From Gammaproteobacteria bacterium (GTDB lineage: Bacteria > Pseudomonadota > Gammaproteobacteria > GCA-001735895): DNA of 64,000 nucleotides. The position numbers were made by a program, and so were the translations under genes. The notes beneath the pieces are model-generated. The model did no database searches and was not told where the DNA came from. It saw nothing but the letters and a program-made list of their open reading frames with translations. The DNA is taken from positions 124,001-188,000 of the forward strand of contig JAOTYD010000002.1 in assembly GCA_029862005.1 (NCBI GenBank), in the 5' to 3' direction. How positions within the stretch are numbered: position 1 is the first letter of the stretch; each line of letters opens with the position of its first letter. This document shows positions 1 through 64,000 of this stretch, piece by piece.

Positions 1-614
1 CCAACCTTGCGCCAACGGGGACGCTCATCGACAATCTCGTTGGATTCGAGCAGATTCACTGAAAACGCGGTACTATAGTAACGATACACTTCATCCGTCG
101 GCACCGAAAACGGTGGTCCCAGCATTTCCGACTGATCGTATTCAAGTGTAATCAGTAGCATGCTGCTTATCCGGGGTATAATGGATATCATGTGCGTATA
201 GTAGCGCGGGCGGTCGGCAAGCTCCATTGCAATCAACGCGGCACGGTCATAAATGAAGTGACAGGAACTCAAATCATCATTCCGTAAATCAAAAAAATCG
301 CCCTGTAACAACCTGATCTTGCCCGATGTATATATCACGAACCGTTCCGAAACAACGCGTTCGTAGTCAAGCGAGTTCTCCTCGAAGAATGCCTCTACCG
401 CGAGTTGCGATAATTCGATTCCGATCACCTCGTAGCCCTGTTGCGCAAGCCAGTTGATATCCAGCGCCTTGCCGCATAGCGGCATGAAAACAGTCGCCCC
501 CTTCGGCAGCGCTAACTGTGGCAAATAGTTTTTCAGGTATTGATTGACAGCGGTCTCGTGAAAACCGATACGGTTTTCCTTCCAGCGATCTAACCAGTGC
601 TGATTATCGACCAT
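1..614 (-). CDS. tpm: thiopurine S-methyltransferase, 3' part missing
   Basis: Reading leftward from an ATG at 614, about 204 codons are open to the window edge with no stop. The N-terminus MVDNQHWLDRWKENRIGFHE, then VFMPLCGKALDINWLAQQGY and GIELS, is the typical start and SAM-binding motif I region of bacterial TPMT. Later RLLQGDFFDL and YDRAALIAM match motifs of the same family. The enzyme methylates thiopurines and in bacteria also selenium and tellurium oxyanions. It is cytosolic, and bacterial forms are about 215-220 residues, so only a few C-terminal residues are missing. It precedes a GGDEF-like gene on the same strand with a short gap. Confidence 0.9.
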   Translation of the reverse strand, partial: MVDNQHWLDRWKENRIGFHETAVNQYLKNYLPQLALPKGATVFMPLCGKALDINWLAQQGYEVIGIELSQLAVEAFFEENSLDYERVVSERFVIYTSGKIRLLQGDFFDLRNDDLSSCHFIYDRAALIAMELADRPRYYTHMISIIPRISSMLLITLEYDQSEMLGPPFSVPTDEVYRYYSTAFSVNLLESNEIVDERPRWRKV

Positions 615-650
615 GAAAAATAACCTGTGAGCCCGGTTAAGGCTTGTTGA

Positions 651-2522
651 CTAGAGTCGGACTTTTACGCAGTTTCGACCGTTCTTCTTGGCCACGAACA
701 ATGCCATGTCGGCCCGCTTCACCATTGAAGCATAATCACCGGTGTCATCCGTAATTGCGGCAATGCCGATGCTCAGGGTCGCATGCTTCTCTCCGTAAGC
801 GGTTTTGTAGTGCGCGTTAGCGACAAACTCGCGCATCGTTTCGGCGAACTTTTCAGCCTTGTTCATATCGACCCCGGGCAATAATATACTAAGACCATTC
901 TGTCCGTAGCGCCCGAGGATATCTTTCTCTTTATCAACCCTGGAAAATATGTACTTGACGATCGCGGCAAATACCTTGTAGGCAACCTGGTCGCCATCGT
1001 CTTCACGCAGCTTGGACAATCCATCGACTTCAATAATCAGGATCGAGAGGGGATCACCCTCAACCGCGGCGGTGCGATAGCGATCGACCGCAATTTTGTC
1101 CGCATTCTCGCGACTCATCAGCGTGATGGTCTTCTTGGCTGACACTTCCTTCTGCCTGAACTCTTCTACAACCTCCCTGGGTACCAGAGTCTGGTCAGAC
1201 TCGTAATAGCTATGGTCGGTCATCTCCATATCCTTGCTCTCGGAGTACGAAACCTTTGCCGCGGTTTTGGAATCCTTGTCTGCTTGCGTCGATTTGATTT
1301 CGGGTTCGGGCTGCCTCGGTTTCTTCTCGGGTTCGGGCTGCCTCGGTTTGTTCTCGGGTTCCGACTGCCTCGGACTTTTAGCCGGTTCAGGCGCTGCCCT
1401 TTGTACTGGCTTCTCTGCGTTACGCGTCGACCGCTTGAAAATCAGCATCGCCTGCGCAGCAATACTGACGCTGGCAATCTTATCCAGCTCATCAAAAGGT
1501 TCAGATTCACGCCGCAGGCTGATAACACCTAGCAAGCGGGAATCATTGAAGACCGGTACATCGAGGCGATACGAAGTAAAGCGTTTCTTTTCCATTCCCA
1601 TGAAACCTTTTTCGGTTTCATACTCTGCGCTGGTCGTCGCCTGGCGGGTCTGCGTTAACTTGCCGAGTAAATCCGGCGACCAGAGCGTCTTATCTTCGTT
1701 CTCAAACAGTTCGCCTTCAATTTTGTCAGCAACCGGCTTCGGCCCCTGCCCTTCGAGTGAAGTCAGAATATAGGAATCAAACTCGATCACCGGTTCAAGA
1801 TGTTTCTTCAGCAGCGCGATCAGTTCCTTGAAATCGAGTATCCCGCTCAAAGCCATGTCCAGATCGATTAGCGTGAATGCCCACAACTCCTGGCGATTTA
1901 CCATACTAGTGGTGAGATCGGTTTGCAGGAACAGCATACGGCGATCTCGTTCGGTCAGGTAACCAATACAGGTAGCAAGGAATACCGCCGTTGCCAACAG
2001 CAGCGATACCAGGGAAATCCAGAATCCGGAAACATCCGTGGCAAACATCGCCCCGATAAACAGGAGCACGAGCAGTACATTCAACGACAGCGTGAACACC
2101 AGGCGCACCGATTTCAGGCTGCCCAGCCAGAGCGTGAGTAACACGAACTCCAGTGCGTGGTAGGCACTATACTTCTGCACAAATATCGCAGCGATAACGA
2201 TTACCATCGCCAACACCCCGTTACCCGTCAGACGTATCTTGGGATAATAAAGCTCGGCCGAAAAGCGGCTTAATAATAAATTGGCAAGTGCCAGAATCGC
2301 CGCCAGCAGGTATCCATACATCGGCAACTGGACTTCATGACCGAAGGCACGAAATTCGAGATAGGCGAAAGACAGGCATATTAGAAACAGAGCGCCGAAT
2401 GCGAAAACGCTCGAGCTTCGACCTCGCGTTTCCTGCGAATCCCGATAACGGGCTTCGGTTTCCGTGTTCTCGAACCGAATCCCGAATGATTTTTTGTACC
2501 TGTCGATCAGGTCTTGCGACAC
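651..2522 (-). CDS. membrane protein with GAF-like region and degenerate GGDEF domain
   Basis: 623 aa, starting with GTG at 2522 behind an AAGG-like ribosome site. Residues about 35-190 form several membrane helices. A GAF-like region follows (about 225-370), then a Pro/Glu/Lys linker containing a 9-residue tandem repeat, then a C-terminal GGDEF-fold domain. The signature loop reads GRYGQNGL at about 537-544 where active diguanylate cyclases have RYGGDEF or RYGGEEF. The acidic catalytic residue is therefore lost, and the RxxD inhibitory site is KEKD. By family knowledge this should not make c-di-GMP; it may bind nucleotide or act as a scaffold, in the manner of PelD. No pel genes are beside it. 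The fold assignment is firm; the function is not. Confidence 0.75.
   Translation of the reverse strand: MSQDLIDRYKKSFGIRFENTETEARYRDSQETRGRSSSVFAFGALFLICLSFAYLEFRAFGHEVQLPMYGYLLAAILALANLLLSRFSAELYYPKIRLTGNGVLAMVIVIAAIFVQKYSAYHALEFVLLTLWLGSLKSVRLVFTLSLNVLLVLLFIGAMFATDVSGFWISLVSLLLATAVFLATCIGYLTERDRRMLFLQTDLTTSMVNRQELWAFTLIDLDMALSGILDFKELIALLKKHLEPVIEFDSYILTSLEGQGPKPVADKIEGELFENEDKTLWSPDLLGKLTQTRQATTSAEYETEKGFMGMEKKRFTSYRLDVPVFNDSRLLGVISLRRESEPFDELDKIASVSIAAQAMLIFKRSTRNAEKPVQRAAPEPAKSPRQSEPENKPRQPEPEKKPRQPEPEIKSTQADKDSKTAAKVSYSESKDMEMTDHSYYESDQTLVPREVVEEFRQKEVSAKKTITLMSRENADKIAVDRYRTAAVEGDPLSILIIEVDGLSKLREDDGDQVAYKVFAAIVKYIFSRVDKEKDILGRYGQNGLSILLPGVDMNKAEKFAETMREFVANAHYKTAYGEKHATLSIGIAAITDDTGDYASMVKRADMALFVAKKNGRNCVKVRL
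1300..1380. repeat. three 27-bp coding tandem repeats
   Basis: Three 27-bp units start at about 1300, 1327 and 1354 inside the GGDEF-like gene. They encode a 9-residue unit close to RQPEPEKKP. The third unit has drifted. They form the flexible linker before the GGDEF-like domain and could vary in copy number by slippage. Confidence 0.7.
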
Positions 2523-2883
2523 GCTGTGTTACCTTCTAAATTGAGCGGCAATAGTTTCAGGCCCAGATATCTAGTATTTCCCAAGCTGGAATCTGTGGTC
2601 ATCGTCTTCATTAGTACGGAATATGTATAGACCATTTTTGATTCCCCGGTTTGCAGTACAATCTCTCGTCCTGCGGACCAGGCTGACCTGCATACAGAGA
2701 AATTCCCTGAAAACACGAGACAGCGTACTTGAGTATAGTGTATTTATATTATTTTCAAAGGCTTATGTGATTTTGTTCATATTCAACTTAAGCAAATTCC
2801 GCACGCCGTAATTTTTCTGGTACGCAGGCACTGGCACTGGCTATACTGGTGGCCGATACGCTTTCGGAACCCGCAGAAATACA
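2523..2883. other. divergent intergenic region, no gene recognised
   Basis: 361 bp between the GGDEF-like gene (leftward) and the M50 protease gene (rightward). The part around 2725-2800 is clearly AT-richer than the flanks and probably holds promoters. No convincing small gene, RNA or operator was found; short open frames here lack ribosome sites and family resemblance. Confidence 0.5.
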
Positions 2884-3525
2884 ATGATCCAGTTACTGTT
2901 ACAACAACAATATCTGTTGTTCGTTTTGATTGCGGTTGCATTGATATTCTCGTTGACGTTTCACGAGTTTGGACACGGCAAAGTGGCTTCGCTTATCGGT
3001 GACGATACCGCCAAACGGGCCGGACGACTGACTTTAAATCCCATTCCTCATATCGATCCGCTTGGATTGTTAATGGTACTGGCGATTGGTATCGGATACG
3101 CCAAACCGGTGCCCACGGACCCCCGCAAGTTTCGTACCCGCTGGGGAACCTTGCTGGTTGCCGCTGCCGGACCCGGCATGAACCTGTTGCTGGCAATTAT
3201 TACGATTAATTTGTATGCGCTCGGCATAAAAGCGGGGTGGGGACTGTTTCAGACCGAGGTCGCTTATTTCTTCTTTACCTACCTGGCGTTGATAAACATG
3301 TTACTCATGTTGTTTAATTTGTTGCCCATAGGACCACTGGATGGCAGTTACATCCTGCCTTATGCATTGCCACGGGAAATGGCGCTTAAATACCTTCAGG
3401 TCAATCAACGTTATGGTACCTATGCCCTGTTGGGCCTCATTGCACTCAATTTTCTGGGCGTACCGGTATTTCAAACTATCTGGAAGATTGGCGAGTTCAT
3501 GCTGGGCATCATCCTGCTGGTTTAG
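2884..3525 (+). CDS. site-2-type membrane metalloprotease (M50 family)
   Basis: 213 aa and almost entirely hydrophobic, with about five to six membrane segments. HEFGH at residues 27-31 is the zinc HExxH motif inside the first helix. NLLPIGPLDG near residue 147 supplies the third zinc ligand (Asp) of the N/GPxPLDG motif. Family knowledge: short rhomboid-independent S2P proteases without a PDZ domain (YwhC/Rip-like) cut membrane-embedded substrates; the substrate here is unknown. The gene ends 4 bp before the convergent dnaE2 stop. No Shine-Dalgarno sequence is obvious before this ATG, but the protein aligns from its first residues. Confidence 0.85.
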   Translation: MIQLLLQQQYLLFVLIAVALIFSLTFHEFGHGKVASLIGDDTAKRAGRLTLNPIPHIDPLGLLMVLAIGIGYAKPVPTDPRKFRTRWGTLLVAAAGPGMNLLLAIITINLYALGIKAGWGLFQTEVAYFFFTYLALINMLLMLFNLLPIGPLDGSYILPYALPREMALKYLQVNQRYGTYALLGLIALNFLGVPVFQTIWKIGEFMLGIILLV

Positions 3526-3529
3526 TGAC

Positions 3530-6500
3530 CTAGTAAAAAGCCCTGGGCTTGATTAACTCGACTTCAGCGCCATGCTTGATTACATGATCATCTCTGCGCA
3601 GTGACAACAGGTTCGCACCTGATTCAAGATCAAAAACACGTTTCACCAGTATCGAATGTGATTCGTTAACCCTTTGCAGACGGCCAACCACACAGAGAAA
3701 AGGTCGCTGGTCTACCAACCGATAAAAGCGGGAATAAACCTGGGGTGTAAAAGCGAGGTTGAAAAATCCGGTTTCATCCTCGAGCGTGACGAATACCATC
3801 CCCTTTGCTGATCCCGGAGATTGTTTCACCAGCACCAGGCCGAATGCGAAAACATCTTTATCCGCCGGTAACTCGATCAGGCGATTGGCAACTGTAAATT
3901 TTTCTACCGCGACTCGATAGGGCCATTGCTCCTTTTTAAGGACCGCTACGGGATGTTCCTTGAGGCTGGTTTTAAACGCCCTGAAGTCTTTTTGAATCGA
4001 TTCCAGTTTTGTTTCCGGTTTCCAGTCGATATTATCGTCGACATCGTCAAGCATGGGCAGGTAGGGTGCTGCTTCCGATTTCCACAGGGCCTGTGAGCGC
4101 GAATCACCAGTATCAAAAAACAAATCGGATGCAGCTAAAGCCGTTACCTGGTCCCGTGATATACCACAGTCATGGACAAAGTCTTCGAAACTTTTCCAGG
4201 CTTGCGAATCATTTCGTTGCTGAACTATCCTGGCAGCCGTCGACTTCGCAAGACCATTAACGAGGCGAAATCCGAGACGAATCGCGTATGGCTGATGTGA
4301 CGCAGTTTTTTCGAGCAGATGATCCCATTGTGAATGGTTCATTGAGATCGGTAACAGCCGGACGCCTTCACGTTGTGCCGATTGCAACAAGGCATGCGGT
4401 GAATAAAAACCCATCGGTTGCGAGTTTAAAACAGAAATATAAAACGCGGCCGGGAAGTGACATTTCAGGTAGCAGGAAGCATAGGCAATCAATGAAAATG
4501 AAACCGCGTGAGACTCCGGAAATCCATACTCGGCAAAACCTTTCATCTGGCCGAGAATTTGTTCGGCAAACTCTGGCTTGATCTGATTGTCGCGCATTCC
4601 CTGTTCGAGCTTGACCAGTAGAGGATTTAAATCCCGGTTAAAGTCCTTTATCCCCCAGGATCCTATTTTCTTGCGCAGCTCATTGGCTTCACCGGGCGTG
4701 AAATTACCAACCGCTATCGCAATACGCATTGCCTGCTCCTGGAAAATGGCAATCCCGAGTGTGCGTTGCAGGATCGGGTGCAGGCGTTCATCCGGGTAAG
4801 TTATCGGCTCCAGGCCATTTCGCCGCGCCAGATAAGGATGGATAACATTACCCTGGATCGGGCCAGGCCGGATAATGGCAACCTCGATCACCAGGTCATA
4901 GAAACACGCCGGCTTCAGGCGCGGTAGCATCGACATTTGTGCACGTGATTCAATCTGGAATACACCGACGGTATCGGCTTTCTGGATCATGGCGTAGGTA
5001 GGTTGGTCATCATCTGGTATCGAATCCAGGCTTAAATACTTGCCATAATAGTTTTCGATATAGTCGAAACACTTTCGAATTGCCGACAGCATGCCAAGAC
5101 TGAGGACATCGATTTTAAAAAAACCGAGTGCCTCGATATCTTCTTTACTCCATTGAATAACGCTTCGCCCCACCATGGTTGCCGGTTCCTGTGGCAACAG
5201 GCAGTTTAATGGTTTATCGGCCAGCATAAAGCCACCCGAATGAATACCGAGATGACGAGGAAATCCGCATAACTTTTCGGTGAGCTGCATCCACAGTTCC
5301 CAGCTGATTTTCGTGGCCAGAGGATTTTCTTGTTCATGATCATTTTTAAGTGCCATGACAATGTTTTCGGTACCGGTGCCGCGAAAATAGCGACTCGAGG
5401 CAATCTTTGACATTTGCTGGAGTAATCCATCATCAACCCCGAGTGCCTTGCCGACTGCGCGCAATGATCCCTTGCCTCTGAAGGTGATGACATTCGCGAC
5501 CATTGCTGCACGATCACGGCCATAACGCTGGTAAATATACTGGATCACCTCTTCACGACGCTCGTGCTCGAAATCGACATCGATATCAGGTGGATCACCC
5601 CGTTCCATGCTGACAAAACGCTCGAACAGTAAATCAAATTGGTCCGGATTGACCGAGGTAATTCCAAGTACGAAACAGACGCTGGAGTTGGCGGCAGACC
5701 CCCGCCCCTGGCACAGGATATGTTGACGCCTTGCCCAACTGACAATGTCCCAGACCGTGAGAAAATAATCGGCGAAGTTGAGTTTCTCGATTAAAACCAG
5801 TTCGTGCTCGATTTGTTGCAGAATCTTGTCGGGCGGCTTGTGCTCGAATTTCTCCTGCAAACCCTCGTCAACCAGAAATCGCAAGTAGGACAGGGCATCA
5901 TGCCCGGCGGGAATCATTTCCCCAGGATAGTGATAACCGAGCTGGTCGAGATCAAACTGGCAGCACCGGTTCAATGACCGTGACAGACCCAGGGCCTTGC
6001 GATAACCGGGAACAACTGCAAACAGGCGCTGTAATTCATTAACACGATGCAGACAACGTTCGGCATTCGGGAAAAAATGTTCACGGCATTGATCAAGTAC
6101 CCGGTTGGTACGAATCGCCTGAAGTAAATCGCTAACGCATTTTTGTTGCCGGTTATGGAAAAACACATCCTGGGTCAGGATGTAATCGAGCTTATGACGC
6201 CTTGCGCATGCAAGCGTTGTATTTATCCAGCGGTCCTCAGCCGGGTGCAGGTGGCGACTAATGGCCAGGAAGTATCGTCCTTCGAAGCATTGCTTGAGCT
6301 CAACGTGGTGACCGGGGCTGTTTTGTGTGCGTACTCTGCCCCGCATCGGCTGAATCGCAAATATTCCATCGACATCGCTGCCTAGCAGGTACTCGAGTGG
6401 GATGTTGGCATAATCCTTCCCCTCCCGGTGCGCGTAGCTCAGTAGACGATTAAGATTGGTATACCCCTGATGATTCTGGGCAACCAGTACCAGCGTATCC

Positions 6501-6766
6501 TGTAATAACACCGGTAAATCGTGATCTGCCTGTAAATGTATTTCAGCACCATAGTTAAGCTTTAAACCCTGGTGTAATTGGTTATTCCTGAGATAGTCAA
6601 GTTCGCGATAGCATCTTGCAAGCCCGTAAGCACCATCAAAATCATTGATGCATAGTGACTGGTACCCCAGCGCATTGGCAGTCTCGATTAAATCCCGTGG
6701 ATGCGATGCCCCGTGTAGAAAACTGAAATTGGTTTTACACAGCCATTCGTTAAAATTGTTGAACAT
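3530..6766 (-). CDS. dnaE2: error-prone DNA polymerase DnaE2/ImuC
   Basis: 1078 aa, the usual size of the second DnaE paralogue. The PHP domain is N-terminal (SFLHGASHPRDLIETANALG). The polymerase core contains GRGSAANSSVCFVLGIT and PPDIDVDFEHERR, which hold the catalytic aspartates. A helix-hairpin-helix region and a C-terminal OB domain (FVTLEDETGFFNLAFTPQVY) follow. DnaE2 does translesion synthesis with ImuA and ImuB during the SOS response. It is the last gene of a lexA-imuA-imuB-dnaE2 operon, 30 bp after imuB, with a perfect palindrome in that gap. It lacks the C-terminal tau-binding extension expected of replicative DnaE1. Confidence 0.95.
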   Translation of the reverse strand: MFNNFNEWLCKTNFSFLHGASHPRDLIETANALGYQSLCINDFDGAYGLARCYRELDYLRNNQLHQGLKLNYGAEIHLQADHDLPVLLQDTLVLVAQNHQGYTNLNRLLSYAHREGKDYANIPLEYLLGSDVDGIFAIQPMRGRVRTQNSPGHHVELKQCFEGRYFLAISRHLHPAEDRWINTTLACARRHKLDYILTQDVFFHNRQQKCVSDLLQAIRTNRVLDQCREHFFPNAERCLHRVNELQRLFAVVPGYRKALGLSRSLNRCCQFDLDQLGYHYPGEMIPAGHDALSYLRFLVDEGLQEKFEHKPPDKILQQIEHELVLIEKLNFADYFLTVWDIVSWARRQHILCQGRGSAANSSVCFVLGITSVNPDQFDLLFERFVSMERGDPPDIDVDFEHERREEVIQYIYQRYGRDRAAMVANVITFRGKGSLRAVGKALGVDDGLLQQMSKIASSRYFRGTGTENIVMALKNDHEQENPLATKISWELWMQLTEKLCGFPRHLGIHSGGFMLADKPLNCLLPQEPATMVGRSVIQWSKEDIEALGFFKIDVLSLGMLSAIRKCFDYIENYYGKYLSLDSIPDDDQPTYAMIQKADTVGVFQIESRAQMSMLPRLKPACFYDLVIEVAIIRPGPIQGNVIHPYLARRNGLEPITYPDERLHPILQRTLGIAIFQEQAMRIAIAVGNFTPGEANELRKKIGSWGIKDFNRDLNPLLVKLEQGMRDNQIKPEFAEQILGQMKGFAEYGFPESHAVSFSLIAYASCYLKCHFPAAFYISVLNSQPMGFYSPHALLQSAQREGVRLLPISMNHSQWDHLLEKTASHQPYAIRLGFRLVNGLAKSTAARIVQQRNDSQAWKSFEDFVHDCGISRDQVTALAASDLFFDTGDSRSQALWKSEAAPYLPMLDDVDDNIDWKPETKLESIQKDFRAFKTSLKEHPVAVLKKEQWPYRVAVEKFTVANRLIELPADKDVFAFGLVLVKQSPGSAKGMVFVTLEDETGFFNLAFTPQVYSRFYRLVDQRPFLCVVGRLQRVNESHSILVKRVFDLESGANLLSLRRDDHVIKHGAEVELIKPRAFY

Positions 6767-6781
6767 CCGCGGATTTCCATA

Positions 6782-6801
6782 ACTAGTGGTCGACCACTAG
6801 T
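6782..6801. repeat. perfect 20-bp palindrome between imuB and dnaE2
   Basis: ACTAGTGGTC is followed immediately by its exact reverse complement. It covers the imuB stop codon and sits 16 bp upstream of the dnaE2 start. It could form an mRNA hairpin that changes polymerase yield relative to ImuA and ImuB, or bind a dimeric protein. No T-run follows on the transcribed strand, so a plain terminator is unlikely. Confidence 0.75.
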
Positions 6802-8245
6802 AAAATTCGCCCTGCTTGTACCACTCACCCCGCTGCGTCCGGTATGCCCAGCTGGAGCGACCGTTATGATCTTTTAAAATGTAATAATCACGGATTGTCT
6901 GTAACGCGTCTTCACCTAACCACCATTGGTTCGAGTTACGCTCAAGAAAAATTTTTTCTGCCGCAGTTGGATTTTCGATGGTCTCGGCATGTTGATAAAA
7001 AAACAGGGGTTTGTTAAGAGCGCTTGACGACCATGGAGAATGATCAGCTTCATTGACCGAATGGGTACCGACGGGGATACGTGTGAAGGACTGTTCTGGA
7101 AAAAAGCTGGCATCAGACTGGTAGCATTCGAATGCAAAAGGCAGCTTGTTCTGCAATGCCATGATTCGCTGGTAATCGATTTGATCGAATTCTCGCGCAA
7201 ATAATTCCCAAAGCTGTGGTGCCAGTATAATGCGTTCGCAAACCTCAAGCTGCCAGCAAATAAACGGCATATTCTCCGGTAGATCAAGATCGTCGTCACG
7301 AGCCAGCATATTACGCACTAAATCATCATAAATGTATCGTGCCTGGTAAAGCGCGGTATCAAATCCAGGCATGTCGCGATGTAAGGAATAGGGATGCCTG
7401 AATGAAAGTTCGACCGTGACTTGCTGGTAGTTGAACAGCGTAATTTTCCAGTGCATGCGATTGATATGCTCGCAATCGTTGCGAACTGAATGTTCGCACA
7501 AGCGGGATAAATCTTCCCGCAACAATACTTCAATATAGGACCACTGGTTAACCGGGTACTCGAGATCCCGCTTGACCCAGGGTAATTGTTCATGCTCGAG
7601 CTTAATCCAGGGAAACCATTCCAGATCACTCGAATCACTGAAACTCCAGTGCCATATCAGCCCCAACCACTTGCCAAAGCGACGCTTTATCGAATTAGCA
7701 TCTGCGGCGATCATGTCATGTGGCGTTGCAATTCCGATACGTTGAATAAATCGCTGCATGCGGGCCTGGTATGAATGAAATGATTCTGCACGAAAGTTCC
7801 TGGCATTCATCGAGATCAAATGATCAGCAAGCGCCTGCTGTGGCGCAAACCAGCAATCCCAGTCCAGTGTTTTATAAATATTACGGTTGAGACGGCTCTC
7901 CAGCAGAAAAAGCCCCCTGCCCTCGTGTTTCAGCTGATAGTGAAGATATAACAGGCATTGCCAGGGATGATTGCCGAACACTGCAACATATTCTTCGCCG
8001 TAATGGTGCTCCAACAATGGCGTGAAAAGATCGGTCAGTTTACAACGCAGTTTTTTTTTCTGACCGAGCCAGAACTGTTTACAGTCGCTAAGCCTGCTTA
8101 AATAGAGCTTGTCGCTCCAACGCATTGCGGTGGGTGACAATACGAAAGGACTGCCCGGTACCGGGCTGTAGATCGCGGCAAAGAACGGGAATTCGTCATC
8201 CCTGCTCAGTTCTGCCAGATCAATGACCTTAGTTGTAACGTTCAT
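6797..8245 (-). CDS. imuB: ImuB-like Y-family polymerase homologue
   Basis: 482 aa. The C-terminus (IRDYYILKDHNGRSSWAYR then a WYKQGEFY end) and KPLFFYQH at about residue 408 are typical ImuB tail elements. The N-terminal half matches a Y-family polymerase fold only weakly and shows no convincing acidic catalytic triad. Family knowledge: ImuB is catalytically dead and bridges DnaE2 to the beta clamp. Its place between imuA and dnaE2 makes the assignment secure despite divergence. Its start overlaps the end of imuA by 17 bp, implying translational coupling. Confidence 0.85.
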   Translation of the reverse strand: MNVTTKVIDLAELSRDDEFPFFAAIYSPVPGSPFVLSPTAMRWSDKLYLSRLSDCKQFWLGQKKKLRCKLTDLFTPLLEHHYGEEYVAVFGNHPWQCLLYLHYQLKHEGRGLFLLESRLNRNIYKTLDWDCWFAPQQALADHLISMNARNFRAESFHSYQARMQRFIQRIGIATPHDMIAADANSIKRRFGKWLGLIWHWSFSDSSDLEWFPWIKLEHEQLPWVKRDLEYPVNQWSYIEVLLREDLSRLCEHSVRNDCEHINRMHWKITLFNYQQVTVELSFRHPYSLHRDMPGFDTALYQARYIYDDLVRNMLARDDDLDLPENMPFICWQLEVCERIILAPQLWELFAREFDQIDYQRIMALQNKLPFAFECYQSDASFFPEQSFTRIPVGTHSVNEADHSPWSSSALNKPLFFYQHAETIENPTAAEKIFLERNSNQWWLGEDALQTIRDYYILKDHNGRSSWAYRTQRGEWYKQGEFY

Positions 8246-8894
8246 GATCCTCGGCCACGCTACGATAGGGCAGTGAAATTTTTCCGCTATGCGGCCCCTT
8301 GATGAACTGAAGTGAAAACGAGTGCCGGGAACTTTGCCAGGTATTGAGACGCAAACTTGCGTGCGGATTACCCCGTTTAGCCATCAGAAAATAGTGGCGG
8401 ATCAAAAACACGATCTGGCCCTGCTGACGTGCCTGCTGGCTGACAAAAGCGATATCGCCCCGCGTAAGTTTGCGCGGTGCGTCGATAATGATACGTTTAA
8501 AAGTATCCTCGAGAAATAGCGGGCGTAATTCCTTGACTGGATTATCTGAACATATAAAAAAAAGCCGCTGCAGGTCTACCCCGTGACTTATCCAGCTGGA
8601 TGCAAATACCCCGAGCCCATGGTGGTGATAAATCCACACACTCAAGGGTATCTGCTGCTTCAGCAACTGCAGCGGAATCAGGCGGCCATTTAATCCGGGC
8701 GGGATTCCCCATTCAACCAGATCACCAGGCTTCACCTGTGCAAAACATTCGTCGAGGACATCGATACCCGATTGTAGTACCTGTGACTGATCGGCAAGAT
8801 TATCCTTCAGCAAGCGGGCCGTTTGCAGCTGCTGCTGTAGTGACGCGTCCTTATATTGTGAAGGGAGTGAAGCCATGGAGTTAGCTGCAGTCAA
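8229..8894 (-). CDS. imuA: ImuA, RecA-like mutasome component
   Basis: 221 aa. LQSGIDVLDECFAQVKPGDLVEWG is the start of a RecA/SulA-type fold, as in ImuA. VWIYHHHGLGVFASSWISHG and LFLEDTFKRIIIDAP follow at the expected spacing. The canonical Walker A GKT is absent, as is common in ImuA. The protein is thought to interact with RecA and ImuB in damage-induced mutagenesis. The first codons overlap the lexA stop by 4 bp and the end overlaps imuB by 17 bp. Confidence 0.85.
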   Translation of the reverse strand: MTAANSMASLPSQYKDASLQQQLQTARLLKDNLADQSQVLQSGIDVLDECFAQVKPGDLVEWGIPPGLNGRLIPLQLLKQQIPLSVWIYHHHGLGVFASSWISHGVDLQRLFFICSDNPVKELRPLFLEDTFKRIIIDAPRKLTRGDIAFVSQQARQQGQIVFLIRHYFLMAKRGNPHASLRLNTWQSSRHSFSLQFIKGPHSGKISLPYRSVAEDHERYN

Positions 8895-9490
8895 ACCTTG
8901 CGAATGATGCCAACCAGCTTGCCGAGAATCTCGAGTTGCCAGGCAGGTACCACGCGAATCGAGTGATCAGGGTTTGAAGGCACTAACTGGGCACTGTCAC
9001 CATCCAGCTGGATACGTTTCAGCGTGATTTCACCGTCGATGCGCAACGCCAGGATTTCACCCTTGTTGGCCTCCTGTTGCCGTTTTATCATTGCGATATC
9101 ACCATCGGCGATAGCATCACCCGCCATACTGTCACCGATGACGCGAATGCCGATAACATCGCCTCCGCCAAAAAATTCGTGGTTCACCGAGAACGATTCA
9201 CGGGTTTCATCGAACACGGGCATTGGTGCACCAGCCGGTATCCTTGCAACCAGGTCGAAGTCTTGAGAACCTGTATTCATTTCATCCGGCAACAGGTAAT
9301 CCGAAACGCGTTGCGAGCGCTGTCGAATAAATCCCTTTTTTTCAAGTGCCTTGAGGTGAAAACGCGCCGTGGTGTGTTGAAAGCCAAAATGACCGGCAAT
9401 ATCACGTAATGAAGGAAACGGTTGCCCCTGCCTCACCGCCTGGCGGGTATAGTCGTAAACGGCCTGCTGGATGTCGGTCAACGATTCCAT
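8891..9490 (-). CDS. lexA: LexA-type SOS repressor
   Basis: 199 aa. A winged helix at about 24-58 (PSLRDIAGHFGFQHTTARFH) is followed by an S24 self-cleaving domain. The Ala-Gly cleavage site is A86-G87 in ARIPAGAP, the nucleophile is S121 in GDSM, and the general base is K158. All elements for RecA-stimulated autocleavage are present. It heads the imuA-imuB-dnaE2 operon and probably represses it. The winged helix differs from E. coli LexA, so a non-E. coli operator is expected; a large inverted repeat lies 14-47 bp upstream of the start codon. A second, housekeeping LexA may exist elsewhere in the genome. Confidence 0.9.
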   Translation of the reverse strand: MESLTDIQQAVYDYTRQAVRQGQPFPSLRDIAGHFGFQHTTARFHLKALEKKGFIRQRSQRVSDYLLPDEMNTGSQDFDLVARIPAGAPMPVFDETRESFSVNHEFFGGGDVIGIRVIGDSMAGDAIADGDIAMIKRQQEANKGEILALRIDGEITLKRIQLDGDSAQLVPSNPDHSIRVVPAWQLEILGKLVGIIRKV

Positions 9491-9503
9491 TTGATCAATA
9501 TAA

Positions 9504-9537
9504 TATATAACACCGTTGTATGCAACAGCGTTATATA
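9504..9537. promoter_or_regulatory. 34-bp inverted repeat, probable LexA-type operator
   Basis: The left arm TATATAACACCGTTG (9504-9518) and right arm CAACAGCGTTATATA (9523-9537) match at 13 of 15 positions around a 4-bp centre. Each half also contains a short AAC-N3-GTT palindrome, at 9509-9517 and 9524-9532, 15 bp apart. It fills the 70-bp gap between divergent lexA and the VRR-NUC gene, so one bound repressor could shut both operons. The link to LexA is inferred from position. Confidence 0.65.
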
Positions 9538-9560
9538 ATCGTGTAAAATACGCCGTATAA

Positions 9561-11216
9561 ATGCAACCCGACTTACCCGAAACCTATTACCTCGATAACG
9601 TACTCACCCTGTTTGACCACGTTACCCGTGTCTACGCGGACCTGCTCGAAAAACAGCAACTCGAGTTCCTGCAAGGTTTCGCAGCCCTCGGCAGGGACGC
9701 AAAAATGCTCTTTATCCGTTTGCAGAATCGCAGCCCTAACTGGTATCGCGCGGACAAGCTTGCCTACCGCGAAATCGATTCAATCGATGCAGCAATCGCT
9801 GAACTCGCCGAACAGGGCTTTCTCGAGGTCAATGGTGAAATCGATCATCCAACTCTGTTATCGCTCTACACGATGCCGGAACTGCGCGCAATCATGACTG
9901 ACGATTCGAGCTTGAAACAGTTGAAACGAGCCGAACTTGAACAGGCGCTGCTGGAAAGTGACGACGATGTGTTTTTCGAGCAGCTGAGAAAAAGAGATAC
10001 CCTGCTGCAAGTACTGCGTGCAGACGAATACCTGCTTTGCCAAATGCTTTTCTTCGGTAACCTGAACCAGTCGATGACCGATTTCGTTTTACGCGACCTC
10101 GGCATGTATCAATTCGAAAGCTATAGCATCGACACTGAACACCGGCCTTACCGCAGTACGCTTGAGATCCAGCAACACTGGATGCTCTACCAGCTGGAGA
10201 CCCTGTTCGAACTGAGTGATAAAACAGACCGCTCCGTTTTGACAGAACTGACCGCTATGATTCCACCCGATATCGAACCGCTGTCACCAGCCTATCGCAA
10301 ATGTCAGCAACTGCGTTACCAGGTTGCTCGTCAACTGGAACGCATCGGCACATTATCCGAGGCGCTTGAGCAATACCGTCAATGCTCGTTGCCTCCGGCC
10401 CGCGAACGCATCGCCCGTATCCACGATCAACAGGGCCGTCCTCAGGATGCGTTGGATCAGTGTATGCAAATCATCGAGCAACCGATCGATGAAGAGGAAC
10501 TGCAGTTTGCAAGCATGTTTGCCGGACGACTGATAAAACGACATGGTTTCGAAACGCAGGAATCCATCGAGTCTCTGGCCATCACTCACCAGCCCGAAAT
10601 TATCGAGCTCCCGCTGGCACCGCATGACTCGGTCGAAATCGCGGTGGCCGAGTATTATGTCAGCCTCGATGATGCCGACAGTTGCTACTATGTTGAAAAC
10701 AGTATTTTTAACGGCGTTCTCGGCCTGCTGATCTGGGAGGCCGTATTTGCGCCGTTGCCGGGTGCTTTTTATAACCCGTTTCAATATCGTCCCGCCGATT
10801 TCTACGAGCATGATTTCTGTGCCAGGCGCCAGGATTTACTGGCGCAAACCTGGACATCGATCAGTAGTAATGACGACATCTGGCGCATCGTCTCGAAGCG
10901 ATGGGTAGAAAAACAGGATTTAATGAATCCGCTCGTCAACTGGCAGAGTCTCGATCTTGATCTGATCGAACTTGCGCTCGAGCGAATTGACTATCAGCAC
11001 TGGACAGCCATATTCAAGCGCATCTTGCGCGACCTGCGCAACAACCGTAGCGGTTTCCCGGACCTGGTGCGTTTCCCGCCCGCGGGTGGTTATTGCCTGA
11101 TCGAGGTTAAAGGACCGGGCGACAGCCTGCAAAAGAACCAGCGGCGCTGGATGCAGTATTTTCACGAACATGGGATACCACACCAGTTAGCCCGGGTCAC
11201 ATGGCAGACGCACTGA
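9561..11216 (+). CDS. FAN1-like VRR-NUC domain nuclease
   Basis: 551 aa. The C-terminus carries the VRR-NUC form of the PD-(D/E)XK fold: P500-D501, then IEVKG with E515 and K517, then a conserved Gln at about 526. The N-terminal region (about 50-110) resembles the FAN1 SAP/winged-helix part, and about 200-330 is helical and TPR-like. Family knowledge: bacterial FAN1 homologues are structure-specific nucleases that cut 5' flaps and act on interstrand crosslinks. It is divergent from lexA across a shared operator and overlaps the helicase gene by 16 bp, suggesting a damage-inducible repair operon. Confidence 0.85.
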   Translation: MQPDLPETYYLDNVLTLFDHVTRVYADLLEKQQLEFLQGFAALGRDAKMLFIRLQNRSPNWYRADKLAYREIDSIDAAIAELAEQGFLEVNGEIDHPTLLSLYTMPELRAIMTDDSSLKQLKRAELEQALLESDDDVFFEQLRKRDTLLQVLRADEYLLCQMLFFGNLNQSMTDFVLRDLGMYQFESYSIDTEHRPYRSTLEIQQHWMLYQLETLFELSDKTDRSVLTELTAMIPPDIEPLSPAYRKCQQLRYQVARQLERIGTLSEALEQYRQCSLPPARERIARIHDQQGRPQDALDQCMQIIEQPIDEEELQFASMFAGRLIKRHGFETQESIESLAITHQPEIIELPLAPHDSVEIAVAEYYVSLDDADSCYYVENSIFNGVLGLLIWEAVFAPLPGAFYNPFQYRPADFYEHDFCARRQDLLAQTWTSISSNDDIWRIVSKRWVEKQDLMNPLVNWQSLDLDLIELALERIDYQHWTAIFKRILRDLRNNRSGFPDLVRFPPAGGYCLIEVKGPGDSLQKNQRRWMQYFHEHGIPHQLARVTWQTH

Positions 11217-13528
11217 AAATCGGGGTGCGTGAACTGGTTGAGTTCTGTTGTCGCGACGGCGACCTTGGTTATGACAGCGCACCTTCAATCAAGGCACTGG
11301 ATGGATTACAGACGCATCAGAAAATCCAGAGGCATTACCGGGCTGATGCCGAATCCGAGGTTTCGGTCAGGCTTTTGACCCGGATCGATAACCGTGACAT
11401 CGAACTCGGCGGTCGAGTCGATCTGCTGTTTGCCGACGAGTCACCCCCGCGCATCGAAGAAATTAAAACCGTTTATGCGCACCTTGCGGTCGATTCAGAA
11501 GACGCGCTGCACTGGGCGCAGCTCAAATGCTACGGTGCCTGCTATGCACGCGAACACCAGCTTGACGAGGTAAATCTCAGTCTCAACCTCGTTACCCTGT
11601 TCAAGCGACATGAACAGCGTCACAGCAAAATTTTCTCGCACAGCGAACTGGAGACCTTTGTTGAGCATACATTAAAGCGCTACCTGCAATGGTATCGCCT
11701 GGTCGAGACGCAACGGGAAAACACACGCAAACAGGCACAGCAACTGGCTTTTCCATTTGCCAGGTTTCGCAACCAGCAACGCGGGCTCGCGGCCGAGGTC
11801 TACCGCGCGATCCAGCATCAACAACGTCTGGTTGTCGAGGCACCGACAGGTTCCGGCAAGACCATCAGCACCCTGTTTCCGGCAATCAAGGCGATTGGTG
11901 AAAATCAATGCGACCAGGTCATTTACCTGTCAGCCAAGGTTTCAGGACAGCAGCAGGCGGTAACCGCACTCAAATTGATCAGTACCGACGTTTCCTACCT
12001 GGTCATACAGGCCAAGGCGCGCAGTTGCCCCTGTAACTTTGACGATAATGAAATTGACGACGAGGGCCGCTGTCGACGCTGCCTGGGATTTTTCGAACGT
12101 CTGCCCGCAGCCCGGGAGCAACTGTTTCGAATGCGTAAAATCGGCGTCAGCCAGCTCCAGGCGACCGCCGAGGAATACTGCCTATGTCCCTTCGAGCTGG
12201 CACTGCAAATGTTACCCTGGGTCGATATCGTTATCTGTGACTTTAACTATGTTTTCGACCCGCTGGTACAGCTGGGATACTTCAGGACCAACCAGCGACG
12301 CAAGCTATTGTTGATTGACGAGTTGCACAACCTGGTTGATCGGGCGCGCTCAATGTACTCGGCAAGCCTGACCCGCGCACAAATCAAAAAAGCGATTGCG
12401 GCCGACAATAGCTGCCAGATTTCAGAGGCTCTCAAATCGATGCAGCAGGCGCTCGATCGCGAACTACGCGGTCTGGATGAGGACGAATCCATATCCAGCC
12501 AGATGCCGGCGGATCTGCTGCGGGCCAGCCAACGCTTCGGCGAAAAACTGGGTTTCGATGTCTTCGCCAACAAGCGTATCGCCAGCGAGACGCTGGAAAT
12601 CGCCAAGGCGGTTTTCCGCTTTCAAAGTATTAGTCAACTCTATGACCTGCACCATCGAACGCTTGGCTACAAACCCCTGAAGACGCGCGAACTGAAGCTG
12701 CTCTGCCTGAATGCATTCGAGTACCTGCAGCAATGTTATCCTCTGTTTCACGCGGTCTGCGGTTTTTCCGCGACCCTGACACCTACCCGCTATTTTCAGC
12801 AGGCGCTCGGGCTCGACGATAACTGCAAGAGCCTGGTGCTGGAATCATCGTTCCCGGAAAAAAATCTCTCGGTTTGTGTTGGCGTTTACGTGGACACGCG
12901 TTACCGTGAGCGCGAGCGCTACATCGACGTCATCTGCGAATCAATCGAGCGCTGTTGCTGCGCCCGTCCCGGCAACTATCTGGTTTTCTTTTCGGCATAC
13001 CATTTCATGCAGCAGGTTCACGATCGATTTAGCCAGCTCTATCCCGATACCACCACGCTGTTGCAACAGCGCGAATTCGACGACGACGCACAGCAACAGT
13101 TTCTGTCCCGGTTTTTCGGTGCAGACGAACAGCTGGGCTTTGCCATCATGGGTGGACGTTTTGCCGAGGGTATCGACTACCGCGGCAATGCCCTGATCGG
13201 CGCGATTATTGTGGGCGTTGGTTTACCCCAGGCCAACAGCGAGCAACAGTTGATACAACAGGATTTCGAGACGCTGGAACTCGATGGATTCGACTATGCG
13301 TTTCGATTCCCGGGCCTGATCCGGGTCAAGCAAAGTGCGGGCCGGGTTATTCGCGATGAACAGGATCGAGGGGTTGTGGTATTGCTCGATCGACGATTCC
13401 AGCAACCCGGTTATGCCCGCTATCTACCAGCCCACTGGCATCCAACCTATTGCAACGATCCGGTTTCACTGGAACAATCCCTGCTGAGGTTCTGGGATAA
13501 CCTGGAGGATTGCAATGCCCCAGATTGA
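11201..13528 (+). CDS. Rad3/DinG-type helicase with N-terminal nuclease-like domain
   Basis: 775 aa. Residues about 60-95 show a PD-(D/E)XK pattern (GGRVDLLF with D74, then EEIK with E87 and K89). The SF2 helicase follows: Walker A EAPTGSGKT near 212-220, a cysteine set near 270-330 (CPC, CRRC and CLCPFE) for the 4Fe-4S cluster of XPD/DinG helicases, DELHN near 371, and motif VI QSAGRVIR near 710. It probably unwinds and trims damaged DNA with the upstream FAN1-like nuclease, whose frame it overlaps. Whether the N-terminal domain is an active nuclease is an inference from three residues. Confidence 0.85.
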   Translation: MADALKIGVRELVEFCCRDGDLGYDSAPSIKALDGLQTHQKIQRHYRADAESEVSVRLLTRIDNRDIELGGRVDLLFADESPPRIEEIKTVYAHLAVDSEDALHWAQLKCYGACYAREHQLDEVNLSLNLVTLFKRHEQRHSKIFSHSELETFVEHTLKRYLQWYRLVETQRENTRKQAQQLAFPFARFRNQQRGLAAEVYRAIQHQQRLVVEAPTGSGKTISTLFPAIKAIGENQCDQVIYLSAKVSGQQQAVTALKLISTDVSYLVIQAKARSCPCNFDDNEIDDEGRCRRCLGFFERLPAAREQLFRMRKIGVSQLQATAEEYCLCPFELALQMLPWVDIVICDFNYVFDPLVQLGYFRTNQRRKLLLIDELHNLVDRARSMYSASLTRAQIKKAIAADNSCQISEALKSMQQALDRELRGLDEDESISSQMPADLLRASQRFGEKLGFDVFANKRIASETLEIAKAVFRFQSISQLYDLHHRTLGYKPLKTRELKLLCLNAFEYLQQCYPLFHAVCGFSATLTPTRYFQQALGLDDNCKSLVLESSFPEKNLSVCVGVYVDTRYRERERYIDVICESIERCCCARPGNYLVFFSAYHFMQQVHDRFSQLYPDTTTLLQQREFDDDAQQQFLSRFFGADEQLGFAIMGGRFAEGIDYRGNALIGAIIVGVGLPQANSEQQLIQQDFETLELDGFDYAFRFPGLIRVKQSAGRVIRDEQDRGVVVLLDRRFQQPGYARYLPAHWHPTYCNDPVSLEQSLLRFWDNLEDCNAPD

Positions 13529-14030
13529 AATTCAGAAAACAGATATCACCAGGCTTGACGTCGATGCAATCGTTAACGCCGCGAATAACAGCCTCGCCGA
13601 TGGTGCCGGCGTGTGCGGCGCGATCCACAGCGCAGCCGGACCCGGGCTTCTCGCCGAGTGCCAGACGCTGGGTGGTTGTGAAACCGGCGAAGCAAAAATA
13701 TCTGCGGGCTACAATTTACCGGCAAAACACGTTATTCACGCGGTAGGACCGGTATGGCAGGAAGGCAGCAACAACGAGGCCGAATTACTCGCGAACTGTT
13801 ATCGCAACAGTATCCTGCTTGCCGAACAGCAAGGCCTCAAAAGCATCGCTTTCCCGGCCATCTCTTGCGGAATATACGGTTACCCGATCGATCAGGCCGC
13901 GATTATCGCAATCGAATCCACTCTCAAAACGTTGCACCAGTGTGAGCACGTCGAGCACGTGATCTTTGCCTGCTTTTCAGACGATATCGAGGCTGCATTA
14001 ATCCAGGTCGCCTCGCACCACGCACTCTAG
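13515..14030 (+). CDS. macrodomain protein, probable ADP-ribosyl hydrolase (MacroD/YmdB type)
   Basis: 171 aa, preceded by a strong GGAGG and overlapping the helicase end by 14 bp. VDAIVNAANNSLADGAGVCGAIHSAAG is the ADP-ribose binding loop. IAFPAISCGIYGYP is the second phosphate loop. VIHAVGPVW lies between. Such proteins remove ADP-ribose or acetyl from O-acetyl-ADP-ribose or proteins. The usual GGGVDGAIH loop reads GAGVCGAIH here: the Asp commonly used for catalysis or water positioning is Cys. The gene ends the rightward repair operon, hinting at ADP-ribose turnover after DNA damage. Confidence 0.85.
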   Translation: MPQIEIQKTDITRLDVDAIVNAANNSLADGAGVCGAIHSAAGPGLLAECQTLGGCETGEAKISAGYNLPAKHVIHAVGPVWQEGSNNEAELLANCYRNSILLAEQQGLKSIAFPAISCGIYGYPIDQAAIIAIESTLKTLHQCEHVEHVIFACFSDDIEAALIQVASHHAL

Positions 14031-14033
14031 ACC

Positions 14034-14336
14034 CTAGATTTCCATTTTCTGGTAGACGCTATTGAGCTTATCGCGCATGCTTTGTTCGCGGTCGACGCGC
14101 GTGCCGACACGCAGCGTGCTGTTACAGCGAGGTGCGCCCATCTCGTGCATTTTCTCATGGCATTGCCTGACCGCGGCCATGACCTTGTCCCAATCACCCT
14201 CGACATTGGTGCCCCAGGCATGCATTTCATGATTCAGTCCCGCCGCCTCGAAGATCCGCTGGCACGCGACCACGTACTTCGATACCGAAACGCCGACATC
14301 CATCGGCACCACGCAAATATCAATCATGACATTCAT
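14034..14336 (-). CDS. MTH1187-type thiamine-binding family protein
   Basis: 100 aa from the ATG at 14336, chosen because GGGAG lies just upstream and the protein then starts in the family's conserved strand (MIDICVVPMDVG). Family landmarks include VSKYVVACQRIFEAAGL, GTNVEGDWDKV and PRCNSTLRVGTR. These small ferredoxin-like-fold proteins (COG0011) form tetramers and some bind thiamine or related ligands. It is convergent with the macrodomain gene, with a 3-bp gap, and has no clear partner. Confidence 0.8.
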   Translation of the reverse strand: MNVMIDICVVPMDVGVSVSKYVVACQRIFEAAGLNHEMHAWGTNVEGDWDKVMAAVRQCHEKMHEMGAPRCNSTLRVGTRVDREQSMRDKLNSVYQKMEI

Positions 14337-14417
14337 CGACAAATCTCCCGTCAAATGTCCGCGATAATACACCATTCCCCGCTACCCTCAGAAAACTCCC
14401 TGATAACCTTCGAACGC

Positions 14418-14522
14418 CATTTCAAGGGATATGCATCGCAAAAGGCGCTCCCAACCATGGAATCGCTTGGAGCGCGGCGTCCCTGCCGCGCTACACTTTT
14501 GCGATGCATATCCCTTGAAATG
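14418..14522. repeat. long hairpin repeat A (27-bp perfect arms)
   Basis: The arms are 14418-14444 and 14496-14522, perfectly complementary over 27 bp and beginning CATTTCAAGGGATATGC. The loop contains, on the minus strand, a GC-rich hairpin GCGGCAGGGACGCCGC followed by a CCATGG. Nearly the same loop and the inner CTTTTGCGA part of the stem recur at 20536-20663 with a different outer stem. It may act as a transcript end or as a REP/BIME-like element. Confidence 0.8.
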
Positions 14523-14536
14523 TCTCGATAATCAGG

Positions 14537-14733
14537 AGGCAACCGATGAAGCCCGTTGAGACGTAAAGGCTGGGTGCCGAAAAAGGACTGATTTTAAAGG
14601 GTCAGGCCGCAGGGACGCGGCCTGTGGCGAGTCGAGACATGGATGTCGAGTCTCGCCTTGCCCTTTATAATCAGTCCTTTTTCGGGAAGCCGCAGGCCAC
14701 CCAGCCAGTCTCAACGGGCTTCATCGGTTGCCT
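14537..14733. repeat. long hairpin repeat B (26-bp plus 25-bp arms)
   Basis: Outer arms 14537-14562 and 14708-14733 match over 26 bp. Inner arms 14577-14601 and 14661-14685 match at 24 of 25. The loop holds two tandem hairpins: CAGGCCGC-AGGGAC-GCGGCCTG (14603-14624), and GGCGAG...CATGGATG...CTCGCC. This is the same layout (AGGGAY loop, then CATGGA loop) as the other three hairpins, with different stem sequence. Confidence 0.8.
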
Positions 14734-14786
14734 TTGGTTGAATCGCGACGTCCAAGATATGTAAGGTTTAATTTATCGCTTGGTAG

Positions 14787-15875
14787 CTACTGGTAGCCGG
14801 TGAGTTCCATGTAACCGACGCCGGCGGGATTGCCCTGTTCGTCTTCGACCAGCACCACGCCCTCCCAGTAGGGAATACTGGTACCCATCCACTGCTGATC
14901 GTAGAGTGGCCGAATCTGCCATCTGCGCTGAAGATCGGGCAGGGACAGCTGCCACTCCAGCGGCAACTCAAGCGACTCGTTGGTGCCGCTGGCGACAGTG
15001 CCGATCCGGGTTGAACTCAGATCGATCGCGCTGCGTCCCAGTAGCTGGGTACCACTGTGCGGGCTGATCCAGTTGCCACTGATCCAGTGCTCGCCATCGT
15101 CGTGTCGCAACTGGTAAACCATGAGCTTGTGGCCATCGTTCAAATGCAGCGAGAACCAGTCCCAGCCCTGCTGATTCTCGGCCAGCGCCTGCGAACTCCA
15201 CTCACGATCGAGCCAGCCCTGACCTGCCAGCTCAATTTTCTCATCCCTCCCGGTCACCGTGCCGCTCACTTTAATATGCGGTTGGCTGTAGTAATAACTC
15301 GCCTGTCCCTGGGCCGATTTCTGGCTATAGCCATCAATACCGTTCAGCGCCAGCTCCCCGGTGGCTTCAAGAGCTAATACGACCTGGCGTTCGTCGATCG
15401 TGAAATTGAGCTCCGCCGGAAACAGTGCTGCGCCGGTCGATCGCCACTGCCAATCATCCATCCAGGCATTAAAATAGCCGTCATGACTGATGCGCGTAAC
15501 TCCGGCCTGACCAATCCCGCCGCGCGCGAAACGCTGCTCATGAAAATGGCCTTCAGGTGTAGTTATGGCGGCATGTGCCATCCAGATCTGCTTACTGTGC
15601 CAGCCGCTACCGGTTTTATCAGGGCTCAGTGACTGCCGAAACAGGGTCCACTGCAGGCCCCAGTGCCGACCATCTCGATCCACCAGGTTCGCGGTCAAAT
15701 ACCACCATTCAATTCGATAGTCCGGGTGCGCACCATGATCCCGCGGAAACTCCAGCGTCCTGCCAGGCGTCACCTGGGCATACCCGAGTCCCTGTTCGCG
15801 CAGGTCGCCAAGCACATCCTGGGCCCCGGCTGCGTGGCCAAACAGCACCAGGCATAGCAGCATGATGAGACGCAT
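14787..15875 (-). CDS. AttH-like secreted lipocalin-fold protein (CrtC/COG5621 family)
   Basis: 362 aa from the ATG at 15875, chosen because it gives a clean signal peptide (MRLIMLLCLVLFGHAAGAQ) and overlaps the upstream permease stop as TGATG. Typical family features are PRDHGAHPDYRIEWWYLTAN near the N-terminus, then the QGWDWFSLHLNDG and WQIRPLYDQQWMG motifs. These proteins have two lipocalin-like barrels. They are always linked to an ABC ATPase and an FtsX permease (AttEFGH), with proposed roles in export or processing of a hydrophobic compound. The substrate is unknown. It is the last gene of the three-gene operon. Confidence 0.85.
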   Translation of the reverse strand: MRLIMLLCLVLFGHAAGAQDVLGDLREQGLGYAQVTPGRTLEFPRDHGAHPDYRIEWWYLTANLVDRDGRHWGLQWTLFRQSLSPDKTGSGWHSKQIWMAHAAITTPEGHFHEQRFARGGIGQAGVTRISHDGYFNAWMDDWQWRSTGAALFPAELNFTIDERQVVLALEATGELALNGIDGYSQKSAQGQASYYYSQPHIKVSGTVTGRDEKIELAGQGWLDREWSSQALAENQQGWDWFSLHLNDGHKLMVYQLRHDDGEHWISGNWISPHSGTQLLGRSAIDLSSTRIGTVASGTNESLELPLEWQLSLPDLQRRWQIRPLYDQQWMGTSIPYWEGVVLVEDEQGNPAGVGYMELTGYQ

Positions 15876-18379
15876 CAAACCGTTTCCCCAAGCTGCGCCA
15901 GTGCGAGCGGCATCTGCCGTCGCCATTGAATTGAAACCACCAGCAGGGTCACTGCACAGATCAGGAAAACAACCACGGCAAGCAGCAGTGCCGGTTCGAT
16001 CTTCCACACCAGCGGCATGCTCCAGCCAAAACTGATGATGTTGAGCTTGTGAATCAGGATCCAGCTCAGCAATGCACCGAGTGGAATCGACAGTAGCCAG
16101 ACGACTGCACAAAAAACCAGCAGCGGTGTTGCTACCAGCAACAATTGTTCAAACTGGTGCAGGCCAAGTGCTCGCCACTGCGCAAATTGCGGTAGTCGTT
16201 CGTGCAGAATTGCGAGTAAGGATGCCAGCAACGCAATCGCCGCAACAATCATGGTCAATAAATTCATAGCCGCGGTGATGGCGAAGGTGCGGTCGAAGAT
16301 ACCAATCGACAGCAGGCGAATTTGAGCCTGCGAAATCCAGTCGCCCGGTTGTGCGCCGAGCGCTCTCAGGCTCTCCTCCGCCTGCTGCATCGCTTTACTG
16401 TTGCGCGGGTTCAACCACAACGCGATACCGCGTGAGTAGTAGTGACTCCAGTTACCGGCAACCACGCTATAGGGCAGGTAGAACTGAAAATAAGGATTAC
16501 CGTAGTCATAGAAAACACCAACCACTTCGTATTCCTGCGGCCCATTGTCGGTCGGCAGCACGACGTTTTCACCGATCTCTACCCCGGCCAGGAAATGCAC
16601 CTGTTCGTTAATCAGTACCTTGCCCGGTTGTTCGCGCCAGGTCTGTCGTGCCGATGCGGCCGAGTCACCCTGCCACCGGGACAGTGGCAATTCCTGGCTG
16701 TCCGTGGCGCGTGGGTCGATGCCGCGAATCAGCGCCGGGCGATCGCGCCAGCGCGTGCTGATCCCGATACGATGGTGGCTGTCGACGAGCCAGTCAGCAT
16801 TCGTTGCCGAAGGTTTGAGCATCTGGTAACTCACACCCGGTGTGCGCAGATAGATATCGGCGCTTTGACGCACTTCCAGCCAACCAACAAAGGCATCGCG
16901 AAAGCTGTCAACCAGGCTGTCAACACCGAGATTTGCGGTCAGTGCCAGCAGTAACGCCATCATTGCGCTGCGTAATGCCGGTAGCTGGGACCAGCCATCG
17001 CTCACCATCCAGCGCGCCAGCAAATAACGCTGTGGTAACAGTAGGGCGACGAGGCTTAACGCCCGGGCGAGCAGGAACGGCAGAATCCAGGCCGCGGCAA
17101 ATAAAATCATGCCGAGGACCACGAATCCCTGGGTAACGGTCTCAATCTGCGCATACACAATCCAGGCAAGGCAGGCCAGTACCAGGGCACTGATCGCAAG
17201 CCGGCCGCGAGCGGTCTTCTCGTCCGCGAGCATCGCGTCGGTACTCCCTGCCTCGAGGCTGGAGCGGCGTAACTGGCGGTAAAGCGGCCAGGCCAGCGCC
17301 CAGACGAGTCCGATCAGGGTTATGCTCCAGGCCTGCAACAGCGACCACGTACTCAATCCCAGGTCCGCATCCACGGTTGCGTCGTAGAGACTCTGCAGGC
17401 TGGCGCCAAGACCGGGCAGCAGCGCATGCGCCAGCACTACCCCGAGTACAAATCCAAGCGCGGTCCCGAGCAGGCTCCACAGTAGCGTCTCGAACAGGAT
17501 CGCGGTCGCTAAATGACGCAGATCACAGCCCATTAGGCGCAGATCCAGCAGGGTCGTACGCCGGTACCAGAGCGAAAAACGGACCGCGTTGAAGACAATG
17601 AAGAGCCCGACCGCAAACGACAGCAAGCTCATCGCGGTCAGGTGAGTATGCAGGCTCGCGGTCAGCTCCTGCAGATCCAGGTGCTGCTGATTTTCAACCA
17701 GTTCGAGATGGTCGGACAGGCGGGCTGCAAGCCGCGCATATTCGGCTGCTGTGATCTCGCCCACGCTCAGATAGCTAAAACGGTCCGAGCCGGACAGCGA
17801 CATCGCCGCTCCGATATCGACCAGCACGCGACGACCCTGCTGCTCGCGTGCCTGGATCAATGCGGGCGGTAACTGCCTCCCATCGCGCAGTTCGAGCCGC
17901 GCGCCCGGTTCGAGATTAAGCTCGGCGGCCAGTGCTGCCGGCACCCAGGCACGATACGGAGGTTGTACGAATTCGAGCCAGCTTCGCGAAAAATCCTGCG
18001 TCGATTGCTCGCTATCGAAGACATCGCCGGGTAACGCCAGCAAATCAGTCGCTATCAAGCTGATCGACACGCCTGCAGCGGTGCTGACCTCGAGCTCGAT
18101 AATCGGGAAGACCTGGCGAAAACCGGCACGACGCAGCTCGATATAGGTTGCCTGGTCGATACCCTCGTCCCGCCGATTGCGAATCCAGTAGCTCGCTTGC
18201 GCGCCCAGCAGGTTCTGTGCCTGCTGGTAACTCGTTTCAGCATGCTGGTTGATAATTTGCACCGCCGACCACAGCCCCACGCCTGCAACCAGGCCAATCG
18301 TCAGGAACAGCGTTTGCCAGGGATGCCGCCAGTAGTGGCTCAGCAACGCCTTCAGTATCCAGTAAAATCCGAAATTCAT
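15875..18379 (-). CDS. FtsX-type ABC transporter permease (AttF-AttG fused type)
   Basis: 834 aa. There is one N-terminal membrane helix, a large periplasmic region (about 40-245), three helices (about 250-370), a central helix block (about 390-490), a second large periplasmic region (about 490-710) and three final helices. This is the two-module FtsX architecture of COG3127-like permeases, where other operons have separate AttF and AttG. It would couple periplasmic movement to the ATPase encoded immediately upstream (4-bp overlap) and pass lipid-like substrates to the AttH-like protein encoded downstream (1-bp overlap). Confidence 0.85.
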   Translation of the reverse strand: MNFGFYWILKALLSHYWRHPWQTLFLTIGLVAGVGLWSAVQIINQHAETSYQQAQNLLGAQASYWIRNRRDEGIDQATYIELRRAGFRQVFPIIELEVSTAAGVSISLIATDLLALPGDVFDSEQSTQDFSRSWLEFVQPPYRAWVPAALAAELNLEPGARLELRDGRQLPPALIQAREQQGRRVLVDIGAAMSLSGSDRFSYLSVGEITAAEYARLAARLSDHLELVENQQHLDLQELTASLHTHLTAMSLLSFAVGLFIVFNAVRFSLWYRRTTLLDLRLMGCDLRHLATAILFETLLWSLLGTALGFVLGVVLAHALLPGLGASLQSLYDATVDADLGLSTWSLLQAWSITLIGLVWALAWPLYRQLRRSSLEAGSTDAMLADEKTARGRLAISALVLACLAWIVYAQIETVTQGFVVLGMILFAAAWILPFLLARALSLVALLLPQRYLLARWMVSDGWSQLPALRSAMMALLLALTANLGVDSLVDSFRDAFVGWLEVRQSADIYLRTPGVSYQMLKPSATNADWLVDSHHRIGISTRWRDRPALIRGIDPRATDSQELPLSRWQGDSAASARQTWREQPGKVLINEQVHFLAGVEIGENVVLPTDNGPQEYEVVGVFYDYGNPYFQFYLPYSVVAGNWSHYYSRGIALWLNPRNSKAMQQAEESLRALGAQPGDWISQAQIRLLSIGIFDRTFAITAAMNLLTMIVAAIALLASLLAILHERLPQFAQWRALGLHQFEQLLLVATPLLVFCAVVWLLSIPLGALLSWILIHKLNIISFGWSMPLVWKIEPALLLAVVVFLICAVTLLVVSIQWRRQMPLALAQLGETV

Positions 18380-19044
18380 TCAACCTCTGTCAGCCTGCCG
18401 TTATGCAGCCAAACCTGTCGATCCATAAACTCGGCCATCGCCTGGCTGTGGGTCACCATTAACAGGCTGCTGCCGGCCTGCCTGACCAGGTCACTGAATA
18501 GTCCCATGACTTCGAGACTGGAATTCTCATCAAGGTTACCGGTGGGCTCATCGGCCAACACCAGCTGTGGCTTGTGCAACAGTGAACGCGCGATGGCTAC
18601 GCGCTGCTGCTGACCTCGAGACAACTGGTGCGGGTACTTGTCAACCTGGTCACCCAACCCCAGGCGATCAATCAATTCCGCTTCATATCGGTTATCGAAC
18701 CGTTGGCACAGGGCCGCCTGGAAACGGATATTATCCAGGATCGACAGCGTCGATATCAGGTGAAACTGCTGGAACACCAGGCTCATTTGTGAACGCCGCA
18801 ACGCAGCCAGCACTGATTCCGGATCCGAGTGAACCCGGTACCCGGCAAAGTGGATCTCGCCGCTGTCGGGCCGATCGAGACCTGCGATCAGGTGTAGCAA
18901 GGTTGACTTGCCGCTGCCGCTCTCACCGAGCAGGGCCACCGAAGAAGACGTGCTCATTTCAAACTGGAGCTGATGCAGTACGTCTTGCCTGACATCGGCG
19001 TAATGGTAGGACTTGCACAGGTTCTTGATCGAAAGCATGGCCAT
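18376..19044 (-). CDS. LolD-like ABC transporter ATPase (AttE type)
   Basis: 222 aa. Walker A GESGSGKST is near residues 38-46, signature LSRGQQQRVAIARSLLHKPQ is at about 138-157, Walker B LVLADEPTGNLD follows it, and the H-loop is VTHSQ. The length and SLVFQQFHLISTLS Q-loop match the MacB/LolD class that energises FtsX permeases without transporting through the membrane. It is first in the operon, with the permease frame overlapping its stop. Confidence 0.9.
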   Translation of the reverse strand: MAMLSIKNLCKSYHYADVRQDVLHQLQFEMSTSSSVALLGESGSGKSTLLHLIAGLDRPDSGEIHFAGYRVHSDPESVLAALRRSQMSLVFQQFHLISTLSILDNIRFQAALCQRFDNRYEAELIDRLGLGDQVDKYPHQLSRGQQQRVAIARSLLHKPQLVLADEPTGNLDENSSLEVMGLFSDLVRQAGSSLLMVTHSQAMAEFMDRQVWLHNGRLTEVE

Positions 19045-19153
19045 TGATGCTAACCGAATTTATCAGGACACAATACCTAATATTACGATTTCAGGCCGGT
19101 AATGGATTTGCAAATGGATTCAAGTAAACTTGTCCCGCATCCAGGGGGTATTC

Positions 19154-20299
19154 ATGACCGCGATATGTGAAATCAAGGATTTACAGAAACTGGCGCGGCG
19201 GCGCGTACCGCGAATGTTCTACGAGTACGCGGATTCCGGCTCGTGGACGCAGTCAACCTATCACGCCAACGAGACCGACTTTCAGGAAATCAAGCTGCGG
19301 CAACGCGTCGCCGTGGACATCACGGATCGCTCGGTAAAAACTGAAATGATCGGGCAGGCGGTCGCCATGCCTGTGGCACTGGCACCGGTCGGTTTAACCG
19401 GCATGCAGCATCCCGATGGCGAGATCAAGGCGGCTCGCGCTGCCGAGCGCTTCGGCGTGCCGTTTACCCTGTCAACCATGAGCATCTGTTCCATCGAGGA
19501 TGTTGCCGAACACACCAGCAAACCCTTCTGGTTTCAACTTTACGTCATGAAAGATCGCGACTTTATCGGGCGCCTGATCGATCGTGCAAAGGATGCCGGT
19601 TGCAGCGCACTGATGCTGACACTGGACCTGCAAATATTGGGACAACGGCATAACGACGTCCGCAATGGATTAAGTGCACCGCCCAAGCCCACGTTGAATG
19701 CGGCACTGCAAATCATCAGTCGACCACGCTGGTGCCTGAATATGCTGACCACCAGGCGTCACTCGTTCAGAAACATCGTCGGCCACGCGAAGGGTGTCGG
19801 CGACCTGTCTTCACTCTCCTCCTGGACCGCGGAACAGTTTGACCCGAAGTTATCCTGGCAGGATATTGACTGGATCAAGGAACGCTGGGGCGGGAAACTG
19901 ATTATCAAGGGTATCCTCGACCCTGAAGACGCACGCATGGCGGCAAAAGCCGGTGCAGATGCAATCATCGTCTCCAACCACGGCGGGCGCCAGCTGGACG
20001 GCGCTCGATCCTCGATCAGCGCGCTGCCCGAAATCGTCGATGCGGTCGGCGGCGACATCGAGGTCCATTTCGATGGCGGCATTCGCTCCGGGCAGGACGT
20101 ACTGAAAGCGCTTTGCCTGGGCGCGAAAAGCACCTATATCGGACGTGCCTTTGTTTATGGCCTTGGTGCCAGGGGCGAAGCCGGTGTCGACCAGGTACTC
20201 GACATCATTTACCGTGAGCTCGACACCACCATGGCCCTGTGCGGCGAACGCCTGGTACAAAATCTCGGCCACCACAACCTCCTCAACCCCCCAACCTAA
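19154..20299 (+). CDS. FMN-dependent alpha-hydroxy-acid dehydrogenase (LldD-like)
   Basis: 381 aa from the ATG at 19154, which follows AGGGGG. Family motifs include RMFYEYADSGSW (substrate Tyr), APVGLTGMQHPDGE, FQLYVMKDRDF and TLDLQILGQRHNDVRNG. The active-site SNHGGRQLDGARS carries the catalytic His and Arg, and HFDGGIRSGQDVLKAL and GRAFVYGLGA bind FMN phosphate. The enzyme oxidises L-lactate or a similar 2-hydroxy acid and passes electrons to quinone or oxygen. No lactate permease or regulator gene is adjacent, so the exact substrate is open. A long hairpin repeat follows 16 bp after its stop. Confidence 0.9.
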   Translation: MTAICEIKDLQKLARRRVPRMFYEYADSGSWTQSTYHANETDFQEIKLRQRVAVDITDRSVKTEMIGQAVAMPVALAPVGLTGMQHPDGEIKAARAAERFGVPFTLSTMSICSIEDVAEHTSKPFWFQLYVMKDRDFIGRLIDRAKDAGCSALMLTLDLQILGQRHNDVRNGLSAPPKPTLNAALQIISRPRWCLNMLTTRRHSFRNIVGHAKGVGDLSSLSSWTAEQFDPKLSWQDIDWIKERWGGKLIIKGILDPEDARMAAKAGADAIIVSNHGGRQLDGARSSISALPEIVDAVGGDIEVHFDGGIRSGQDVLKALCLGAKSTYIGRAFVYGLGARGEAGVDQVLDIIYRELDTTMALCGERLVQNLGHHNLLNPPT

Positions 20300-20315
20300 T
20301 CCCGATACAACCACC

Positions 20316-20426
20316 GGCGCGGCCATTGGGTGTCTGTTGCGGGACGCTGCGCGACAGGGATGTCGCGCGCGAGCCTACATGGACGTATTTACGGCGTTCC
20401 CGCAACAGACACCCAATGGCCGCGCC
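20316..20426. repeat. long hairpin repeat C (29-bp perfect arms)
   Basis: Arms 20316-20344 and 20398-20426 are perfectly complementary over 29 bp and begin GGCGCGGCCATTGGGTG. The loop contains GCGCGACA-GGGA-TGTCGCGC (20349-20368), then CTACATGGACG and a small CGTA-TT-TACG hairpin. It shares the AGGGAY loop plus CATGGA loop pattern with repeats A, B and D, while its stems are different. Confidence 0.85.
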
Positions 20427-20535
20427 TCTTTCAATCAGGGTAGTAAAAGGACGTTATAACTATTTAAGTTCGAAAATCTCCAAAAAATCAAACCTGATGC
20501 TACTGGATCTTAGGGACTGCCAGACGAGTATGAAG

Positions 20536-20663
20536 CTACCCCGGGGGAGAGCTCGCAAAAGTGTAGCGCGGCAGAGATGCCGCGCTCCAAGCGATCCCAT
20601 GGATGGGCCAACTGGCGCTTGCGCCAGTTGGGAGCGTCTTTTGCGAGCTTTCCCCCGGGGTAG
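20536..20663. repeat. long hairpin repeat D (25-bp arms)
   Basis: Arms 20536-20560 and 20639-20663 match at 24 of 25 positions, beginning CTACCCCGGGGGAGAGC. The loop TGTAGCGCGGCAGAGATGCC, continuing to CCATGG at about 20598-20603, is almost the loop of repeat A in inverse orientation. It has an extra small hairpin (CAACTGGCGC/GCGCCAGTTG) inserted after CCATGG. The inner stem TTTTGCGA is shared with repeat A; the outer stem is not. Confidence 0.85.
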
Positions 20664-20704
20664 CATTGGATAATGCCAGATGCAGGTTCTGTGAATACTG
20701 CAGG

Positions 20705-22330
20705 TTATCTTTGGTCGCGGGCGCGCAGGTCGATGCGACGGACCTTGCCGGTGGTGGTCATGGGCAGACTATCGATGAATTCGACTTCGCGCGGATACTC
20801 GTGCGCAGATAGACGTTCGCGCACCGATTGCTGGATCTCGCGCGCAAGCTCGGGGCTTGCCGCATAATCCTTGCCCAGGACCACGAAGGCCTTGACAATT
20901 TCACCCCGTAACTCGTCCGGCTTGCCAACCACTGCAGCCTGTAACACGGCCGGATGCCGCAACAGCGAATCCTCGATTTCTCCGGGCCCGATGCGATAGC
21001 CTGCACTGTTGATAACGTCATCCTTGCGCCCGACAAACCACAGGAATCCATCTTCATCACGGTAACCGACGTCCCCGGTGCGAAACCAGTTTGCAGATAT
21101 TTTGGCCCGTGTTGCCTCCGGGTTCTTCCAATATCCCAAAAACATGACCGGGTCATCGCACCAGGCAGCAAGCTCACCCTCTTTGCCATCGGGCACGACA
21201 TTACCATTCTCATCGATCACATCTACGCGATGACCGGGGTACGGCTTACCCATCGACCCAGGCCTGGGTGGCATTATCGCCGAGCAATTTCCCACGATGT
21301 AGTTAAATTCAGTCTGTCCCCACATTTCGTTTATCGTCAAATCGAGAGCATCGCGGCCCCAGTGAATCAGTTCCTCGCCTACCTGTTCACCGGCACTCAT
21401 AATCGCTCGTAATTTCAAGTTATAACGCGTCTTGAGGTCAGGCAACACGCGCAGCATTTTCAGTGCGGTCGGGGGAATAAAGGTATTGGTGACCGCGTAG
21501 TCGCGCATCAGCCTGCATGCCCGCTCGGCATCGAAACCGCCACCCTCGTAGGCCACGATCGGCATGCCATAGTTCAGCGCAGGCAGCAAGGCATCCCAGA
21601 GACCACCCGTCCACGCCCAATCAGCCGGTGTCCAGAACACGTCACCCGCCTTTGGGAAAAAGTTTTGTGACATTTCGAAGCCGGTAAAATTACCGATTAC
21701 CGCTCGATGCGCGATCAGCGCGCCCTTGGGCGGTCCCGTGGTTCCGGAGGTATAAATCAGGCAAGCGGGATCATCGGCGCGGGTTTCGATCAATTCGAAC
21801 TGGTCGGCACCCCTTTCCAGCAGGCTCCAGAATTCAGTTTGAGGATCACCGCATCTACAGCCTATTACAGCCCGTAAATCATCGAGATCAGGCTGTAGTG
21901 TGTTTACATCGTCGTAGCGACTGGCATGCACAATGGCCGCGCTGGCACCACTGTCGCGCAACCTGTATTCGAGCGCCTCGGGACCGAACAAAATCGCCAG
22001 CGGTAGCGATACCGCGCCGAGCTTGTGGATTGCAAGGTGCGCAATGACGGTCTCGATCGTTTGCGGCAACAGGATCGCAACCCGCTCACCCTGCCCGACA
22101 CCGACCGCACGCAAGGCATTGGCGAATCGATCAGATAACTGTTTTAGATCAGCAAAACTGTATTTCGCGCGCTGGCCGGCGGCATTTTCATAATAGACGG
22201 CAACCTGCTGTGCCCGCTGTCGATGGCGATCACAAACCTGGTAAGCGACATTGATTTTTCCAGGAATCGACCAACGAAACTCCCGTCGAATGGCATCAAA
22301 ATCGGTTGCCGTGGGGTCGATTAGCCGCAT
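20705..22330 (-). CDS. AMP-forming acyl-CoA synthetase
   Basis: About 541 aa from the ATG at 22330 (MRLIDP). A GTG at 22381 would add 17 residues, but family members begin close to REFRWSIPGKINVAYQVCDRH. The adenylation signature is YTSGTTGPPKGALIAH, followed by MWGQTEFNYIVGN, WFRTGDVGYRDEDGF and GRKDDVINSAGYRIGPGEIE. The C-terminal catalytic Lys is in TTTGKVRRIDLR. This is the medium-chain or acetate-type subgroup that makes acyl-CoA from a free acid, ATP and CoA. Substrate cannot be told from sequence. It is alone in its transcription unit, and a CCCGATATCGGG palindrome lies upstream at 22393-22404. Confidence 0.85.
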   Translation of the reverse strand: MRLIDPTATDFDAIRREFRWSIPGKINVAYQVCDRHRQRAQQVAVYYENAAGQRAKYSFADLKQLSDRFANALRAVGVGQGERVAILLPQTIETVIAHLAIHKLGAVSLPLAILFGPEALEYRLRDSGASAAIVHASRYDDVNTLQPDLDDLRAVIGCRCGDPQTEFWSLLERGADQFELIETRADDPACLIYTSGTTGPPKGALIAHRAVIGNFTGFEMSQNFFPKAGDVFWTPADWAWTGGLWDALLPALNYGMPIVAYEGGGFDAERACRLMRDYAVTNTFIPPTALKMLRVLPDLKTRYNLKLRAIMSAGEQVGEELIHWGRDALDLTINEMWGQTEFNYIVGNCSAIMPPRPGSMGKPYPGHRVDVIDENGNVVPDGKEGELAAWCDDPVMFLGYWKNPEATRAKISANWFRTGDVGYRDEDGFLWFVGRKDDVINSAGYRIGPGEIEDSLLRHPAVLQAAVVGKPDELRGEIVKAFVVLGKDYAASPELAREIQQSVRERLSAHEYPREVEFIDSLPMTTTGKVRRIDLRARDQR

Positions 22331-22518
22331 TAATCCGGTAAAGATAAAAATTTCATAATACCGCAACATTGCCCAAATCACAGTTGAGATAACCCGATAT
22401 CGGGACTATAAGCTAGGGTAATTCTATGAATTTAAATTAAGACACTGATAATAATGTAGAATTTTCCTCTCATTCTGCTAAAAATAATCTGTGAGAAGCG
22501 CTTCGGGCGGTAGGGATT

Positions 22519-24459
22519 ATGAACAATTACGAAGACTGGGCACTACTTGTTGCAAAAAAATTAAAAGGCGAAGCCGATTTAATTGCAGCAATCGAAAAAG
22601 ATGAACTGGAAGATACGGCCGCGACTGAAGCGTTTGTGCAAGCCGTTTTAAAGCCGTTCGTGCCTGAAAATTACGGCATTGGCTCAGGCCGAATTGTCGA
22701 TGCTTTCGGCAACTACTCGGATCACCTGGAAGTTGTCGTCTACAACCGCGACTTCCCGCGCATCGGCATGCGGGGCACCCACAATGCATACATTTACGAA
22801 TCGGTGCTTGCAACATTTTCGATCAGGGCCAAGTTTATCCGCAAAACCTTCTTCGAATCTCTCAATGCCTGCGCCTCGTTGGCACAGCTTGAAACCAACA
22901 TTGATAAAACCCTGTTGATCAAGCTTGCCAAGAAAAACGGTTTAAAACCCGGTCCCAACAAGAAGTTTTTCCACGCGGATCCGTTGCGGACCGCACGTTT
23001 TGAACTCATCGGCAGACCGCCGGGATTTGTCTTCGGCTTCAGTGGAATCAAGAATAGCCACCGACAACTCAAGGAAAATATAGAACTCTGGCTCAGCCAT
23101 CGCGAGGACGAAGGACTCGACACATCGATGAAATGCCTGCCTGCCGTTATTGCTACCCAGGGCTGCTTTGCCTGGCGAAACGCAGCACCGCTGGCGCTGA
23201 GTAACCGCGAGATGATGGGCATTGGCAACGATGATGCACCGATCAGGTTAATCGTGCTGCAACTGCTGTACCTGCTGAATCGACGCTTGCACGTCACCGC
23301 TGACGGTTACGGATTAAAACCCAACCTGAATGCCTACCTGAGCCAGTTTTCGGCACCAAAGTTTGAAATCGGTGTTGGCACCGCCGTCGACCCCAGGGAA
23401 AAGCTCAAGGCAGCACGCGATACGATGCGTTTCGAGCCAGCAAGAGACCACACACTAATAGCGGCAAAGCTTGAAGCGGCAGCACAAATCAAGAAATCCG
23501 AACCACCGGTAGCTCCAATAGAAACCGCCGCAAAGCAGGAAATTCCCGAACCACTGGTAAAGGAAAAGGAATTTTTCGCGAAGCAGGAAATCTCAGAGCC
23601 TCCGGTAAAGGAAAGGGAAGTTGTCGCGAAGCAGGAAATCCCAGAGCCTCCGGTAATAGAAAAGGAAGTCGCTGCTCCGGTGAAGGAAATCAAGCCAGCG
23701 GCAACACTGGCAGCGGTTACTGAGAAACCGTCACCTGTTGCACCTGCCCTGGCCCCAGCCCCGACCCCAACCGCCGAAGCACCACCAGCCCCCGAACCAC
23801 AGGATTCCACTCCAGCGCCGGCGGCCGAGGCAGCCGTATTTGACAAACCATCGCCTTTCGCGTCGGCGCCATCTCCGTCTGTGGATAAAACAGAAGCTCC
23901 AACAGAGCCTAAATCGGCCACAGGGTCAGGCGTTTTTGACAAACCTTCACCCTTCGCATCCGCGCCGGTTCCACCGGCTGAGGAAGCGAAACCGGAGACA
24001 CCGCGCCCTGCTGCTCGAGCCTCATCGCTGGGATCAGCACCGATCCCAATTTCGGGTTCGGCGCCGGCCTCTGGTACCCCGCCTGCAACTCCATTGGGAT
24101 CAGCACCGATTCCGATGTCAGGTTCGGCACCAGCCACTGAAAATGCACCTGCAGCGGCACCGTTAGGATCGGCACCCATTCCGCCAAGCGAACCCAACAT
24201 TGCCAAAGTAATTCCCCCTAAACCGCCGGTCGATTTCAATCTCGGGTCAGAGACCGAGGCACTGGAAGACAAGGTCCAGGCCGAAGAAGATGAATTTGAA
24301 AATACAGTGATTATTCCGCCCAATGCCGGCGCTTCCAGCAACGTAGCGGCAAAAGATTCCACCAACGCTTTCATCGCCCGTGTCAAAGAGCAACTGTCAT
24401 CGCCCGAAACGGAGTCAGAAAACAAGCAGGATTCATTTAGCTCGACCATCCCGCAGTAA
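22519..24459 (+). CDS. repeat-rich protein with DUF6602-like N-terminal domain
   Basis: 646 aa. Residues 1 to about 300 look like a DUF6602-type domain (YGIGSGRIVDAFGNYSDHLE and the strand VVVYN). In related proteins this corresponds to a PD-(D/E)XK-like core with Asp and ExK. Here those positions read HLE and SIR, so nuclease activity is doubtful. Residues about 335-590 are low complexity: three 16-residue units near AKQEIPEPPVKEKEVV, a Pro/Ala stretch, two VFDKPSPFASAP copies and three LGSAPIP units. The tail is acidic. No signal peptide or membrane helix is seen. Neighbours do not suggest a role. The domain match is from memory and moderate. Confidence 0.55.
   Translation: MNNYEDWALLVAKKLKGEADLIAAIEKDELEDTAATEAFVQAVLKPFVPENYGIGSGRIVDAFGNYSDHLEVVVYNRDFPRIGMRGTHNAYIYESVLATFSIRAKFIRKTFFESLNACASLAQLETNIDKTLLIKLAKKNGLKPGPNKKFFHADPLRTARFELIGRPPGFVFGFSGIKNSHRQLKENIELWLSHREDEGLDTSMKCLPAVIATQGCFAWRNAAPLALSNREMMGIGNDDAPIRLIVLQLLYLLNRRLHVTADGYGLKPNLNAYLSQFSAPKFEIGVGTAVDPREKLKAARDTMRFEPARDHTLIAAKLEAAAQIKKSEPPVAPIETAAKQEIPEPLVKEKEFFAKQEISEPPVKEREVVAKQEIPEPPVIEKEVAAPVKEIKPAATLAAVTEKPSPVAPALAPAPTPTAEAPPAPEPQDSTPAPAAEAAVFDKPSPFASAPSPSVDKTEAPTEPKSATGSGVFDKPSPFASAPVPPAEEAKPETPRPAARASSLGSAPIPISGSAPASGTPPATPLGSAPIPMSGSAPATENAPAAAPLGSAPIPPSEPNIAKVIPPKPPVDFNLGSETEALEDKVQAEEDEFENTVIIPPNAGASSNVAAKDSTNAFIARVKEQLSSPETESENKQDSFSSTIPQ
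23530..23673. repeat. three 48-bp coding tandem repeats
   Basis: Three consecutive 48-bp units encode 16 residues each, close to AKQEIPEPPVKEKEVV. They form a charged, proline-spaced linker in the DUF6602-like protein. The units differ at a few positions, so they are not very recent duplications. Confidence 0.75.
24028..24189. repeat. coding repeats LGSAPIP-SGSAPA
   Basis: Two 22-23 residue units and one partial unit with the pattern LGSAPIPxSGSAPA follow each other near the C-terminus of the DUF6602-like protein. They are Ser/Ala/Pro rich and probably extended and flexible. Confidence 0.65.
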
Positions 24460-24662
24460 TCCCTTTTTCCTGGCGGGTGAAAGCCCGTTTGAGGGACATT
24501 CAACTGCAGGCTTAACCTCGAATTGATCCGCGTGCGTGTCTGCGTTCTGGCAGAATTGATTTCCACGTTCGGTTGTTACCAGGTTTCCCAGATTCCTGGT
24601 TAATATATTCCATAAAGACTTAAGGTGCAGACATTCGAATCGATCGACTATAACGAGATGAT

Positions 24663-24676
24663 CTGATATAAATCAA
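24663..24676 (+). promoter_or_regulatory. FNR/DNR-type box upstream of cytochrome c gene
   Basis: CTGATATAAATCAA matches TTGAT-N4-ATCAA with one mismatch. It lies 69 bp before the cytochrome c start codon. A -10-like AT-rich stretch about 30 bp downstream is compatible with class II activation. Confidence 0.7.
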
Positions 24677-24744
24677 GGCGCTTCCGAAGATAAGAATATA
24701 GCCTTGATCTTAAGTTTTAAACAAAATCCAGAGAGGATGTAAAA

Positions 24745-25053
24745 ATGACAAAGACCTACCTACTAATTACGGCTGCGTTACTCAGTATCAGTTCTGCCAG
24801 CGTTACGGCCGGAGATGCCGCGGCCGGCAAGAGCAAGTCAGCAACCTGCGGAGCCTGTCACGGTCAGAATGGAATCAGCCCGAACGATATGTGGCCCAAC
24901 CTGGCAGGGCAGAAAGTGGGTTATCTGGTGGCCCAGATGAAAGCATTTCGGGACGGACAACGCGCCAATCCGATGATGGCGCCAATGGCGGCACCGCTTT
25001 CTGACGCTGATATCGACGATCTCGCTGCCTATTACGCCGGCCTGGGACAGTAA
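24745..25053 (+). CDS. small periplasmic cytochrome c (c553/c5-like)
   Basis: 102 aa. A signal peptide ([22 protein letters not shown]) is followed by a single CGACH heme site at about residues 35-39 and a class I cytochrome fold. [26 protein letters not shown] gives the Met ligand and final helix. An AGAGAGGA-like ribosome site precedes the ATG. It lies just upstream of nirS under its own DNR-type box, so it is a likely electron donor to cytochrome cd1. A hairpin follows 27 bp after the stop. The Met ligand choice is inferred. Confidence 0.85.
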
Positions 25054-25079
25054 CAACCAGCGATCAGTAGTTCCCGACG

Positions 25080-25099
25080 GGGCACTCATGGGAGTGCCC
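25080..25099 (+). terminator. hairpin after the cytochrome c gene
   Basis: GGGCACTC-ATGG-GAGTGCCC forms a perfect 8-bp stem. A TTTTTT run follows about 15 bp later, further away than in a standard intrinsic terminator. It separates the cytochrome gene from nirS, which has its own promoter. Confidence 0.5.
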
Positions 25100-25230
25100 T
25101 GACACCGGGTTAAATTTTTTCATCGATATCTCGTCGTTACGGGTATCATTCAAATCAAACCTTCCGACACGGGACACGTCATTCATGCATGTCCTTCTAT
25201 ATCGAAAATCCATACATAGAAATTCGGGAT

Positions 25231-25244
25231 TTGACAATAATCAA
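25231..25244 (+). promoter_or_regulatory. FNR/DNR-type box of the nirS promoter
   Basis: TTGACAATAATCAA fits TTGAY-N4-ATCAA fully. A TATACT -10-like hexamer lies near 25269-25274, about 34 bp from the box centre, the class II (-41.5) spacing. This predicts a transcript start shortly before the nirS GTG at 25297. Confidence 0.75.
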
Positions 25245-25251
25245 GGAGTGA

Positions 25252-27030
<1,779 letters not shown>

Positions 27031-27044
27031 ACCGGTTTCAAGGT

Positions 27045-27071
27045 GGGTGGGCAATCAGGATGTGCCCACCC
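27045..27071 (+). other. intercistronic hairpin between nirS and nirN
   Basis: GGGTGGGCA (27045-27053) pairs with TGCCCACCC (27063-27071). It lies 15 bp after the nirS stop and 19 bp before the nirN ATG, with no strong T-run. It may protect the nirS message or lower nirN expression. It argues against a nirN start upstream of 27091. Confidence 0.6.
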
Positions 27072-27090
27072 CGCTTTACCGTCCCAGAAA

Positions 27091-28656
27091 ATGAAAGGAA
27101 CCTGTTATGGGTTGCTGCTATTGGTCATCGTAACCGTATGCTCCAGTACCAACGCCCAGACCGCCACAAACTTGTATCAACAGCATTGTGCCGCATGCCA
27201 CGGCGCTGAACGCCTTGGCTTAAGCGGTCCGGCGCTATTACCCGGTAATCTCAAAAGACTCAAGCAACCACAGGCCAGGGCGGCAATTACCGAAGGACTG
27301 CCGGCAACACAAATGCCCGCCTTCGGCCAGCAATTGAGCACAACCGATATTGACGCACTGGTTGAGTACATTTATACACCACCCCTTCGCACACCCAGCT
27401 GGAATTCCGCAGCGATTCAGGCGAGTCACCGAATTCTGAATCCCGACCTGCTAAAACCCGAAGCCGCGAGCCTGCCGCCGATCTACCAGGCTGACCGTCT
27501 CAACCTGTTCCTCGTGGTGGAGGCTGGCGATCACCATGTATCGGTGCTCGACGGCGATACCTTCGAGCGCCTGCATCGTTTCAAATCGAGGCATGCACTG
27601 CACGGTGGACCCAAGTACTCCTCCGATGGTCGCCACGTTTATTTCGCATCACGGGATGGCTGGATTACCAAGTTTGATATGTACCGCCTGCAAAAAGTTG
27701 CCGAAGTACGCGCCGGTATCAATACGAGAAACGCCGCGGTCTCCGCGGATGATCGCTACGTGCTGGTCGGTAATTACTTACCACATACGCTGGTCTTGCT
27801 CGATGCACATGATTTGAGCCTGGTAAAAATTATCGCTGTAACGGATCGAAACCAGGAACTGACGTCACGCGTCAGCGCCGTTTATACCGCTGCACCGCGT
27901 GACAGTTTTATTGTCGCGCTGAAGGATTTTACCGAAGTCTGGGAAATTAGTTATCTCGACGACCCCCCACCGGTATTTAACAGCTACGTGCACGATTATC
28001 GAATGGGAGAGGGAATCGCCGAGCAGGGCCGATTTCCGGTGCGGCGAATCCAGCTGGACGATTACCTGGACGATTTCTTCTTCGACCAGAGTTACCAGCA
28101 CCTGATCGGTGCATCGCGCAGTGATCGCAAGGGGCAGGTTGTAAACCTGCTGGTGGGTCGCAAGATAGCCAGTATTGAACTGGCCGGCATGCCGCATCTC
28201 GGCTCGGGCATCAGCTGGCGCTACCAGGGCCGACAGGTCATGGCCTCGCCCAACCTGCGCACCGGTACGGTGAGTATTATCGACATGGACAGCTGGGATG
28301 TTATCAAGCAGATAGATACTCTTGGACCAGGCTTTTTCATGCGCAGCCACGAGCATTCTCGCTACGCCTGGGTCGATGTGTTCTTCGGTCCCGACAGGGA
28401 CGCGATTCATATAATCGACAAGCAAAGCCTGGAAATCGTCAAGACCCTGCGACCGGTGCCGGGCAAGACCTCGGCCCATGTCGAATTCACCCGAGATGGC
28501 AGGTACGCGTTGCTCAGCATCTGGGACCGGGATGGGGCCGTGATTGTCTACGACGGCGAGACGCTCGACGAAGTCAAACGTATTCCGATGAACAAGCCGG
28601 TCGGTAAATACAACGTTTACAATAAGATCACCCGCTCTGAAGGGACCAGTCACTAA
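27091..28656 (+). CDS. nirN: NirN, dihydro-heme d1 dehydrogenase
   Basis: 521 aa from the ATG at 27091, which begins a proper signal peptide (MKGTCYGLLLLVIVTVCSSTNA). The cytochrome c domain has CAACH, and a NirS-like d1 propeller follows. It is a NirS paralogue but lacks the full nitrite-reducing pocket. In pseudomonads NirN introduces the last double bond of heme d1 and hands it to NirS with NirF. It is directly downstream of nirS, separated by a hairpin. The ribosome site is weak. Confidence 0.9.
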   Translation: MKGTCYGLLLLVIVTVCSSTNAQTATNLYQQHCAACHGAERLGLSGPALLPGNLKRLKQPQARAAITEGLPATQMPAFGQQLSTTDIDALVEYIYTPPLRTPSWNSAAIQASHRILNPDLLKPEAASLPPIYQADRLNLFLVVEAGDHHVSVLDGDTFERLHRFKSRHALHGGPKYSSDGRHVYFASRDGWITKFDMYRLQKVAEVRAGINTRNAAVSADDRYVLVGNYLPHTLVLLDAHDLSLVKIIAVTDRNQELTSRVSAVYTAAPRDSFIVALKDFTEVWEISYLDDPPPVFNSYVHDYRMGEGIAEQGRFPVRRIQLDDYLDDFFFDQSYQHLIGASRSDRKGQVVNLLVGRKIASIELAGMPHLGSGISWRYQGRQVMASPNLRTGTVSIIDMDSWDVIKQIDTLGPGFFMRSHEHSRYAWVDVFFGPDRDAIHIIDKQSLEIVKTLRPVPGKTSAHVEFTRDGRYALLSIWDRDGAVIVYDGETLDEVKRIPMNKPVGKYNVYNKITRSEGTSH

Positions 28657-28695
28657 TCCCATGCGTTCTTCAGGCATCAAAGGTTACTCTGCGTT

Positions 28696-29136
28696 ATGAA
28701 CCTCGATGACATTGTCCCCTTTCTGCCGCATTTCCAGGCTTTGCTCAACACCGCGGCAACACTGTTGCTGGCATCGGGCTATTACTTCATCCGCAATGCA
28801 AGGCTCGGACTGCATCGAACCTGCATGGCGACCGCGCTGGTGATCTCAAGTATATTCATGATCTCCTACCTGACCTATCACGCCAAGGTTGGATATCTGC
28901 CATTCGCGGGACAAGGGCTCATTCGCCCGTTTTATTTCACACTGCTGGCTTCCCACGTCATTCTTGCCGCGGTTATCGTGCCAATGGTGTTAATCACGGT
29001 ATTTTTCGCCATTAAAGGCAACTTTAGGCAACATCCGCGTATTGCCCGCTGGACCCTTCCGCTGTGGTTCTACGTGTCGGTTTCCGGTGTCGTGATCTAT
29101 ATTCTCGGGTTCCACGTTTACACCGGCGAAATTTAA
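28696..29136 (+). CDS. DUF420 family membrane protein
   Basis: 146 aa with four predicted membrane helices. SYLTYHAKVGYLPFAGQG, ASHVILA and GVVIYILGFHVY carry the conserved histidines of the DUF420/CtaM-like family. Family members sit beside heme-copper oxidase genes, and one is needed for oxidase assembly in Gram-positives. Here it follows nirN by 39 bp, so it may help assemble cytochrome cd1 or the nearby NO reductase candidates. Confidence 0.8.
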   Translation: MNLDDIVPFLPHFQALLNTAATLLLASGYYFIRNARLGLHRTCMATALVISSIFMISYLTYHAKVGYLPFAGQGLIRPFYFTLLASHVILAAVIVPMVLITVFFAIKGNFRQHPRIARWTLPLWFYVSVSGVVIYILGFHVYTGEI

Positions 29137-29149
29137 CCAGGGACTAACG

Positions 29150-29335
29150 ATGCAATATGTCTACTACACCCTGGCGGCAATTATCCTTTATTTCTTATCC
29201 GACTGGATACTGGTCCAGATCGAGCAGAAACGTGGTAAGCAGTTTGAGCAACAACGCTCGCTCGTTTTCCTGATTATTATCATGGTGCTCGCTGTGGGTT
29301 CGTTTAAAGCGATCGAGATGTTGCTAAACCCCTAA
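29150..29335 (+). CDS. small two-helix membrane protein, unknown
   Basis: 61 aa, starting 13 bp after the DUF420 stop behind GGGACT. It has two hydrophobic segments (about 5-20 and 39-57) with a charged cytoplasmic-type loop (IEQKRGKQFEQQR) between. I recognise no family. Its tight spacing in the nirS-nirN-DUF420 unit suggests a role in nitrite or NO respiration or its assembly. Confidence 0.65.
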   Translation: MQYVYYTLAAIILYFLSDWILVQIEQKRGKQFEQQRSLVFLIIIMVLAVGSFKAIEMLLNP

Positions 29336-29358
29336 CTTTTAATGGTGATCCGTTACAG

Positions 29359-29406
29359 GATCCCGATACGTCAATCCAGCGCATACCGGGTTCACGTATC
29401 GGGATC
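29359..29406 (+). terminator. inverted repeat ending the nirS unit
   Basis: GATCCCGATACGT (29359-29371) pairs with ACGTATCGGGATC (29394-29406) over 13 bp, with a 22-bp loop. It lies 23 bp after the 61-aa gene. The T-run is weak, so termination or transcript protection are both possible. Confidence 0.5.
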
Positions 29407-29487
29407 TTGCAACTGTGGCGTGAATCACGGCTTGGCTTTACCCAGAAACCTGTTAGTTTAGCGAACTGCTGAATTACTGGTTTCCAA

Positions 29488-30750
29488 ATGCCCGAACCAA
29501 CTGCCTCACCCGTCAGTCGTCGCCAGGCGATCGTCGCCTTTGCGCTGGGTACACTGTTCTTCGGCTACGCGTTTGTCCAGCGCGTATCGCCCAGCGTCAT
29601 GACCAGCGAGCTAATGCGAGACTTCGCCGTGGGGGGTGCAGCACTGGGTTCGCTGTCGGCATTCTACTTTTACGCCTATGCCTCGATTCAGCTACCCGTG
29701 GGTATGCTGACCGATCATTTCGGGCCACGCAAGTTGATGAGTTTCGCGGCGGCGTTATGCGCCCTCGCCTCGATCGTATTTGCATTTAGCGATTCGTTGC
29801 TAACCGCTTCCGTGGGGCGGGCACTGATCGGTGGCACCGTCGCCTTCGGTTTTGTCGGCACCCTGGCCATTGCCGGATACTGGTTCAGGCCCGCGCAGTA
29901 CGCGATGCTGGCGGGTTTGTTACAGACGGTAGGTATGAGCGGAGCTATTTTCGGGCAGGCGCCATTGCGCCAGGTGGTCGAATCCCTGGGCTGGCGCGGT
30001 ACGATCCTGGTGCTGGCGCTGGTAGCACTGGTAATCGCGTTATTGCTGTTCTGGCTGGTGCCGCTACGTTCGAGTGAACAAAAACAACATCGCAAGCAAC
30101 ACAGTGTTTTAAAAGGTTTAAAAGCGGTAACGACCAACCCGCAAACCTGGCTCTGTTCGCTGATCGGTTTCGGTATGGCCGCGACCATGCTCGCATTCGG
30201 CGGCTTGTGGGGCGTGCCCTGGCTAAACAACGTGCATGGCTATAACACCACCGAAGCCGCTGCGGTAACCTCGATGCTGTTCGTCGGTTGGGCGATATTT
30301 TCGCCCGTTTGTGGCTGGACCTCGGACCGGATGGCACGCCGCAATATGATTTTGGTGGCGGGTTCGACAATTGCCCTGGCAGCGCTTGCAGTTCTGGTTT
30401 TTTATACCCCGCGTAACACCCCGGTCCTGATGGCGCTGATCTTTATCGTCGGCGCGGCAGGTAGTTCGATGACGGTCTGCTTCGGCTCGGTCAAGGAGTT
30501 GAACGACGAAAACTACAGCAGCACCTCGCTTGGCTTGATGAACATGTGCATCGTTGGCTCAGGCGCAGTGATGCAACCACTGATCGGCGGGCTACTCGAC
30601 CTCAACTGGAACGGTGAAATGCTGGCGGGTGCACGCGTTTACTCATCGAGCGCTTACACGCTGGCCTTCAGTAGTTTACTGGGGGTGAACCTGGCGGCCA
30701 TCATTGCCGCATTATTTCTGCGCGAGACGCATTGTCGGCAAGTTAACTAG
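29488..30750 (+). CDS. major facilitator superfamily transporter
   Basis: 420 aa with 12 predicted helices. The MFS motif A loop reads GMLTDHFGPRKLM between helices 2 and 3, and the second half has the matching GWTSDRMARRNMI. The sequence does not show the NarK nitrate/nitrite signature, so I do not call it a nitrite transporter despite its position. The substrate is unknown. It has its own leader after the hairpin and is convergent with the next gene. Confidence 0.8.
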   Translation: MPEPTASPVSRRQAIVAFALGTLFFGYAFVQRVSPSVMTSELMRDFAVGGAALGSLSAFYFYAYASIQLPVGMLTDHFGPRKLMSFAAALCALASIVFAFSDSLLTASVGRALIGGTVAFGFVGTLAIAGYWFRPAQYAMLAGLLQTVGMSGAIFGQAPLRQVVESLGWRGTILVLALVALVIALLLFWLVPLRSSEQKQHRKQHSVLKGLKAVTTNPQTWLCSLIGFGMAATMLAFGGLWGVPWLNNVHGYNTTEAAAVTSMLFVGWAIFSPVCGWTSDRMARRNMILVAGSTIALAALAVLVFYTPRNTPVLMALIFIVGAAGSSMTVCFGSVKELNDENYSSTSLGLMNMCIVGSGAVMQPLIGGLLDLNWNGEMLAGARVYSSSAYTLAFSSLLGVNLAAIIAALFLRETHCRQVN

Positions 30751-30771
30751 TTCGACAGGGCCGCGGCAGCG

Positions 30772-31296
30772 TTATTTTTGAGCACCCCGGATAACAAAAC
30801 CCTGTCCCGATTCGAAACCCACCAGCAGGATCTGTGCGGGATCGATGCTAACCTCACGCTCGAAACGGTGATTGAAGCCCTCAATACGTACGCTGTCATT
30901 CATCTGCAGGTGTAAGCGATGAGTTCCGGCCCGAATTTTAGCGCTGTGAAACACATCAACACCGCCATCCTCGAACAAGCCGGGGGGTTGCAGCGACGCA
31001 CTGTAAAACGGTTCACCGTCGAGCATGGCTTCGATCGTGACCGGCGAACGCTCGCGCGGACAATCGTCGATTTTGCGCATATTGGGCGCCAGCTGGTTCA
31101 ATTCCTCCTGGCTCAGCATGCGACAGGGTTCGCGTAATTCACCGGCGTGGGCAAACGCGATCGTAATCATGGCTTCATCATTTTCGATGATACGCACCGA
31201 TGGCGCACTTGCAAAATACCAGATCAACGCCATGAACACGCTGTAGTTAATTGCCTGCAGCAGGAATCGCAGTGGCTTGTTGCTTAGTTCGGCCAT
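30772..31296 (-). CDS. membrane-anchored protein of unknown function
   Basis: 174 aa. One N-terminal helix (about 12-30) is followed by a soluble, presumably periplasmic, domain with two Cys residues (EPCRML and DDCPRER) about 20 apart that could form a disulphide. The rest is beta-rich, with FHSAKIRAGTHRLHLQMND. No family was recognised. It starts 12 bp after the cytochrome b/ferredoxin fusion gene and shares its DNR-type promoter, so it is probably an accessory of that complex. Confidence 0.7.
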   Translation of the reverse strand: MAELSNKPLRFLLQAINYSVFMALIWYFASAPSVRIIENDEAMITIAFAHAGELREPCRMLSQEELNQLAPNMRKIDDCPRERSPVTIEAMLDGEPFYSASLQPPGLFEDGGVDVFHSAKIRAGTHRLHLQMNDSVRIEGFNHRFEREVSIDPAQILLVGFESGQGFVIRGAQK

Positions 31297-31308
31297 AAAG
31301 TCTCGCTC

Positions 31309-32853
31309 TCAGTCCGCCTCAACTGCAGAAATTTGATTAACCTGATTCAGCGTCCGCAAATGCCTGCGAAAGTCATCCAGATCCCGGTCGACATCACGCT
31401 TGTCAGGCTCGGCGGCACCATGCATGCGAATTCGTTCGCGTTCGGCCCTGCCCCGCAGGCTTGGTTTGCGCTCGCCGTCAAAGCGCATCCTGGTCCAGCG
31501 ATTGCCGAAGCGGAAATAGCAGTCATTGTGCCGACAGCCGGTCACCATGACACCATCGGCGCCTTGCTTTAGCGCATACTCGACCAGTGTTGGTGGCAGC
31601 ATGCCGCTGCAGATAAGCTTTATACCGCGGGTATCGTCACTATCCAGGCGTTTAACGTTCAATCCATGCTCGCAGCCGAAGACAATAATCTTTAGATCTG
31701 CCGTCATCGTGTCGATGGTTTCGCGGGTCAGGCGACGCATTTCGTCGACCGGTAATTGCGGCATGTCGATACCCGTCTTTAATTCGCCACGTGGCGTCCG
31801 AAACGGATTGGAAGCCGGGCAGGAGCCTGCACAAATCCCGCAGGCACCGCAAAGCGCGGGATTAACCACCACCTCGTGCTCGTAGCGAGCACCATCGGTA
31901 CGTGCCTGCACTGATATCGCATCGAAGGGACAATCATCGAAGCAGAGCCCACAGCCGTTACAGTGATCGAGATCGACAACCGCTTTCGGACCGTCTTTCT
32001 TCGGCAACAGCCACGGCAACATCATCAACAACAGGGTAACACTTATCGTCAGCATCCAGACCTGTCCGGCAGGCCAGTATTCGAGTAACGGGTATACATT
32101 CAGATAAAACCAGTCGAGGTGAATTTCCCGGGGTACCATGCCCAGATTGGCGGGGGCATGGCTGACTGCCGGTGCATACAGGGACAATGCCAGCAGGGCG
32201 AGAAAGGTCCCCGCGGCAAGTCCACGCGGCGGATTGATGTTGACGTTGGAAAGGCGCTTGACATGCAGCCATAACATGAAAATTAATAGCATCGGTTGAC
32301 CCAGGAGATGCAGAAACTCGATCAGGATGAAGAATCGATCGGTCATCTGACCGGAGACGAAATTTCGCGTCATCGCCCCCGAAAAAATCGGCAGGGCATC
32401 CATTAGCTGCGCCGAACCGACCGCGATATACTGCGCCATTTCATCCCAGACCAGCCAGTATCCCGTGATACCAATTGTCACTACCATCCACAGGTTGGGT
32501 ATTCCGGTCACCCACGAAAACCAGCGAAATCCGCGGTAACGTCCCGATGCAAACTCCTTGAACAGGTGCAGCAGGACCGTAACAATTACCGCGTCCGAGG
32601 CATAGCGATGCAGGCTGCGCATAACGCCCGCCGCGTACCATTGGTCATGGGTCATGTATTCCACCGAGGCATGTGCCCCTTCGAGGCTGCCATGAAACGG
32701 GATGAACAGGTAAATTCCGCTAACCAGGATGACCCAGAACAGGAAGAACGACAGGGTGCCGAGGTGGTACAGCGGATTCCACTCGGTGCCGAAGGAAATG
32801 TTAAACCACGATTCGAGCGCGAGATAGACTCGCTTTAGCGGATTGATTATCAC
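31309..32853 (-). CDS. cytochrome b - ferredoxin - MvhD fusion protein
   Basis: 514 aa, GTG start. Residues 1-250 resemble the N-terminal half of cytochrome b/b6, with paired heme histidines (SLHRYASD and VLLHLFKE; EFLHLLGQ and WLHVKRL) and further helices. At about 290-350 there are two 4Fe-4S motifs (CNGCGLCFDDCPFDA and CGACGICAGSCP). The C-terminal domain resembles the MvhD/FlpD delta subunit of F420-non-reducing hydrogenase (IIVFGCEHG, CSGMLPP, VTGCRHNDCYFR). It therefore joins a quinone-side b-type module to a soluble iron-sulfur relay. A DNR-type box lies 67 bp upstream. The function is inferred as electron transfer for NO or nitrite reduction. Confidence 0.8.
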   Translation of the reverse strand: MIINPLKRVYLALESWFNISFGTEWNPLYHLGTLSFFLFWVILVSGIYLFIPFHGSLEGAHASVEYMTHDQWYAAGVMRSLHRYASDAVIVTVLLHLFKEFASGRYRGFRWFSWVTGIPNLWMVVTIGITGYWLVWDEMAQYIAVGSAQLMDALPIFSGAMTRNFVSGQMTDRFFILIEFLHLLGQPMLLIFMLWLHVKRLSNVNINPPRGLAAGTFLALLALSLYAPAVSHAPANLGMVPREIHLDWFYLNVYPLLEYWPAGQVWMLTISVTLLLMMLPWLLPKKDGPKAVVDLDHCNGCGLCFDDCPFDAISVQARTDGARYEHEVVVNPALCGACGICAGSCPASNPFRTPRGELKTGIDMPQLPVDEMRRLTRETIDTMTADLKIIVFGCEHGLNVKRLDSDDTRGIKLICSGMLPPTLVEYALKQGADGVMVTGCRHNDCYFRFGNRWTRMRFDGERKPSLRGRAERERIRMHGAAEPDKRDVDRDLDDFRRHLRTLNQVNQISAVEAD

Positions 32854-32919
32854 CTAATCGAATTCCCACAAAAAAGAAAACCAGATCTAAGACCTTATCC
32901 GAATGGCATTGAAGCCGAT

Positions 32920-32933
32920 CTGATTAAAGTCAA
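32920..32933 (-). promoter_or_regulatory. FNR/DNR-type box upstream of the cytochrome b fusion
   Basis: On the minus strand the site reads TTGACTTTAATCAG, one mismatch from TTGAY-N4-ATCAA. It lies about 67-80 bp before the GTG start of the fusion gene, in the 92-bp gap after the SCO gene. No clear -10 was assigned. Confidence 0.65.
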
Positions 32934-32945
32934 TTCGGGCAGCTG

Positions 32946-33773
32946 CTAGTTTCTGGGCCAACCGCGCACGACCACCGTACCGGCAACGAGAATGATCGTA
33001 GCACCGATCAACATGCCCAGAAACAATGAATAGTCGAAGTAGTAGCCGTCGCGCACCGGATCATAGGTCGTACAAAAGAGTTTTATCTTGCTGACCAGGT
33101 TGGCTAGCAGTGGTTGCTCGGGAGCCTTGCGACCGAGGACAAGTTCGATCAGCGGATCGACCAGCATCGGCGTATCGAACACCTGCCCGTAGACCTGCCG
33201 GTAAACCCGGCCCCCGGCATCGATAATGGTCGCCTGGATCAAATGATCAAAGCCATTCGAAGAGGGATAATAGAGAAACCCTAATTCCTTTGACAGGTTC
33301 TTGATCGTTTGCGGGTCGGTACTCAACAGCTTCCAGTCCTGGTCAATGACGCCCTGTTTGGCAGCAAAGTATCGCATCGCATCGGGGGTATCGATAGCGG
33401 TATCAAAACCAATCGCCACGACCGTGAAACTGTCATCGCCAAGCGCTGCCCGCGCCTTTTGTACAATCTTCGACAGGTGCCGCGTTGTCATCGGGCAAAT
33501 CTGGTAGCAGCTTGTATAAACCATGCTTAGCACCAGAGGTTTACCACGTAACTGTCCGAGAGTCAGGACCTCGCCGTCGGTATCGATAAACCGGTGATCA
33601 CCAACCTCGGAACCGATCGCCGCCTGGCTGGTGGCGAGTGCCTGGTCATAGTCAAAGGCCGGGGCTGTCTTCACGACGCTGTCGCCGGGCGCTGTAGATT
33701 GCGATATTGCCCAGGCGTCAGAAGGCAGCATCATATGCAGCAGAAAACTACATATCAGCAACTTGAATCGCAT
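32946..33773 (-). CDS. senC: SCO1/SenC copper chaperone, membrane anchored
   Basis: 275 aa. A signal peptide (residues 1-22) and a C-terminal helix (about 245-268) flank a thioredoxin-like SCO domain. Copper ligands are CYQICP and a later His (SSNGFDHLIQA). SCO proteins deliver copper to CuA of cytochrome-oxidase-like subunit II. It closes the operon that encodes a CuA subunit and a heme-copper subunit I, so metallation of that CuA is its likely job. NorS-NorY-SenC clusters of nitrifiers have the same content. Confidence 0.85.
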   Translation of the reverse strand: MRFKLLICSFLLHMMLPSDAWAISQSTAPGDSVVKTAPAFDYDQALATSQAAIGSEVGDHRFIDTDGEVLTLGQLRGKPLVLSMVYTSCYQICPMTTRHLSKIVQKARAALGDDSFTVVAIGFDTAIDTPDAMRYFAAKQGVIDQDWKLLSTDPQTIKNLSKELGFLYYPSSNGFDHLIQATIIDAGGRVYRQVYGQVFDTPMLVDPLIELVLGRKAPEQPLLANLVSKIKLFCTTYDPVRDGYYFDYSLFLGMLIGATIILVAGTVVVRGWPRN

Positions 33774-33794
33774 GCAAATCAGCCTGGCCGAAAC

Positions 33795-34745
33795 CTAACC
33801 GAGTATCCAGACGTCGAGCACGGCGCCGACAAGCAACGTTACCAGCTGCACCAGCGATGCGAAGAAACTCTTCATCGCGACGCGCGGGGACGGATCCCTG
33901 AGCATGAGCCAGTTGTGGTAAATGAAATAGCCGCCGCCACCGGCCGCCGCCAGCAGGTAAATCCAGTTCATGCCATAGAAAAACGGCAAGACTGCAATGG
34001 CAACCAGCATCAACGTATTGACTAACACCACTTCGGCGCAACGACGATTGCCGATTATGACGGGTAGCATGGGTACCCCGGTGCGGGCGTAATCCTTGTT
34101 TTTCGCAATCGCGAGACTCCAGAAATGCGAAGGTGTCCACAAGAACAAAACCAGCGCGAGCATAATCGGCACCGGCCCTATATTTGGATCTACCGCGGCC
34201 GCGCCCGCGAGCACTGCAAAGCTGCCCGATGCACCCCCGATGACGATGTTGGTCCAGGAACGCCGTTTCAGCCAGACGGTGTAAACGATTGCGTAGAAAA
34301 ACGCGCCGAGAAAAATATAAAATGCTGCCGTCAGGTTCAACACCAGCGCAGCGGAGCCAACACCGACGACGAGCAATAGCAGGATAATCGCAAGCCACAT
34401 GGGGCCTCTACGGAAGTACCCGGTGACGAAAGGCCGGTTGCGGGTACGTGGTACCCGGCGATCGAGATCGACCTCGAAATACTGGTTGAAGGCGCCCGCG
34501 CTACCGGCGGAGACCAGTATCGCAAACGCGAGTACCAGCATCTCGAGCGCACCGGGTTGCGAACCCGGCGTTATCACCATCGCCACCAGCGCGGTCAGCA
34601 CCATAACCACGCCAATCCTGAACTTGAGAAGGTTCGAAACCTGGCTGAAAAAAACATTCCAGGCCAGCCCTGGCTGTTCCCGCGAACCGGTTTCACTATC
34701 ACGCGGGGCGATTCCATTTGCCCCTAATGAGTTCAGCATCGCCAT
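33795..34745 (-). CDS. cyoE: protoheme IX farnesyltransferase (heme O synthase)
   Basis: 316 aa and strongly hydrophobic. The prenyltransferase motif NQYFEVDLDRRVPRTRNRP holds the DxxxD Mg site. A second acidic motif typical of CyoE is replaced by the usual YAIVYTVWLKR region. The enzyme makes heme O from heme B. Its start overlaps the stop of the heme-copper subunit I gene as TAATG. This tight coupling suggests that the encoded heme-copper enzyme carries heme O or A in its active site. Confidence 0.92.
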   Translation of the reverse strand: MAMLNSLGANGIAPRDSETGSREQPGLAWNVFFSQVSNLLKFRIGVVMVLTALVAMVITPGSQPGALEMLVLAFAILVSAGSAGAFNQYFEVDLDRRVPRTRNRPFVTGYFRRGPMWLAIILLLLVVGVGSAALVLNLTAAFYIFLGAFFYAIVYTVWLKRRSWTNIVIGGASGSFAVLAGAAAVDPNIGPVPIMLALVLFLWTPSHFWSLAIAKNKDYARTGVPMLPVIIGNRRCAEVVLVNTLMLVAIAVLPFFYGMNWIYLLAAAGGGGYFIYHNWLMLRDPSPRVAMKSFFASLVQLVTLLVGAVLDVWILG

Positions 34746-36478
34746 TAGCTAAGCGGCCAGACCGAGGCCAGGTAATCCCAGTTAATAAAGTAATAGACGA
34801 CGAAACAAACCAGCAGCGCCATTGCCAGCGCAAAGGTACCCGGCGCTTCGAAACCGGCGGAACCGTGTTCTTCTACCGCGAGTTTGGGCGCCATCGGTAA
34901 ACGCTCAGGCTGGGTGACGTTGTAGACCGAAGCCGCCAACGGTACGCCAAACCCCTGGAACAGGCCGGCAGACGCGTCGAGCTTTTTACCAAACAGCAGT
35001 GATCCAACGGTTACCACCAGGTACATCGCCCCACCGAGTACGCCGAGCACGCCGCCGATACCGGCCACCGCCATCATCGTGTAAGCAGTTCCCGGATACT
35101 CAAAGCCCAGCATGGCACCGGTAAAATCCATGTCCCAGTGACGTCTCGAAACACCCAGGGTTCCAGCACCCAGCATGAACAGGATCATCAGGGTCATGCC
35201 GGCCGAGAATACGTAGGGTTGCCACTTCGCAACCCAGGGCAGGAATAGCGCGCGCCTGAACAACACTGGAATCAGCAGGTAGGTCAATGCCATGAAGGTC
35301 AGCGTGGTACCCACGGCAACGGTCGCATGGAAATGTGCCGGCACGTAGATGGTGTTATGGATGATGATATTGATCTGCTCGGTACCCATAACCACACCGG
35401 TAATACCACCGAGAAAGCCAAAGATCACCAGCGCAAAGAAAAAGCCTGAGAACACCGGGTTACCCCAAGGTGCCTTGCGCAACCATTCGAACATGCCCTT
35501 GGTGAGGCCCTTGGCCCGTTGCGCAACTTCCATCGATCCCGGAACCGTGAGGCCATGGATCATGCTCGCCAACACCGCCAGGTACATCGCGTAGCTGGTA
35601 TTGAAAACCTTCCATTCGGAACTGATCCCCGGGTCTACCAGGATATGATGCGCGCTCGCCAACTGCAGGAACAGGATGTAAAGCAGGAATGCGGTGCGAC
35701 TGACTTTCTCTGACATCGGGCGGGCGTTAAACAACACACCGACAATCAGGTACCACACCGAGACATGTGCCGCGACGTTAATTTGTTGCGATGAATGTCC
35801 CAGGCCCCACCAGATGACACGGTACATTGCCGCATCGATGTGACCGATGTAACCGATCGACCATAAGAAGGTAGGCACCAGGATTATCGCACCCGAGGCT
35901 ATTGTGAAAATCGCGATAATACAGGCGGTCAGGGCGCCGAATGTTACCAGTGGAATCGAACCCTCGTAAGTACGATCATCTTTCGCGATCACCAGCGTAC
36001 CCAGAAACACGAAGCAGCCGATCAGTGCGCCGACCGCAAACAGGATCAGGCCGAGATAAAAATGAGGTTCAGCCTGCATCGGCGCGTAGGACGTCATCAT
36101 CACGCTCGAATTACCCTGTAACACCGCGATGTTATTCATGACCATACCGATGATCATCAGCGCAAATCCCGCCCAGGCCCAGCGCGGCGCTGCCAGGCGA
36201 GTGCGTAACAGCGTCGACGAGGCAAAGTACAGAATCGCCATTTCAAAGAAGATAATCCAGAAAATCAGCGCGTTGATGCCATGCCCCGTCAGCGCCTGGT
36301 AAAACACATCGGCCGGCAGTAAATGAACCTCCTGCCAGCGGGTCAAAACAACTCCTAACCCCAGGATGCCCGCGATGAGCAATGAAACAGCACCGGCAAC
36401 CGCGTTTGCCTTCATCAGGCTCTCGGCGGACTTGTCAAAATAGAATCCCGAATCCGGGCAGACTCTGAACTGTGCCAT
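34745..36478 (-). CDS. heme-copper subunit I without active-site Tyr, probable NO reductase (NorY-like)
   Basis: 577 aa, about 14 helices. All six metal histidines can be placed: H66 (TGHG, low-spin heme), H228 (GLGHSSQQIN, CuB), H277-H278 (CuB), H382 and H384 (AHFH, hemes). In oxygen reductases the helix VI motif is HPEVY, with Tyr at +4 crosslinked to His; here +4 is Gln232. Loss of that Tyr is a feature of NO-reducing members. The neighbours (CuA subunit, CyoE, SCO, nirS region, DNR-type boxes) fit the sNOR/NorSY class described in nitrifiers. Oxygen reduction cannot be excluded by sequence alone. Confidence 0.8.
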   Translation of the reverse strand: MAQFRVCPDSGFYFDKSAESLMKANAVAGAVSLLIAGILGLGVVLTRWQEVHLLPADVFYQALTGHGINALIFWIIFFEMAILYFASSTLLRTRLAAPRWAWAGFALMIIGMVMNNIAVLQGNSSVMMTSYAPMQAEPHFYLGLILFAVGALIGCFVFLGTLVIAKDDRTYEGSIPLVTFGALTACIIAIFTIASGAIILVPTFLWSIGYIGHIDAAMYRVIWWGLGHSSQQINVAAHVSVWYLIVGVLFNARPMSEKVSRTAFLLYILFLQLASAHHILVDPGISSEWKVFNTSYAMYLAVLASMIHGLTVPGSMEVAQRAKGLTKGMFEWLRKAPWGNPVFSGFFFALVIFGFLGGITGVVMGTEQINIIIHNTIYVPAHFHATVAVGTTLTFMALTYLLIPVLFRRALFLPWVAKWQPYVFSAGMTLMILFMLGAGTLGVSRRHWDMDFTGAMLGFEYPGTAYTMMAVAGIGGVLGVLGGAMYLVVTVGSLLFGKKLDASAGLFQGFGVPLAASVYNVTQPERLPMAPKLAVEEHGSAGFEAPGTFALAMALLVCFVVYYFINWDYLASVWPLS

Positions 36479-36479
36479 T

Positions 36480-37019
36480 TTAATTCTCCCTCACAAAGAT
36501 TTTACCGAGCATCAGGTGATGCCCGATGCCGCAGAACTCGTTGCACACCACCGTGAACTCGCCTGCCTGGTCAGGAGCTACCGTTATCACCGTTTCATAG
36601 CCGGGAAGAATCTGCAGGTTGATATTGACCGGTTGCAGCGAAAATCCATGATTCCAGTCCATCGATGACAGGTGCAGGCGATAACTCTGGTCTTTTTCGA
36701 GCTCGAGAATCGGATACCATTGCCACAGCCTGCCGAGCATGTAAACATCACTACCGGCCGGCGGTTTTACAATCGGTATCCCGGCTTGTTCGCCGACCTT
36801 GTATTGCGCGACCATTTCATCGACTCTCGACTGAAATCGTTGCGGGGTAGTCTGGTAGGCTTCATTGGAAAGGTTCTGTTTTCCGTAGATATGCCAGTAG
36901 GGCATCATCAGGAACATAATCAGGCACCAGACCAGCGCAATTCCAATCCAGATAACTTCCTGTTTACCAACCGGCGTGCTCCACCAGTTACGTTCCGATG
37001 GGGGTAAGAATGAGCTCAT
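36480..37019 (-). CDS. CuA-containing subunit II (NorS-like)
   Basis: 179 aa. One membrane helix (about 22-40) is followed by a periplasmic cupredoxin domain with a complete CuA site: the upstream His in SSMDWNHGFS and the loop CNEFCGIGHHLM (two Cys, His, Met). It takes electrons from a cytochrome c and passes them to the subunit I encoded 1 bp downstream. The size is short compared with cytochrome oxidase subunit II (no second helix), as in B-family oxidases and NorS. Confidence 0.88.
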   Translation of the reverse strand: MSSFLPPSERNWWSTPVGKQEVIWIGIALVWCLIMFLMMPYWHIYGKQNLSNEAYQTTPQRFQSRVDEMVAQYKVGEQAGIPIVKPPAGSDVYMLGRLWQWYPILELEKDQSYRLHLSSMDWNHGFSLQPVNINLQILPGYETVITVAPDQAGEFTVVCNEFCGIGHHLMLGKIFVREN

Positions 37020-37041
37020 TATGAAGTTCTCCTCAAGGTTG

Positions 37042-37203
37042 TTACGGTGCTACTGGAATAGTGGCGATTTCCATAATGCCCCACAGGATGTAAAACACGG
37101 TCGGCATCACAATCCCCAGGAACAGCAACAGGAAAGGGTTTTCAAGTACTCGCTGGAAAAAGGGAATGTGCTCGGGTTTGGGTAGATCGGCATCTTCTGA
37201 CAT
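37042..37203 (-). CDS. small single-helix membrane protein, likely third subunit
   Basis: 53 aa, ATG at 37203 behind GAGGT. It reads MSEDADLPKPEHIPFFQRVL and then one hydrophobic helix (NPFLLLFLGIVMPTVFYILW). It lies 22 bp upstream of the CuA subunit gene and is first in the operon. The layout (short acidic head, one helix) recalls the small subunit IIa of ba3-type enzymes, but I see no clear family match. Its strong ribosome site and position make it a credible gene. Confidence 0.7.
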   Translation of the reverse strand: MSEDADLPKPEHIPFFQRVLENPFLLLFLGIVMPTVFYILWGIMEIATIPVAP

Positions 37204-37356
37204 GGCTAACCTCGGTTTATTTAGTTAAGCCTCGAAGATCACTACTCGCAGCCACTCATTCGCACCCGCCCAGGTAACGAAATGAACTGACAACCAGCCC
37301 ACGATTAGTGACAGTTTCGGCAAATGTCAGATTACTCAAGCGATGGCAAAAATGAT

Positions 37357-37370
37357 TTGATAAAAGTCAA
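37357..37370 (-). promoter_or_regulatory. FNR/DNR-type box, NorSY-like operon side
   Basis: TTGATAAAAGTCAA matches the TTGAT-N4-RTCAA consensus closely and is nearly symmetrical. It lies 154 bp before the first leftward gene. An AGATTA/TAATCT element at 37329-37334 is at class II distance on the minus strand, but it is a poor -10. Confidence 0.7.
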
Positions 37371-37422
37371 ATTGAAAAACCGGCAATCCCCCACCCCGGC
37401 TCGACAAACAGGGATTTGAGGT

Positions 37423-37436
37423 TTGACTTTCATCAA
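37423..37436 (+). promoter_or_regulatory. FNR/DNR-type box, hemerythrin/gNOR-like operon side
   Basis: TTGACTTTCATCAA fits TTGAY-N4-ATCAA. It lies 69-82 bp before the hemerythrin ATG. A GATAGC -10-like hexamer near 37457 is about 30 bp from the box centre. Confidence 0.72.
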
Positions 37437-37504
37437 TTAGCAATAACAATGGTCGTGATAGCTTGACGCATCTGAATAGTGAATGAACATTATGGAGCCT
37501 GTTG

Positions 37505-37990
37505 ATGGCATTGATTGAATGGCGTGAAGATTATTGCACCGGGATTAAAGGAGTCGACTACGAGCACGAACAACTCATTCGTCAGATCAATGCCGTGCAC
37601 GCGTTAATCACGGATCAGGCTGACAAGAGCCTGGTAATCGACAGCCTGGGTGAAATCTATGGCAGCATCTCGGCCCACTTTGCACTCGAAGAACAAATGA
37701 TGCAAAGGCATCACTACGACCACTATCTCGAGCACAAGGCCGATCATGAGCGCCTGCTGGATGATATTCGTGACATTACCGAGGAATTTGAGAAGTCAGC
37801 CAGGATGGATGAACCCAAATTCAAACAGAAACTGGCAGACTGGTTCCAGCTGCATTTCAAAACCCACGATTCCCGATTACACAATCTTGCCGGAATGAAG
37901 TCGCATGACCCGGTCAGCCAATCAACCCTGAAAACCCTGATTCAAAATGCAAAAGACAGACTATTGCAACGCCGGGTTCAACAGTATTAA
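37505..37990 (+). CDS. bacteriohemerythrin
   Basis: 161 aa from the ATG at 37505, with GGAG upstream. Diiron ligands are all present: YEHEQ, HFALEEQ (HxxxE), HKADH (HxxxH) and HFKTHD (HxxxxD). Single-domain bacteriohemerythrins bind O2 or NO reversibly. As first gene of a DNR-type-box operon that ends in a gNOR-like protein, it may store, sense or deliver NO or O2 in the cytoplasm. The following gene starts within its last 44 bp. Confidence 0.9.
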   Translation: MALIEWREDYCTGIKGVDYEHEQLIRQINAVHALITDQADKSLVIDSLGEIYGSISAHFALEEQMMQRHHYDHYLEHKADHERLLDDIRDITEEFEKSARMDEPKFKQKLADWFQLHFKTHDSRLHNLAGMKSHDPVSQSTLKTLIQNAKDRLLQRRVQQY

Positions 37991-38474
37991 AAGCATTCTG
38001 TTTAGCCTGTTGCTCACCGCCATTGCGCTCCCCGGCCCAGTTTGGTCGGCACAACAAGCGGAACTCAGGGAAAACCTTTCCGGATTCTATTCCCGGGATG
38101 GCAACAACGGCAGCCCCGCCAGGGCGGCCGGCAATAATATCTATATCAAGTTTTTTAAAGATCGCTGGCTGGGATTGCTGTTCATCCCCTATCCCTATGC
38201 GATCGAGGTCGATGCACCGGTCATCTCGAAAGTTTTCGATGCGGCACGGAAACAGACCTCGAGCGCTGCTTACATGAGAGGTAAATACGGACTTTTATCC
38301 GAAGCCGCGACGATTCAGATCGAGCGTTACGGATATCTTGAGGATCGCATCGTTTTCGAATGCGGTTCCCTGTCACCCTGCACCATAAAACTGGGTCGTG
38401 ATTTTCTCGAACTGATCAAACCGGGCGTTATCAACGAGCACATCATCAGGTACAACCATGTTGCTGCCCCCTGA
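37947..38474 (+). CDS. exported protein of unknown function
   Basis: 175 aa. A hydrophobic segment at about 15-34 (IKSILFSLLLTAIALPGPVWSA) looks like a signal peptide with a long n-region. The mature part has two Cys (ECGSLSPCTIK) likely to form a disulphide. No family was recognised. It overlaps the hemerythrin gene by 44 bp and precedes an SCO gene, so it is translated as part of the NO-linked operon and probably acts in the periplasm. Confidence 0.65.
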   Translation: MQKTDYCNAGFNSIKSILFSLLLTAIALPGPVWSAQQAELRENLSGFYSRDGNNGSPARAAGNNIYIKFFKDRWLGLLFIPYPYAIEVDAPVISKVFDAARKQTSSAAYMRGKYGLLSEAATIQIERYGYLEDRIVFECGSLSPCTIKLGRDFLELIKPGVINEHIIRYNHVAAP

Positions 38475-38508
38475 TCCAGAAACTGCCATTAGCTGATTCG
38501 CTTCACCG

Positions 38509-39156
38509 ATGACCAACAAACGAATCCTACCGATCGGCACTCTGGTGCTTGGCCTGGTTTTTGGACTGGTCATGCTGATTACGCATCTGCTGGTGAAGCC
38601 ACCAGCTCCGCCTTCCGAGCTTGAAGCTGTACTGCGCCAGGATTTCCGGCAGCTGACCCCGTTTCAGTTACAAAGCCACAATCGAGCCCCACTAAGCGAA
38701 AAGGATTTACAAGGCAAATGGAGTTATATTTTCTTTGGTTACCTCTCATGTCCGGACGTCTGCCCCAATACCTTGCATGAGCTGAGCCAATTTTGGATAT
38801 TACTGAAAGACGAAACCGGGCTTGAACCGGAGGACCTGCAGGTATTATTTGTCTCGGTCGACCCCGAACGCGACAGCACCGAAACCCTGGCCCGGTACGT
38901 CAACCACTTTAACAAAAAATTTATCAGTGCGACCGCGGGTAAAGGCGCCATCGACAGGTTAACGAAGCAGTTCGGAGCGGGCTACATCCTCGAGGCAGAA
39001 ACGGGCCCCGGGCAATACCTGGTGACACATACCAGCGCCATTTTCCTGGTCGATCCGCTGGGCCGACTGGTGGCGACCTTCTCACAGCCGCACTATGCTC
39101 CTACCCTGTTATCCCAGCACAAAAAAATCACGGCATATTTTTCGGGTAGCGGTTAG
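38509..39156 (+). CDS. SCO1/SenC-family copper chaperone
   Basis: 215 aa. An N-terminal helix anchors a thioredoxin-like domain with CPDVCP and the later His in YLVTHTSAIFLVDPLGRL. This is the second SCO gene within 6 kb. Here it precedes a heme-copper subunit gene that has no adjacent CuA subunit, so its target may be the CuB-like site or the CuA of the divergent operon. The copper ligands are intact. Confidence 0.87.
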   Translation: MTNKRILPIGTLVLGLVFGLVMLITHLLVKPPAPPSELEAVLRQDFRQLTPFQLQSHNRAPLSEKDLQGKWSYIFFGYLSCPDVCPNTLHELSQFWILLKDETGLEPEDLQVLFVSVDPERDSTETLARYVNHFNKKFISATAGKGAIDRLTKQFGAGYILEAETGPGQYLVTHTSAIFLVDPLGRLVATFSQPHYAPTLLSQHKKITAYFSGSG

Positions 39157-39177
39157 ATGACTGACCCGCTGATAACA

Positions 39178-39354
39178 TTACTCCTCCCGATCCCTGGCCT
39201 TCTTCGATTGCCGATAGGCCCAGATGAAATAGGCCGCAATCAATAACAGGTTGATGGCGATACCGATCCCAAAAAATCCTATCGAGGGACCACCCTGCTC
39301 AGGCGTCGAATCCGCTATCGGTTGCTCGGTAGAGGTGGTAACTTTGTCGTTCAC
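39178..39354 (-). CDS. possible small single-helix membrane protein
   Basis: 58 aa from a GTG at 39354, reading MNDKVTTSTEQPIADSTPEQ (initiator as Met) and then a helix (IGFFGIGIAINLLLIAAYFIW) and a basic tail (RQSKKARDREE). The amino acid pattern is that of a real CcoQ-like membrane peptide with correct positive-inside charge. It is on the strand opposite to its neighbours, an in-frame stop lies just upstream, and no good ribosome site is visible. It is therefore a candidate only. Confidence 0.45.
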   Translation of the reverse strand: MNDKVTTSTEQPIADSTPEQGGPSIGFFGIGIAINLLLIAAYFIWAYRQSKKARDREE

Positions 39355-39375
39355 AGTGGTCGATGAAGTTTATCC

Positions 39376-40740
39376 ATGCTAGTAAACCAGTTTACGCTAC
39401 CGGCGCCGGATAGTAATGCTTGTAAGTTAACCACGGGCTGGCTGTTGTTGGGACTAGCGGCGCTTGTCATCGGTGGTTTGTATACCATTTTGATCGTGTT
39501 GTCGCGCACTCCGTTCTTTCAGGAAATTGTTCCCTGGGTCGATTTTTTTCGCACTGCGCTCGTAGTTCACGTCAATCTCACGGTACTGGTCTGGTTCCTC
39601 GCCTTTGCCGGTGTTTTCTGGAGTTATACCAACTCGAAGCGCTGCCTGCGCCTTGGCCGGGCTGCGCTCATACTGGCCAGCCTCGGAACCCTTACCATCG
39701 TCATCTCCCCGTTTACCGGTGAAAGCCACCCGTTGATGAACAACTATGTGCCGGTGTTACAGAACACGGTATTCTTCATAGGGCTCGGCCTCTTCGGAAC
39801 CGGATTCTGCCTGCTCGTAATACGCAGTTGTTTCACTTCATTTGACAGTGACAACCAGACCAGTGGCGAGACCAGTCTGCGCTTTGGGCTGTTTGTCGCA
39901 GTGGTGGCGTCACTGTTTGCGCTAGCTGCACTACTGTTATCGTACTTAGGAATTGCTGAAGGCTTCGAGGGTCTCGCCTACTACGATCGCCTGTTCTGGG
40001 GCAGCGGCCATATTATTCAGTTCAGTCATACCCAGCTGATGCTGGTCGCGTGGCTGTGGCTGGCCTCGGTCAGTGGCGGCTTGCTACGCATTTCCCCGCG
40101 CGTGGCGCTGTTTTTGTTCCTGCTTGGATTGCAGCCAGTACTGGCAGCACCAGTCATATACCTGGCCTTCGATGTCAGTTCGGGTGACCACCTGTTCTGG
40201 TTTATCCAGTTGATGAAATACGGTAACGCCATCGCCGCGGTTCCGATCGGCGTGGCAACCACGCTCGCGATCATCGAAAAATGGCGCCCCGCTGCGGGAT
40301 TTGAAATCGAGAGAAACGCGCTGTTGTTTTCGGTGTTACTGTTTGGCGTCGGGGGCTCAATCGGTTTCATGATCAGCGGCAGTACGGTTACCGTACCGGC
40401 GCACTACCATGGTTCCATCGTCGGCATAACCATTGCATTTATGGGCATCAGCTATCACTTGCTGCCGCAATTGGGGTTCAGAAAAGTCGAGGGCAGGATC
40501 GCCCGCTGGCAGCCCGGAATCTACGGCACGGGGCAACTAATGCACATCATCGGCCTGGCCTGGTCCGGTGGCTATAACGTCGCGCGCAAGTCGACCGGCG
40601 CCGAACGCGGTTTCGAGCAGATAGCGGGCATGGGTTTGATGGGATTCGGCGGCCTGGTTTCGATCATTGGCGGCATCATGTTCCTGGTGCTAATGTACCT
40701 GGCAATGAAACCCGGGAGCAAGCTTCCTCAGCAACCATAG
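39376..40740 (+). CDS. divergent heme-copper subunit I, gNOR-like NO reductase candidate
   Basis: 454 aa, about 12 helices. Placed ligands are H65 (helix II), H212 (GSGHIIQFSH, helix VI), H343 and H345 (PAHYHG, helix X). In helix VII the CuB His-His pair reads D271-H272 (SSGDHLFWF). The oxygen-reductase Tyr at +4 of the helix VI His is Phe216. Both changes argue against oxygen reduction. From memory, an Asp replacing one CuB His is the mark of the proposed gNOR family. It is the last gene of the DNR-type-box operon with hemerythrin and SCO genes. No CuA subunit is adjacent. Activity is untested by sequence. Confidence 0.75.
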   Translation: MLVNQFTLPAPDSNACKLTTGWLLLGLAALVIGGLYTILIVLSRTPFFQEIVPWVDFFRTALVVHVNLTVLVWFLAFAGVFWSYTNSKRCLRLGRAALILASLGTLTIVISPFTGESHPLMNNYVPVLQNTVFFIGLGLFGTGFCLLVIRSCFTSFDSDNQTSGETSLRFGLFVAVVASLFALAALLLSYLGIAEGFEGLAYYDRLFWGSGHIIQFSHTQLMLVAWLWLASVSGGLLRISPRVALFLFLLGLQPVLAAPVIYLAFDVSSGDHLFWFIQLMKYGNAIAAVPIGVATTLAIIEKWRPAAGFEIERNALLFSVLLFGVGGSIGFMISGSTVTVPAHYHGSIVGITIAFMGISYHLLPQLGFRKVEGRIARWQPGIYGTGQLMHIIGLAWSGGYNVARKSTGAERGFEQIAGMGLMGFGGLVSIIGGIMFLVLMYLAMKPGSKLPQQP

Positions 40741-40776
40741 AAATCTGCGCTTGCCGGGAAATGCTAGCCCGCGTCA

Positions 40777-42687
40777 TCAACTCTTTTTTCTATCATCGGC
40801 AATGAACGCCACTGCAGCCTCGAGTAAATCCCGCTCGGTGACAATTCCCTGTAACTGGCCACGCGCAACAACCAACAGACAACCGGTATCACTTTCGAGC
40901 ATCCGCACAAACGCTTCGTCCAGCGGCATGTCTGGCGGAATAGTGATCGGATTGGGCTGCATCACCGTCGAGACCGGAATCGGCTGGTCCGGTGTTTCGG
41001 TTTCGGCTGACTGCAGGCGCAGCAGTTCGCGCGTTGACAGTAAGCCAACCAGTTCTCCAGCTGCACTCTCAACCGGAACATGGCGCACGTGGCGCCATTC
41101 CATCGTACTGGTGGCGAGATCCACCAGGTCTTCGGGACGTACCGTGAAGAGGTTGGTCGTCATTACATCACTCACTTTTTTGTAGGCCTTCATGTCGTCA
41201 GCTCCGGTATCTGGCACAAGCAGCTCCCAGTCGTGCACGGGAATGTCACGACCCTGGTGTTCGCGCATAAATTTCACCGCCTCTTTACAGACTCCCTCAC
41301 GTTTCTCCACGGACACATTTTCCAGGCTATCCAGCAACCACCGCGCACCGGTGCGTCCACTTTTCGCGCGCGCTTCGATGACACCGAGGTAATAGTCGAT
41401 ATCCGCGCCCGGCACCTGCAGTGCTTCGAGCCCGTTGCGTGCGATTGGAATCAGCTCTTGCAGCAGCAGTTCGCGCGCACCCAGTCGACGACCACCGAGC
41501 CAGGTAAACCTCGCATCGAGCCCATGCTGGGCTGCCGAGAAGAGATTAAGTCTGGCATCCTCGAAGGCGATTTGTTGCGGAACCTTGGCGGCATCCGTCC
41601 CGAGTCCCTGCATCAACCCATAGAAAAGAGCGGCATTCGCAACCTCGTCAACGATTGTCGGTCCGGCCGGTAACGCGCGATTCTCGATGCGCAGGTGTGG
41701 CTTGCCATCGGTGATCCCGTAGCAAAGCCGGTTCCAGCGCCAAACGGTGCCGTTGTGCAGCGACAGTGCACTCAGTTCCGGAATGCCCCCGTTGCGCAGT
41801 ATCTGGAAGGGATCGTCGATTGGATCGCTTACCATGATGACATGATGGCGCATCGCGTTTTCACGAAAGATATCCAGCACCGAGTCACCAATCCAGGTTT
41901 CCCCAAATCCGACACGGGTCGGAACATTGCGCGCAAGCTCCGGTGTCGAGCGATATTCAAAGGTGCGCTCGAACAACGCCACCCGGGTTTCGTGCCAGAC
42001 GCGTCGGTTGAGGAGCACCGGAGCATTCGCCGCTACCGCAAGCAACGGCGCGGTGATTAGCTGAGCGAGATTGTAGAGCGCCCCTGCTTCGTCAGGCGCC
42101 ACTTGCAAATGGAACTGAAAACTGGTGTTGGCCCCCTCGATGACGGCACAATCATGGCTGAATTCGAAGTGGTCCACACCGTCAATTTCGAGCCTGATCG
42201 TGTCACCGCGCGCTGCCATACAGGTATCGTTGAGGCACTGATAGCGAACCTCAGGTGTCAGGTTATCGAGCGAGACATGTTCGTCGTTAAGGGTAGGCAG
42301 GATGCCGGTAAGGACGATGTGAGCGCCAATGTCACTGGCTGCGCGACTCGCCTGCAAGAGCACGTCGTCGAGGCCACGTTCCATGGCTCGCAAAAAATTG
42401 CCACCGATCGGTTCTGGATCGAGATTCGCCTCGAGATTGAAACGTGCCAGTTCAGTCGTAAATCGATTGTCGGCAAGACGTTTAAGCAACTGATCGGAGA
42501 TGGGAGCAGGGTATCCCTCGGCGTCGACGATATACATTTCCTGCTCGACACCCACGCGATGCATATCGCGCTCGATGAGGTCTTGCTCAATCATAACCTC
42601 CAACGCCCGTATGTCATTGAGCATCGCGCGAACAAATCTTCGCGTGCGCTGCTCGTCCGACGTGTCATGCACCCGGTGCTCGCCCAT
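40777..42687 (-). CDS. GCS2-type glutamate-cysteine ligase-like enzyme with CBS pair
   Basis: 636 aa. Residues 1 to about 490 are a carboxylate-amine ligase of the GCS2/YbdK group (HRVGVEQEMYIVD, FNLEANLDPEP, ANTSFQFHLQV, RIENRALPAGPT). The C-terminal 140 residues form two CBS motifs (VSDVMTTNLFTVRPEDLVDL and VSTVMQPNPITIPPD). GCS2 enzymes form gamma-glutamyl-cysteine or related amides; CBS pairs usually sense adenylates. It is divergent from a gamma-glutamyltransferase gene, consistent with a gamma-glutamyl pathway. The exact amine substrate is not certain. Confidence 0.82.
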   Translation of the reverse strand: MGEHRVHDTSDEQRTRRFVRAMLNDIRALEVMIEQDLIERDMHRVGVEQEMYIVDAEGYPAPISDQLLKRLADNRFTTELARFNLEANLDPEPIGGNFLRAMERGLDDVLLQASRAASDIGAHIVLTGILPTLNDEHVSLDNLTPEVRYQCLNDTCMAARGDTIRLEIDGVDHFEFSHDCAVIEGANTSFQFHLQVAPDEAGALYNLAQLITAPLLAVAANAPVLLNRRVWHETRVALFERTFEYRSTPELARNVPTRVGFGETWIGDSVLDIFRENAMRHHVIMVSDPIDDPFQILRNGGIPELSALSLHNGTVWRWNRLCYGITDGKPHLRIENRALPAGPTIVDEVANAALFYGLMQGLGTDAAKVPQQIAFEDARLNLFSAAQHGLDARFTWLGGRRLGARELLLQELIPIARNGLEALQVPGADIDYYLGVIEARAKSGRTGARWLLDSLENVSVEKREGVCKEAVKFMREHQGRDIPVHDWELLVPDTGADDMKAYKKVSDVMTTNLFTVRPEDLVDLATSTMEWRHVRHVPVESAAGELVGLLSTRELLRLQSAETETPDQPIPVSTVMQPNPITIPPDMPLDEAFVRMLESDTGCLLVVARGQLQGIVTERDLLEAAVAFIADDRKKS

Positions 42688-42815
42688 TCGGATAGCTTAA
42701 CATCTTGATTCAACATGGAATTGAGCCAGATCAACGCGGTATGCTACCCAGACCACCATACTGAATCCGATCAAATCAGGGTAATAATCTTTATTATACG
42801 TACCAAATTCAAACC

Positions 42816-44342
42816 ATGAGTAGACTCACGATTGCCGCCGGCAGCCAGATAACCGCTGAAGCCGGTGCGAAGATTGCAGAACAGGGTGGGAACGCGGTTG
42901 ATGCTGCGATTGCAGCCGCCGTCGTTTCCATCTGCACCGATACGGGAATCATGTCACCCGGTTGTGGTAGTTTCGTTACCATCTGGCCACCCGGTGATGA
43001 GCCCACCGTGGTTGATGGCTATTCAGAGATGCCGGGCCGAGGCCTTCAAGGTGACCATTTTGGTGAAGCCACGCACGAAGTCGTTTTCGATTACGGCGGA
43101 GAAACCCGCCAACGCGTCGGCTATGGCACAATTGCCACCCCGGGCTGTTTCGCGGGGCTGGCACTCGCTTCGCGACAATACGGACAGCTGCCCTGGAACC
43201 AGTTGCTCGAACCGGCTATCGAGGTCGTTGAGCAAGGCTTTCCGCTTACCGGGGGTGCTGCAGAATACCTCGGTTTCACCCACGCGGCGATCTACTCCTG
43301 GCACCCGGACAGTTACCGAATATTGCACCACGAGGATGGCAGCCCGCTGGGTGAAGGCGACATTGTACGAGTACCACACCTGGCCGATACGCTGAGGGAG
43401 ATTGCCCGTGACGAGACATCTCTCTACGCTGGAGAACTGGGTCGACAGATAGCAGCTGGCGTTCGGGCGAACGGGGGCTTGCTCGGCATCGAAGATCTGG
43501 AGACCTACCAGGCAGTGGCACGTAAACCGGTTCGCGCGTGCATCGGAGACTGGGAGGTTGCCACCAATCCACCGCCAGCCGTTGGTGGGTCCTGCCTGGC
43601 CGCGATGCTACTGTTACTCGATCGATCCGGACCGGACGACGGCCTGGTTGAGTCGGTACAGAACATGGTGTCTGCACAGCATGCGGTGCTTGGTTTCCGG
43701 GCCGACTACCTTGACGGCGCTCATCAGGCACTGCCCGACGAGGTGGAGCGACTGCTTGCGCTGGCAGACCTGGGCGATCCCACCCTGCTCAGCGCACCCT
43801 CCACGAGCCATATTTCCGTAGTCGATTCTGACGGATTGGCCTGTGCGATCACGGCATCCGCAGGCTATGGCTCGGGGGCCATGATCGAGGGTACCGGTTT
43901 CTGGTTGAACAATTCGCTCGGAGAAATCGATTTACTGACGAAAGGCCTAAGCGGGCTGAAACCGGGTACCCGGCTTGCGTCAAACATGGCGCCAACCATC
44001 GCCAGGCGCCGGAGTGACGGGGCCGTACTTGCGATTGGCTCTCCGGGCGCATCCCGAATCACCACGGCCATCGCTCAGGTACTGGTGAACTTCGCCACCA
44101 AAGGCATGACGCTGGCGGACGCAATCACGCATCCGCGCCTGCATGTCGAAGTCGCTCCGCATCAACGAACCATTGCCTTCGAACCCGGCCTGCCGGTCGC
44201 TGCAACTCAGGACCTGACACCGAGACCTTTCACCGAACCATCGATGTACTTCGGTGGTGTCCAGGCAGTTATTGGATCGCATGAGGATGGTATGCAGGGA
44301 ATTGCCGATTCCCGCAGGGGTGGAAGCGTTTCCCGCGGGTAG
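42816..44342 (+). CDS. gamma-glutamyltransferase family protein
   Basis: 508 aa with no obvious signal peptide. GGNAVDAAIAAAVV is the family N-terminal motif. The autocleavage/catalytic Thr aligns with STSHISVVD (TTHxSVVD in E. coli Ggt). NNSLGEIDL, NMAPTI and GSPGASRI are further matches. Family enzymes cleave or transfer gamma-glutamyl groups from glutathione or similar peptides. The divergent GCS2-like ligase and the following amino-acid permease (11-bp gap) support gamma-glutamyl or glutathione turnover. Lack of a signal peptide suggests a cytosolic member of the group. Confidence 0.85.
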   Translation: MSRLTIAAGSQITAEAGAKIAEQGGNAVDAAIAAAVVSICTDTGIMSPGCGSFVTIWPPGDEPTVVDGYSEMPGRGLQGDHFGEATHEVVFDYGGETRQRVGYGTIATPGCFAGLALASRQYGQLPWNQLLEPAIEVVEQGFPLTGGAAEYLGFTHAAIYSWHPDSYRILHHEDGSPLGEGDIVRVPHLADTLREIARDETSLYAGELGRQIAAGVRANGGLLGIEDLETYQAVARKPVRACIGDWEVATNPPPAVGGSCLAAMLLLLDRSGPDDGLVESVQNMVSAQHAVLGFRADYLDGAHQALPDEVERLLALADLGDPTLLSAPSTSHISVVDSDGLACAITASAGYGSGAMIEGTGFWLNNSLGEIDLLTKGLSGLKPGTRLASNMAPTIARRRSDGAVLAIGSPGASRITTAIAQVLVNFATKGMTLADAITHPRLHVEVAPHQRTIAFEPGLPVAATQDLTPRPFTEPSMYFGGVQAVIGSHEDGMQGIADSRRGGSVSRG

Positions 44343-44353
44343 ACAAGACTTCA

Positions 44354-45745
44354 ATGCAAAAACCAGCTACCCCGCAAGATCTAAACGGGCTTGAACGCAG
44401 TGTCAGCCTGTTCCAGGCTACCGTCTACGGTGTCGGTATCATACTGGGCGCCGGGATTTACGCGCTTATTGGCGAAGCTGCGGGTATCGCCGGCAATGCG
44501 ATCTGGATTTCTTTCGTCATTGCGGCCTTGATAGCCGCCTGCTCGGCAATCTCTTACGCGGAGTTGTCGGCGCTTTATCCAAAAAGTGCGGCAGAGTTTG
44601 TGTACGTCAAGGAAATAACCGGCTCCCCGTTTCTGGGATTTGTGGTCGGGTACGTGACCGTGGTTACCGGCATCATCGGTGCGGCGGCGGTATCACTGGG
44701 GTTTGCCTCCTATTTCAAACTTTACGTCGATACTGACCCCGTCATTGTCGGCATCGCGCTTATTTTAGTTGTCGCGGTGCTGAATTTTCGAGGCATTCAA
44801 CTCAGCGCACGCGTTAATATGCTGCTCACGTTTGCCGAAGTTGGCGGTCTGCTATTTATTATCTTTATCGGAATTCCCTATCTTGGCGAAGTTAATTTGA
44901 TAACAGTTGATCCAGTCTCCACGACTGGTAATGCAAGCGGCTGGAAACCGATGCTTGCTGCAGCCGCACTGGTCTTTTTCGCTTACCAGGGTTTCGAGGA
45001 TATCGCGAATATTGCCGAGGAAACCAAAGCTGCCGAGACAACGGTCCCGCTCGCGTTACTATTGTCGCTGTTAATCACGACCGTGGTTTATATCCTGGTT
45101 GCTATGGTTGCTGTCAGCGTGGTGTCGGCTGACGCGCTGTTCAGCGCTTCCAAACTCGATAATCCAAGTGAAGGGCCGCTGGCGCTGGTCGCCAGCACTG
45201 CATTGAACTCACCCGTTGGCGGGAAATTATTTACCGTCATCGCCTTGTGCGCGACTGCTAACACGGTTCTGGTACTGCATATTGTGACTTCCAGAATGCT
45301 GTTCGGTATCGCCAGGGAAAACTGCTTGCCAGATTTTCTCGCCCGGATAAATCCAAAAACCAAAACACCTGTGGGTGCCGTGGTACTGGCAACAATTTTC
45401 TGTATCTTATTTACCCTCGGGGGTTCGCTCGGAGAAGTTGCAAACCTGACCAACGTGGGGGTCTTCCTGGTGTTCCTTATGGTGAATCTGATGTTGTTGA
45501 TGCATCGCTACAAAAATCGGGAGTCAGAAACTTTAAGGCGGACCTCGCTATCACTGGCCCTCAACCTGGGATGGTTTCCATTGTTACCGTTACTCGGAGC
45601 ACTGTTTTGTGCGGCAATGTTGCTAACCCAGTTCTGGCAACCGATGATGGTACTGGGAATATCGGTCCCCATTATTATTTATGCCCTGCTAATTACAGTT
45701 TTGGCAGTACCCATCTACATGCTGTCTCGAAGGAATTGGAACTAG
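44354..45745 (+). CDS. APC-family amino acid permease
   Basis: 463 aa, 12 predicted helices. The first helix carries GVGIILGAGIYALIGEAAG, the unwound substrate-binding GAGIY motif of amino acid/polyamine/organocation carriers. FFAYQGFEDIANIAEET in helix 6 is the second binding segment. It lies 11 bp after the GGT-like gene and is probably co-transcribed. It may import a glutamyl compound or an amino acid released by GGT; the substrate cannot be read from sequence. Confidence 0.88.
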   Translation: MQKPATPQDLNGLERSVSLFQATVYGVGIILGAGIYALIGEAAGIAGNAIWISFVIAALIAACSAISYAELSALYPKSAAEFVYVKEITGSPFLGFVVGYVTVVTGIIGAAAVSLGFASYFKLYVDTDPVIVGIALILVVAVLNFRGIQLSARVNMLLTFAEVGGLLFIIFIGIPYLGEVNLITVDPVSTTGNASGWKPMLAAAALVFFAYQGFEDIANIAEETKAAETTVPLALLLSLLITTVVYILVAMVAVSVVSADALFSASKLDNPSEGPLALVASTALNSPVGGKLFTVIALCATANTVLVLHIVTSRMLFGIARENCLPDFLARINPKTKTPVGAVVLATIFCILFTLGGSLGEVANLTNVGVFLVFLMVNLMLLMHRYKNRESETLRRTSLSLALNLGWFPLLPLLGALFCAAMLLTQFWQPMMVLGISVPIIIYALLITVLAVPIYMLSRRNWN

Positions 45746-45768
45746 TTCATGGTTGGTATTTCAGTACG

Positions 45769-45877
45769 CCTGGTATACCAGGGAACGGGGTTGCTCCGCG
45801 CATTGCTGCGAGGCAAAGGTTGATTAGCCCAAGTAAACCGTCCTGAATCAATGCCCCGGGACCAGTCAATCAACCTT
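45769..45877. terminator. inverted repeats between convergent genes
   Basis: A perfect 14-bp palindrome CCTGGTATACCAGG lies at 45769-45782. AAGGTTGATT (45816-45825) pairs with AATCAACCTT (45868-45877), the latter inside the last codons of the following gene. They lie between the permease and the coiled-coil gene and may end transcription from either side. No long T-run was seen. Confidence 0.4.
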
Positions 45878-46105
45878 ACGCAAATGTTTCGATTTTTCCA
45901 GTTGTGCGGTAACCACCCTTAATCGCGTTTCCAGTTTCTGACGTTTACCGGGATCGTCGGTTTCGGCAAGTTTTGCCTGGTAACGAGATTTTTTATCGCT
46001 TAGTAATTGCTGGAGCTTATCCAGTTTCCTGGGTTTGATCCGTCTACCCTTTTCATATTTGCCAACAAGTTTTTCAGCCTTTTCAACCAGCTCAGAGAAT
46101 TTCAT
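45866..46105 (-). CDS. small basic coiled-coil protein, unknown
   Basis: 79 aa, rich in Lys, Arg, Gln and Leu, with heptad-like spacing across almost the whole length (KLDKLQQLLSDKKSRYQAKL and KRQKLETRLRVVTAQLEKS). A GAGGAG-like ribosome site precedes the ATG. It resembles small conserved gammaproteobacterial proteins found downstream of Na/Pi cotransporters, but I know no function. It lies 61 bp after that gene, on the same strand. Confidence 0.7.
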   Translation of the reverse strand: MKFSELVEKAEKLVGKYEKGRRIKPRKLDKLQQLLSDKKSRYQAKLAETDDPGKRQKLETRLRVVTAQLEKSKHLRKVD

Positions 46106-46166
46106 TCGTACTCCTCGTTAATTTAGGATTGCGCCGCGAAACATATCGGCCGTTTCTCAGCCGCGC

Positions 46167-47969
46167 TCAGGCCGCGGACGCTTTTTCAATTTCGTCTTCA
46201 TCCAGCACGACTTCCTGCGCCGCTTCAGCTATGAGATCGGAGTGCGAGAACATTAACGCCTGGGCCGTGTCGAGCAGATGGCGCGAAGTTTCGTCGACAT
46301 AATTGAAGTCATTGAGCAGCGAGGTTGCCATGGTCGGCGTAATACGATCGTCTCTCAATATCCCGGTGATCCGTACGTCAAGGTCTGTATGCGCCGACTG
46401 GATTTCCGCCTTCAGTTCGTCCATCTCCAATATCGCAATCGAATGATCAATATCTTCTTCACCGCGCAGGCGATAAATTTCCCGCAGAATCATCGCGATC
46501 TGGTACCTGAGTTTGTTGTATTCGTCACGAATGTGTTCATTATCTGAAAGCATGTACTTGGTTGCGTTCTTGCGCAAATGCTTGATGTGTTTGACGCATT
46601 CGACGATTTCACCCGCGGCCTTGCGCAGCCGGAACAATTCCTCGGAAAAATCGCTGGGCATGTGCGCCTGGGAATTTGAAATGAAATCCACAATCGCGCT
46701 GTACAAGATCTTTACCTTGCTCTCGTACAACTCGTCCATATCAAAATCGTGTACCTCCCTGTCATTATCGATAGTTTTTTGAAGGTCCTCGGATTTCAGT
46801 ATCTCGGTACGATGCAGGTTGATCCCGTGGGCCATGAGTTCGAATGCCGAATCGAACAGGTGCCAGACCTCTTTCTTCAATGACTTCAGCACGGTTTCCG
46901 GGAACTCGATCGCGGCCTCGCTGAGGTAAAGCGGTTCGGCAAGGTCTTTCGCTTTTTCGGGCAGCGATTTGATCAGGAAATCAGATAACTTGTGGATCAG
47001 GGGGACCATCAATAGCACGCCGACGAGATTGAACAGGGTATGAAATACTGCGAGTTTCATTGTGTAATTGTCGGCGGCGATGCCAACGCTGTTGCTAACG
47101 GCGTCGACTGCGACGACGAACTGGTTGATGAACGCAATCGCAACTACACCGGTAACGATATTGAAGATCAGGTGCGCACCCGCCAGTCGTCTGCCCTGTA
47201 TATTGGCGCTCAGCGACCCGATAATGGCGGTTATCGTCGTGCCGACATTGGCACCGATCGCTAGCGCCAGGCCATTTTCATAGGTAATCTGCGATGCCGC
47301 CAGTGCGGTCAGGATCAACACCAATGTCGCGTGACTTGATTGCATGACGACGGTTGCCGCGGCACCGATCGCGGCAAACAGGAACAGACCGGGATAGCCG
47401 CCAACCGCCAGCGAAGCCAGGTCAAAGCTGTCCTTAAACGCTTCGAATCCTTCCTTCATGTAGTGAATTCCCAGAAACAGGAATCCTAATCCGGCGAGAA
47501 CGGCGCCCGCACCTTTCAGGTACTTGGACTTTTGGAACGATAAAACGATACCGAACACCAGCATTGGCATTGCGTAGGCAGAGATCTTGACCTTGAGTCC
47601 AAAGGCTGCGACCAGCCAGGCCCCGGTCGTAGTGCCGATGTTGGCACCGAATATAATTCCGATTCCTGCCACCAGCGTAACCAGCCCGGCACTGATAAAG
47701 GAGATGGTGATTACCGAAACCAGAGAGCTGGATTGCATGATCGAAGTTGAGACAACCCCGAATAACAGGCTCTTCCAGGTTTTATCGGTGGTTTTCTGTA
47801 ACAGCTTTTCGAGCACGCCGCCGGTAAAGGCCTTGAAACCATCTTCGAGGAAAAGCATGCCAAATAGAAATATCGAAACACCGGCAGCGATTTCCTTGAA
47901 GTCCGGGCTGACCCAGAATCCATAAGCCAGTATCAGCAGAATGGTCGGTAAAAGTGTCTTTTTCAGCAT
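46167..47969 (-). CDS. Na/Pi cotransporter family protein (PhoU-like tail)
   Basis: 600 aa. The N-terminal 320 residues hold two inverted Na/Pi symporter repeats, each with a Gln-Ser-Ser motif (TSIMQSSSLVSVITISF and ATVVMQSSHATLVLILTA) and GANIGTT/GANVGTT. The C-terminal 250 residues are a cytoplasmic helical PhoU-like domain. It probably brings in phosphate with sodium. An ATG start follows a GGAG ribosome site. Confidence 0.9.
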   Translation of the reverse strand: MLKKTLLPTILLILAYGFWVSPDFKEIAAGVSIFLFGMLFLEDGFKAFTGGVLEKLLQKTTDKTWKSLLFGVVSTSIMQSSSLVSVITISFISAGLVTLVAGIGIIFGANIGTTTGAWLVAAFGLKVKISAYAMPMLVFGIVLSFQKSKYLKGAGAVLAGLGFLFLGIHYMKEGFEAFKDSFDLASLAVGGYPGLFLFAAIGAAATVVMQSSHATLVLILTALAASQITYENGLALAIGANVGTTITAIIGSLSANIQGRRLAGAHLIFNIVTGVVAIAFINQFVVAVDAVSNSVGIAADNYTMKLAVFHTLFNLVGVLLMVPLIHKLSDFLIKSLPEKAKDLAEPLYLSEAAIEFPETVLKSLKKEVWHLFDSAFELMAHGINLHRTEILKSEDLQKTIDNDREVHDFDMDELYESKVKILYSAIVDFISNSQAHMPSDFSEELFRLRKAAGEIVECVKHIKHLRKNATKYMLSDNEHIRDEYNKLRYQIAMILREIYRLRGEEDIDHSIAILEMDELKAEIQSAHTDLDVRITGILRDDRITPTMATSLLNDFNYVDETSRHLLDTAQALMFSHSDLIAEAAQEVVLDEDEIEKASAA

Positions 47970-48352
47970 CGCGATCTCCTCATTACTCAGGCTTATGTTG
48001 CCGGATTACCTAAAGGTACTGCGCGAAGTCTTTTTATTATGGACGGCAATCTTATTGATTCTTCTTAAGTTTTCCCCCATAAACCATTTCTTTGAAAACC
48101 CGGGCTTGCAAAGAAATCAGGCTTCAAGGACTCACTCTACCACACAATAAAATGTCACACCCGCTTAAGCGGGAATCTCGCATCGCAACAACTGGCATTC
48201 AAACCATAGTGCCCTGCGCCTGTGGTTGACATTTATCAAGTACAAAAAATGGCCCTCTATCAATAATGATGTCATCGATTCGCAGCCTCGATAACAGGTA
48301 AAACAAACACGTAAAGGCCCTGAAAACCAGGCCACAGCGGCAGGTACCATCT
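47970..48352. other. divergent intergenic region upstream of nirE
   Basis: 383 bp between the Na/Pi gene and nirE. It contains a 14-bp palindrome CCCGCTTAAGCGGG at 48160-48173, then the nirE FNR/DNR-type box and -10 listed separately. No gene is supported in it. Confidence 0.75.
48226..48267 (+). promoter_or_regulatory. FNR/DNR-type box and -10 of the heme d1 operon
   Basis: TTGACATTTATCAA (48226-48239) fits TTGAY-N4-ATCAA fully. AATAAT at 48262-48267 matches the -10 hexamer at five of six positions. Its centre is 32 bp from the box centre, exactly class II geometry. The message would have a leader of about 78 bp before nirE. Confidence 0.78.
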
Positions 48353-49159
48353 ATGACGACTAAAGGCTTTGTTTCACTGGTTGGCTCCGGGCCAGGGGAC
48401 CCCGAGTTACTCACCCTAAAAGCACTACGCTTGATACAACAAGCCGATGTCGTGGTGTTTGACCGGCTGGTCAGCTCCGAAATACTGAACCTGATTCCCC
48501 ATGGTGTAAGCCAGATTTCTGTCGGAAAATCCCCCGGGAAACATTGCGTTCCTCAAGATCAAATCAATGAAATCATCGTCAGCCTGGCACTCTCCGATCG
48601 ACGCCTCGTGCGCCTCAAAGGCGGGGATCCTTATATCTTTGGACGCGGTGGCGAAGAGGCCCTGGTATTGCGTCAACACGGCATCCCTTTCGAAGTCGTT
48701 CCCGGAGTTACCGCCGCAGCGGGCTGCAGCAGCTATAGCGGTATCCCGCTGACGCATCGCGGTCTCAATCATGGAGTGCGCTTTATCACCGGGCATCAAA
48801 TGAACGATGAAACGCTGGATATCGACTGGAACAAGGTGGCCGACCCGGACTGCACCCTGGTGATATACATGGGACTCGCAAACCTGCAGACAATCTGTGT
48901 CGAACTCGTGCGAGCAGGTCTGTCCGCTTCAACACCAGCCGCCGCAGTGCACGGCGGCACGACCGCACACCAACAGAAAGTCATCGCGACTTTATCGGAC
49001 CTGGCCGACGCGGTAGTCACTGCGGGATTGGAATCACCGGTCACCACAATCATCGGTGAGGTTGTCACCCTCAGCGATGAGCTCGACTGGTTTCAGTCTG
49101 ACAACCAGCAAGACGAGAGGGTCGTGGTATATGACTCGCTTAACCTGGCTCGCGCTTAG
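48353..49159 (+). CDS. nirE: uroporphyrinogen-III C-methyltransferase of heme d1 pathway
   Basis: 268 aa. SUMT features: LVGSGPGDPELLTLKAL, VVFDRLVS, RLKGGDPYIFGRGGEEAL, GVTAAAGCSSYSGIPLTHRG and the late YMGL motif. It adds two methyl groups to uroporphyrinogen III to give precorrin-2, the first step from the tetrapyrrole trunk to heme d1. It is first in the nirE-C-F-D-L-GH-J operon, so the dedicated name nirE is preferred over cobA. Its last 29 bp overlap nirC. Confidence 0.92.
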   Translation: MTTKGFVSLVGSGPGDPELLTLKALRLIQQADVVVFDRLVSSEILNLIPHGVSQISVGKSPGKHCVPQDQINEIIVSLALSDRRLVRLKGGDPYIFGRGGEEALVLRQHGIPFEVVPGVTAAAGCSSYSGIPLTHRGLNHGVRFITGHQMNDETLDIDWNKVADPDCTLVIYMGLANLQTICVELVRAGLSASTPAAAVHGGTTAHQQKVIATLSDLADAVVTAGLESPVTTIIGEVVTLSDELDWFQSDNQQDERVVVYDSLNLARA

Positions 49160-49451
49160 CTTCATGGTTGCGGTTCCGCTTGCTGCAAGCGATCAGCTTT
49201 CCGACGATCGCCAACGGGAGCTGCGTAATGTTCTGATCCAGGACTGTGGCTCCTGCCACGGTCTGACGATGCATGGCGGGCTGGGACCGGCACTAGTGCC
49301 AGACAGGCTGGTGGGGAAATCCACCGAATATATCAGTGCTGTGATTTTGAACGGTCGGCCCGGTACGGCTATGCCAGCCTGGCGCTCGCTATTGTCTCCC
49401 GCCGAAGCCCGATGGATGGCAAACCAGCTGTTACAGGGAGAGGTACAGTGA
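49131..49451 (+). CDS. nirC: NirC-like cytochrome c
   Basis: 106 aa from the ATG at 49131, chosen because it begins a signal peptide (MTRLTWLALSFMVAVPLAAS) behind GAGAGG. One heme motif CGSCH is followed by GLGPALVPDRL and a Met-containing GTAMPAW. NirC is a periplasmic cytochrome that can donate electrons to NirS or serve heme d1 maturation. It overlaps nirE by 29 bp and nirF by 4 bp. Confidence 0.9.
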   Translation: MTRLTWLALSFMVAVPLAASDQLSDDRQRELRNVLIQDCGSCHGLTMHGGLGPALVPDRLVGKSTEYISAVILNGRPGTAMPAWRSLLSPAEARWMANQLLQGEVQ

Positions 49452-50614
49452 GTAGAGTTGCGATTTGCCTGTTACTGCTAGCGCTCACAAGCTCGCACGC
49501 GAACGCACGCGGTACCGGCGACCTCGGGTTGTTCATTGAACGCGCCAGCAGTAGCGCCCAGATTATTGAAACCAGCACCAATACCAGCATTGGCCGGGTT
49601 AACGAACTCGGTGATTTGTCTCATGCATCAGTGGTTTATTCGCGTGACGCTCGTTTTGCCTACGTTTTCGGGCGTGACGGGGGCTTGAGCAAAGTTGATA
49701 TCCTGAACGCTGAGATCAGTGTTCGTATCCTGCAGTCCGGTAACAGCATTGGTGGTGCTATCTCGCAGGATGGTCGCCTGGTCGCGGTTTCGAACTACGA
49801 GCCCGGTGGCGTTAAGGTATTTGACGCCGACACACTCGCGCTGGTCGCCGATATCCCGGCCACGTTTGGTGACAACCAGCAACGCTCCAAGGTCATCGGC
49901 CTGGTAGACGCTCCCGAGCACAAGTTCGTATTTTCACTCTGGGATGCGGATGAAATCTGGGTGCTCGATATGTCAGAGCCATCCAGTCCGCGTATCCAGA
50001 AATTTCATGACATCGGCCGCAATCCCTACGATGCGCTGATCACTTCCGACGGACGCTATTACCTTGCCGGCCTGTTCGGTGAAGACGGTATGGCCATGCT
50101 CGACCTGTGGAACCTCAAGTCGGGAGTTACCCGCATACTGCCGAACTACGGTAAGGGTGAACAAAAATTACCCGTCTACAAGATGCCCCATCTCGAGGGT
50201 TGGGCGGTCGCCGGAGACCTGGCTTTCGTGCCTGCCGTGGGCCGCCACGAGGTGCTCGTGATCAATCTGAGCAACTGGCAGGAAGAAGGCCGCATCAAGG
50301 TGCATGGCCAACCGATTTTTGTCATGGCACGCCCTGATGGTCGCCAGGTCTGGGTCAATTTCGCCCTACCCAACAATGATACGATCCAGGTGATCGATAC
50401 GCAGACACTTGCTGTCATACAGAAGCTGAAACCAGGCAAGGGCGTTTTACATATGGAATTCGAACCGCGCGGGGAGGAAGTCTGGTTATCGGTGCGTGAC
50501 GAAAACCGCGTCGAGGTGTACGACACAAAGACGTTTGAGCGCAAAACCTCGCTACCGGCCACCAAGCCCAGCGGCATTTTCTTTACCGCGCGCGCGCACC
50601 GAATCGGGTTATGA
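49448..50614 (+). CDS. nirF: NirF, heme d1 biosynthesis protein
   Basis: 388 aa from the GTG at 49448, which overlaps the nirC stop as GTGA and begins a signal peptide (AICLLLLALTSSHANA). The rest is a NirS-d1-like propeller without a cytochrome domain. IERASSSAQIIETST, HASVVYSRDARFAYVFGRDG and MPHLEGWAVAG are family landmarks. NirF is periplasmic, binds heme d1 precursors and is required before NirN. No lipobox was seen, so it may be soluble here. Confidence 0.9.
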   Translation: MSRVAICLLLLALTSSHANARGTGDLGLFIERASSSAQIIETSTNTSIGRVNELGDLSHASVVYSRDARFAYVFGRDGGLSKVDILNAEISVRILQSGNSIGGAISQDGRLVAVSNYEPGGVKVFDADTLALVADIPATFGDNQQRSKVIGLVDAPEHKFVFSLWDADEIWVLDMSEPSSPRIQKFHDIGRNPYDALITSDGRYYLAGLFGEDGMAMLDLWNLKSGVTRILPNYGKGEQKLPVYKMPHLEGWAVAGDLAFVPAVGRHEVLVINLSNWQEEGRIKVHGQPIFVMARPDGRQVWVNFALPNNDTIQVIDTQTLAVIQKLKPGKGVLHMEFEPRGEEVWLSVRDENRVEVYDTKTFERKTSLPATKPSGIFFTARAHRIGL

Positions 50615-51069
50615 GAGAGTATTCCAAACTCGAACAACGCCTGTTGAACGAATTTCAGCAGGGTATGCCGCTAACTGCGACTCCGTATGCGGATATCGCT
50701 AAACAGCTTGGCGTCTATGAAACCACGGTGCTGGAAACCCTGAAACGCCTGCAGACCGAGGGCGTGGTCAGTCGAGTAGGTGCAGTTTTTCGGCCCAACC
50801 GAATTGGTGCCAGTACCCTTGCGGCAATGGCGGTGCCTGCGGCGGAACTCGAAGACGTCGCCGCTATCGTCAATGGGTTCGACGAAGTCAATCACAACTA
50901 CGAACGCGAACACCACTTCAACCTGTGGTTCGTAGTGGTCGCCAGCGACGAAGATCACCTGGAACAGGTCCTGGCTGAAATCGAGGATCGTTGCGGATAC
51001 CCGGTGCTAGACCTGCCATTACTGAATGAACACTTCATCGACCTGGGATTTGATCTGAAATGGACATGA
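50611..51069 (+). CDS. nirD: siroheme decarboxylase subunit, NirD type
   Basis: 152 aa. An Lrp/AsnC-like winged helix (DIAKQLGVYETTVLETLKRL) is followed by the decarboxylase part with VNHNYEREHHFNLWFVV, typical of the NirD/NirG branch. With NirL it removes two acetate carboxyls of siroheme to give didecarboxysiroheme. The stop of nirF overlaps its start by 4 bp. NirD is chosen over NirG by gene order; sequence alone does not decide. Confidence 0.83.
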   Translation: MREYSKLEQRLLNEFQQGMPLTATPYADIAKQLGVYETTVLETLKRLQTEGVVSRVGAVFRPNRIGASTLAAMAVPAAELEDVAAIVNGFDEVNHNYEREHHFNLWFVVVASDEDHLEQVLAEIEDRCGYPVLDLPLLNEHFIDLGFDLKWT

Positions 51070-51587
51070 GAAAAGATTCCAGCTTTGAGAATGCGCTGAT
51101 CGAGGTGATCAGCCAGGGCTTACCGTTGGTCAGCCATCCGTATGCAGCGATAGCAGAGCAGCTTGACTGCGACGAGATACAGGTCATCGAGGGCATTAAT
51201 CGAATCATGATGCGTGGCGACATGAAACGTTTCGGCGTGGTCGTGCGCCACCGCAAGCTGGGTTACCGCGCCAATGGTATGGTGGTGTGGGATATTCCTG
51301 ATGCGCGCGTTACCGAAATCGGCCACTGCATCGGGCAATATTCTTTCGTTACGCTGTGCTATCAACGACCCCGGCGGCTGCCCGAATGGCCCTATAACCT
51401 TTTCAGCATGATCCACGGACAGGACCGGGATGCGGTTATCGAGCAGGTTGACTTCATCGTCCGGCAATGCGGATTACACGACATCAACCATGAGATTCTG
51501 TTCAGCAACCGCTGCTTCAAGCAGCGTGGCGCAAGTTACGCGCGCAAACACGACCTAAACCTGCCTGAAAGGGTGCTTAATGAATGA
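51060..51587 (+). CDS. nirL: siroheme decarboxylase subunit, NirL type
   Basis: 175 aa. An Lrp-like N-terminal helix-turn-helix precedes the NirL/NirH-branch motif (TLCYQRPRRLPEWPYNLFSM and the following IHGQDRD). It pairs with the upstream NirD-type protein, whose gene it overlaps by 10 bp. NirL versus NirH is assigned from position in the operon. Confidence 0.82.
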   Translation: MDMRKDSSFENALIEVISQGLPLVSHPYAAIAEQLDCDEIQVIEGINRIMMRGDMKRFGVVVRHRKLGYRANGMVVWDIPDARVTEIGHCIGQYSFVTLCYQRPRRLPEWPYNLFSMIHGQDRDAVIEQVDFIVRQCGLHDINHEILFSNRCFKQRGASYARKHDLNLPERVLNE

Positions 51588-52557
51588 ACTGAGCCGCCAG
51601 TTTATCAATCGCTACCAGGGCGGTTTCCCGATCGAGGAGCAACCCTTTGCCAGCGTTGCCTCAGAGCTCGACACCGATAGCGCCACGCTTATTGATACGA
51701 TCCGCGAGTTACTGGATGACGGTGTATTGAGTCGTTTTGGTCCGCTGTATGACGCTTCCAGTATGGGTGGTAGCCTAACCCTGGCCGCATTGTCCGTACC
51801 GGGGGACAGGTACGACGAGGTCACGGAACTGGTAAATACCATGACCGAGGTTGCGCATAACTATCAACGCGAACACGAACTCAATATGTGGTTCGTCATC
51901 GCCACCGAAACGCCCGAACTACTGCAGCAAACCATAGGCCGAATCGAGCAGGCAGCCAACCTGCCGGTGTACAACTTCCCCAAGCTGCAAACCTTTTACC
52001 TCGGGCTGTGGTTACTGCTCGATGACTCGGGTGGGGTTAGCACGCAACCCCTTCCAGGCCCACTGAAGCAAGGGGGCATGATAATCGATGAGCTGGATCG
52101 CAAAATCGTGCAGGCAACCCAGGAAGGCCTGCCGTTACAGACGGCGCCTTATACCGAAGTTGCCGGGTCCTGCGGTTGCGACACGAATACAGTGATGCAG
52201 CGCATGCGCCGCATGCTCGAACGCGGCGTCATTCGCCGTATCGGTGCAATACCGAATCATTATCGTTTAGGCTTGAGCGCTAACGGCATGTCAGTCTGGA
52301 ACGTCAATGACGAAAAACTGCCTGAGCTCGGTGCTCGCGTCGGCAGACTGGATTTTGTCAGCCACTGTTATGAAAGACCACGTCACTTGCCACTATGGCC
52401 CTACAACCTTTTTGCGATGGTGCACGGCCATGACCGTGATGAGGTGAGTTCCAAAGTTGAACAAATCATCGAGCTGCTGGGGGCTGAGTGCAAGCAGCAT
52501 GACGTACTCTTCAGCACCCGCATCCTTAAAAAAACCGGATTGAGGTTAGTCGCCTGA
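51580..52557 (+). CDS. fused siroheme decarboxylase, NirG-NirH by position
   Basis: 325 aa. Residues 1 to about 150 form a NirD/G-type unit (VAHNYQREHELNMWFVI). Residues about 172-325 form a NirL/H-type unit (SHCYERPRHLPLWPYNLFAM). The two are joined by a short Ser/Gly/Pro linker near 150-170. In pseudomonads the four subunits are separate genes; here only the second pair is fused. It may alternatively be a NirDL-type fusion, with the separate pair being G and H. Overlaps at both ends indicate tight co-translation with nirL and nirJ. Confidence 0.82.
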   Translation: MNELSRQFINRYQGGFPIEEQPFASVASELDTDSATLIDTIRELLDDGVLSRFGPLYDASSMGGSLTLAALSVPGDRYDEVTELVNTMTEVAHNYQREHELNMWFVIATETPELLQQTIGRIEQAANLPVYNFPKLQTFYLGLWLLLDDSGGVSTQPLPGPLKQGGMIIDELDRKIVQATQEGLPLQTAPYTEVAGSCGCDTNTVMQRMRRMLERGVIRRIGAIPNHYRLGLSANGMSVWNVNDEKLPELGARVGRLDFVSHCYERPRHLPLWPYNLFAMVHGHDRDEVSSKVEQIIELLGAECKQHDVLFSTRILKKTGLRLVA

Positions 52558-53780
52558 TGTTTCGTATAAGCCGATATCTGCACGCCCTCTCATGTGGACA
52601 GAGTGTTTCTCCCACCCCTAAACCCGTGATGATGGGCAGCGGGCCGGTCGTGATATGGAACCTTATTCGGCGCTGCAACCTGGCCTGCAAACATTGCTAT
52701 GCAACCTCAGCGGACATCGATTTTGAGGGTGAACTCAGTACTGAAGAAGTTTTTGCGGTAATGCAGGACCTGAAGTCATTCGGAGTATCGGTGCTAATCC
52801 TGTCGGGCGGCGAACCATTACTGCGCCCGGATATTTTCGAGGTTTCCGCGCGCGCCAAGGAGATGGGATTCTACGTCGGGCTCTCGAGTAATGGCACCCT
52901 GATCCATGAGAAGAATATTTCCGATATCGAGCGCATTGGCTATGACTATGTCGGGGTCAGTCTCGATGGCATGCGTGAAACCCACGACTGTTTTCGTCGC
53001 AAGCAGGGTGCGTTTGATGAATCAGTAAGGGGGATCCGGTTATGCCATGATGCGGGGATCAAGGTTGGGCTGCGCTTCACATTGACCCAGGACAATGCCA
53101 GCGAACTTCCGGAACTGCTGCAATTAATGCACGCTGAAGATATCGACAAGTTTTACCTGTCACACCTCAACTATGCAGGACGTGGCAATCGCAACCGTGC
53201 CAGCGACCTCCACTACCAAATGACGCGCAGCGCGATGGACCTTTTGTTCGAAACCTGCTGGAAGGATGTTAAAAACGGGTTGCAGCGCGAATTCGTCACT
53301 GGCAACAACGACGCTGACGGCGTATACCTGCTGCAATGGGCGGCCCAGCACATTCCCGAGCACGTCGAAGCATTACGCAAGCAGTTGCTGCGCTGGGGTG
53401 GTAATTCATCCGGCGTCAATATTGCCAATATCGACAATCTCGGCACCGTGCATCCGGATACCATGTGGTGGGATTACAGCATCGGAAATGTCAGGGAGCG
53501 ACCTTTTTCAGAAATCTGGCAGGACACCTCGGATCCCCTGATGGCAGGTTTGAAAGCGGCGCAGCGACCACTCGAAGGACGATGCGCAAAATGTCAGCAC
53601 CTCGCTATCTGTGGCGGTAATTCGCGCACGCGCGCGTGGCAACTCACCGGTAATCCGTGGGCGGAGGATCCGGGATGTTACCTGAGCGACGCTGAGATCG
53701 GCGTCGTCGACATGCCGCAAAGAGTCGAAGTGACGCCCTACCGACGCAGCCGGGAGGCCAAAAAAGAGCTGCATTCCTGA
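52557..53780 (+). CDS. nirJ: NirJ, radical SAM heme d1 biosynthesis enzyme
   Basis: 407 aa. The radical SAM cluster motif is CNLACKHCY at about residues 40-48, then SGGEPLL and VSLDGM. The C-terminal SPASM-like region has CAKCQHLAICGG and a later DPGCYLSD for an auxiliary 4Fe-4S cluster. NirJ replaces the two propionates of didecarboxysiroheme with oxo groups. It ends the nirE operon, and its start overlaps the stop of the fused decarboxylase by 1 bp. It is cytosolic. Confidence 0.93.
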   Translation: MFRISRYLHALSCGQSVSPTPKPVMMGSGPVVIWNLIRRCNLACKHCYATSADIDFEGELSTEEVFAVMQDLKSFGVSVLILSGGEPLLRPDIFEVSARAKEMGFYVGLSSNGTLIHEKNISDIERIGYDYVGVSLDGMRETHDCFRRKQGAFDESVRGIRLCHDAGIKVGLRFTLTQDNASELPELLQLMHAEDIDKFYLSHLNYAGRGNRNRASDLHYQMTRSAMDLLFETCWKDVKNGLQREFVTGNNDADGVYLLQWAAQHIPEHVEALRKQLLRWGGNSSGVNIANIDNLGTVHPDTMWWDYSIGNVRERPFSEIWQDTSDPLMAGLKAAQRPLEGRCAKCQHLAICGGNSRTRAWQLTGNPWAEDPGCYLSDAEIGVVDMPQRVEVTPYRRSREAKKELHS

Positions 53781-53798
53781 GCCAGGGTTGGTACCGGG

Positions 53799-54476
53799 CT
53801 ATCCCGAGCAGATACTGATCATCGCGTCGCGATCGTGAATCGTAACGTTACGACCGTCGATGGAAACAATTTCCTGGTCGTGCAGGTTCTTCAGGATACG
53901 CGAAAAGGTTTCTGGTTTAACCGACAAACGAGACGCGATAACACTCTTGGCTATTTTGAGTTCGAAACTATCGCTATCGGGCGTAGCCTGGTGTAAAAGA
54001 TAGGCAACGGTGCGCACGGTCCCGGTATCCAGGCTCAGCGCGTCAATTTCACTAATCAATCCACGCAGGCGGAAACTCATCTTACCCAGCAGCAGGAAAC
54101 AGGTATCGATTGATTCACGCAACATCAAACTGAAATCCTTGCAGTTAATACCAATCACCCGGCTGGGCGAAAGTGCGGTTGCGGTGACCGGGTAATGCGG
54201 TTCATCCATGAACATCAGGGCCTCGGCAAAGGTTGCCCCGGTTTCCATGATTTCAACAACCTTTTCCTTGCCTTCGGGGGATACCCGGAACAACTTGATT
54301 CGGCCCGAGAGTACCAGGTAAAAATTAGTGGCGTTGTCGCCCTGGAAAAACAGGGATTCGCCTTCGAGCATGTCGGTAAGATGGGAATGGCGACGCACAC
54401 GATCCAGTTGTGCTTCCGTCAACTCTGAAAACAGGTGCGACGTGCAGAGCGCTTCGAGTATACCTTTGGAATCCAA
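53799..54476 (-). CDS. dnr: CRP/FNR-family regulator, DNR/NNR type
   Basis: 225 aa from a TTG start with AAGGA six bases upstream. A cyclic-nucleotide-like beta barrel, dimer helix and C-terminal helix-turn-helix (SVIASRLSVKPETFSRILKN) are present. The recognition helix keeps E..SR, as in FNR, which reads TTGAT. The N-terminus lacks the cysteine cluster of FNR, so oxygen sensing by 4Fe-4S is unlikely. The DNR/NNR class senses NO through heme. It is convergent with nirJ and is the obvious regulator of the six TTGAY-type boxes in the window. Confidence 0.83.
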   Translation of the reverse strand: MDSKGILEALCTSHLFSELTEAQLDRVRRHSHLTDMLEGESLFFQGDNATNFYLVLSGRIKLFRVSPEGKEKVVEIMETGATFAEALMFMDEPHYPVTATALSPSRVIGINCKDFSLMLRESIDTCFLLLGKMSFRLRGLISEIDALSLDTGTVRTVAYLLHQATPDSDSFELKIAKSVIASRLSVKPETFSRILKNLHDQEIVSIDGRNVTIHDRDAMISICSG

Positions 54477-54564
54477 CTTCAGTCCTTATCAAATTAATTT
54501 TCGACAGCGTTAAATATTGACACGAAACCAGGCAGTACGCATCGATTTTTTGTTACCAGGCAGG

Positions 54565-55374
54565 TCACATCTGGCGCAATAACCGTTGCCGAATCCCGAT
54601 CAGTTGGACTGCATGGTTGGTGAAAATCCAGTCCACGTCGCGATTTAGTTCGCGATAAAAACAAAACCGGGAAGCTACGAAACCGACTCCCACTTTCTGC
54701 CCTTGCGCATGATGGCGCCGGATCATGTCACGATTTAACAACAGGTAATGTCCGCAGACGCCGGAAAAATCTCGCGCCAGGGCATCACGGCTGAACGCGC
54801 CGGTATTCAGCTCGGCTACCGGCAAGAAGGCCTTGTTACCGGCAAATCCTGCCAGCTCGAAGAGGTCGAAATGCATCCCAAGGAAATGATAGTCGACACC
54901 CGGGGTAAGGCCCGTAAAGATTTCCTGCAGCCGCTCTGCCCTGGCCTCCGTCAAACCCAGTTCATCCTGCTTGAGTTCTACCATTAAATGATGGCTGCCA
55001 CCGAAACGATCGACGACTTCTGCCAGCGCAGGAACTTCAGGTACCTGCTCTCGCAGCTCGGAGAAACTAACTTTTGCCACGTCCAGCTCAATATTAAACA
55101 CACGGCTGGTATTGACATCATGAATCACCACAGGCTCTAAATCGCGGGTCCAGCGTACGTCGAACTCAATCCCCCAGCCGTCCGCGTCGGCGACTCGTGC
55201 AAAAGCTGCCATCGTGTTTTCCTTGACCAGGCGATTATCGTGTTCTCCGCGATGCGAAATAATCCTGCAATTTTGCAGCGCCTGCCGGCCAGGTCTTTGG
55301 CGCGGTATAAGCGCCATCCAGAGATCAACTGCATGTTGCGCGGCCAGCTCCAGTCGATAGCGTAGCCCTTGCAC
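54565..55374 (-). CDS. glycerophosphodiester phosphodiesterase family protein
   Basis: 269 aa, GTG start overlapping the preceding stop as TAGTG. GDPD motifs: ISHRGEHDN..KENTMAAF near 37-55 (catalytic His), GIEFDVRWTRD (acidic metal ligands) and VIHDVN. The C-terminal end has GVGFVASRFCFYRELN and the NH-type WIFTNHAVQL. Such enzymes release glycerol 3-phosphate from phospholipid head groups. It is probably co-transcribed with the M23 lipoprotein gene. No signal peptide was seen. Confidence 0.85.
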   Translation of the reverse strand: MQGLRYRLELAAQHAVDLWMALIPRQRPGRQALQNCRIISHRGEHDNRLVKENTMAAFARVADADGWGIEFDVRWTRDLEPVVIHDVNTSRVFNIELDVAKVSFSELREQVPEVPALAEVVDRFGGSHHLMVELKQDELGLTEARAERLQEIFTGLTPGVDYHFLGMHFDLFELAGFAGNKAFLPVAELNTGAFSRDALARDFSGVCGHYLLLNRDMIRRHHAQGQKVGVGFVASRFCFYRELNRDVDWIFTNHAVQLIGIRQRLLRQM

Positions 55375-56024
55375 TATTGCCAGTCCGTACCGCGACAGGG
55401 TACCGGGTAAGTCAGGCTCGCAGCTGTGGACTTAAAGTCACGTGCTTTGTCATAGCAGGTGACCTTCCCCGGTCCCTTGACCCAGTAGACCTGGGGATCG
55501 AGATCCCCGATCGCGATCGGCACATCGTTCTCATCAAGTTGATGCACTTCGAAATGCAGGTGTGGAAATCCCGCTGCCAGACCGGTAACTCCAGAATATC
55601 CCACCAACTGTCCTTGCTGCACTTTATCATTCGCGCTGACCAACAGTTCGTCCAGGTGAAAATAACGTGTCTGAATTCGATAACCGGCTGACGTGCGACC
55701 ATGATTTAAAAACAACTGATTACCGTAAAGTATCGATGACGACACGCGGCCCACATCGCCATCGGCGGCGGCGAGTACCGGTGTTCTCTTCGGGACCAGT
55801 ATGTCGAAACCCCTGTGCTCGATTTGAGATGATGCGAACTGCGGAAAATATCGCTGGCTGATAGAGGGGGCGTTGGCCGGTAATTCAACCGGCGTAACCG
55901 AGGCTTTTTCGAGCCTGGACGGGGCAACCCTTCCATGACCATACTTTTCGTAGATGCTGCAACCAGTTGCCACAAGCATTATCAACAGGACTGTAATCGC
56001 TATACGCATCGATGACATCAGCAT
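55374..56024 (-). CDS. M23 (LytM) peptidase-like lipoprotein
   Basis: 216 aa. An N-terminal helix ends in a lipobox (LVATGC), so the protein should be an outer- or inner-membrane lipoprotein. The M23 domain has the first zinc motif (EHRGFDI, His and Asp) and the second (HLHFEVH), so it looks catalytically complete. The inserted DILVPKRTPVLAAADGDVG and LVGYSGVTGLAAG are normal for the family. It would cut peptidoglycan crosslinks or act in its remodelling. The start could be five codons later (MRIAIT). Confidence 0.87.
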   Translation of the reverse strand: MLMSSMRIAITVLLIMLVATGCSIYEKYGHGRVAPSRLEKASVTPVELPANAPSISQRYFPQFASSQIEHRGFDILVPKRTPVLAAADGDVGRVSSSILYGNQLFLNHGRTSAGYRIQTRYFHLDELLVSANDKVQQGQLVGYSGVTGLAAGFPHLHFEVHQLDENDVPIAIGDLDPQVYWVKGPGKVTCYDKARDFKSTAASLTYPVPCRGTDWQ

Positions 56025-56122
56025 GCGGTAACTCTAATAGAACGGACCACTAATTAAAACGATAAGGCTACATTGGAGCGAGATTAATTGATCCCGGTTG
56101 ATGCCGATAGGTAAAGGAAGGG

Positions 56123-56142
56123 GTCGGCCTTCCGTGGCCGAC
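56123..56142 (-). terminator. hairpin after the 77-aa gene
   Basis: GTCGGCC and GGCCGAC form a perfect 7-bp stem with a 6-bp loop. On the minus strand a pyrimidine run (CCCCTTCCTTT) follows. It lies 17 bp after the end of the small leftward gene and before the M23 gene. Confidence 0.5.
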
Positions 56143-56158
56143 AGGGGGAAGTCGTGCG

Positions 56159-56392
56159 CTAGTTTATATTCGCTTTCTCACGAACTGACTGTAAACGTTT
56201 GTTCAGGAAACGCAGTTCAGATGTCAGGTAACGCCGGCGTCCGGATTCGAGCTGCGATTCGCTACTCGAACTCATTTGCTGGCTGATACTGTTTATCGAT
56301 CGTACCAGTTTGATTTCGTCGATCGCGAGACCCATGTATTTCAAAACACATGGTGTCGACAGCGGATCGATATGGATATTGGTCTGGCTCAT
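56159..56392 (-). CDS. small protein of unknown function
   Basis: 77 aa from the ATG at 56392, picked because GAGGTGG lies at good distance upstream. Polar N-terminus, then a helical segment (YMGLAIDEIKLVRSINSISQ), a Ser-rich stretch and a basic end (RRRYLTSELRFLNKRLQSV). No membrane segment, no metal motif and no family recognised. A terminator-like hairpin follows, supporting it as a separate transcription unit. Confidence 0.6.
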   Translation of the reverse strand: MSQTNIHIDPLSTPCVLKYMGLAIDEIKLVRSINSISQQMSSSSESQLESGRRRYLTSELRFLNKRLQSVREKANIN

Positions 56393-56545
56393 GGTCCACC
56401 TCAACTAAAATTTGATGAGGGTATATAGAACCGCAAACGGGACCTGACTGTGACTCAAATTCCGCTCCAACAGTGAATTTATTCACTGGTCCGGGGTGCA
56501 TGGAATCGACCTGTGACCAGGGTCTGAATTTATTTGGGCACTAGG

Positions 56546-57400
56546 TCACAGTTGCGTTTGAGCGTCGTGCCGCGAATCAGGCTCAACCTGGTCCAGCGCG
56601 AGGCTCAATGCCGTACCGCAGTCCTGTTCAATCTTCAGCTTCAACAATTCATCGGCACGGGTTTTACCACGGTTTATCGCCGCGATTGGAATACCCGCGC
56701 GCTGCGCCTCGCGCACGAAGCGAAAACCCGAGTACAGCATTAGCGAGGAACCCATAACCAGCATGGCATCGGCCAGCGCCAGCGCGTCGAAGCATTCCTC
56801 GACCCACGCGCGGGGCACGGTTTCACCGAAAAACACGACCCGTGGTTTCAATACCCCGCCACAGGAATCACAGTCAGGGATATCGATTCCGCCCAGGTCG
56901 ATATGGTCAAGTAGAGCATCACCATCCGGAGCGATTTCAGCCGATAAATCTGCCAGCGACGGATTTCGCTCGAGTAGCAGTTGCTGCATCAGCGTGCGCT
57001 CGATGGCAACGCCACAGCCGAGGCAGACCACCGTGGCCAGCGACCCGTGCAGCTCGGTAACCTCGCGGCTACCGGCGCGTTGATGCAGTCCATCGACATT
57101 TTGCGTGACGGTTCTCGCGAGTCGACCCATCCGTTCGAGGCGAGCCAGCGCCCTGTGGGCCGGGTTCGGTGCCGCATGGCTGAAGCGTTGCCAGCCGATG
57201 AACGAACGTGTCCAGTATCGCTGCCTGGCCTCGTACTGTTCAACGAAATCACGATATTCAGTCGGTTTCTGGTGCTTCCAGTTACCGCTGTCATCCCGAT
57301 AGTCGGGGATGCCGGAGGCGGTACTGACCCCGGCACCGGTCAGTACGAAGATACGTTCGTGTTGAGTGATAAAATCGGCAAGCAATGACGGCATAAGCAT
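56546..57400 (-). CDS. Sir2-family NAD-dependent deacylase
   Basis: 284 aa from the ATG at 57400; a TTG seven codons upstream is less likely. Sirtuin motifs: VLTGAGVSTASGIPDYR (NAD binding), TQNVDGLHQRAGS (ribose pocket), ELHGS (catalytic His), a zinc site of two CxxC pairs (CLGC and CDSC), RVVFFGE and MGSSLMLYSG. It removes acyl groups from lysines using NAD. An insertion between the CxxC pairs is longer than in CobB. It is divergent from the MetE-like gene. Confidence 0.9.
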   Translation of the reverse strand: MLMPSLLADFITQHERIFVLTGAGVSTASGIPDYRDDSGNWKHQKPTEYRDFVEQYEARQRYWTRSFIGWQRFSHAAPNPAHRALARLERMGRLARTVTQNVDGLHQRAGSREVTELHGSLATVVCLGCGVAIERTLMQQLLLERNPSLADLSAEIAPDGDALLDHIDLGGIDIPDCDSCGGVLKPRVVFFGETVPRAWVEECFDALALADAMLVMGSSLMLYSGFRFVREAQRAGIPIAAINRGKTRADELLKLKIEQDCGTALSLALDQVEPDSRHDAQTQL

Positions 57401-57468
57401 CAGTTTATCAAACCCGAACAACGCAATAACACTTTTATCCGCTATTGCTCTTCCTTTATTATGGTCCG

Positions 57469-58518
57469 ATGGCCATCAGCACAACCTGCATCGGTGCTTA
57501 CCCGAAACCCGACTATATCGATATCGGCAACTTCGCGGAAACCGGGCAGCAGGATAACAGCGTTACCCGCGCCTTTACCTATACCCAGGACAGCGCAGCC
57601 GAAGTACCCGAAGAAATGCTGGTCAGGGCAACGGGGGATGCCATCCGGGACCAGCTCGATTGTGGTATCGATATTCCGACGGACGGGGAGCAACGCCGTG
57701 AAAACTATATTCACTATCATTGCCGTCACCTCGACGGCTTCGATTTTAAAAACCTGACCAACAAGGTACATCGCAACGGTGCCGCGGTGGCCGATCTACC
57801 CACGATTAATGCCAGGGTCGAGCCCCATGGTGATCATTTTCTCGATCGGGATTTCCGGATCGCACAGGAGTTTAGCGACCGTCCGATCAAGATTACGGTG
57901 CCGGGGCCCCTGTCAATCATCGATACAACCGCAAACGTATATTACCGAACCGAGCGCGAACTCGCTTTTGATCTGGCAACTGCACTCAACTTTGAAATTC
58001 GTGCACTTGCGGCAGCGGGCTGCCGGTATATCCAGATCGACGAACCCCTGTTTGTGCGCAAGGTGGACGATGCGCTCGCCTTCGGAATCGAGTGTCTCGA
58101 CCGCTGTTTTGACGGCGTACCCGACCATGTCACGCGCGTCATGCACATGTGCTGCGGCTACCCGGGTCACGTCGACGACGAGGATTATTTAAAAGCAGAC
58201 CCCGGTTGTTATTTTCAACTTGCAGGGGCAATTGACGGCACTGGAATCCACCAGGTTTCGATCGAGGACGCGCATTGTCTTAACGATTTGCAGCTACTCG
58301 AAAACTTTGTCGACACTGCAGTCATTCTCGGCGTCGTCACGATTGCAAATAGCAGGATCGAATCGAGTGAATATATTCAGCAACGTCTCGAGTCCGCGCT
58401 GCAACATATCGATGCGGGCCGTCTACTGGCGGCCCCCGATTGTGGTTTAATGATGCTCGGACGTGACCGGGCCATGGCGAAACTGAAAAATATGTGCTCT
58501 GCCGCGCAGGCTATCTGA
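57469..58518 (+). CDS. MetE C-terminal-like (cobalamin-independent methyltransferase) protein
   Basis: 349 aa from the ATG at 57469. It corresponds to the catalytic barrel of methionine synthase MetE without the N-terminal duplicate. Zinc ligands are present: HMC in VMHMCCGYPGH, Glu in QVSIEDAH, and Cys in APDCGLMMLGRD. Entry motifs are STTCIGAYPKP and DGEQRRENY. Such stand-alone proteins may use other methyl donors or acceptors, as in archaeal MetE. The methyl donor is unknown. Confidence 0.83.
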   Translation: MAISTTCIGAYPKPDYIDIGNFAETGQQDNSVTRAFTYTQDSAAEVPEEMLVRATGDAIRDQLDCGIDIPTDGEQRRENYIHYHCRHLDGFDFKNLTNKVHRNGAAVADLPTINARVEPHGDHFLDRDFRIAQEFSDRPIKITVPGPLSIIDTTANVYYRTERELAFDLATALNFEIRALAAAGCRYIQIDEPLFVRKVDDALAFGIECLDRCFDGVPDHVTRVMHMCCGYPGHVDDEDYLKADPGCYFQLAGAIDGTGIHQVSIEDAHCLNDLQLLENFVDTAVILGVVTIANSRIESSEYIQQRLESALQHIDAGRLLAAPDCGLMMLGRDRAMAKLKNMCSAAQAI

Positions 58519-58570
58519 TCATAATTTACCAAAAGCTCGAACTCACTACACTCAACAACCGGTCAATCAA

Positions 58571-59566
58571 ATGCCGATAGATCTTACCAACAAGAAAATC
58601 ATCATGATCCACGGCCTGGCATCCAAGCCGCCGCGGAACGAGACACACAAGCTATGGCGCCAAACCCTGACCGAAAATATTCGTGTCAGTCACCGTCAAC
58701 TCGCACGCGAGCTTGATGCCCATCCCGAGGTTTTCGAGTCCGCGTACTGGGCCGATGTTGTGCCGCATCATATTCCGGATGACAAGCGTTACATCAAAAA
58801 GCTTCAGGTACAGGTAGACAAGGTTATTGACGAACGTCGTGCCGTCAAAGACAGGTTCCACGTGGGCATGGGTGAAAAGGTTGCCGGCTTTTTCAAGGAC
58901 CGTGGTATCGACCTGGTGAAATTACTCGCCGGTGCCCTGGCGGTTAAAGACGATGTCATGACCAGTTTTTTTCGTGAGACCGAGCTCTACGACCAGGACC
59001 AGTATATTGCCGACCTGATGCGCACGCCGTTAGAAAACGCATTACGTAAAGCCTGGGACGATGGTCGCGAACCTGTCATTATTTCGCACAGCATGGGTAC
59101 ATTTATCGGCTATGACGTGCTGTGGCGATTTTCGCATCGTAAAACTGCCGGCTTTAAAATCTACAATAAAAAACGAGTGAAGATGTTTGTTACCATGGGC
59201 TCACCGCTCGGAGATCCCACGATACGGGATATGTTATTTTCAAAACATCACAAGGCATACAGCACACGACATTTTCCAACCAATATCGACTTCTGGCACA
59301 ACTACGCGTGCCTGGGCGATGTTGTCACGCACCAGAAAAATTTCGATGCAGTTTTTTATGAACCGATGCGCAAGCTAAAACTGCTCCCGAAAAGGCCGAA
59401 GTTTCGCGCCATCGACTACGTGGATTTACATAATCCGTTCGAAGTAGTGACTCACGCGGGCAACCGCAACCGCGAAAAACGTAACCCACACAAATCCTAT
59501 GGCTACCTCGCGCAGCCGCGGCTGGGAAGCTGGATTGCAGATTACCTGCTGGATCGATTGCGCTAG
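58571..59566 (+). CDS. alpha/beta-hydrolase-fold protein, unknown substrate
   Basis: 331 aa. The N-terminal IIMIHGLASKPPRNE is an oxyanion-type HG strand end. The nucleophile elbow is ISHSMGTFIGYD near residue 177, and MGSPLGDP follows. Asp in the LGDVV segment and a His near the C-terminus (HAGNRNRE) could complete a triad. A helical insert separates the first strand and the elbow. No lipobox or signal peptide was seen. The family is not recognised beyond the fold. It follows the MetE-like gene by 52 bp. Confidence 0.65.
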   Translation: MPIDLTNKKIIMIHGLASKPPRNETHKLWRQTLTENIRVSHRQLARELDAHPEVFESAYWADVVPHHIPDDKRYIKKLQVQVDKVIDERRAVKDRFHVGMGEKVAGFFKDRGIDLVKLLAGALAVKDDVMTSFFRETELYDQDQYIADLMRTPLENALRKAWDDGREPVIISHSMGTFIGYDVLWRFSHRKTAGFKIYNKKRVKMFVTMGSPLGDPTIRDMLFSKHHKAYSTRHFPTNIDFWHNYACLGDVVTHQKNFDAVFYEPMRKLKLLPKRPKFRAIDYVDLHNPFEVVTHAGNRNREKRNPHKSYGYLAQPRLGSWIADYLLDRLR

Positions 59567-59580
59567 GTCAGCCGACAACA

Positions 59581-61176
59581 TCAGGTTGCGGGCGGTTTTA
59601 CCCCGGCTACTACATTTCCGGAAATATTATCGAAGCTACAGATTCGATTACGACCGCTCTGCTTTGCCTGGTAAAGTGCAATATCCGCCTGTTCGATCAA
59701 TAGCGTGCTGCTTTTATCGTAAATCGGCACCATGGCCGCCACGCCGATACTGACGGTTACGTAAGGCGAGACGCTCGAAGTGACGTGGGGCAACCTGGCA
59801 TTTTCAACCGCGGTCAGGCAGTCTTCGGCAACCTTTATTGCACCCTCTAACTCCGACGTGGGCAACAAGGCGATAAACTCCTCACCGCCGTAGCGTGCAA
59901 TCAGGTCAACCGAACGTTGCATGCAACCGCTCAGAATTTTCGCCACCGCAACCAGGCAGTCGTCACCGCTCAAGTGACCGTGGTGGTCGTTATATTCCTT
60001 GAACTTATCGACATCGATCATCAGCAGGGCCAGTGATTGTCCGGCGCGGGCGCTACGGCTCCACTCTGCCATCAGGCGCACATCGAATTCACGGCGGTTA
60101 CAAATCGATGTCAGGGCATCAACCCGGGCGATATTGTTCAGTTCCTGTTGTGATCTCCGGGCCTGAAGATGCATATTCAGTCGGGCCCGCAGCACCTTCG
60201 GATGAAACGGACGGGCAATAAAGTCGGCAGCGCCTGCCTCGAAAGCACTGACCTCGGCCCCGGTGGTTTTTTCGTCGGAGATGAAAATTACCGGAACCAC
60301 CGTATCCAGATCGGAATCAGTCGAATTACGCCACCAGTCGGTGCCCTCGATACGGTCAATCAATGCCGTATTCGCCAATACCAGATCCGGCATCCCGTGA
60401 TCCAGCGCCAACGCAACCAGACTCGTAAAATCGGATACGACTTCAACCTGGACGTCACGCATTTGCTCGACGATCATCCGCAGGCTTTCAACATCGTCAT
60501 CCAGTACCAATATCCGTTGCATCGTTTGCTGCTCACTAACACCCTGCATCGTGCCTTCCGAAATCATCGAGCCAGTCGTCAAAAATGCGTCCAGCTCGGA
60601 CTCGAGCGGAAAACCTATTACGGCTTCACCGCGATCGCTGATCACAATCGGTATGTTGTGGTCATATTCCCGGTTGCCATCCCACAGGGCTTGCCATTCG
60701 GCCAATTCCTTATCCGGAGCCGTATCTGCAGGTGGCTCGATATCGAGCTCACTCAGTAACGCATCGAGCACGTCCGGATCAGAAATATCCTTGCCGTCTA
60801 CCCACAATGCATGAAACAGGCGTCTTCTCAGATGGCTCGTCTTGTCAGGTTGGCTTTTATTAATCGCGTTGACCAGCATCGACGCCGCGGCCGTATTGGG
60901 TTTAAACATGGGGACGTTTATACGAATTGACGGGGCTCTTCTGCGCACCTCAGCCACTTCCATGGTGAGCTCGCTGAGTACTTTGAAACCCGCCTTTTTA
61001 CTGGAAACGGATGGAGCATGCTGAATGCTGCGAAATTCGACCCGGTCTTGCAGGTCCATCGCGTGCAAGCGTTCATTTAACGCGTAACAGAAAGGACAGT
61101 TAAAATCGGCGTAAACGGTGAGATGACCCGCTCCCGGTTCGCCTGGCTGCTCCCCTGTTTGTGATGCAGTTGCCAT
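59581..61176 (-). CDS. DsbA-like - pseudo-receiver - GGDEF fusion, probable diguanylate cyclase
   Basis: 531 aa. Residues about 18-205 form a DsbA/FrnE-type thioredoxin fold with C27-P-F-C30. Residues about 221-340 form a response-regulator receiver in which the phosphate-accepting Asp is replaced (PDLVLAN, N269) and the conserved Lys reads Arg (ARPF). Residues about 350-520 form an intact GGDEF domain (RYGGEEF at 428-434) with an RSVD inhibitory site at 421-424, five residues before the motif. No signal peptide is present, so the dithiol domain is cytosolic. The domain set suggests thiol-redox input into c-di-GMP synthesis; that is inference. Confidence 0.85.
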   Translation of the reverse strand: MATASQTGEQPGEPGAGHLTVYADFNCPFCYALNERLHAMDLQDRVEFRSIQHAPSVSSKKAGFKVLSELTMEVAEVRRRAPSIRINVPMFKPNTAAASMLVNAINKSQPDKTSHLRRRLFHALWVDGKDISDPDVLDALLSELDIEPPADTAPDKELAEWQALWDGNREYDHNIPIVISDRGEAVIGFPLESELDAFLTTGSMISEGTMQGVSEQQTMQRILVLDDDVESLRMIVEQMRDVQVEVVSDFTSLVALALDHGMPDLVLANTALIDRIEGTDWWRNSTDSDLDTVVPVIFISDEKTTGAEVSAFEAGAADFIARPFHPKVLRARLNMHLQARRSQQELNNIARVDALTSICNRREFDVRLMAEWSRSARAGQSLALLMIDVDKFKEYNDHHGHLSGDDCLVAVAKILSGCMQRSVDLIARYGGEEFIALLPTSELEGAIKVAEDCLTAVENARLPHVTSSVSPYVTVSIGVAAMVPIYDKSSTLLIEQADIALYQAKQSGRNRICSFDNISGNVVAGVKPPAT

Positions 61177-61369
61177 GCCCAGGATTCCAGTTATGGTTAT
61201 TGTAGTTATTTACGAAAAATAACGTTACTCAGACCCTGATTATAGGCTATTCCTGCTGCAATCGAAATTTTGATTTATCCCGCTAGCTAGCGCGAGCATT
61301 GTCTATCGTAAATGCGAGCTCCATGTTAAGGTTAGCTCGAGGTATTTGACAGCGATCCTTGATGCAATA

Positions 61370-62683
61370 ATGTTCAGGCAGCTCATCTTACCGTTCGCAA
61401 CCATTGTCCTGTTGACGCTTGCACTGTACTGGTTGATCGCGTCAAGGCTTTTGCTTGATCCGCCACCTGCTGATTCATCGATAGCTTCCGCTGAACGATT
61501 GACGGAAACTTTACAACCCGGGCCGGCACCCGTTGCAAGGGACGAACAAGATCCCGCTGCACACCCGAACCAGATCGACAGCGACGATATTCACCGGAGC
61601 AGCACACGAACCATCGAAATTTTCGGGCGCGTGATGGACGCTAACAGTCAGCCGATCGATGATGTTTTCGTTACCGAGGAACGTTATTTTTTCAACACGC
61701 GCAGCAACGTCCAGGGCAACTACAAACTGCTCATGGACCTGCCCACGCATCGCTATCCAACACTCAATTTTCTGCGTCGAGGATTCAGGAGCAAACGAAT
61801 CAGCCTGACCAGGGCGGTACTGCAACAGAATTCCTCGTATGAACTTGACCTCGAGCTGGAAGAAAATCCGCTGTCAGTCAGACTGTCAGGCTGGGTTGGC
61901 AACGAGATCGGCGTTGCGCTGGAGGGTGCACGTGTCGAACTCACGGCGCTGCAGCCGCCAGGCGGGGAGATTTTCACCCTGACCGTGTTTACCGATCCCC
62001 GGGGTAATTTTTTCCTTGAAGGCGTGCGCGCAGACGAACCCTACAGCCTGTCGATCAACCTGGCGCCGGAGTATTCCATCTACCGGGACCCCGACTTCAG
62101 CGTCGGCCTCAACCCTGAGCAAGTCAACATCGTGCTGGAATCGCTCAGGTTCGTCGATATTGATGGCATGATACTGAACCGGGATTCGTCACCGGTAGCT
62201 GATTTCGAAATATATGTCAGCAATGTCACCACCGGGGTTCATTCACGTAAAATAGTTAGTGACTCTTCGGGATTTTTTTCGCTAAGGCACTTCCCACTGG
62301 GAGAAGTCAGTCTTGCAACCCGCGGTTCAGACATTTATGAAATTAACGGCCTGGTTCTGACCGACAGCGAGTATCGCAATCTGGAATTGATTATCGACAA
62401 GGGCGAGCGCTTCCTTACGGGCTGGATCAAGGATGAAAATGGCCTGGTCCCCCAGCGCGCGCTGGTCACACTGGATCAAACCTTTTTTGAGGGGCCCGTC
62501 AGGTATCATCAATACCGATCCCGGGCTACCGGTACCGGTGGTAAATTTTCATTCCGCAACCTGGGTAAGGGCGAATATCGTATAACGGTTTATGCACCGG
62601 GTTACCAGAAGAGGGAAGTAATGCACCGCCTCGTTAATCAGTCGGATGAAGTCGAGGTGACACTACAACAACTCGAAAACTGA
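61370..62683 (+). CDS. membrane-anchored protein with carboxypeptidase-regulatory-like domains
   Basis: 437 aa from the ATG at 61370; a TTG at 61346 would add eight residues. One N-terminal helix (FRQLILPFATIVLLTLALYW) anchors a periplasmic chain of about four beta-sandwich units. Each begins with a phrase such as IFGRVMDANSQPIDDVFVT, LSGWVGNEIGVALEGARVEL, IDGMILNRDSSPVADFEIYV or LTGWIKDENGLVPQRALVTL. These resemble CarboxypepD_reg/PEGA folds that bind proteins or sugars. No catalytic domain is present. Role unknown; it is monocistronic before gdhA. Confidence 0.7.
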   Translation: MFRQLILPFATIVLLTLALYWLIASRLLLDPPPADSSIASAERLTETLQPGPAPVARDEQDPAAHPNQIDSDDIHRSSTRTIEIFGRVMDANSQPIDDVFVTEERYFFNTRSNVQGNYKLLMDLPTHRYPTLNFLRRGFRSKRISLTRAVLQQNSSYELDLELEENPLSVRLSGWVGNEIGVALEGARVELTALQPPGGEIFTLTVFTDPRGNFFLEGVRADEPYSLSINLAPEYSIYRDPDFSVGLNPEQVNIVLESLRFVDIDGMILNRDSSPVADFEIYVSNVTTGVHSRKIVSDSSGFFSLRHFPLGEVSLATRGSDIYEINGLVLTDSEYRNLELIIDKGERFLTGWIKDENGLVPQRALVTLDQTFFEGPVRYHQYRSRATGTGGKFSFRNLGKGEYRITVYAPGYQKREVMHRLVNQSDEVEVTLQQLEN

Positions 62684-62866
62684 AACTTTACCCACGCGTC
62701 TTATCCCGAGATCAGGATAAATCGACGCACTATTGGTGAAACAAATGTTATTATTCCCAGGCCAATGACCGCGACAGCTAGCGCAGCCCATTGGGGGAAA
62801 TCTACACCCGGGTGAAGGTTACAGTCATATCAGAATAATATCGTTTAGCAACGACGAGGGGGAAGA

Positions 62867-64000
62867 ATGGACAAAACAGCAATTTATCTTGAGCGTTTCA
62901 TGAACGGAGTAAAGAAACGCAATCCCGGCGAGTCGGAATTTCACCAGGCAGTATCCGAAGTCGCAAACACGATTTTCCCTTACATCGCAGACAAACCCAT
63001 TTATCATAAGATGCAGATCATGGAACGCATGGCGGAACCCGATCGGGTCATCATGTTCCGCGTGCCTTGGACCGATGACAAGGGCAATATCCGTAACCAG
63101 CGCGGTTACAGGGTGCAATTCAACAACTCGATCGGACCCTATAAGGGAGGCCTGCGCTTCCATCCCTCGGTTAACCTGAGCGTGCTCAAGTTTCTCGGCT
63201 ACGAACAGACTTTTAAAAACAGCCTTACCGGCCTGCCCATGGGGGGTGCCAAGGGTGGTTCCGATTTCAACCCCAAGGGCAAAACAGACAACGAGGTGAT
63301 GCGATTCTGTCAATCGTTTATGGTCGAACTGCATCGCCATATCGGCGAGGATACCGATGTACCGGCGGGTGATATCGGCGTTGGCGCCCGTGAAATCGGT
63401 TATCTGTTCGGCCAGTACAAGCGCATCGAAAATCGATTTGTTGGTGTACTCACGGGTAAAGGCATCGAGTTTGGCGGCAGCAAGATCCGCACCGAGGCAA
63501 CCGGCTACGGCGCCGTCTACTTCATGGAGAATATGCTGCACCGCGTCGGTGACAGCATCGAGGGCAAGACCGTGGCGGTTTCGGGTTCCGGAAATGTCGC
63601 CACTTATGCGGTTGAAAAGGTGAACCACCTCGGTGGCAAGGTGGTCACGCTGTCGGATTCTTCAGGTTTCGTCCATGACCCGGAAGGAATTGACGCCAAT
63701 AGGCTGGAATATGTCCTCGATCTTAAAAATGTGCGGCGCGGTCGGATCAAGGAATACGCCGACGAGTTCAACTCTGCTACCTTCCACGAGGGCAGGCCGT
63801 GGGTGGTTCCCTGTGATCTCGCTCTGCCCTGTGCGACCCAGAATGAAATTAACGAAGAGGAGGCCAAAACCCTGCTCAAGAACGGCTGTATCGGTGTTTC
63901 AGAAGGTGCCAATATGCCCACCGAACTCGCCGGCATCGATGCCTTCCAGCATGCCAAAATATTGTATGCGCCCAGCAAGGCGGCCAATGCCGGCGGTGTT
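62867..64000 (+). CDS. gdhA: NADP-type glutamate dehydrogenase, 3' end missing
   Basis: 378 codons are open from the ATG at 62867, behind GAGGGGGAAG, to the window edge. Motifs: GPYKGGLRFHPSVN, LTGLPMGGAKGGSDF (catalytic Lys), DTDVPAGDIGVGAREIGYL (catalytic Asp) and the Rossmann VAVSGSGNVATY. Hexameric enzymes of about 447 residues have this sequence, so some 70 residues lie outside. It makes glutamate from 2-oxoglutarate and ammonium. Cofactor class is judged from overall resemblance to GdhA. Confidence 0.95.
   Translation, partial: MDKTAIYLERFMNGVKKRNPGESEFHQAVSEVANTIFPYIADKPIYHKMQIMERMAEPDRVIMFRVPWTDDKGNIRNQRGYRVQFNNSIGPYKGGLRFHPSVNLSVLKFLGYEQTFKNSLTGLPMGGAKGGSDFNPKGKTDNEVMRFCQSFMVELHRHIGEDTDVPAGDIGVGAREIGYLFGQYKRIENRFVGVLTGKGIEFGGSKIRTEATGYGAVYFMENMLHRVGDSIEGKTVAVSGSGNVATYAVEKVNHLGGKVVTLSDSSGFVHDPEGIDANRLEYVLDLKNVRRGRIKEYADEFNSATFHEGRPWVVPCDLALPCATQNEINEEEAKTLLKNGCIGVSEGANMPTELAGIDAFQHAKILYAPSKAANAGGV

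What the first reader, a model, noticed from the sequence alone, without database searches (positions are those of the whole stretch)
14418..20663. Family of four long hairpins with conserved loops but unrelated, fully paired stems
Repeats A-D (14418-14522, 14537-14733, 20316-20426, 20536-20663) all have 25-29-bp arms. The interior layout is the same: a first hairpin with loop AGGGAY or AGAGAT, then a second part with CATGGA or CCATGG. The small first-hairpin stems differ but always pair (GCGGC/GCCGC, GGCCGC/GCGGCC, GCGACA/TGTCGC). Such covariation means structure, not sequence, is kept. Similar phrases occur between genes in other gammaproteobacteria, but I know of no established function.
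Basis: seen in the sequence. Interest (0 to 1): 0.7.

Follow-up and report, generated by a model that had tools for sequence, protein, structure and literature searches.

The report
Twin-hairpin CsrA-like docking elements between genes
The four long hairpins belong to one large, multi-copy family of folded RNA elements found between genes in many gammaproteobacteria, each carrying two small loops that look like landing sites for the global regulator CsrA/RsmA at a fixed spacing, on a long stem whose two sides keep being re-copied from each other; parts of the family were known under separate names, but the unity, the strand evidence and the stem mechanism appear new.

Summary
A and D are one subfamily (class 1), C a second (class 2), B a third (class 3 = Rfam TwoAYGGAY). 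The genome holds about 31, 7 and 4 copies. All share a 25-29-bp outer stem enclosing two hairpins with A(N)GGA loops 22-28 nt apart. Class 2 occurs in at least 37 of 185 sampled gammaproteobacterial genomes and has the same core as Yersinia YPAL/RU-2. Class 1 has no Rfam match. Residual mispairs in the stems are mostly G.U, not A.C, on the GGA-loop strand (89 v 16; 51 v 11), so that strand is kept as RNA (or single-stranded DNA). But the covariation is not selection alone: between orthologous copies two-sided changes outnumber one-sided ones and carry the flanks' transition/transversion ratio, and cores lie inverted inside unchanged arms, the signature of template switching between arms. Best mechanism: a twin-site docking element for a CsrA/RsmA dimer, placed mostly at gene ends and often built as two divergent elements so that either strand's transcript carries one sense copy. 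Structure and strand are shown by computation; CsrA binding and function are inferred. A known kind, substantially extended.

The parts
14418..14522 (-). Element A, class 1, read on the - strand; 27-bp arms 14418-14444/14496-14522
   Evidence: class-1 model hit G000:C2:138418-138522 -
14472..14491 (-). A hairpin 1, GCGCGGC-AGGGAC-GCCGCGC (ANGGAN hexaloop)
   Evidence: sequence, fold
14450..14469 (-). A hairpin 2, damaged: CATGGTT instead of CATGGATGG; third hairpin deleted
   Evidence: alignment with 9 other class-1 copies
14537..14733 (+). Element B, class 3 (TwoAYGGAY), outer stem 14537-14562/14708-14733
   Evidence: RF01731 52.3 bits, gathering 43, at 14570-14692
14577..14685 (+). B inner stem plus the two hairpins; stem varies but stays paired between copies
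14605..14622 (+). B hairpin 1, GGCCGC-AGGGAC-GCGGCC
14636..14647 (+). B hairpin 2, GACATGGATGTC (matches CsrA SELEX consensus ACARGGAUGU except one base)
20316..20426 (+). Element C, class 2 (YPAL/RU-2-like), 29-bp arms 20316-20344/20398-20426
   Evidence: R2 model 116.8 bits
20349..20368 (+). C hairpin 1, GCGCGAC-AGGGAT-GTCGCGC
20373..20395 (+). C hairpin 2, GCC-TAC-ATGGAC-GTA-TTTAC-GGC, the near-invariant part across Gammaproteobacteria
20535..20664 (+). Element D, class 1, 27-bp arms 20535-20561/20638-20664
20566..20585 (+). D hairpin 1, GCGCGGC-AGAGAT-GCCGCGC (AGAGA, a described lower-affinity CsrA/RsmA motif)
   Evidence: PMC4066749
20596..20607 (+). D hairpin 2, CCC-ATGGAT-GGG
20608..20631 (+). 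D hairpin 3, CCAACTGGCG-CTTG-CGCCAGTTGG, no GGA

Best explanation
The four hairpins are copies of one superfamily of dispersed intergenic RNA elements: a long outer stem (25-29 bp) that presents two hairpins with A(N)GGA loops at a fixed distance (GGA to GGA 22-24 nt in class 2, 26 in class 1, 28 in copy B). Shown by computation: the shared fold, the strand on which it is kept, the constant loops and spacing, the multi-copy spread through Gammaproteobacteria, the enrichment at gene ends, and the usual pairing of a class-1 with a class-2 or class-3 element in divergent orientation. Also shown: arms change on both sides together and cores invert within unchanged arms, as expected of DNA-polymerase template switching between inverted repeats, which explains how arms can become nearly unrelated yet stay perfectly paired. 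Inferred: the two loops dock one dimer of CsrA/RsmA (this genome has four CsrA-family matches). Read through from a neighbouring gene, the transcript's 3' region acquires a CsrA-bound, nuclease-resistant or RNase III-cleavable knob, which tunes that transcript and together with dozens of sister copies adds to the cell's CsrA-titrating RNA. The divergent unit gives each strand one sense copy, which would make the unit indifferent to its orientation, as its frequent inversion suggests.
For: Copies: class 1 about 31, class 2 seven, class 3 four in the own genome. One superfamily: the class-2 model, built almost wholly from other bacteria, hits class-1 and class-3 elements on the same strand. Covariation: 33/39 pairs, score 0.751 against 0.187 shuffled and 0.15-0.22 when slid. 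Strand: residual mispairs on the GGA strand G.U 39 v A.C 11 (class 1), 8 v 0 (class 2), 4 v 0 (class 3), 89 v 16 across the class (p 2e-13). Loops: A(N)GGA in 74 of 81 first hairpins although these were not in the search pattern, against 12% of shuffles for ANGGA; class-1 loop reads C-A-N-G-G-A-N-G with mainly the N positions free; CsrA SELEX consensus RUACARGGAUGU, ANGGAN hexaloop, two sites 10-63 nt apart, best over 18 (PMC7652899); class-2 hairpin 2 TACANGGAYGTA fits it; the AGAGA exception in D is a described secondary motif (PMC4066749). Spacing. CsrA: four matches in G000; all 28 element-bearing genomes that are at least 90% complete have CsrA, against 118 of 134 others. Arms: two-sided changes 107 v 29 one-sided, ts:tv 1.5 as in flanks 1.64, not about 5.4 as for independent double hits; core inversion inside the same arms in L102/L120 and L100/L138; PMC8794818, PMC8604942. 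Units divergent about 26 v 2. Gene ends: 16 of 27 convergent, at most one divergent.
Against: No binding, expression or phenotype data were available here. CsrA prefers short stems (PMC7652899), and first-hairpin stems here are 6-8 bp and GC-rich. The CsrA co-occurrence is only suggestive (p 0.08). Element orientation relative to flanking genes is unbiased in tandem settings, and about half of class-1 copies have no recognised partner, so many would be transcribed antisense. The G.U bias would also arise if the strand were kept as folded single-stranded DNA. Within G000 alone the class-1 bias is weak (18 v 10).
Confidence: 0.6

Rival explanations
1. Non-autonomous mobile DNA (MITE-like): the fold serves transposition as DNA or single-stranded DNA, and copies have no host function.
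For: YPAL/RU-2 in Yersinia is reported as recently mobile with target duplications of 3-26 bp near dyad symmetry (PMC2229807); many copies with related arms within one genome; orientation unbiased to genes; folded ssDNA would also favour G.T over A.C.
Against: Orthologous sites are mostly occupied in related species with arms that still correspond, pairing is maintained at fixed loci, and the G.U bias is present across loci; no linked transposase: the two Y1 transposase genes lie on contigs 20 and 59, which carry no class-1 element; loops match a protein-RNA consensus.
Confidence: 0.25
2. Bidirectional transcription terminators or mRNA 3'-end stabilisers for convergent genes, with no specific protein.
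For: Enriched between convergent genes (16/27; 21/60 against 41/202 of control gaps); very stable stems.
Against: No U-tract: T content after the 3' arm 0.23 against 0.21 background, and only 2 of 82 loci with a T-run of five or more; a terminator does not need conserved loops at fixed spacing.
Confidence: 0.1
3. The perfect stems are only a mutational product of template switching; nothing is selected.
For: Two-sided arm changes with the flanks' ts:tv ratio and core inversions; mechanism described in PMC8794818 and PMC8604942.
Against: Strand-specific G.U bias, near-invariant hairpin-2 core across the class (partly built in by the search pattern), fixed loop motif and spacing.
Confidence: 0.05

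Closest known systems
Rfam RF01731 TwoAYGGAY RNA (Weinberg et al. 2010, PMC2864571)
   Same: B passes its gathering score; two AYGGAY hairpins inside a long stem; CsrA binding already proposed from a motif match (PMC4333381)
   Different: A, C and D do not reach it; it is not described as one branch of a class-wide repeat family; the outer second stem of B is outside the model
YPAL / RU-2 repeats of Yersinia (De Gregorio 2006; Delihas 2007, PMC2759123)
   Same: The printed RU-2 sequence contains gccaaggatggc...cgagcctacatggatgtatttacggcgtc, the class-2 core; intergenic, multi-copy
   Different: Described as Yersinia/Erwinia mobile DNA; here it is found across the class with unrelated arms and a strand-specific RNA signature
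Rfam RF02770 Ysr224
   Same: A Yersinia class-2 copy scores 126.5 bits; copy C 30.9, below gathering 70
   Different: Modelled on the opposite strand to the one kept as RNA here
CsrB/CsrC, RsmX/Y/Z sponge RNAs
   Same: GGA-loop hairpins matching the CsrA site
   Different: Those are single genes with many sites; these are dozens of dispersed two-site elements with no own promoter shown
REP/BIME elements with RAYT
   Same: Short palindromic intergenic repeats near gene ends, often in inverted pairs
   Different: No linked Y1 transposase, much longer stems, two interior hairpins

Membership tests
RF01731 TwoAYGGAY | Score at or above gathering (43 bits) | tested here: met
   B 52.3 bits; two other genome copies 48.2 and 47.7. 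Not met by A, C, D.
YPAL/RU-2 | Conserved core GAGCCTACATGGATGTATTTACGGCG with preceding GGA hairpin | tested here: met
   C has GAGCCTACATGGACGTATTTACGGCG; published RU-2 sequence read
YPAL/RU-2 | Recent mobility with target duplications | tested here: inconclusive
   Occupied and differently occupied orthologous sites found; no clean empty site or duplication could be delimited
CsrA/RsmA binding RNA | A(N)GGA in hairpin loops, two sites 10-63 nt apart | tested here: met
   A has only one intact site, D has AGAGA in one loop
CsrA/RsmA binding RNA | Physical binding | not testable with these tools
   needs gel shift or CLIP
REP/RAYT | Linked Y1 (REP-type) transposase | tested here: not met
   Y1_Tnp only on contigs 20 and 59, no class-1 element there
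Intrinsic terminator | U-tract after the stem | tested here: not met

The most novel reading that the evidence does not exclude
A class-wide, dispersed, orientation-indifferent CsrA/RsmA docking system at gene 3' ends: paired divergent two-site elements give every read-through transcript one sense copy and collectively buffer free CsrA, while template switching keeps the stems perfect and flips the units.
Probability: 0.25. Interest if true: 0.85.

Novelty: new variant of a known kind. Interest (0 to 1): 0.62.

Why it matters
If right, three separately named or unnamed repeat families (TwoAYGGAY, YPAL/RU-2, class 1) are one RNA superfamily, and a large hidden reservoir of CsrA/RsmA sites exists in many gammaproteobacteria. 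It also gives a bacterial test case in which stem covariation, usually read as proof of RNA selection, is largely produced by template switching, with the G.U/A.C strand asymmetry separating the two causes.

Tried and rejected
Class-2 element against plasmids and class-1 element against phages by distant blastn: no match, so no sign of carriage by these. Arms as target-derived sequence made anew at insertion: rejected, since arms at orthologous sites correspond and the B arms are unchanged in a relative about 94% identical there. Arms as a pure product of selection through G.U intermediates: rejected by the transition/transversion ratio of double changes. Simple cis 3'-UTR element with fixed orientation: not supported, tandem cases split evenly. 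Crude ORF calling was used for gene context; counts there are approximate. A search at phylum level gave hits only in the same class, but how many other classes were drawn is not listed, so absence elsewhere is not claimed.

Full report
WHAT IS THERE. All four inverted repeats exist at the stated places. A scan of 448 kb of the same genome for long-armed hairpins without any motif assumption returned these and their relatives as nearly all of the long hairpins; a scan of 1.24 Mb added a few unrelated kinds. Sorting by core sequence gives three classes. Class 1 (A on the - strand, D on the + strand): arms ending CAAAAG/CTTTTG, core TGTAGCGCGGCAGGGATGCCGCGCTCCAAGCGATTCCATGGATGG... with a third hairpin. 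Class 2 (C): core ...GACAGGGATGTC...GAGCCTACATGGACGTATTTACGGCG. Class 3 (B): about 195 bp with two nested variable stems; it is Rfam TwoAYGGAY (52.3 bits, gathering 43). Model searches give about 31, 7 and 4 copies in the 3.99-Mb genome. Each of the four window copies folds 11-12 SD below shuffles.

ONE SUPERFAMILY ACROSS GAMMAPROTEOBACTERIA. On an alignment of 46 sequences (45 of these and C) 33 of 39 pairs show two-sided changes, most outer-stem positions with three or four Watson-Crick types; the covariation score is 0.751 against 0.187 in shuffles and about 0.15-0.22 when partners are slid. The six pairs of hairpin 2 never vary, but they lie in the search pattern and so say nothing. The model finds elements in 37 of 185 genomes of the class, drawn mostly one per family, often in many copies. 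The same model hits class-1 and class-3 elements on their GGA strand with E down to about 1e-12, so the three classes share one architecture: long stem, two hairpins with A(N)GGA loops.

WHICH STRAND, AND IS IT SELECTED? In a palindrome a single transition gives G.U on one strand and A.C on the other. Without strand-specific constraint the two should be equal. On the strand carrying the GGA loops the counts are 39 v 11 in class-1 arms (18 v 10 in this genome and 21 v 1 in relatives), 8 v 0 in class 2 and 4 v 0 in class 3, and 89 v 16 over 61 class-2 loci from the class (p 2e-13; 41 loci lean to G.U, 5 to A.C). Some copies are related, so the p-values are optimistic, but the sign is consistent. 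This points to the folded GGA strand as RNA; folded single-stranded DNA is the only close alternative. In relatives, hairpin 1 of class 1 often replaces two Watson-Crick pairs by a tandem G.A/A.G (GCGAGGC..GCCGAGC), a motif also noted for TwoAYGGAY.

WHY THE ARMS DIFFER YET PAIR. Orthologous class-1 elements in related genomes show two-sided arm changes far more often than one-sided ones (109 v about 46 over all comparisons with corresponding arms, 107 v 29 over a reduced set). Two independent hits would give a transition:transversion ratio of about 5.4, given 1.64 in the flanks; selection through G.U would raise it further. Observed is 64:43, or 1.5, equal to the flanks. So one mutation is usually copied to the other arm. 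In two loci of the close relatives G000 and G020 the arms and flanks are collinear but the 76-bp core is inverted (L102/L120, L100/L138). Arm homogenisation and spacer inversion are the two known products of template switching between inverted repeats (PMC8604942, PMC8794818). About half of the orthologous sites compared have the element or whole unit in the opposite orientation (read), and the partner class changes between species (class 2 in G000 where G002 has class 3 beside the lldD-like gene). Short-read misassembly of palindromes cannot be excluded for the inversions.

WHAT BINDS THE LOOPS. The only sequence common to the six main hairpins of the three classes is CA-N-GGA-N-G. That is the CsrA/RsmA site: SELEX consensus RUACARGGAUGU with GGA in a hexaloop, RsmE bound to ANGGAN loops, a dimer bridging two sites 10-63 nt apart with an optimum above 18 (PMC7652899). 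Class-2 hairpin 2 is UAC-ANGGAY-GUA. The first hairpin, which was not part of the search pattern, has A(N)GGA in 74 of 81 cases. GGA-to-GGA spacing is 22-24 nt in class 2 and 26 in class 1. The odd loop AGAGAT in D contains a described lower-affinity motif, AGAGA (PMC4066749). The genome has four CsrA-family matches, and all 28 well-assembled element-bearing genomes have CsrA (28/28 v 118/134, p 0.08). A CsrA-binding role was already suggested for TwoAYGGAY (PMC4333381). Against it: hairpin-1 stems are longer than CsrA prefers, and no binding data were available.

CONTEXT. In this genome 16 of 27 class-1 loci lie between convergent genes and at most one between divergent genes; over the class 21 of 60 class-2 loci are convergent, against 41 of 202 control gaps (crude gene calls). 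C and D lie between an lldD-like gene and an acyl-CoA synthetase-like gene that converge; A and B appear to lie between two co-directional genes (names from reading the translations, not tested). There is no U-tract, so they are not ordinary terminators. Where a class-1 element has a class-2 or class-3 partner, the two are divergent in about 26 of 28 cases, counted by hand (orthologs included; test); C/D is one exception. Each strand then carries exactly one sense element, which would make the unit work in either orientation.

MECHANISM, WITH STATUS. Shown: fold, strand, loop motif, spacing, spread, position at gene ends, arm homogenisation. Inferred: CsrA/RsmA dimer binding across the two loops (about 0.6); effect on the 3' region of read-through transcripts and on the free CsrA pool (lower). 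A mobile-DNA reading (about 0.25) remains open because YPAL was reported mobile in Yersinia (PMC2229807); the two readings can both be true.

NOVELTY. B is a known family, C has the same core as YPAL/RU-2 and, on the other strand, Rfam Ysr224; A and D have no Rfam match at the gathering score. What I did not find described is the union of the three, their class-wide spread, the strand test, the fixed twin CsrA-type sites and the divergent units. The library searched holds open-licence papers only, and the original YPAL paper was not read.

Noticed in passing
L025:13871-14019, L107:1683-1806, L124:1265-1388, L144 class-2 copy, L119:1683-1806: A roughly 15-nt mini-hairpin (about GGTCCGACGCATCGG) recurs as an insert at hairpin tips or junctions in all three classes, as if a smaller palindrome nests inside them.
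   Followed up: no
L217:7888-7994 and window 20342-20441: Rfam Ysr224 is modelled on the strand opposite to the one with the G.U-biased, GGA-loop fold; its strand may be worth re-checking.
   Followed up: partly
L168:2600-2864: Another long hairpin with a nested 20-bp stem and core GCAGTCCGCAGGGAATGGCATGCCCTTTACAAGGACTGC, apparently unrelated to the present family.
   Followed up: no
L151:14563-14646, L165:6530-6624, L066:1244-1336: A GTCATCCCGCGG...CCGCGGGATGAC hairpin repeat, present in this genome and at the lldD-like locus of relative G025.
   Followed up: no
L073 end, L074 start, L084 start: Contigs of relative G020 break inside these palindromes, so draft genomes undercount them.
   Followed up: partly
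G402:C1:94418-95646: Six class-2 hits lie within 1.2 kb on one strand in another gammaproteobacterium, a tandem cluster rather than single insertions.
   Followed up: no
G000 whole genome: Four CsrA-family matches in one genome, more than most of the class sample, which mostly has one.
   Followed up: no
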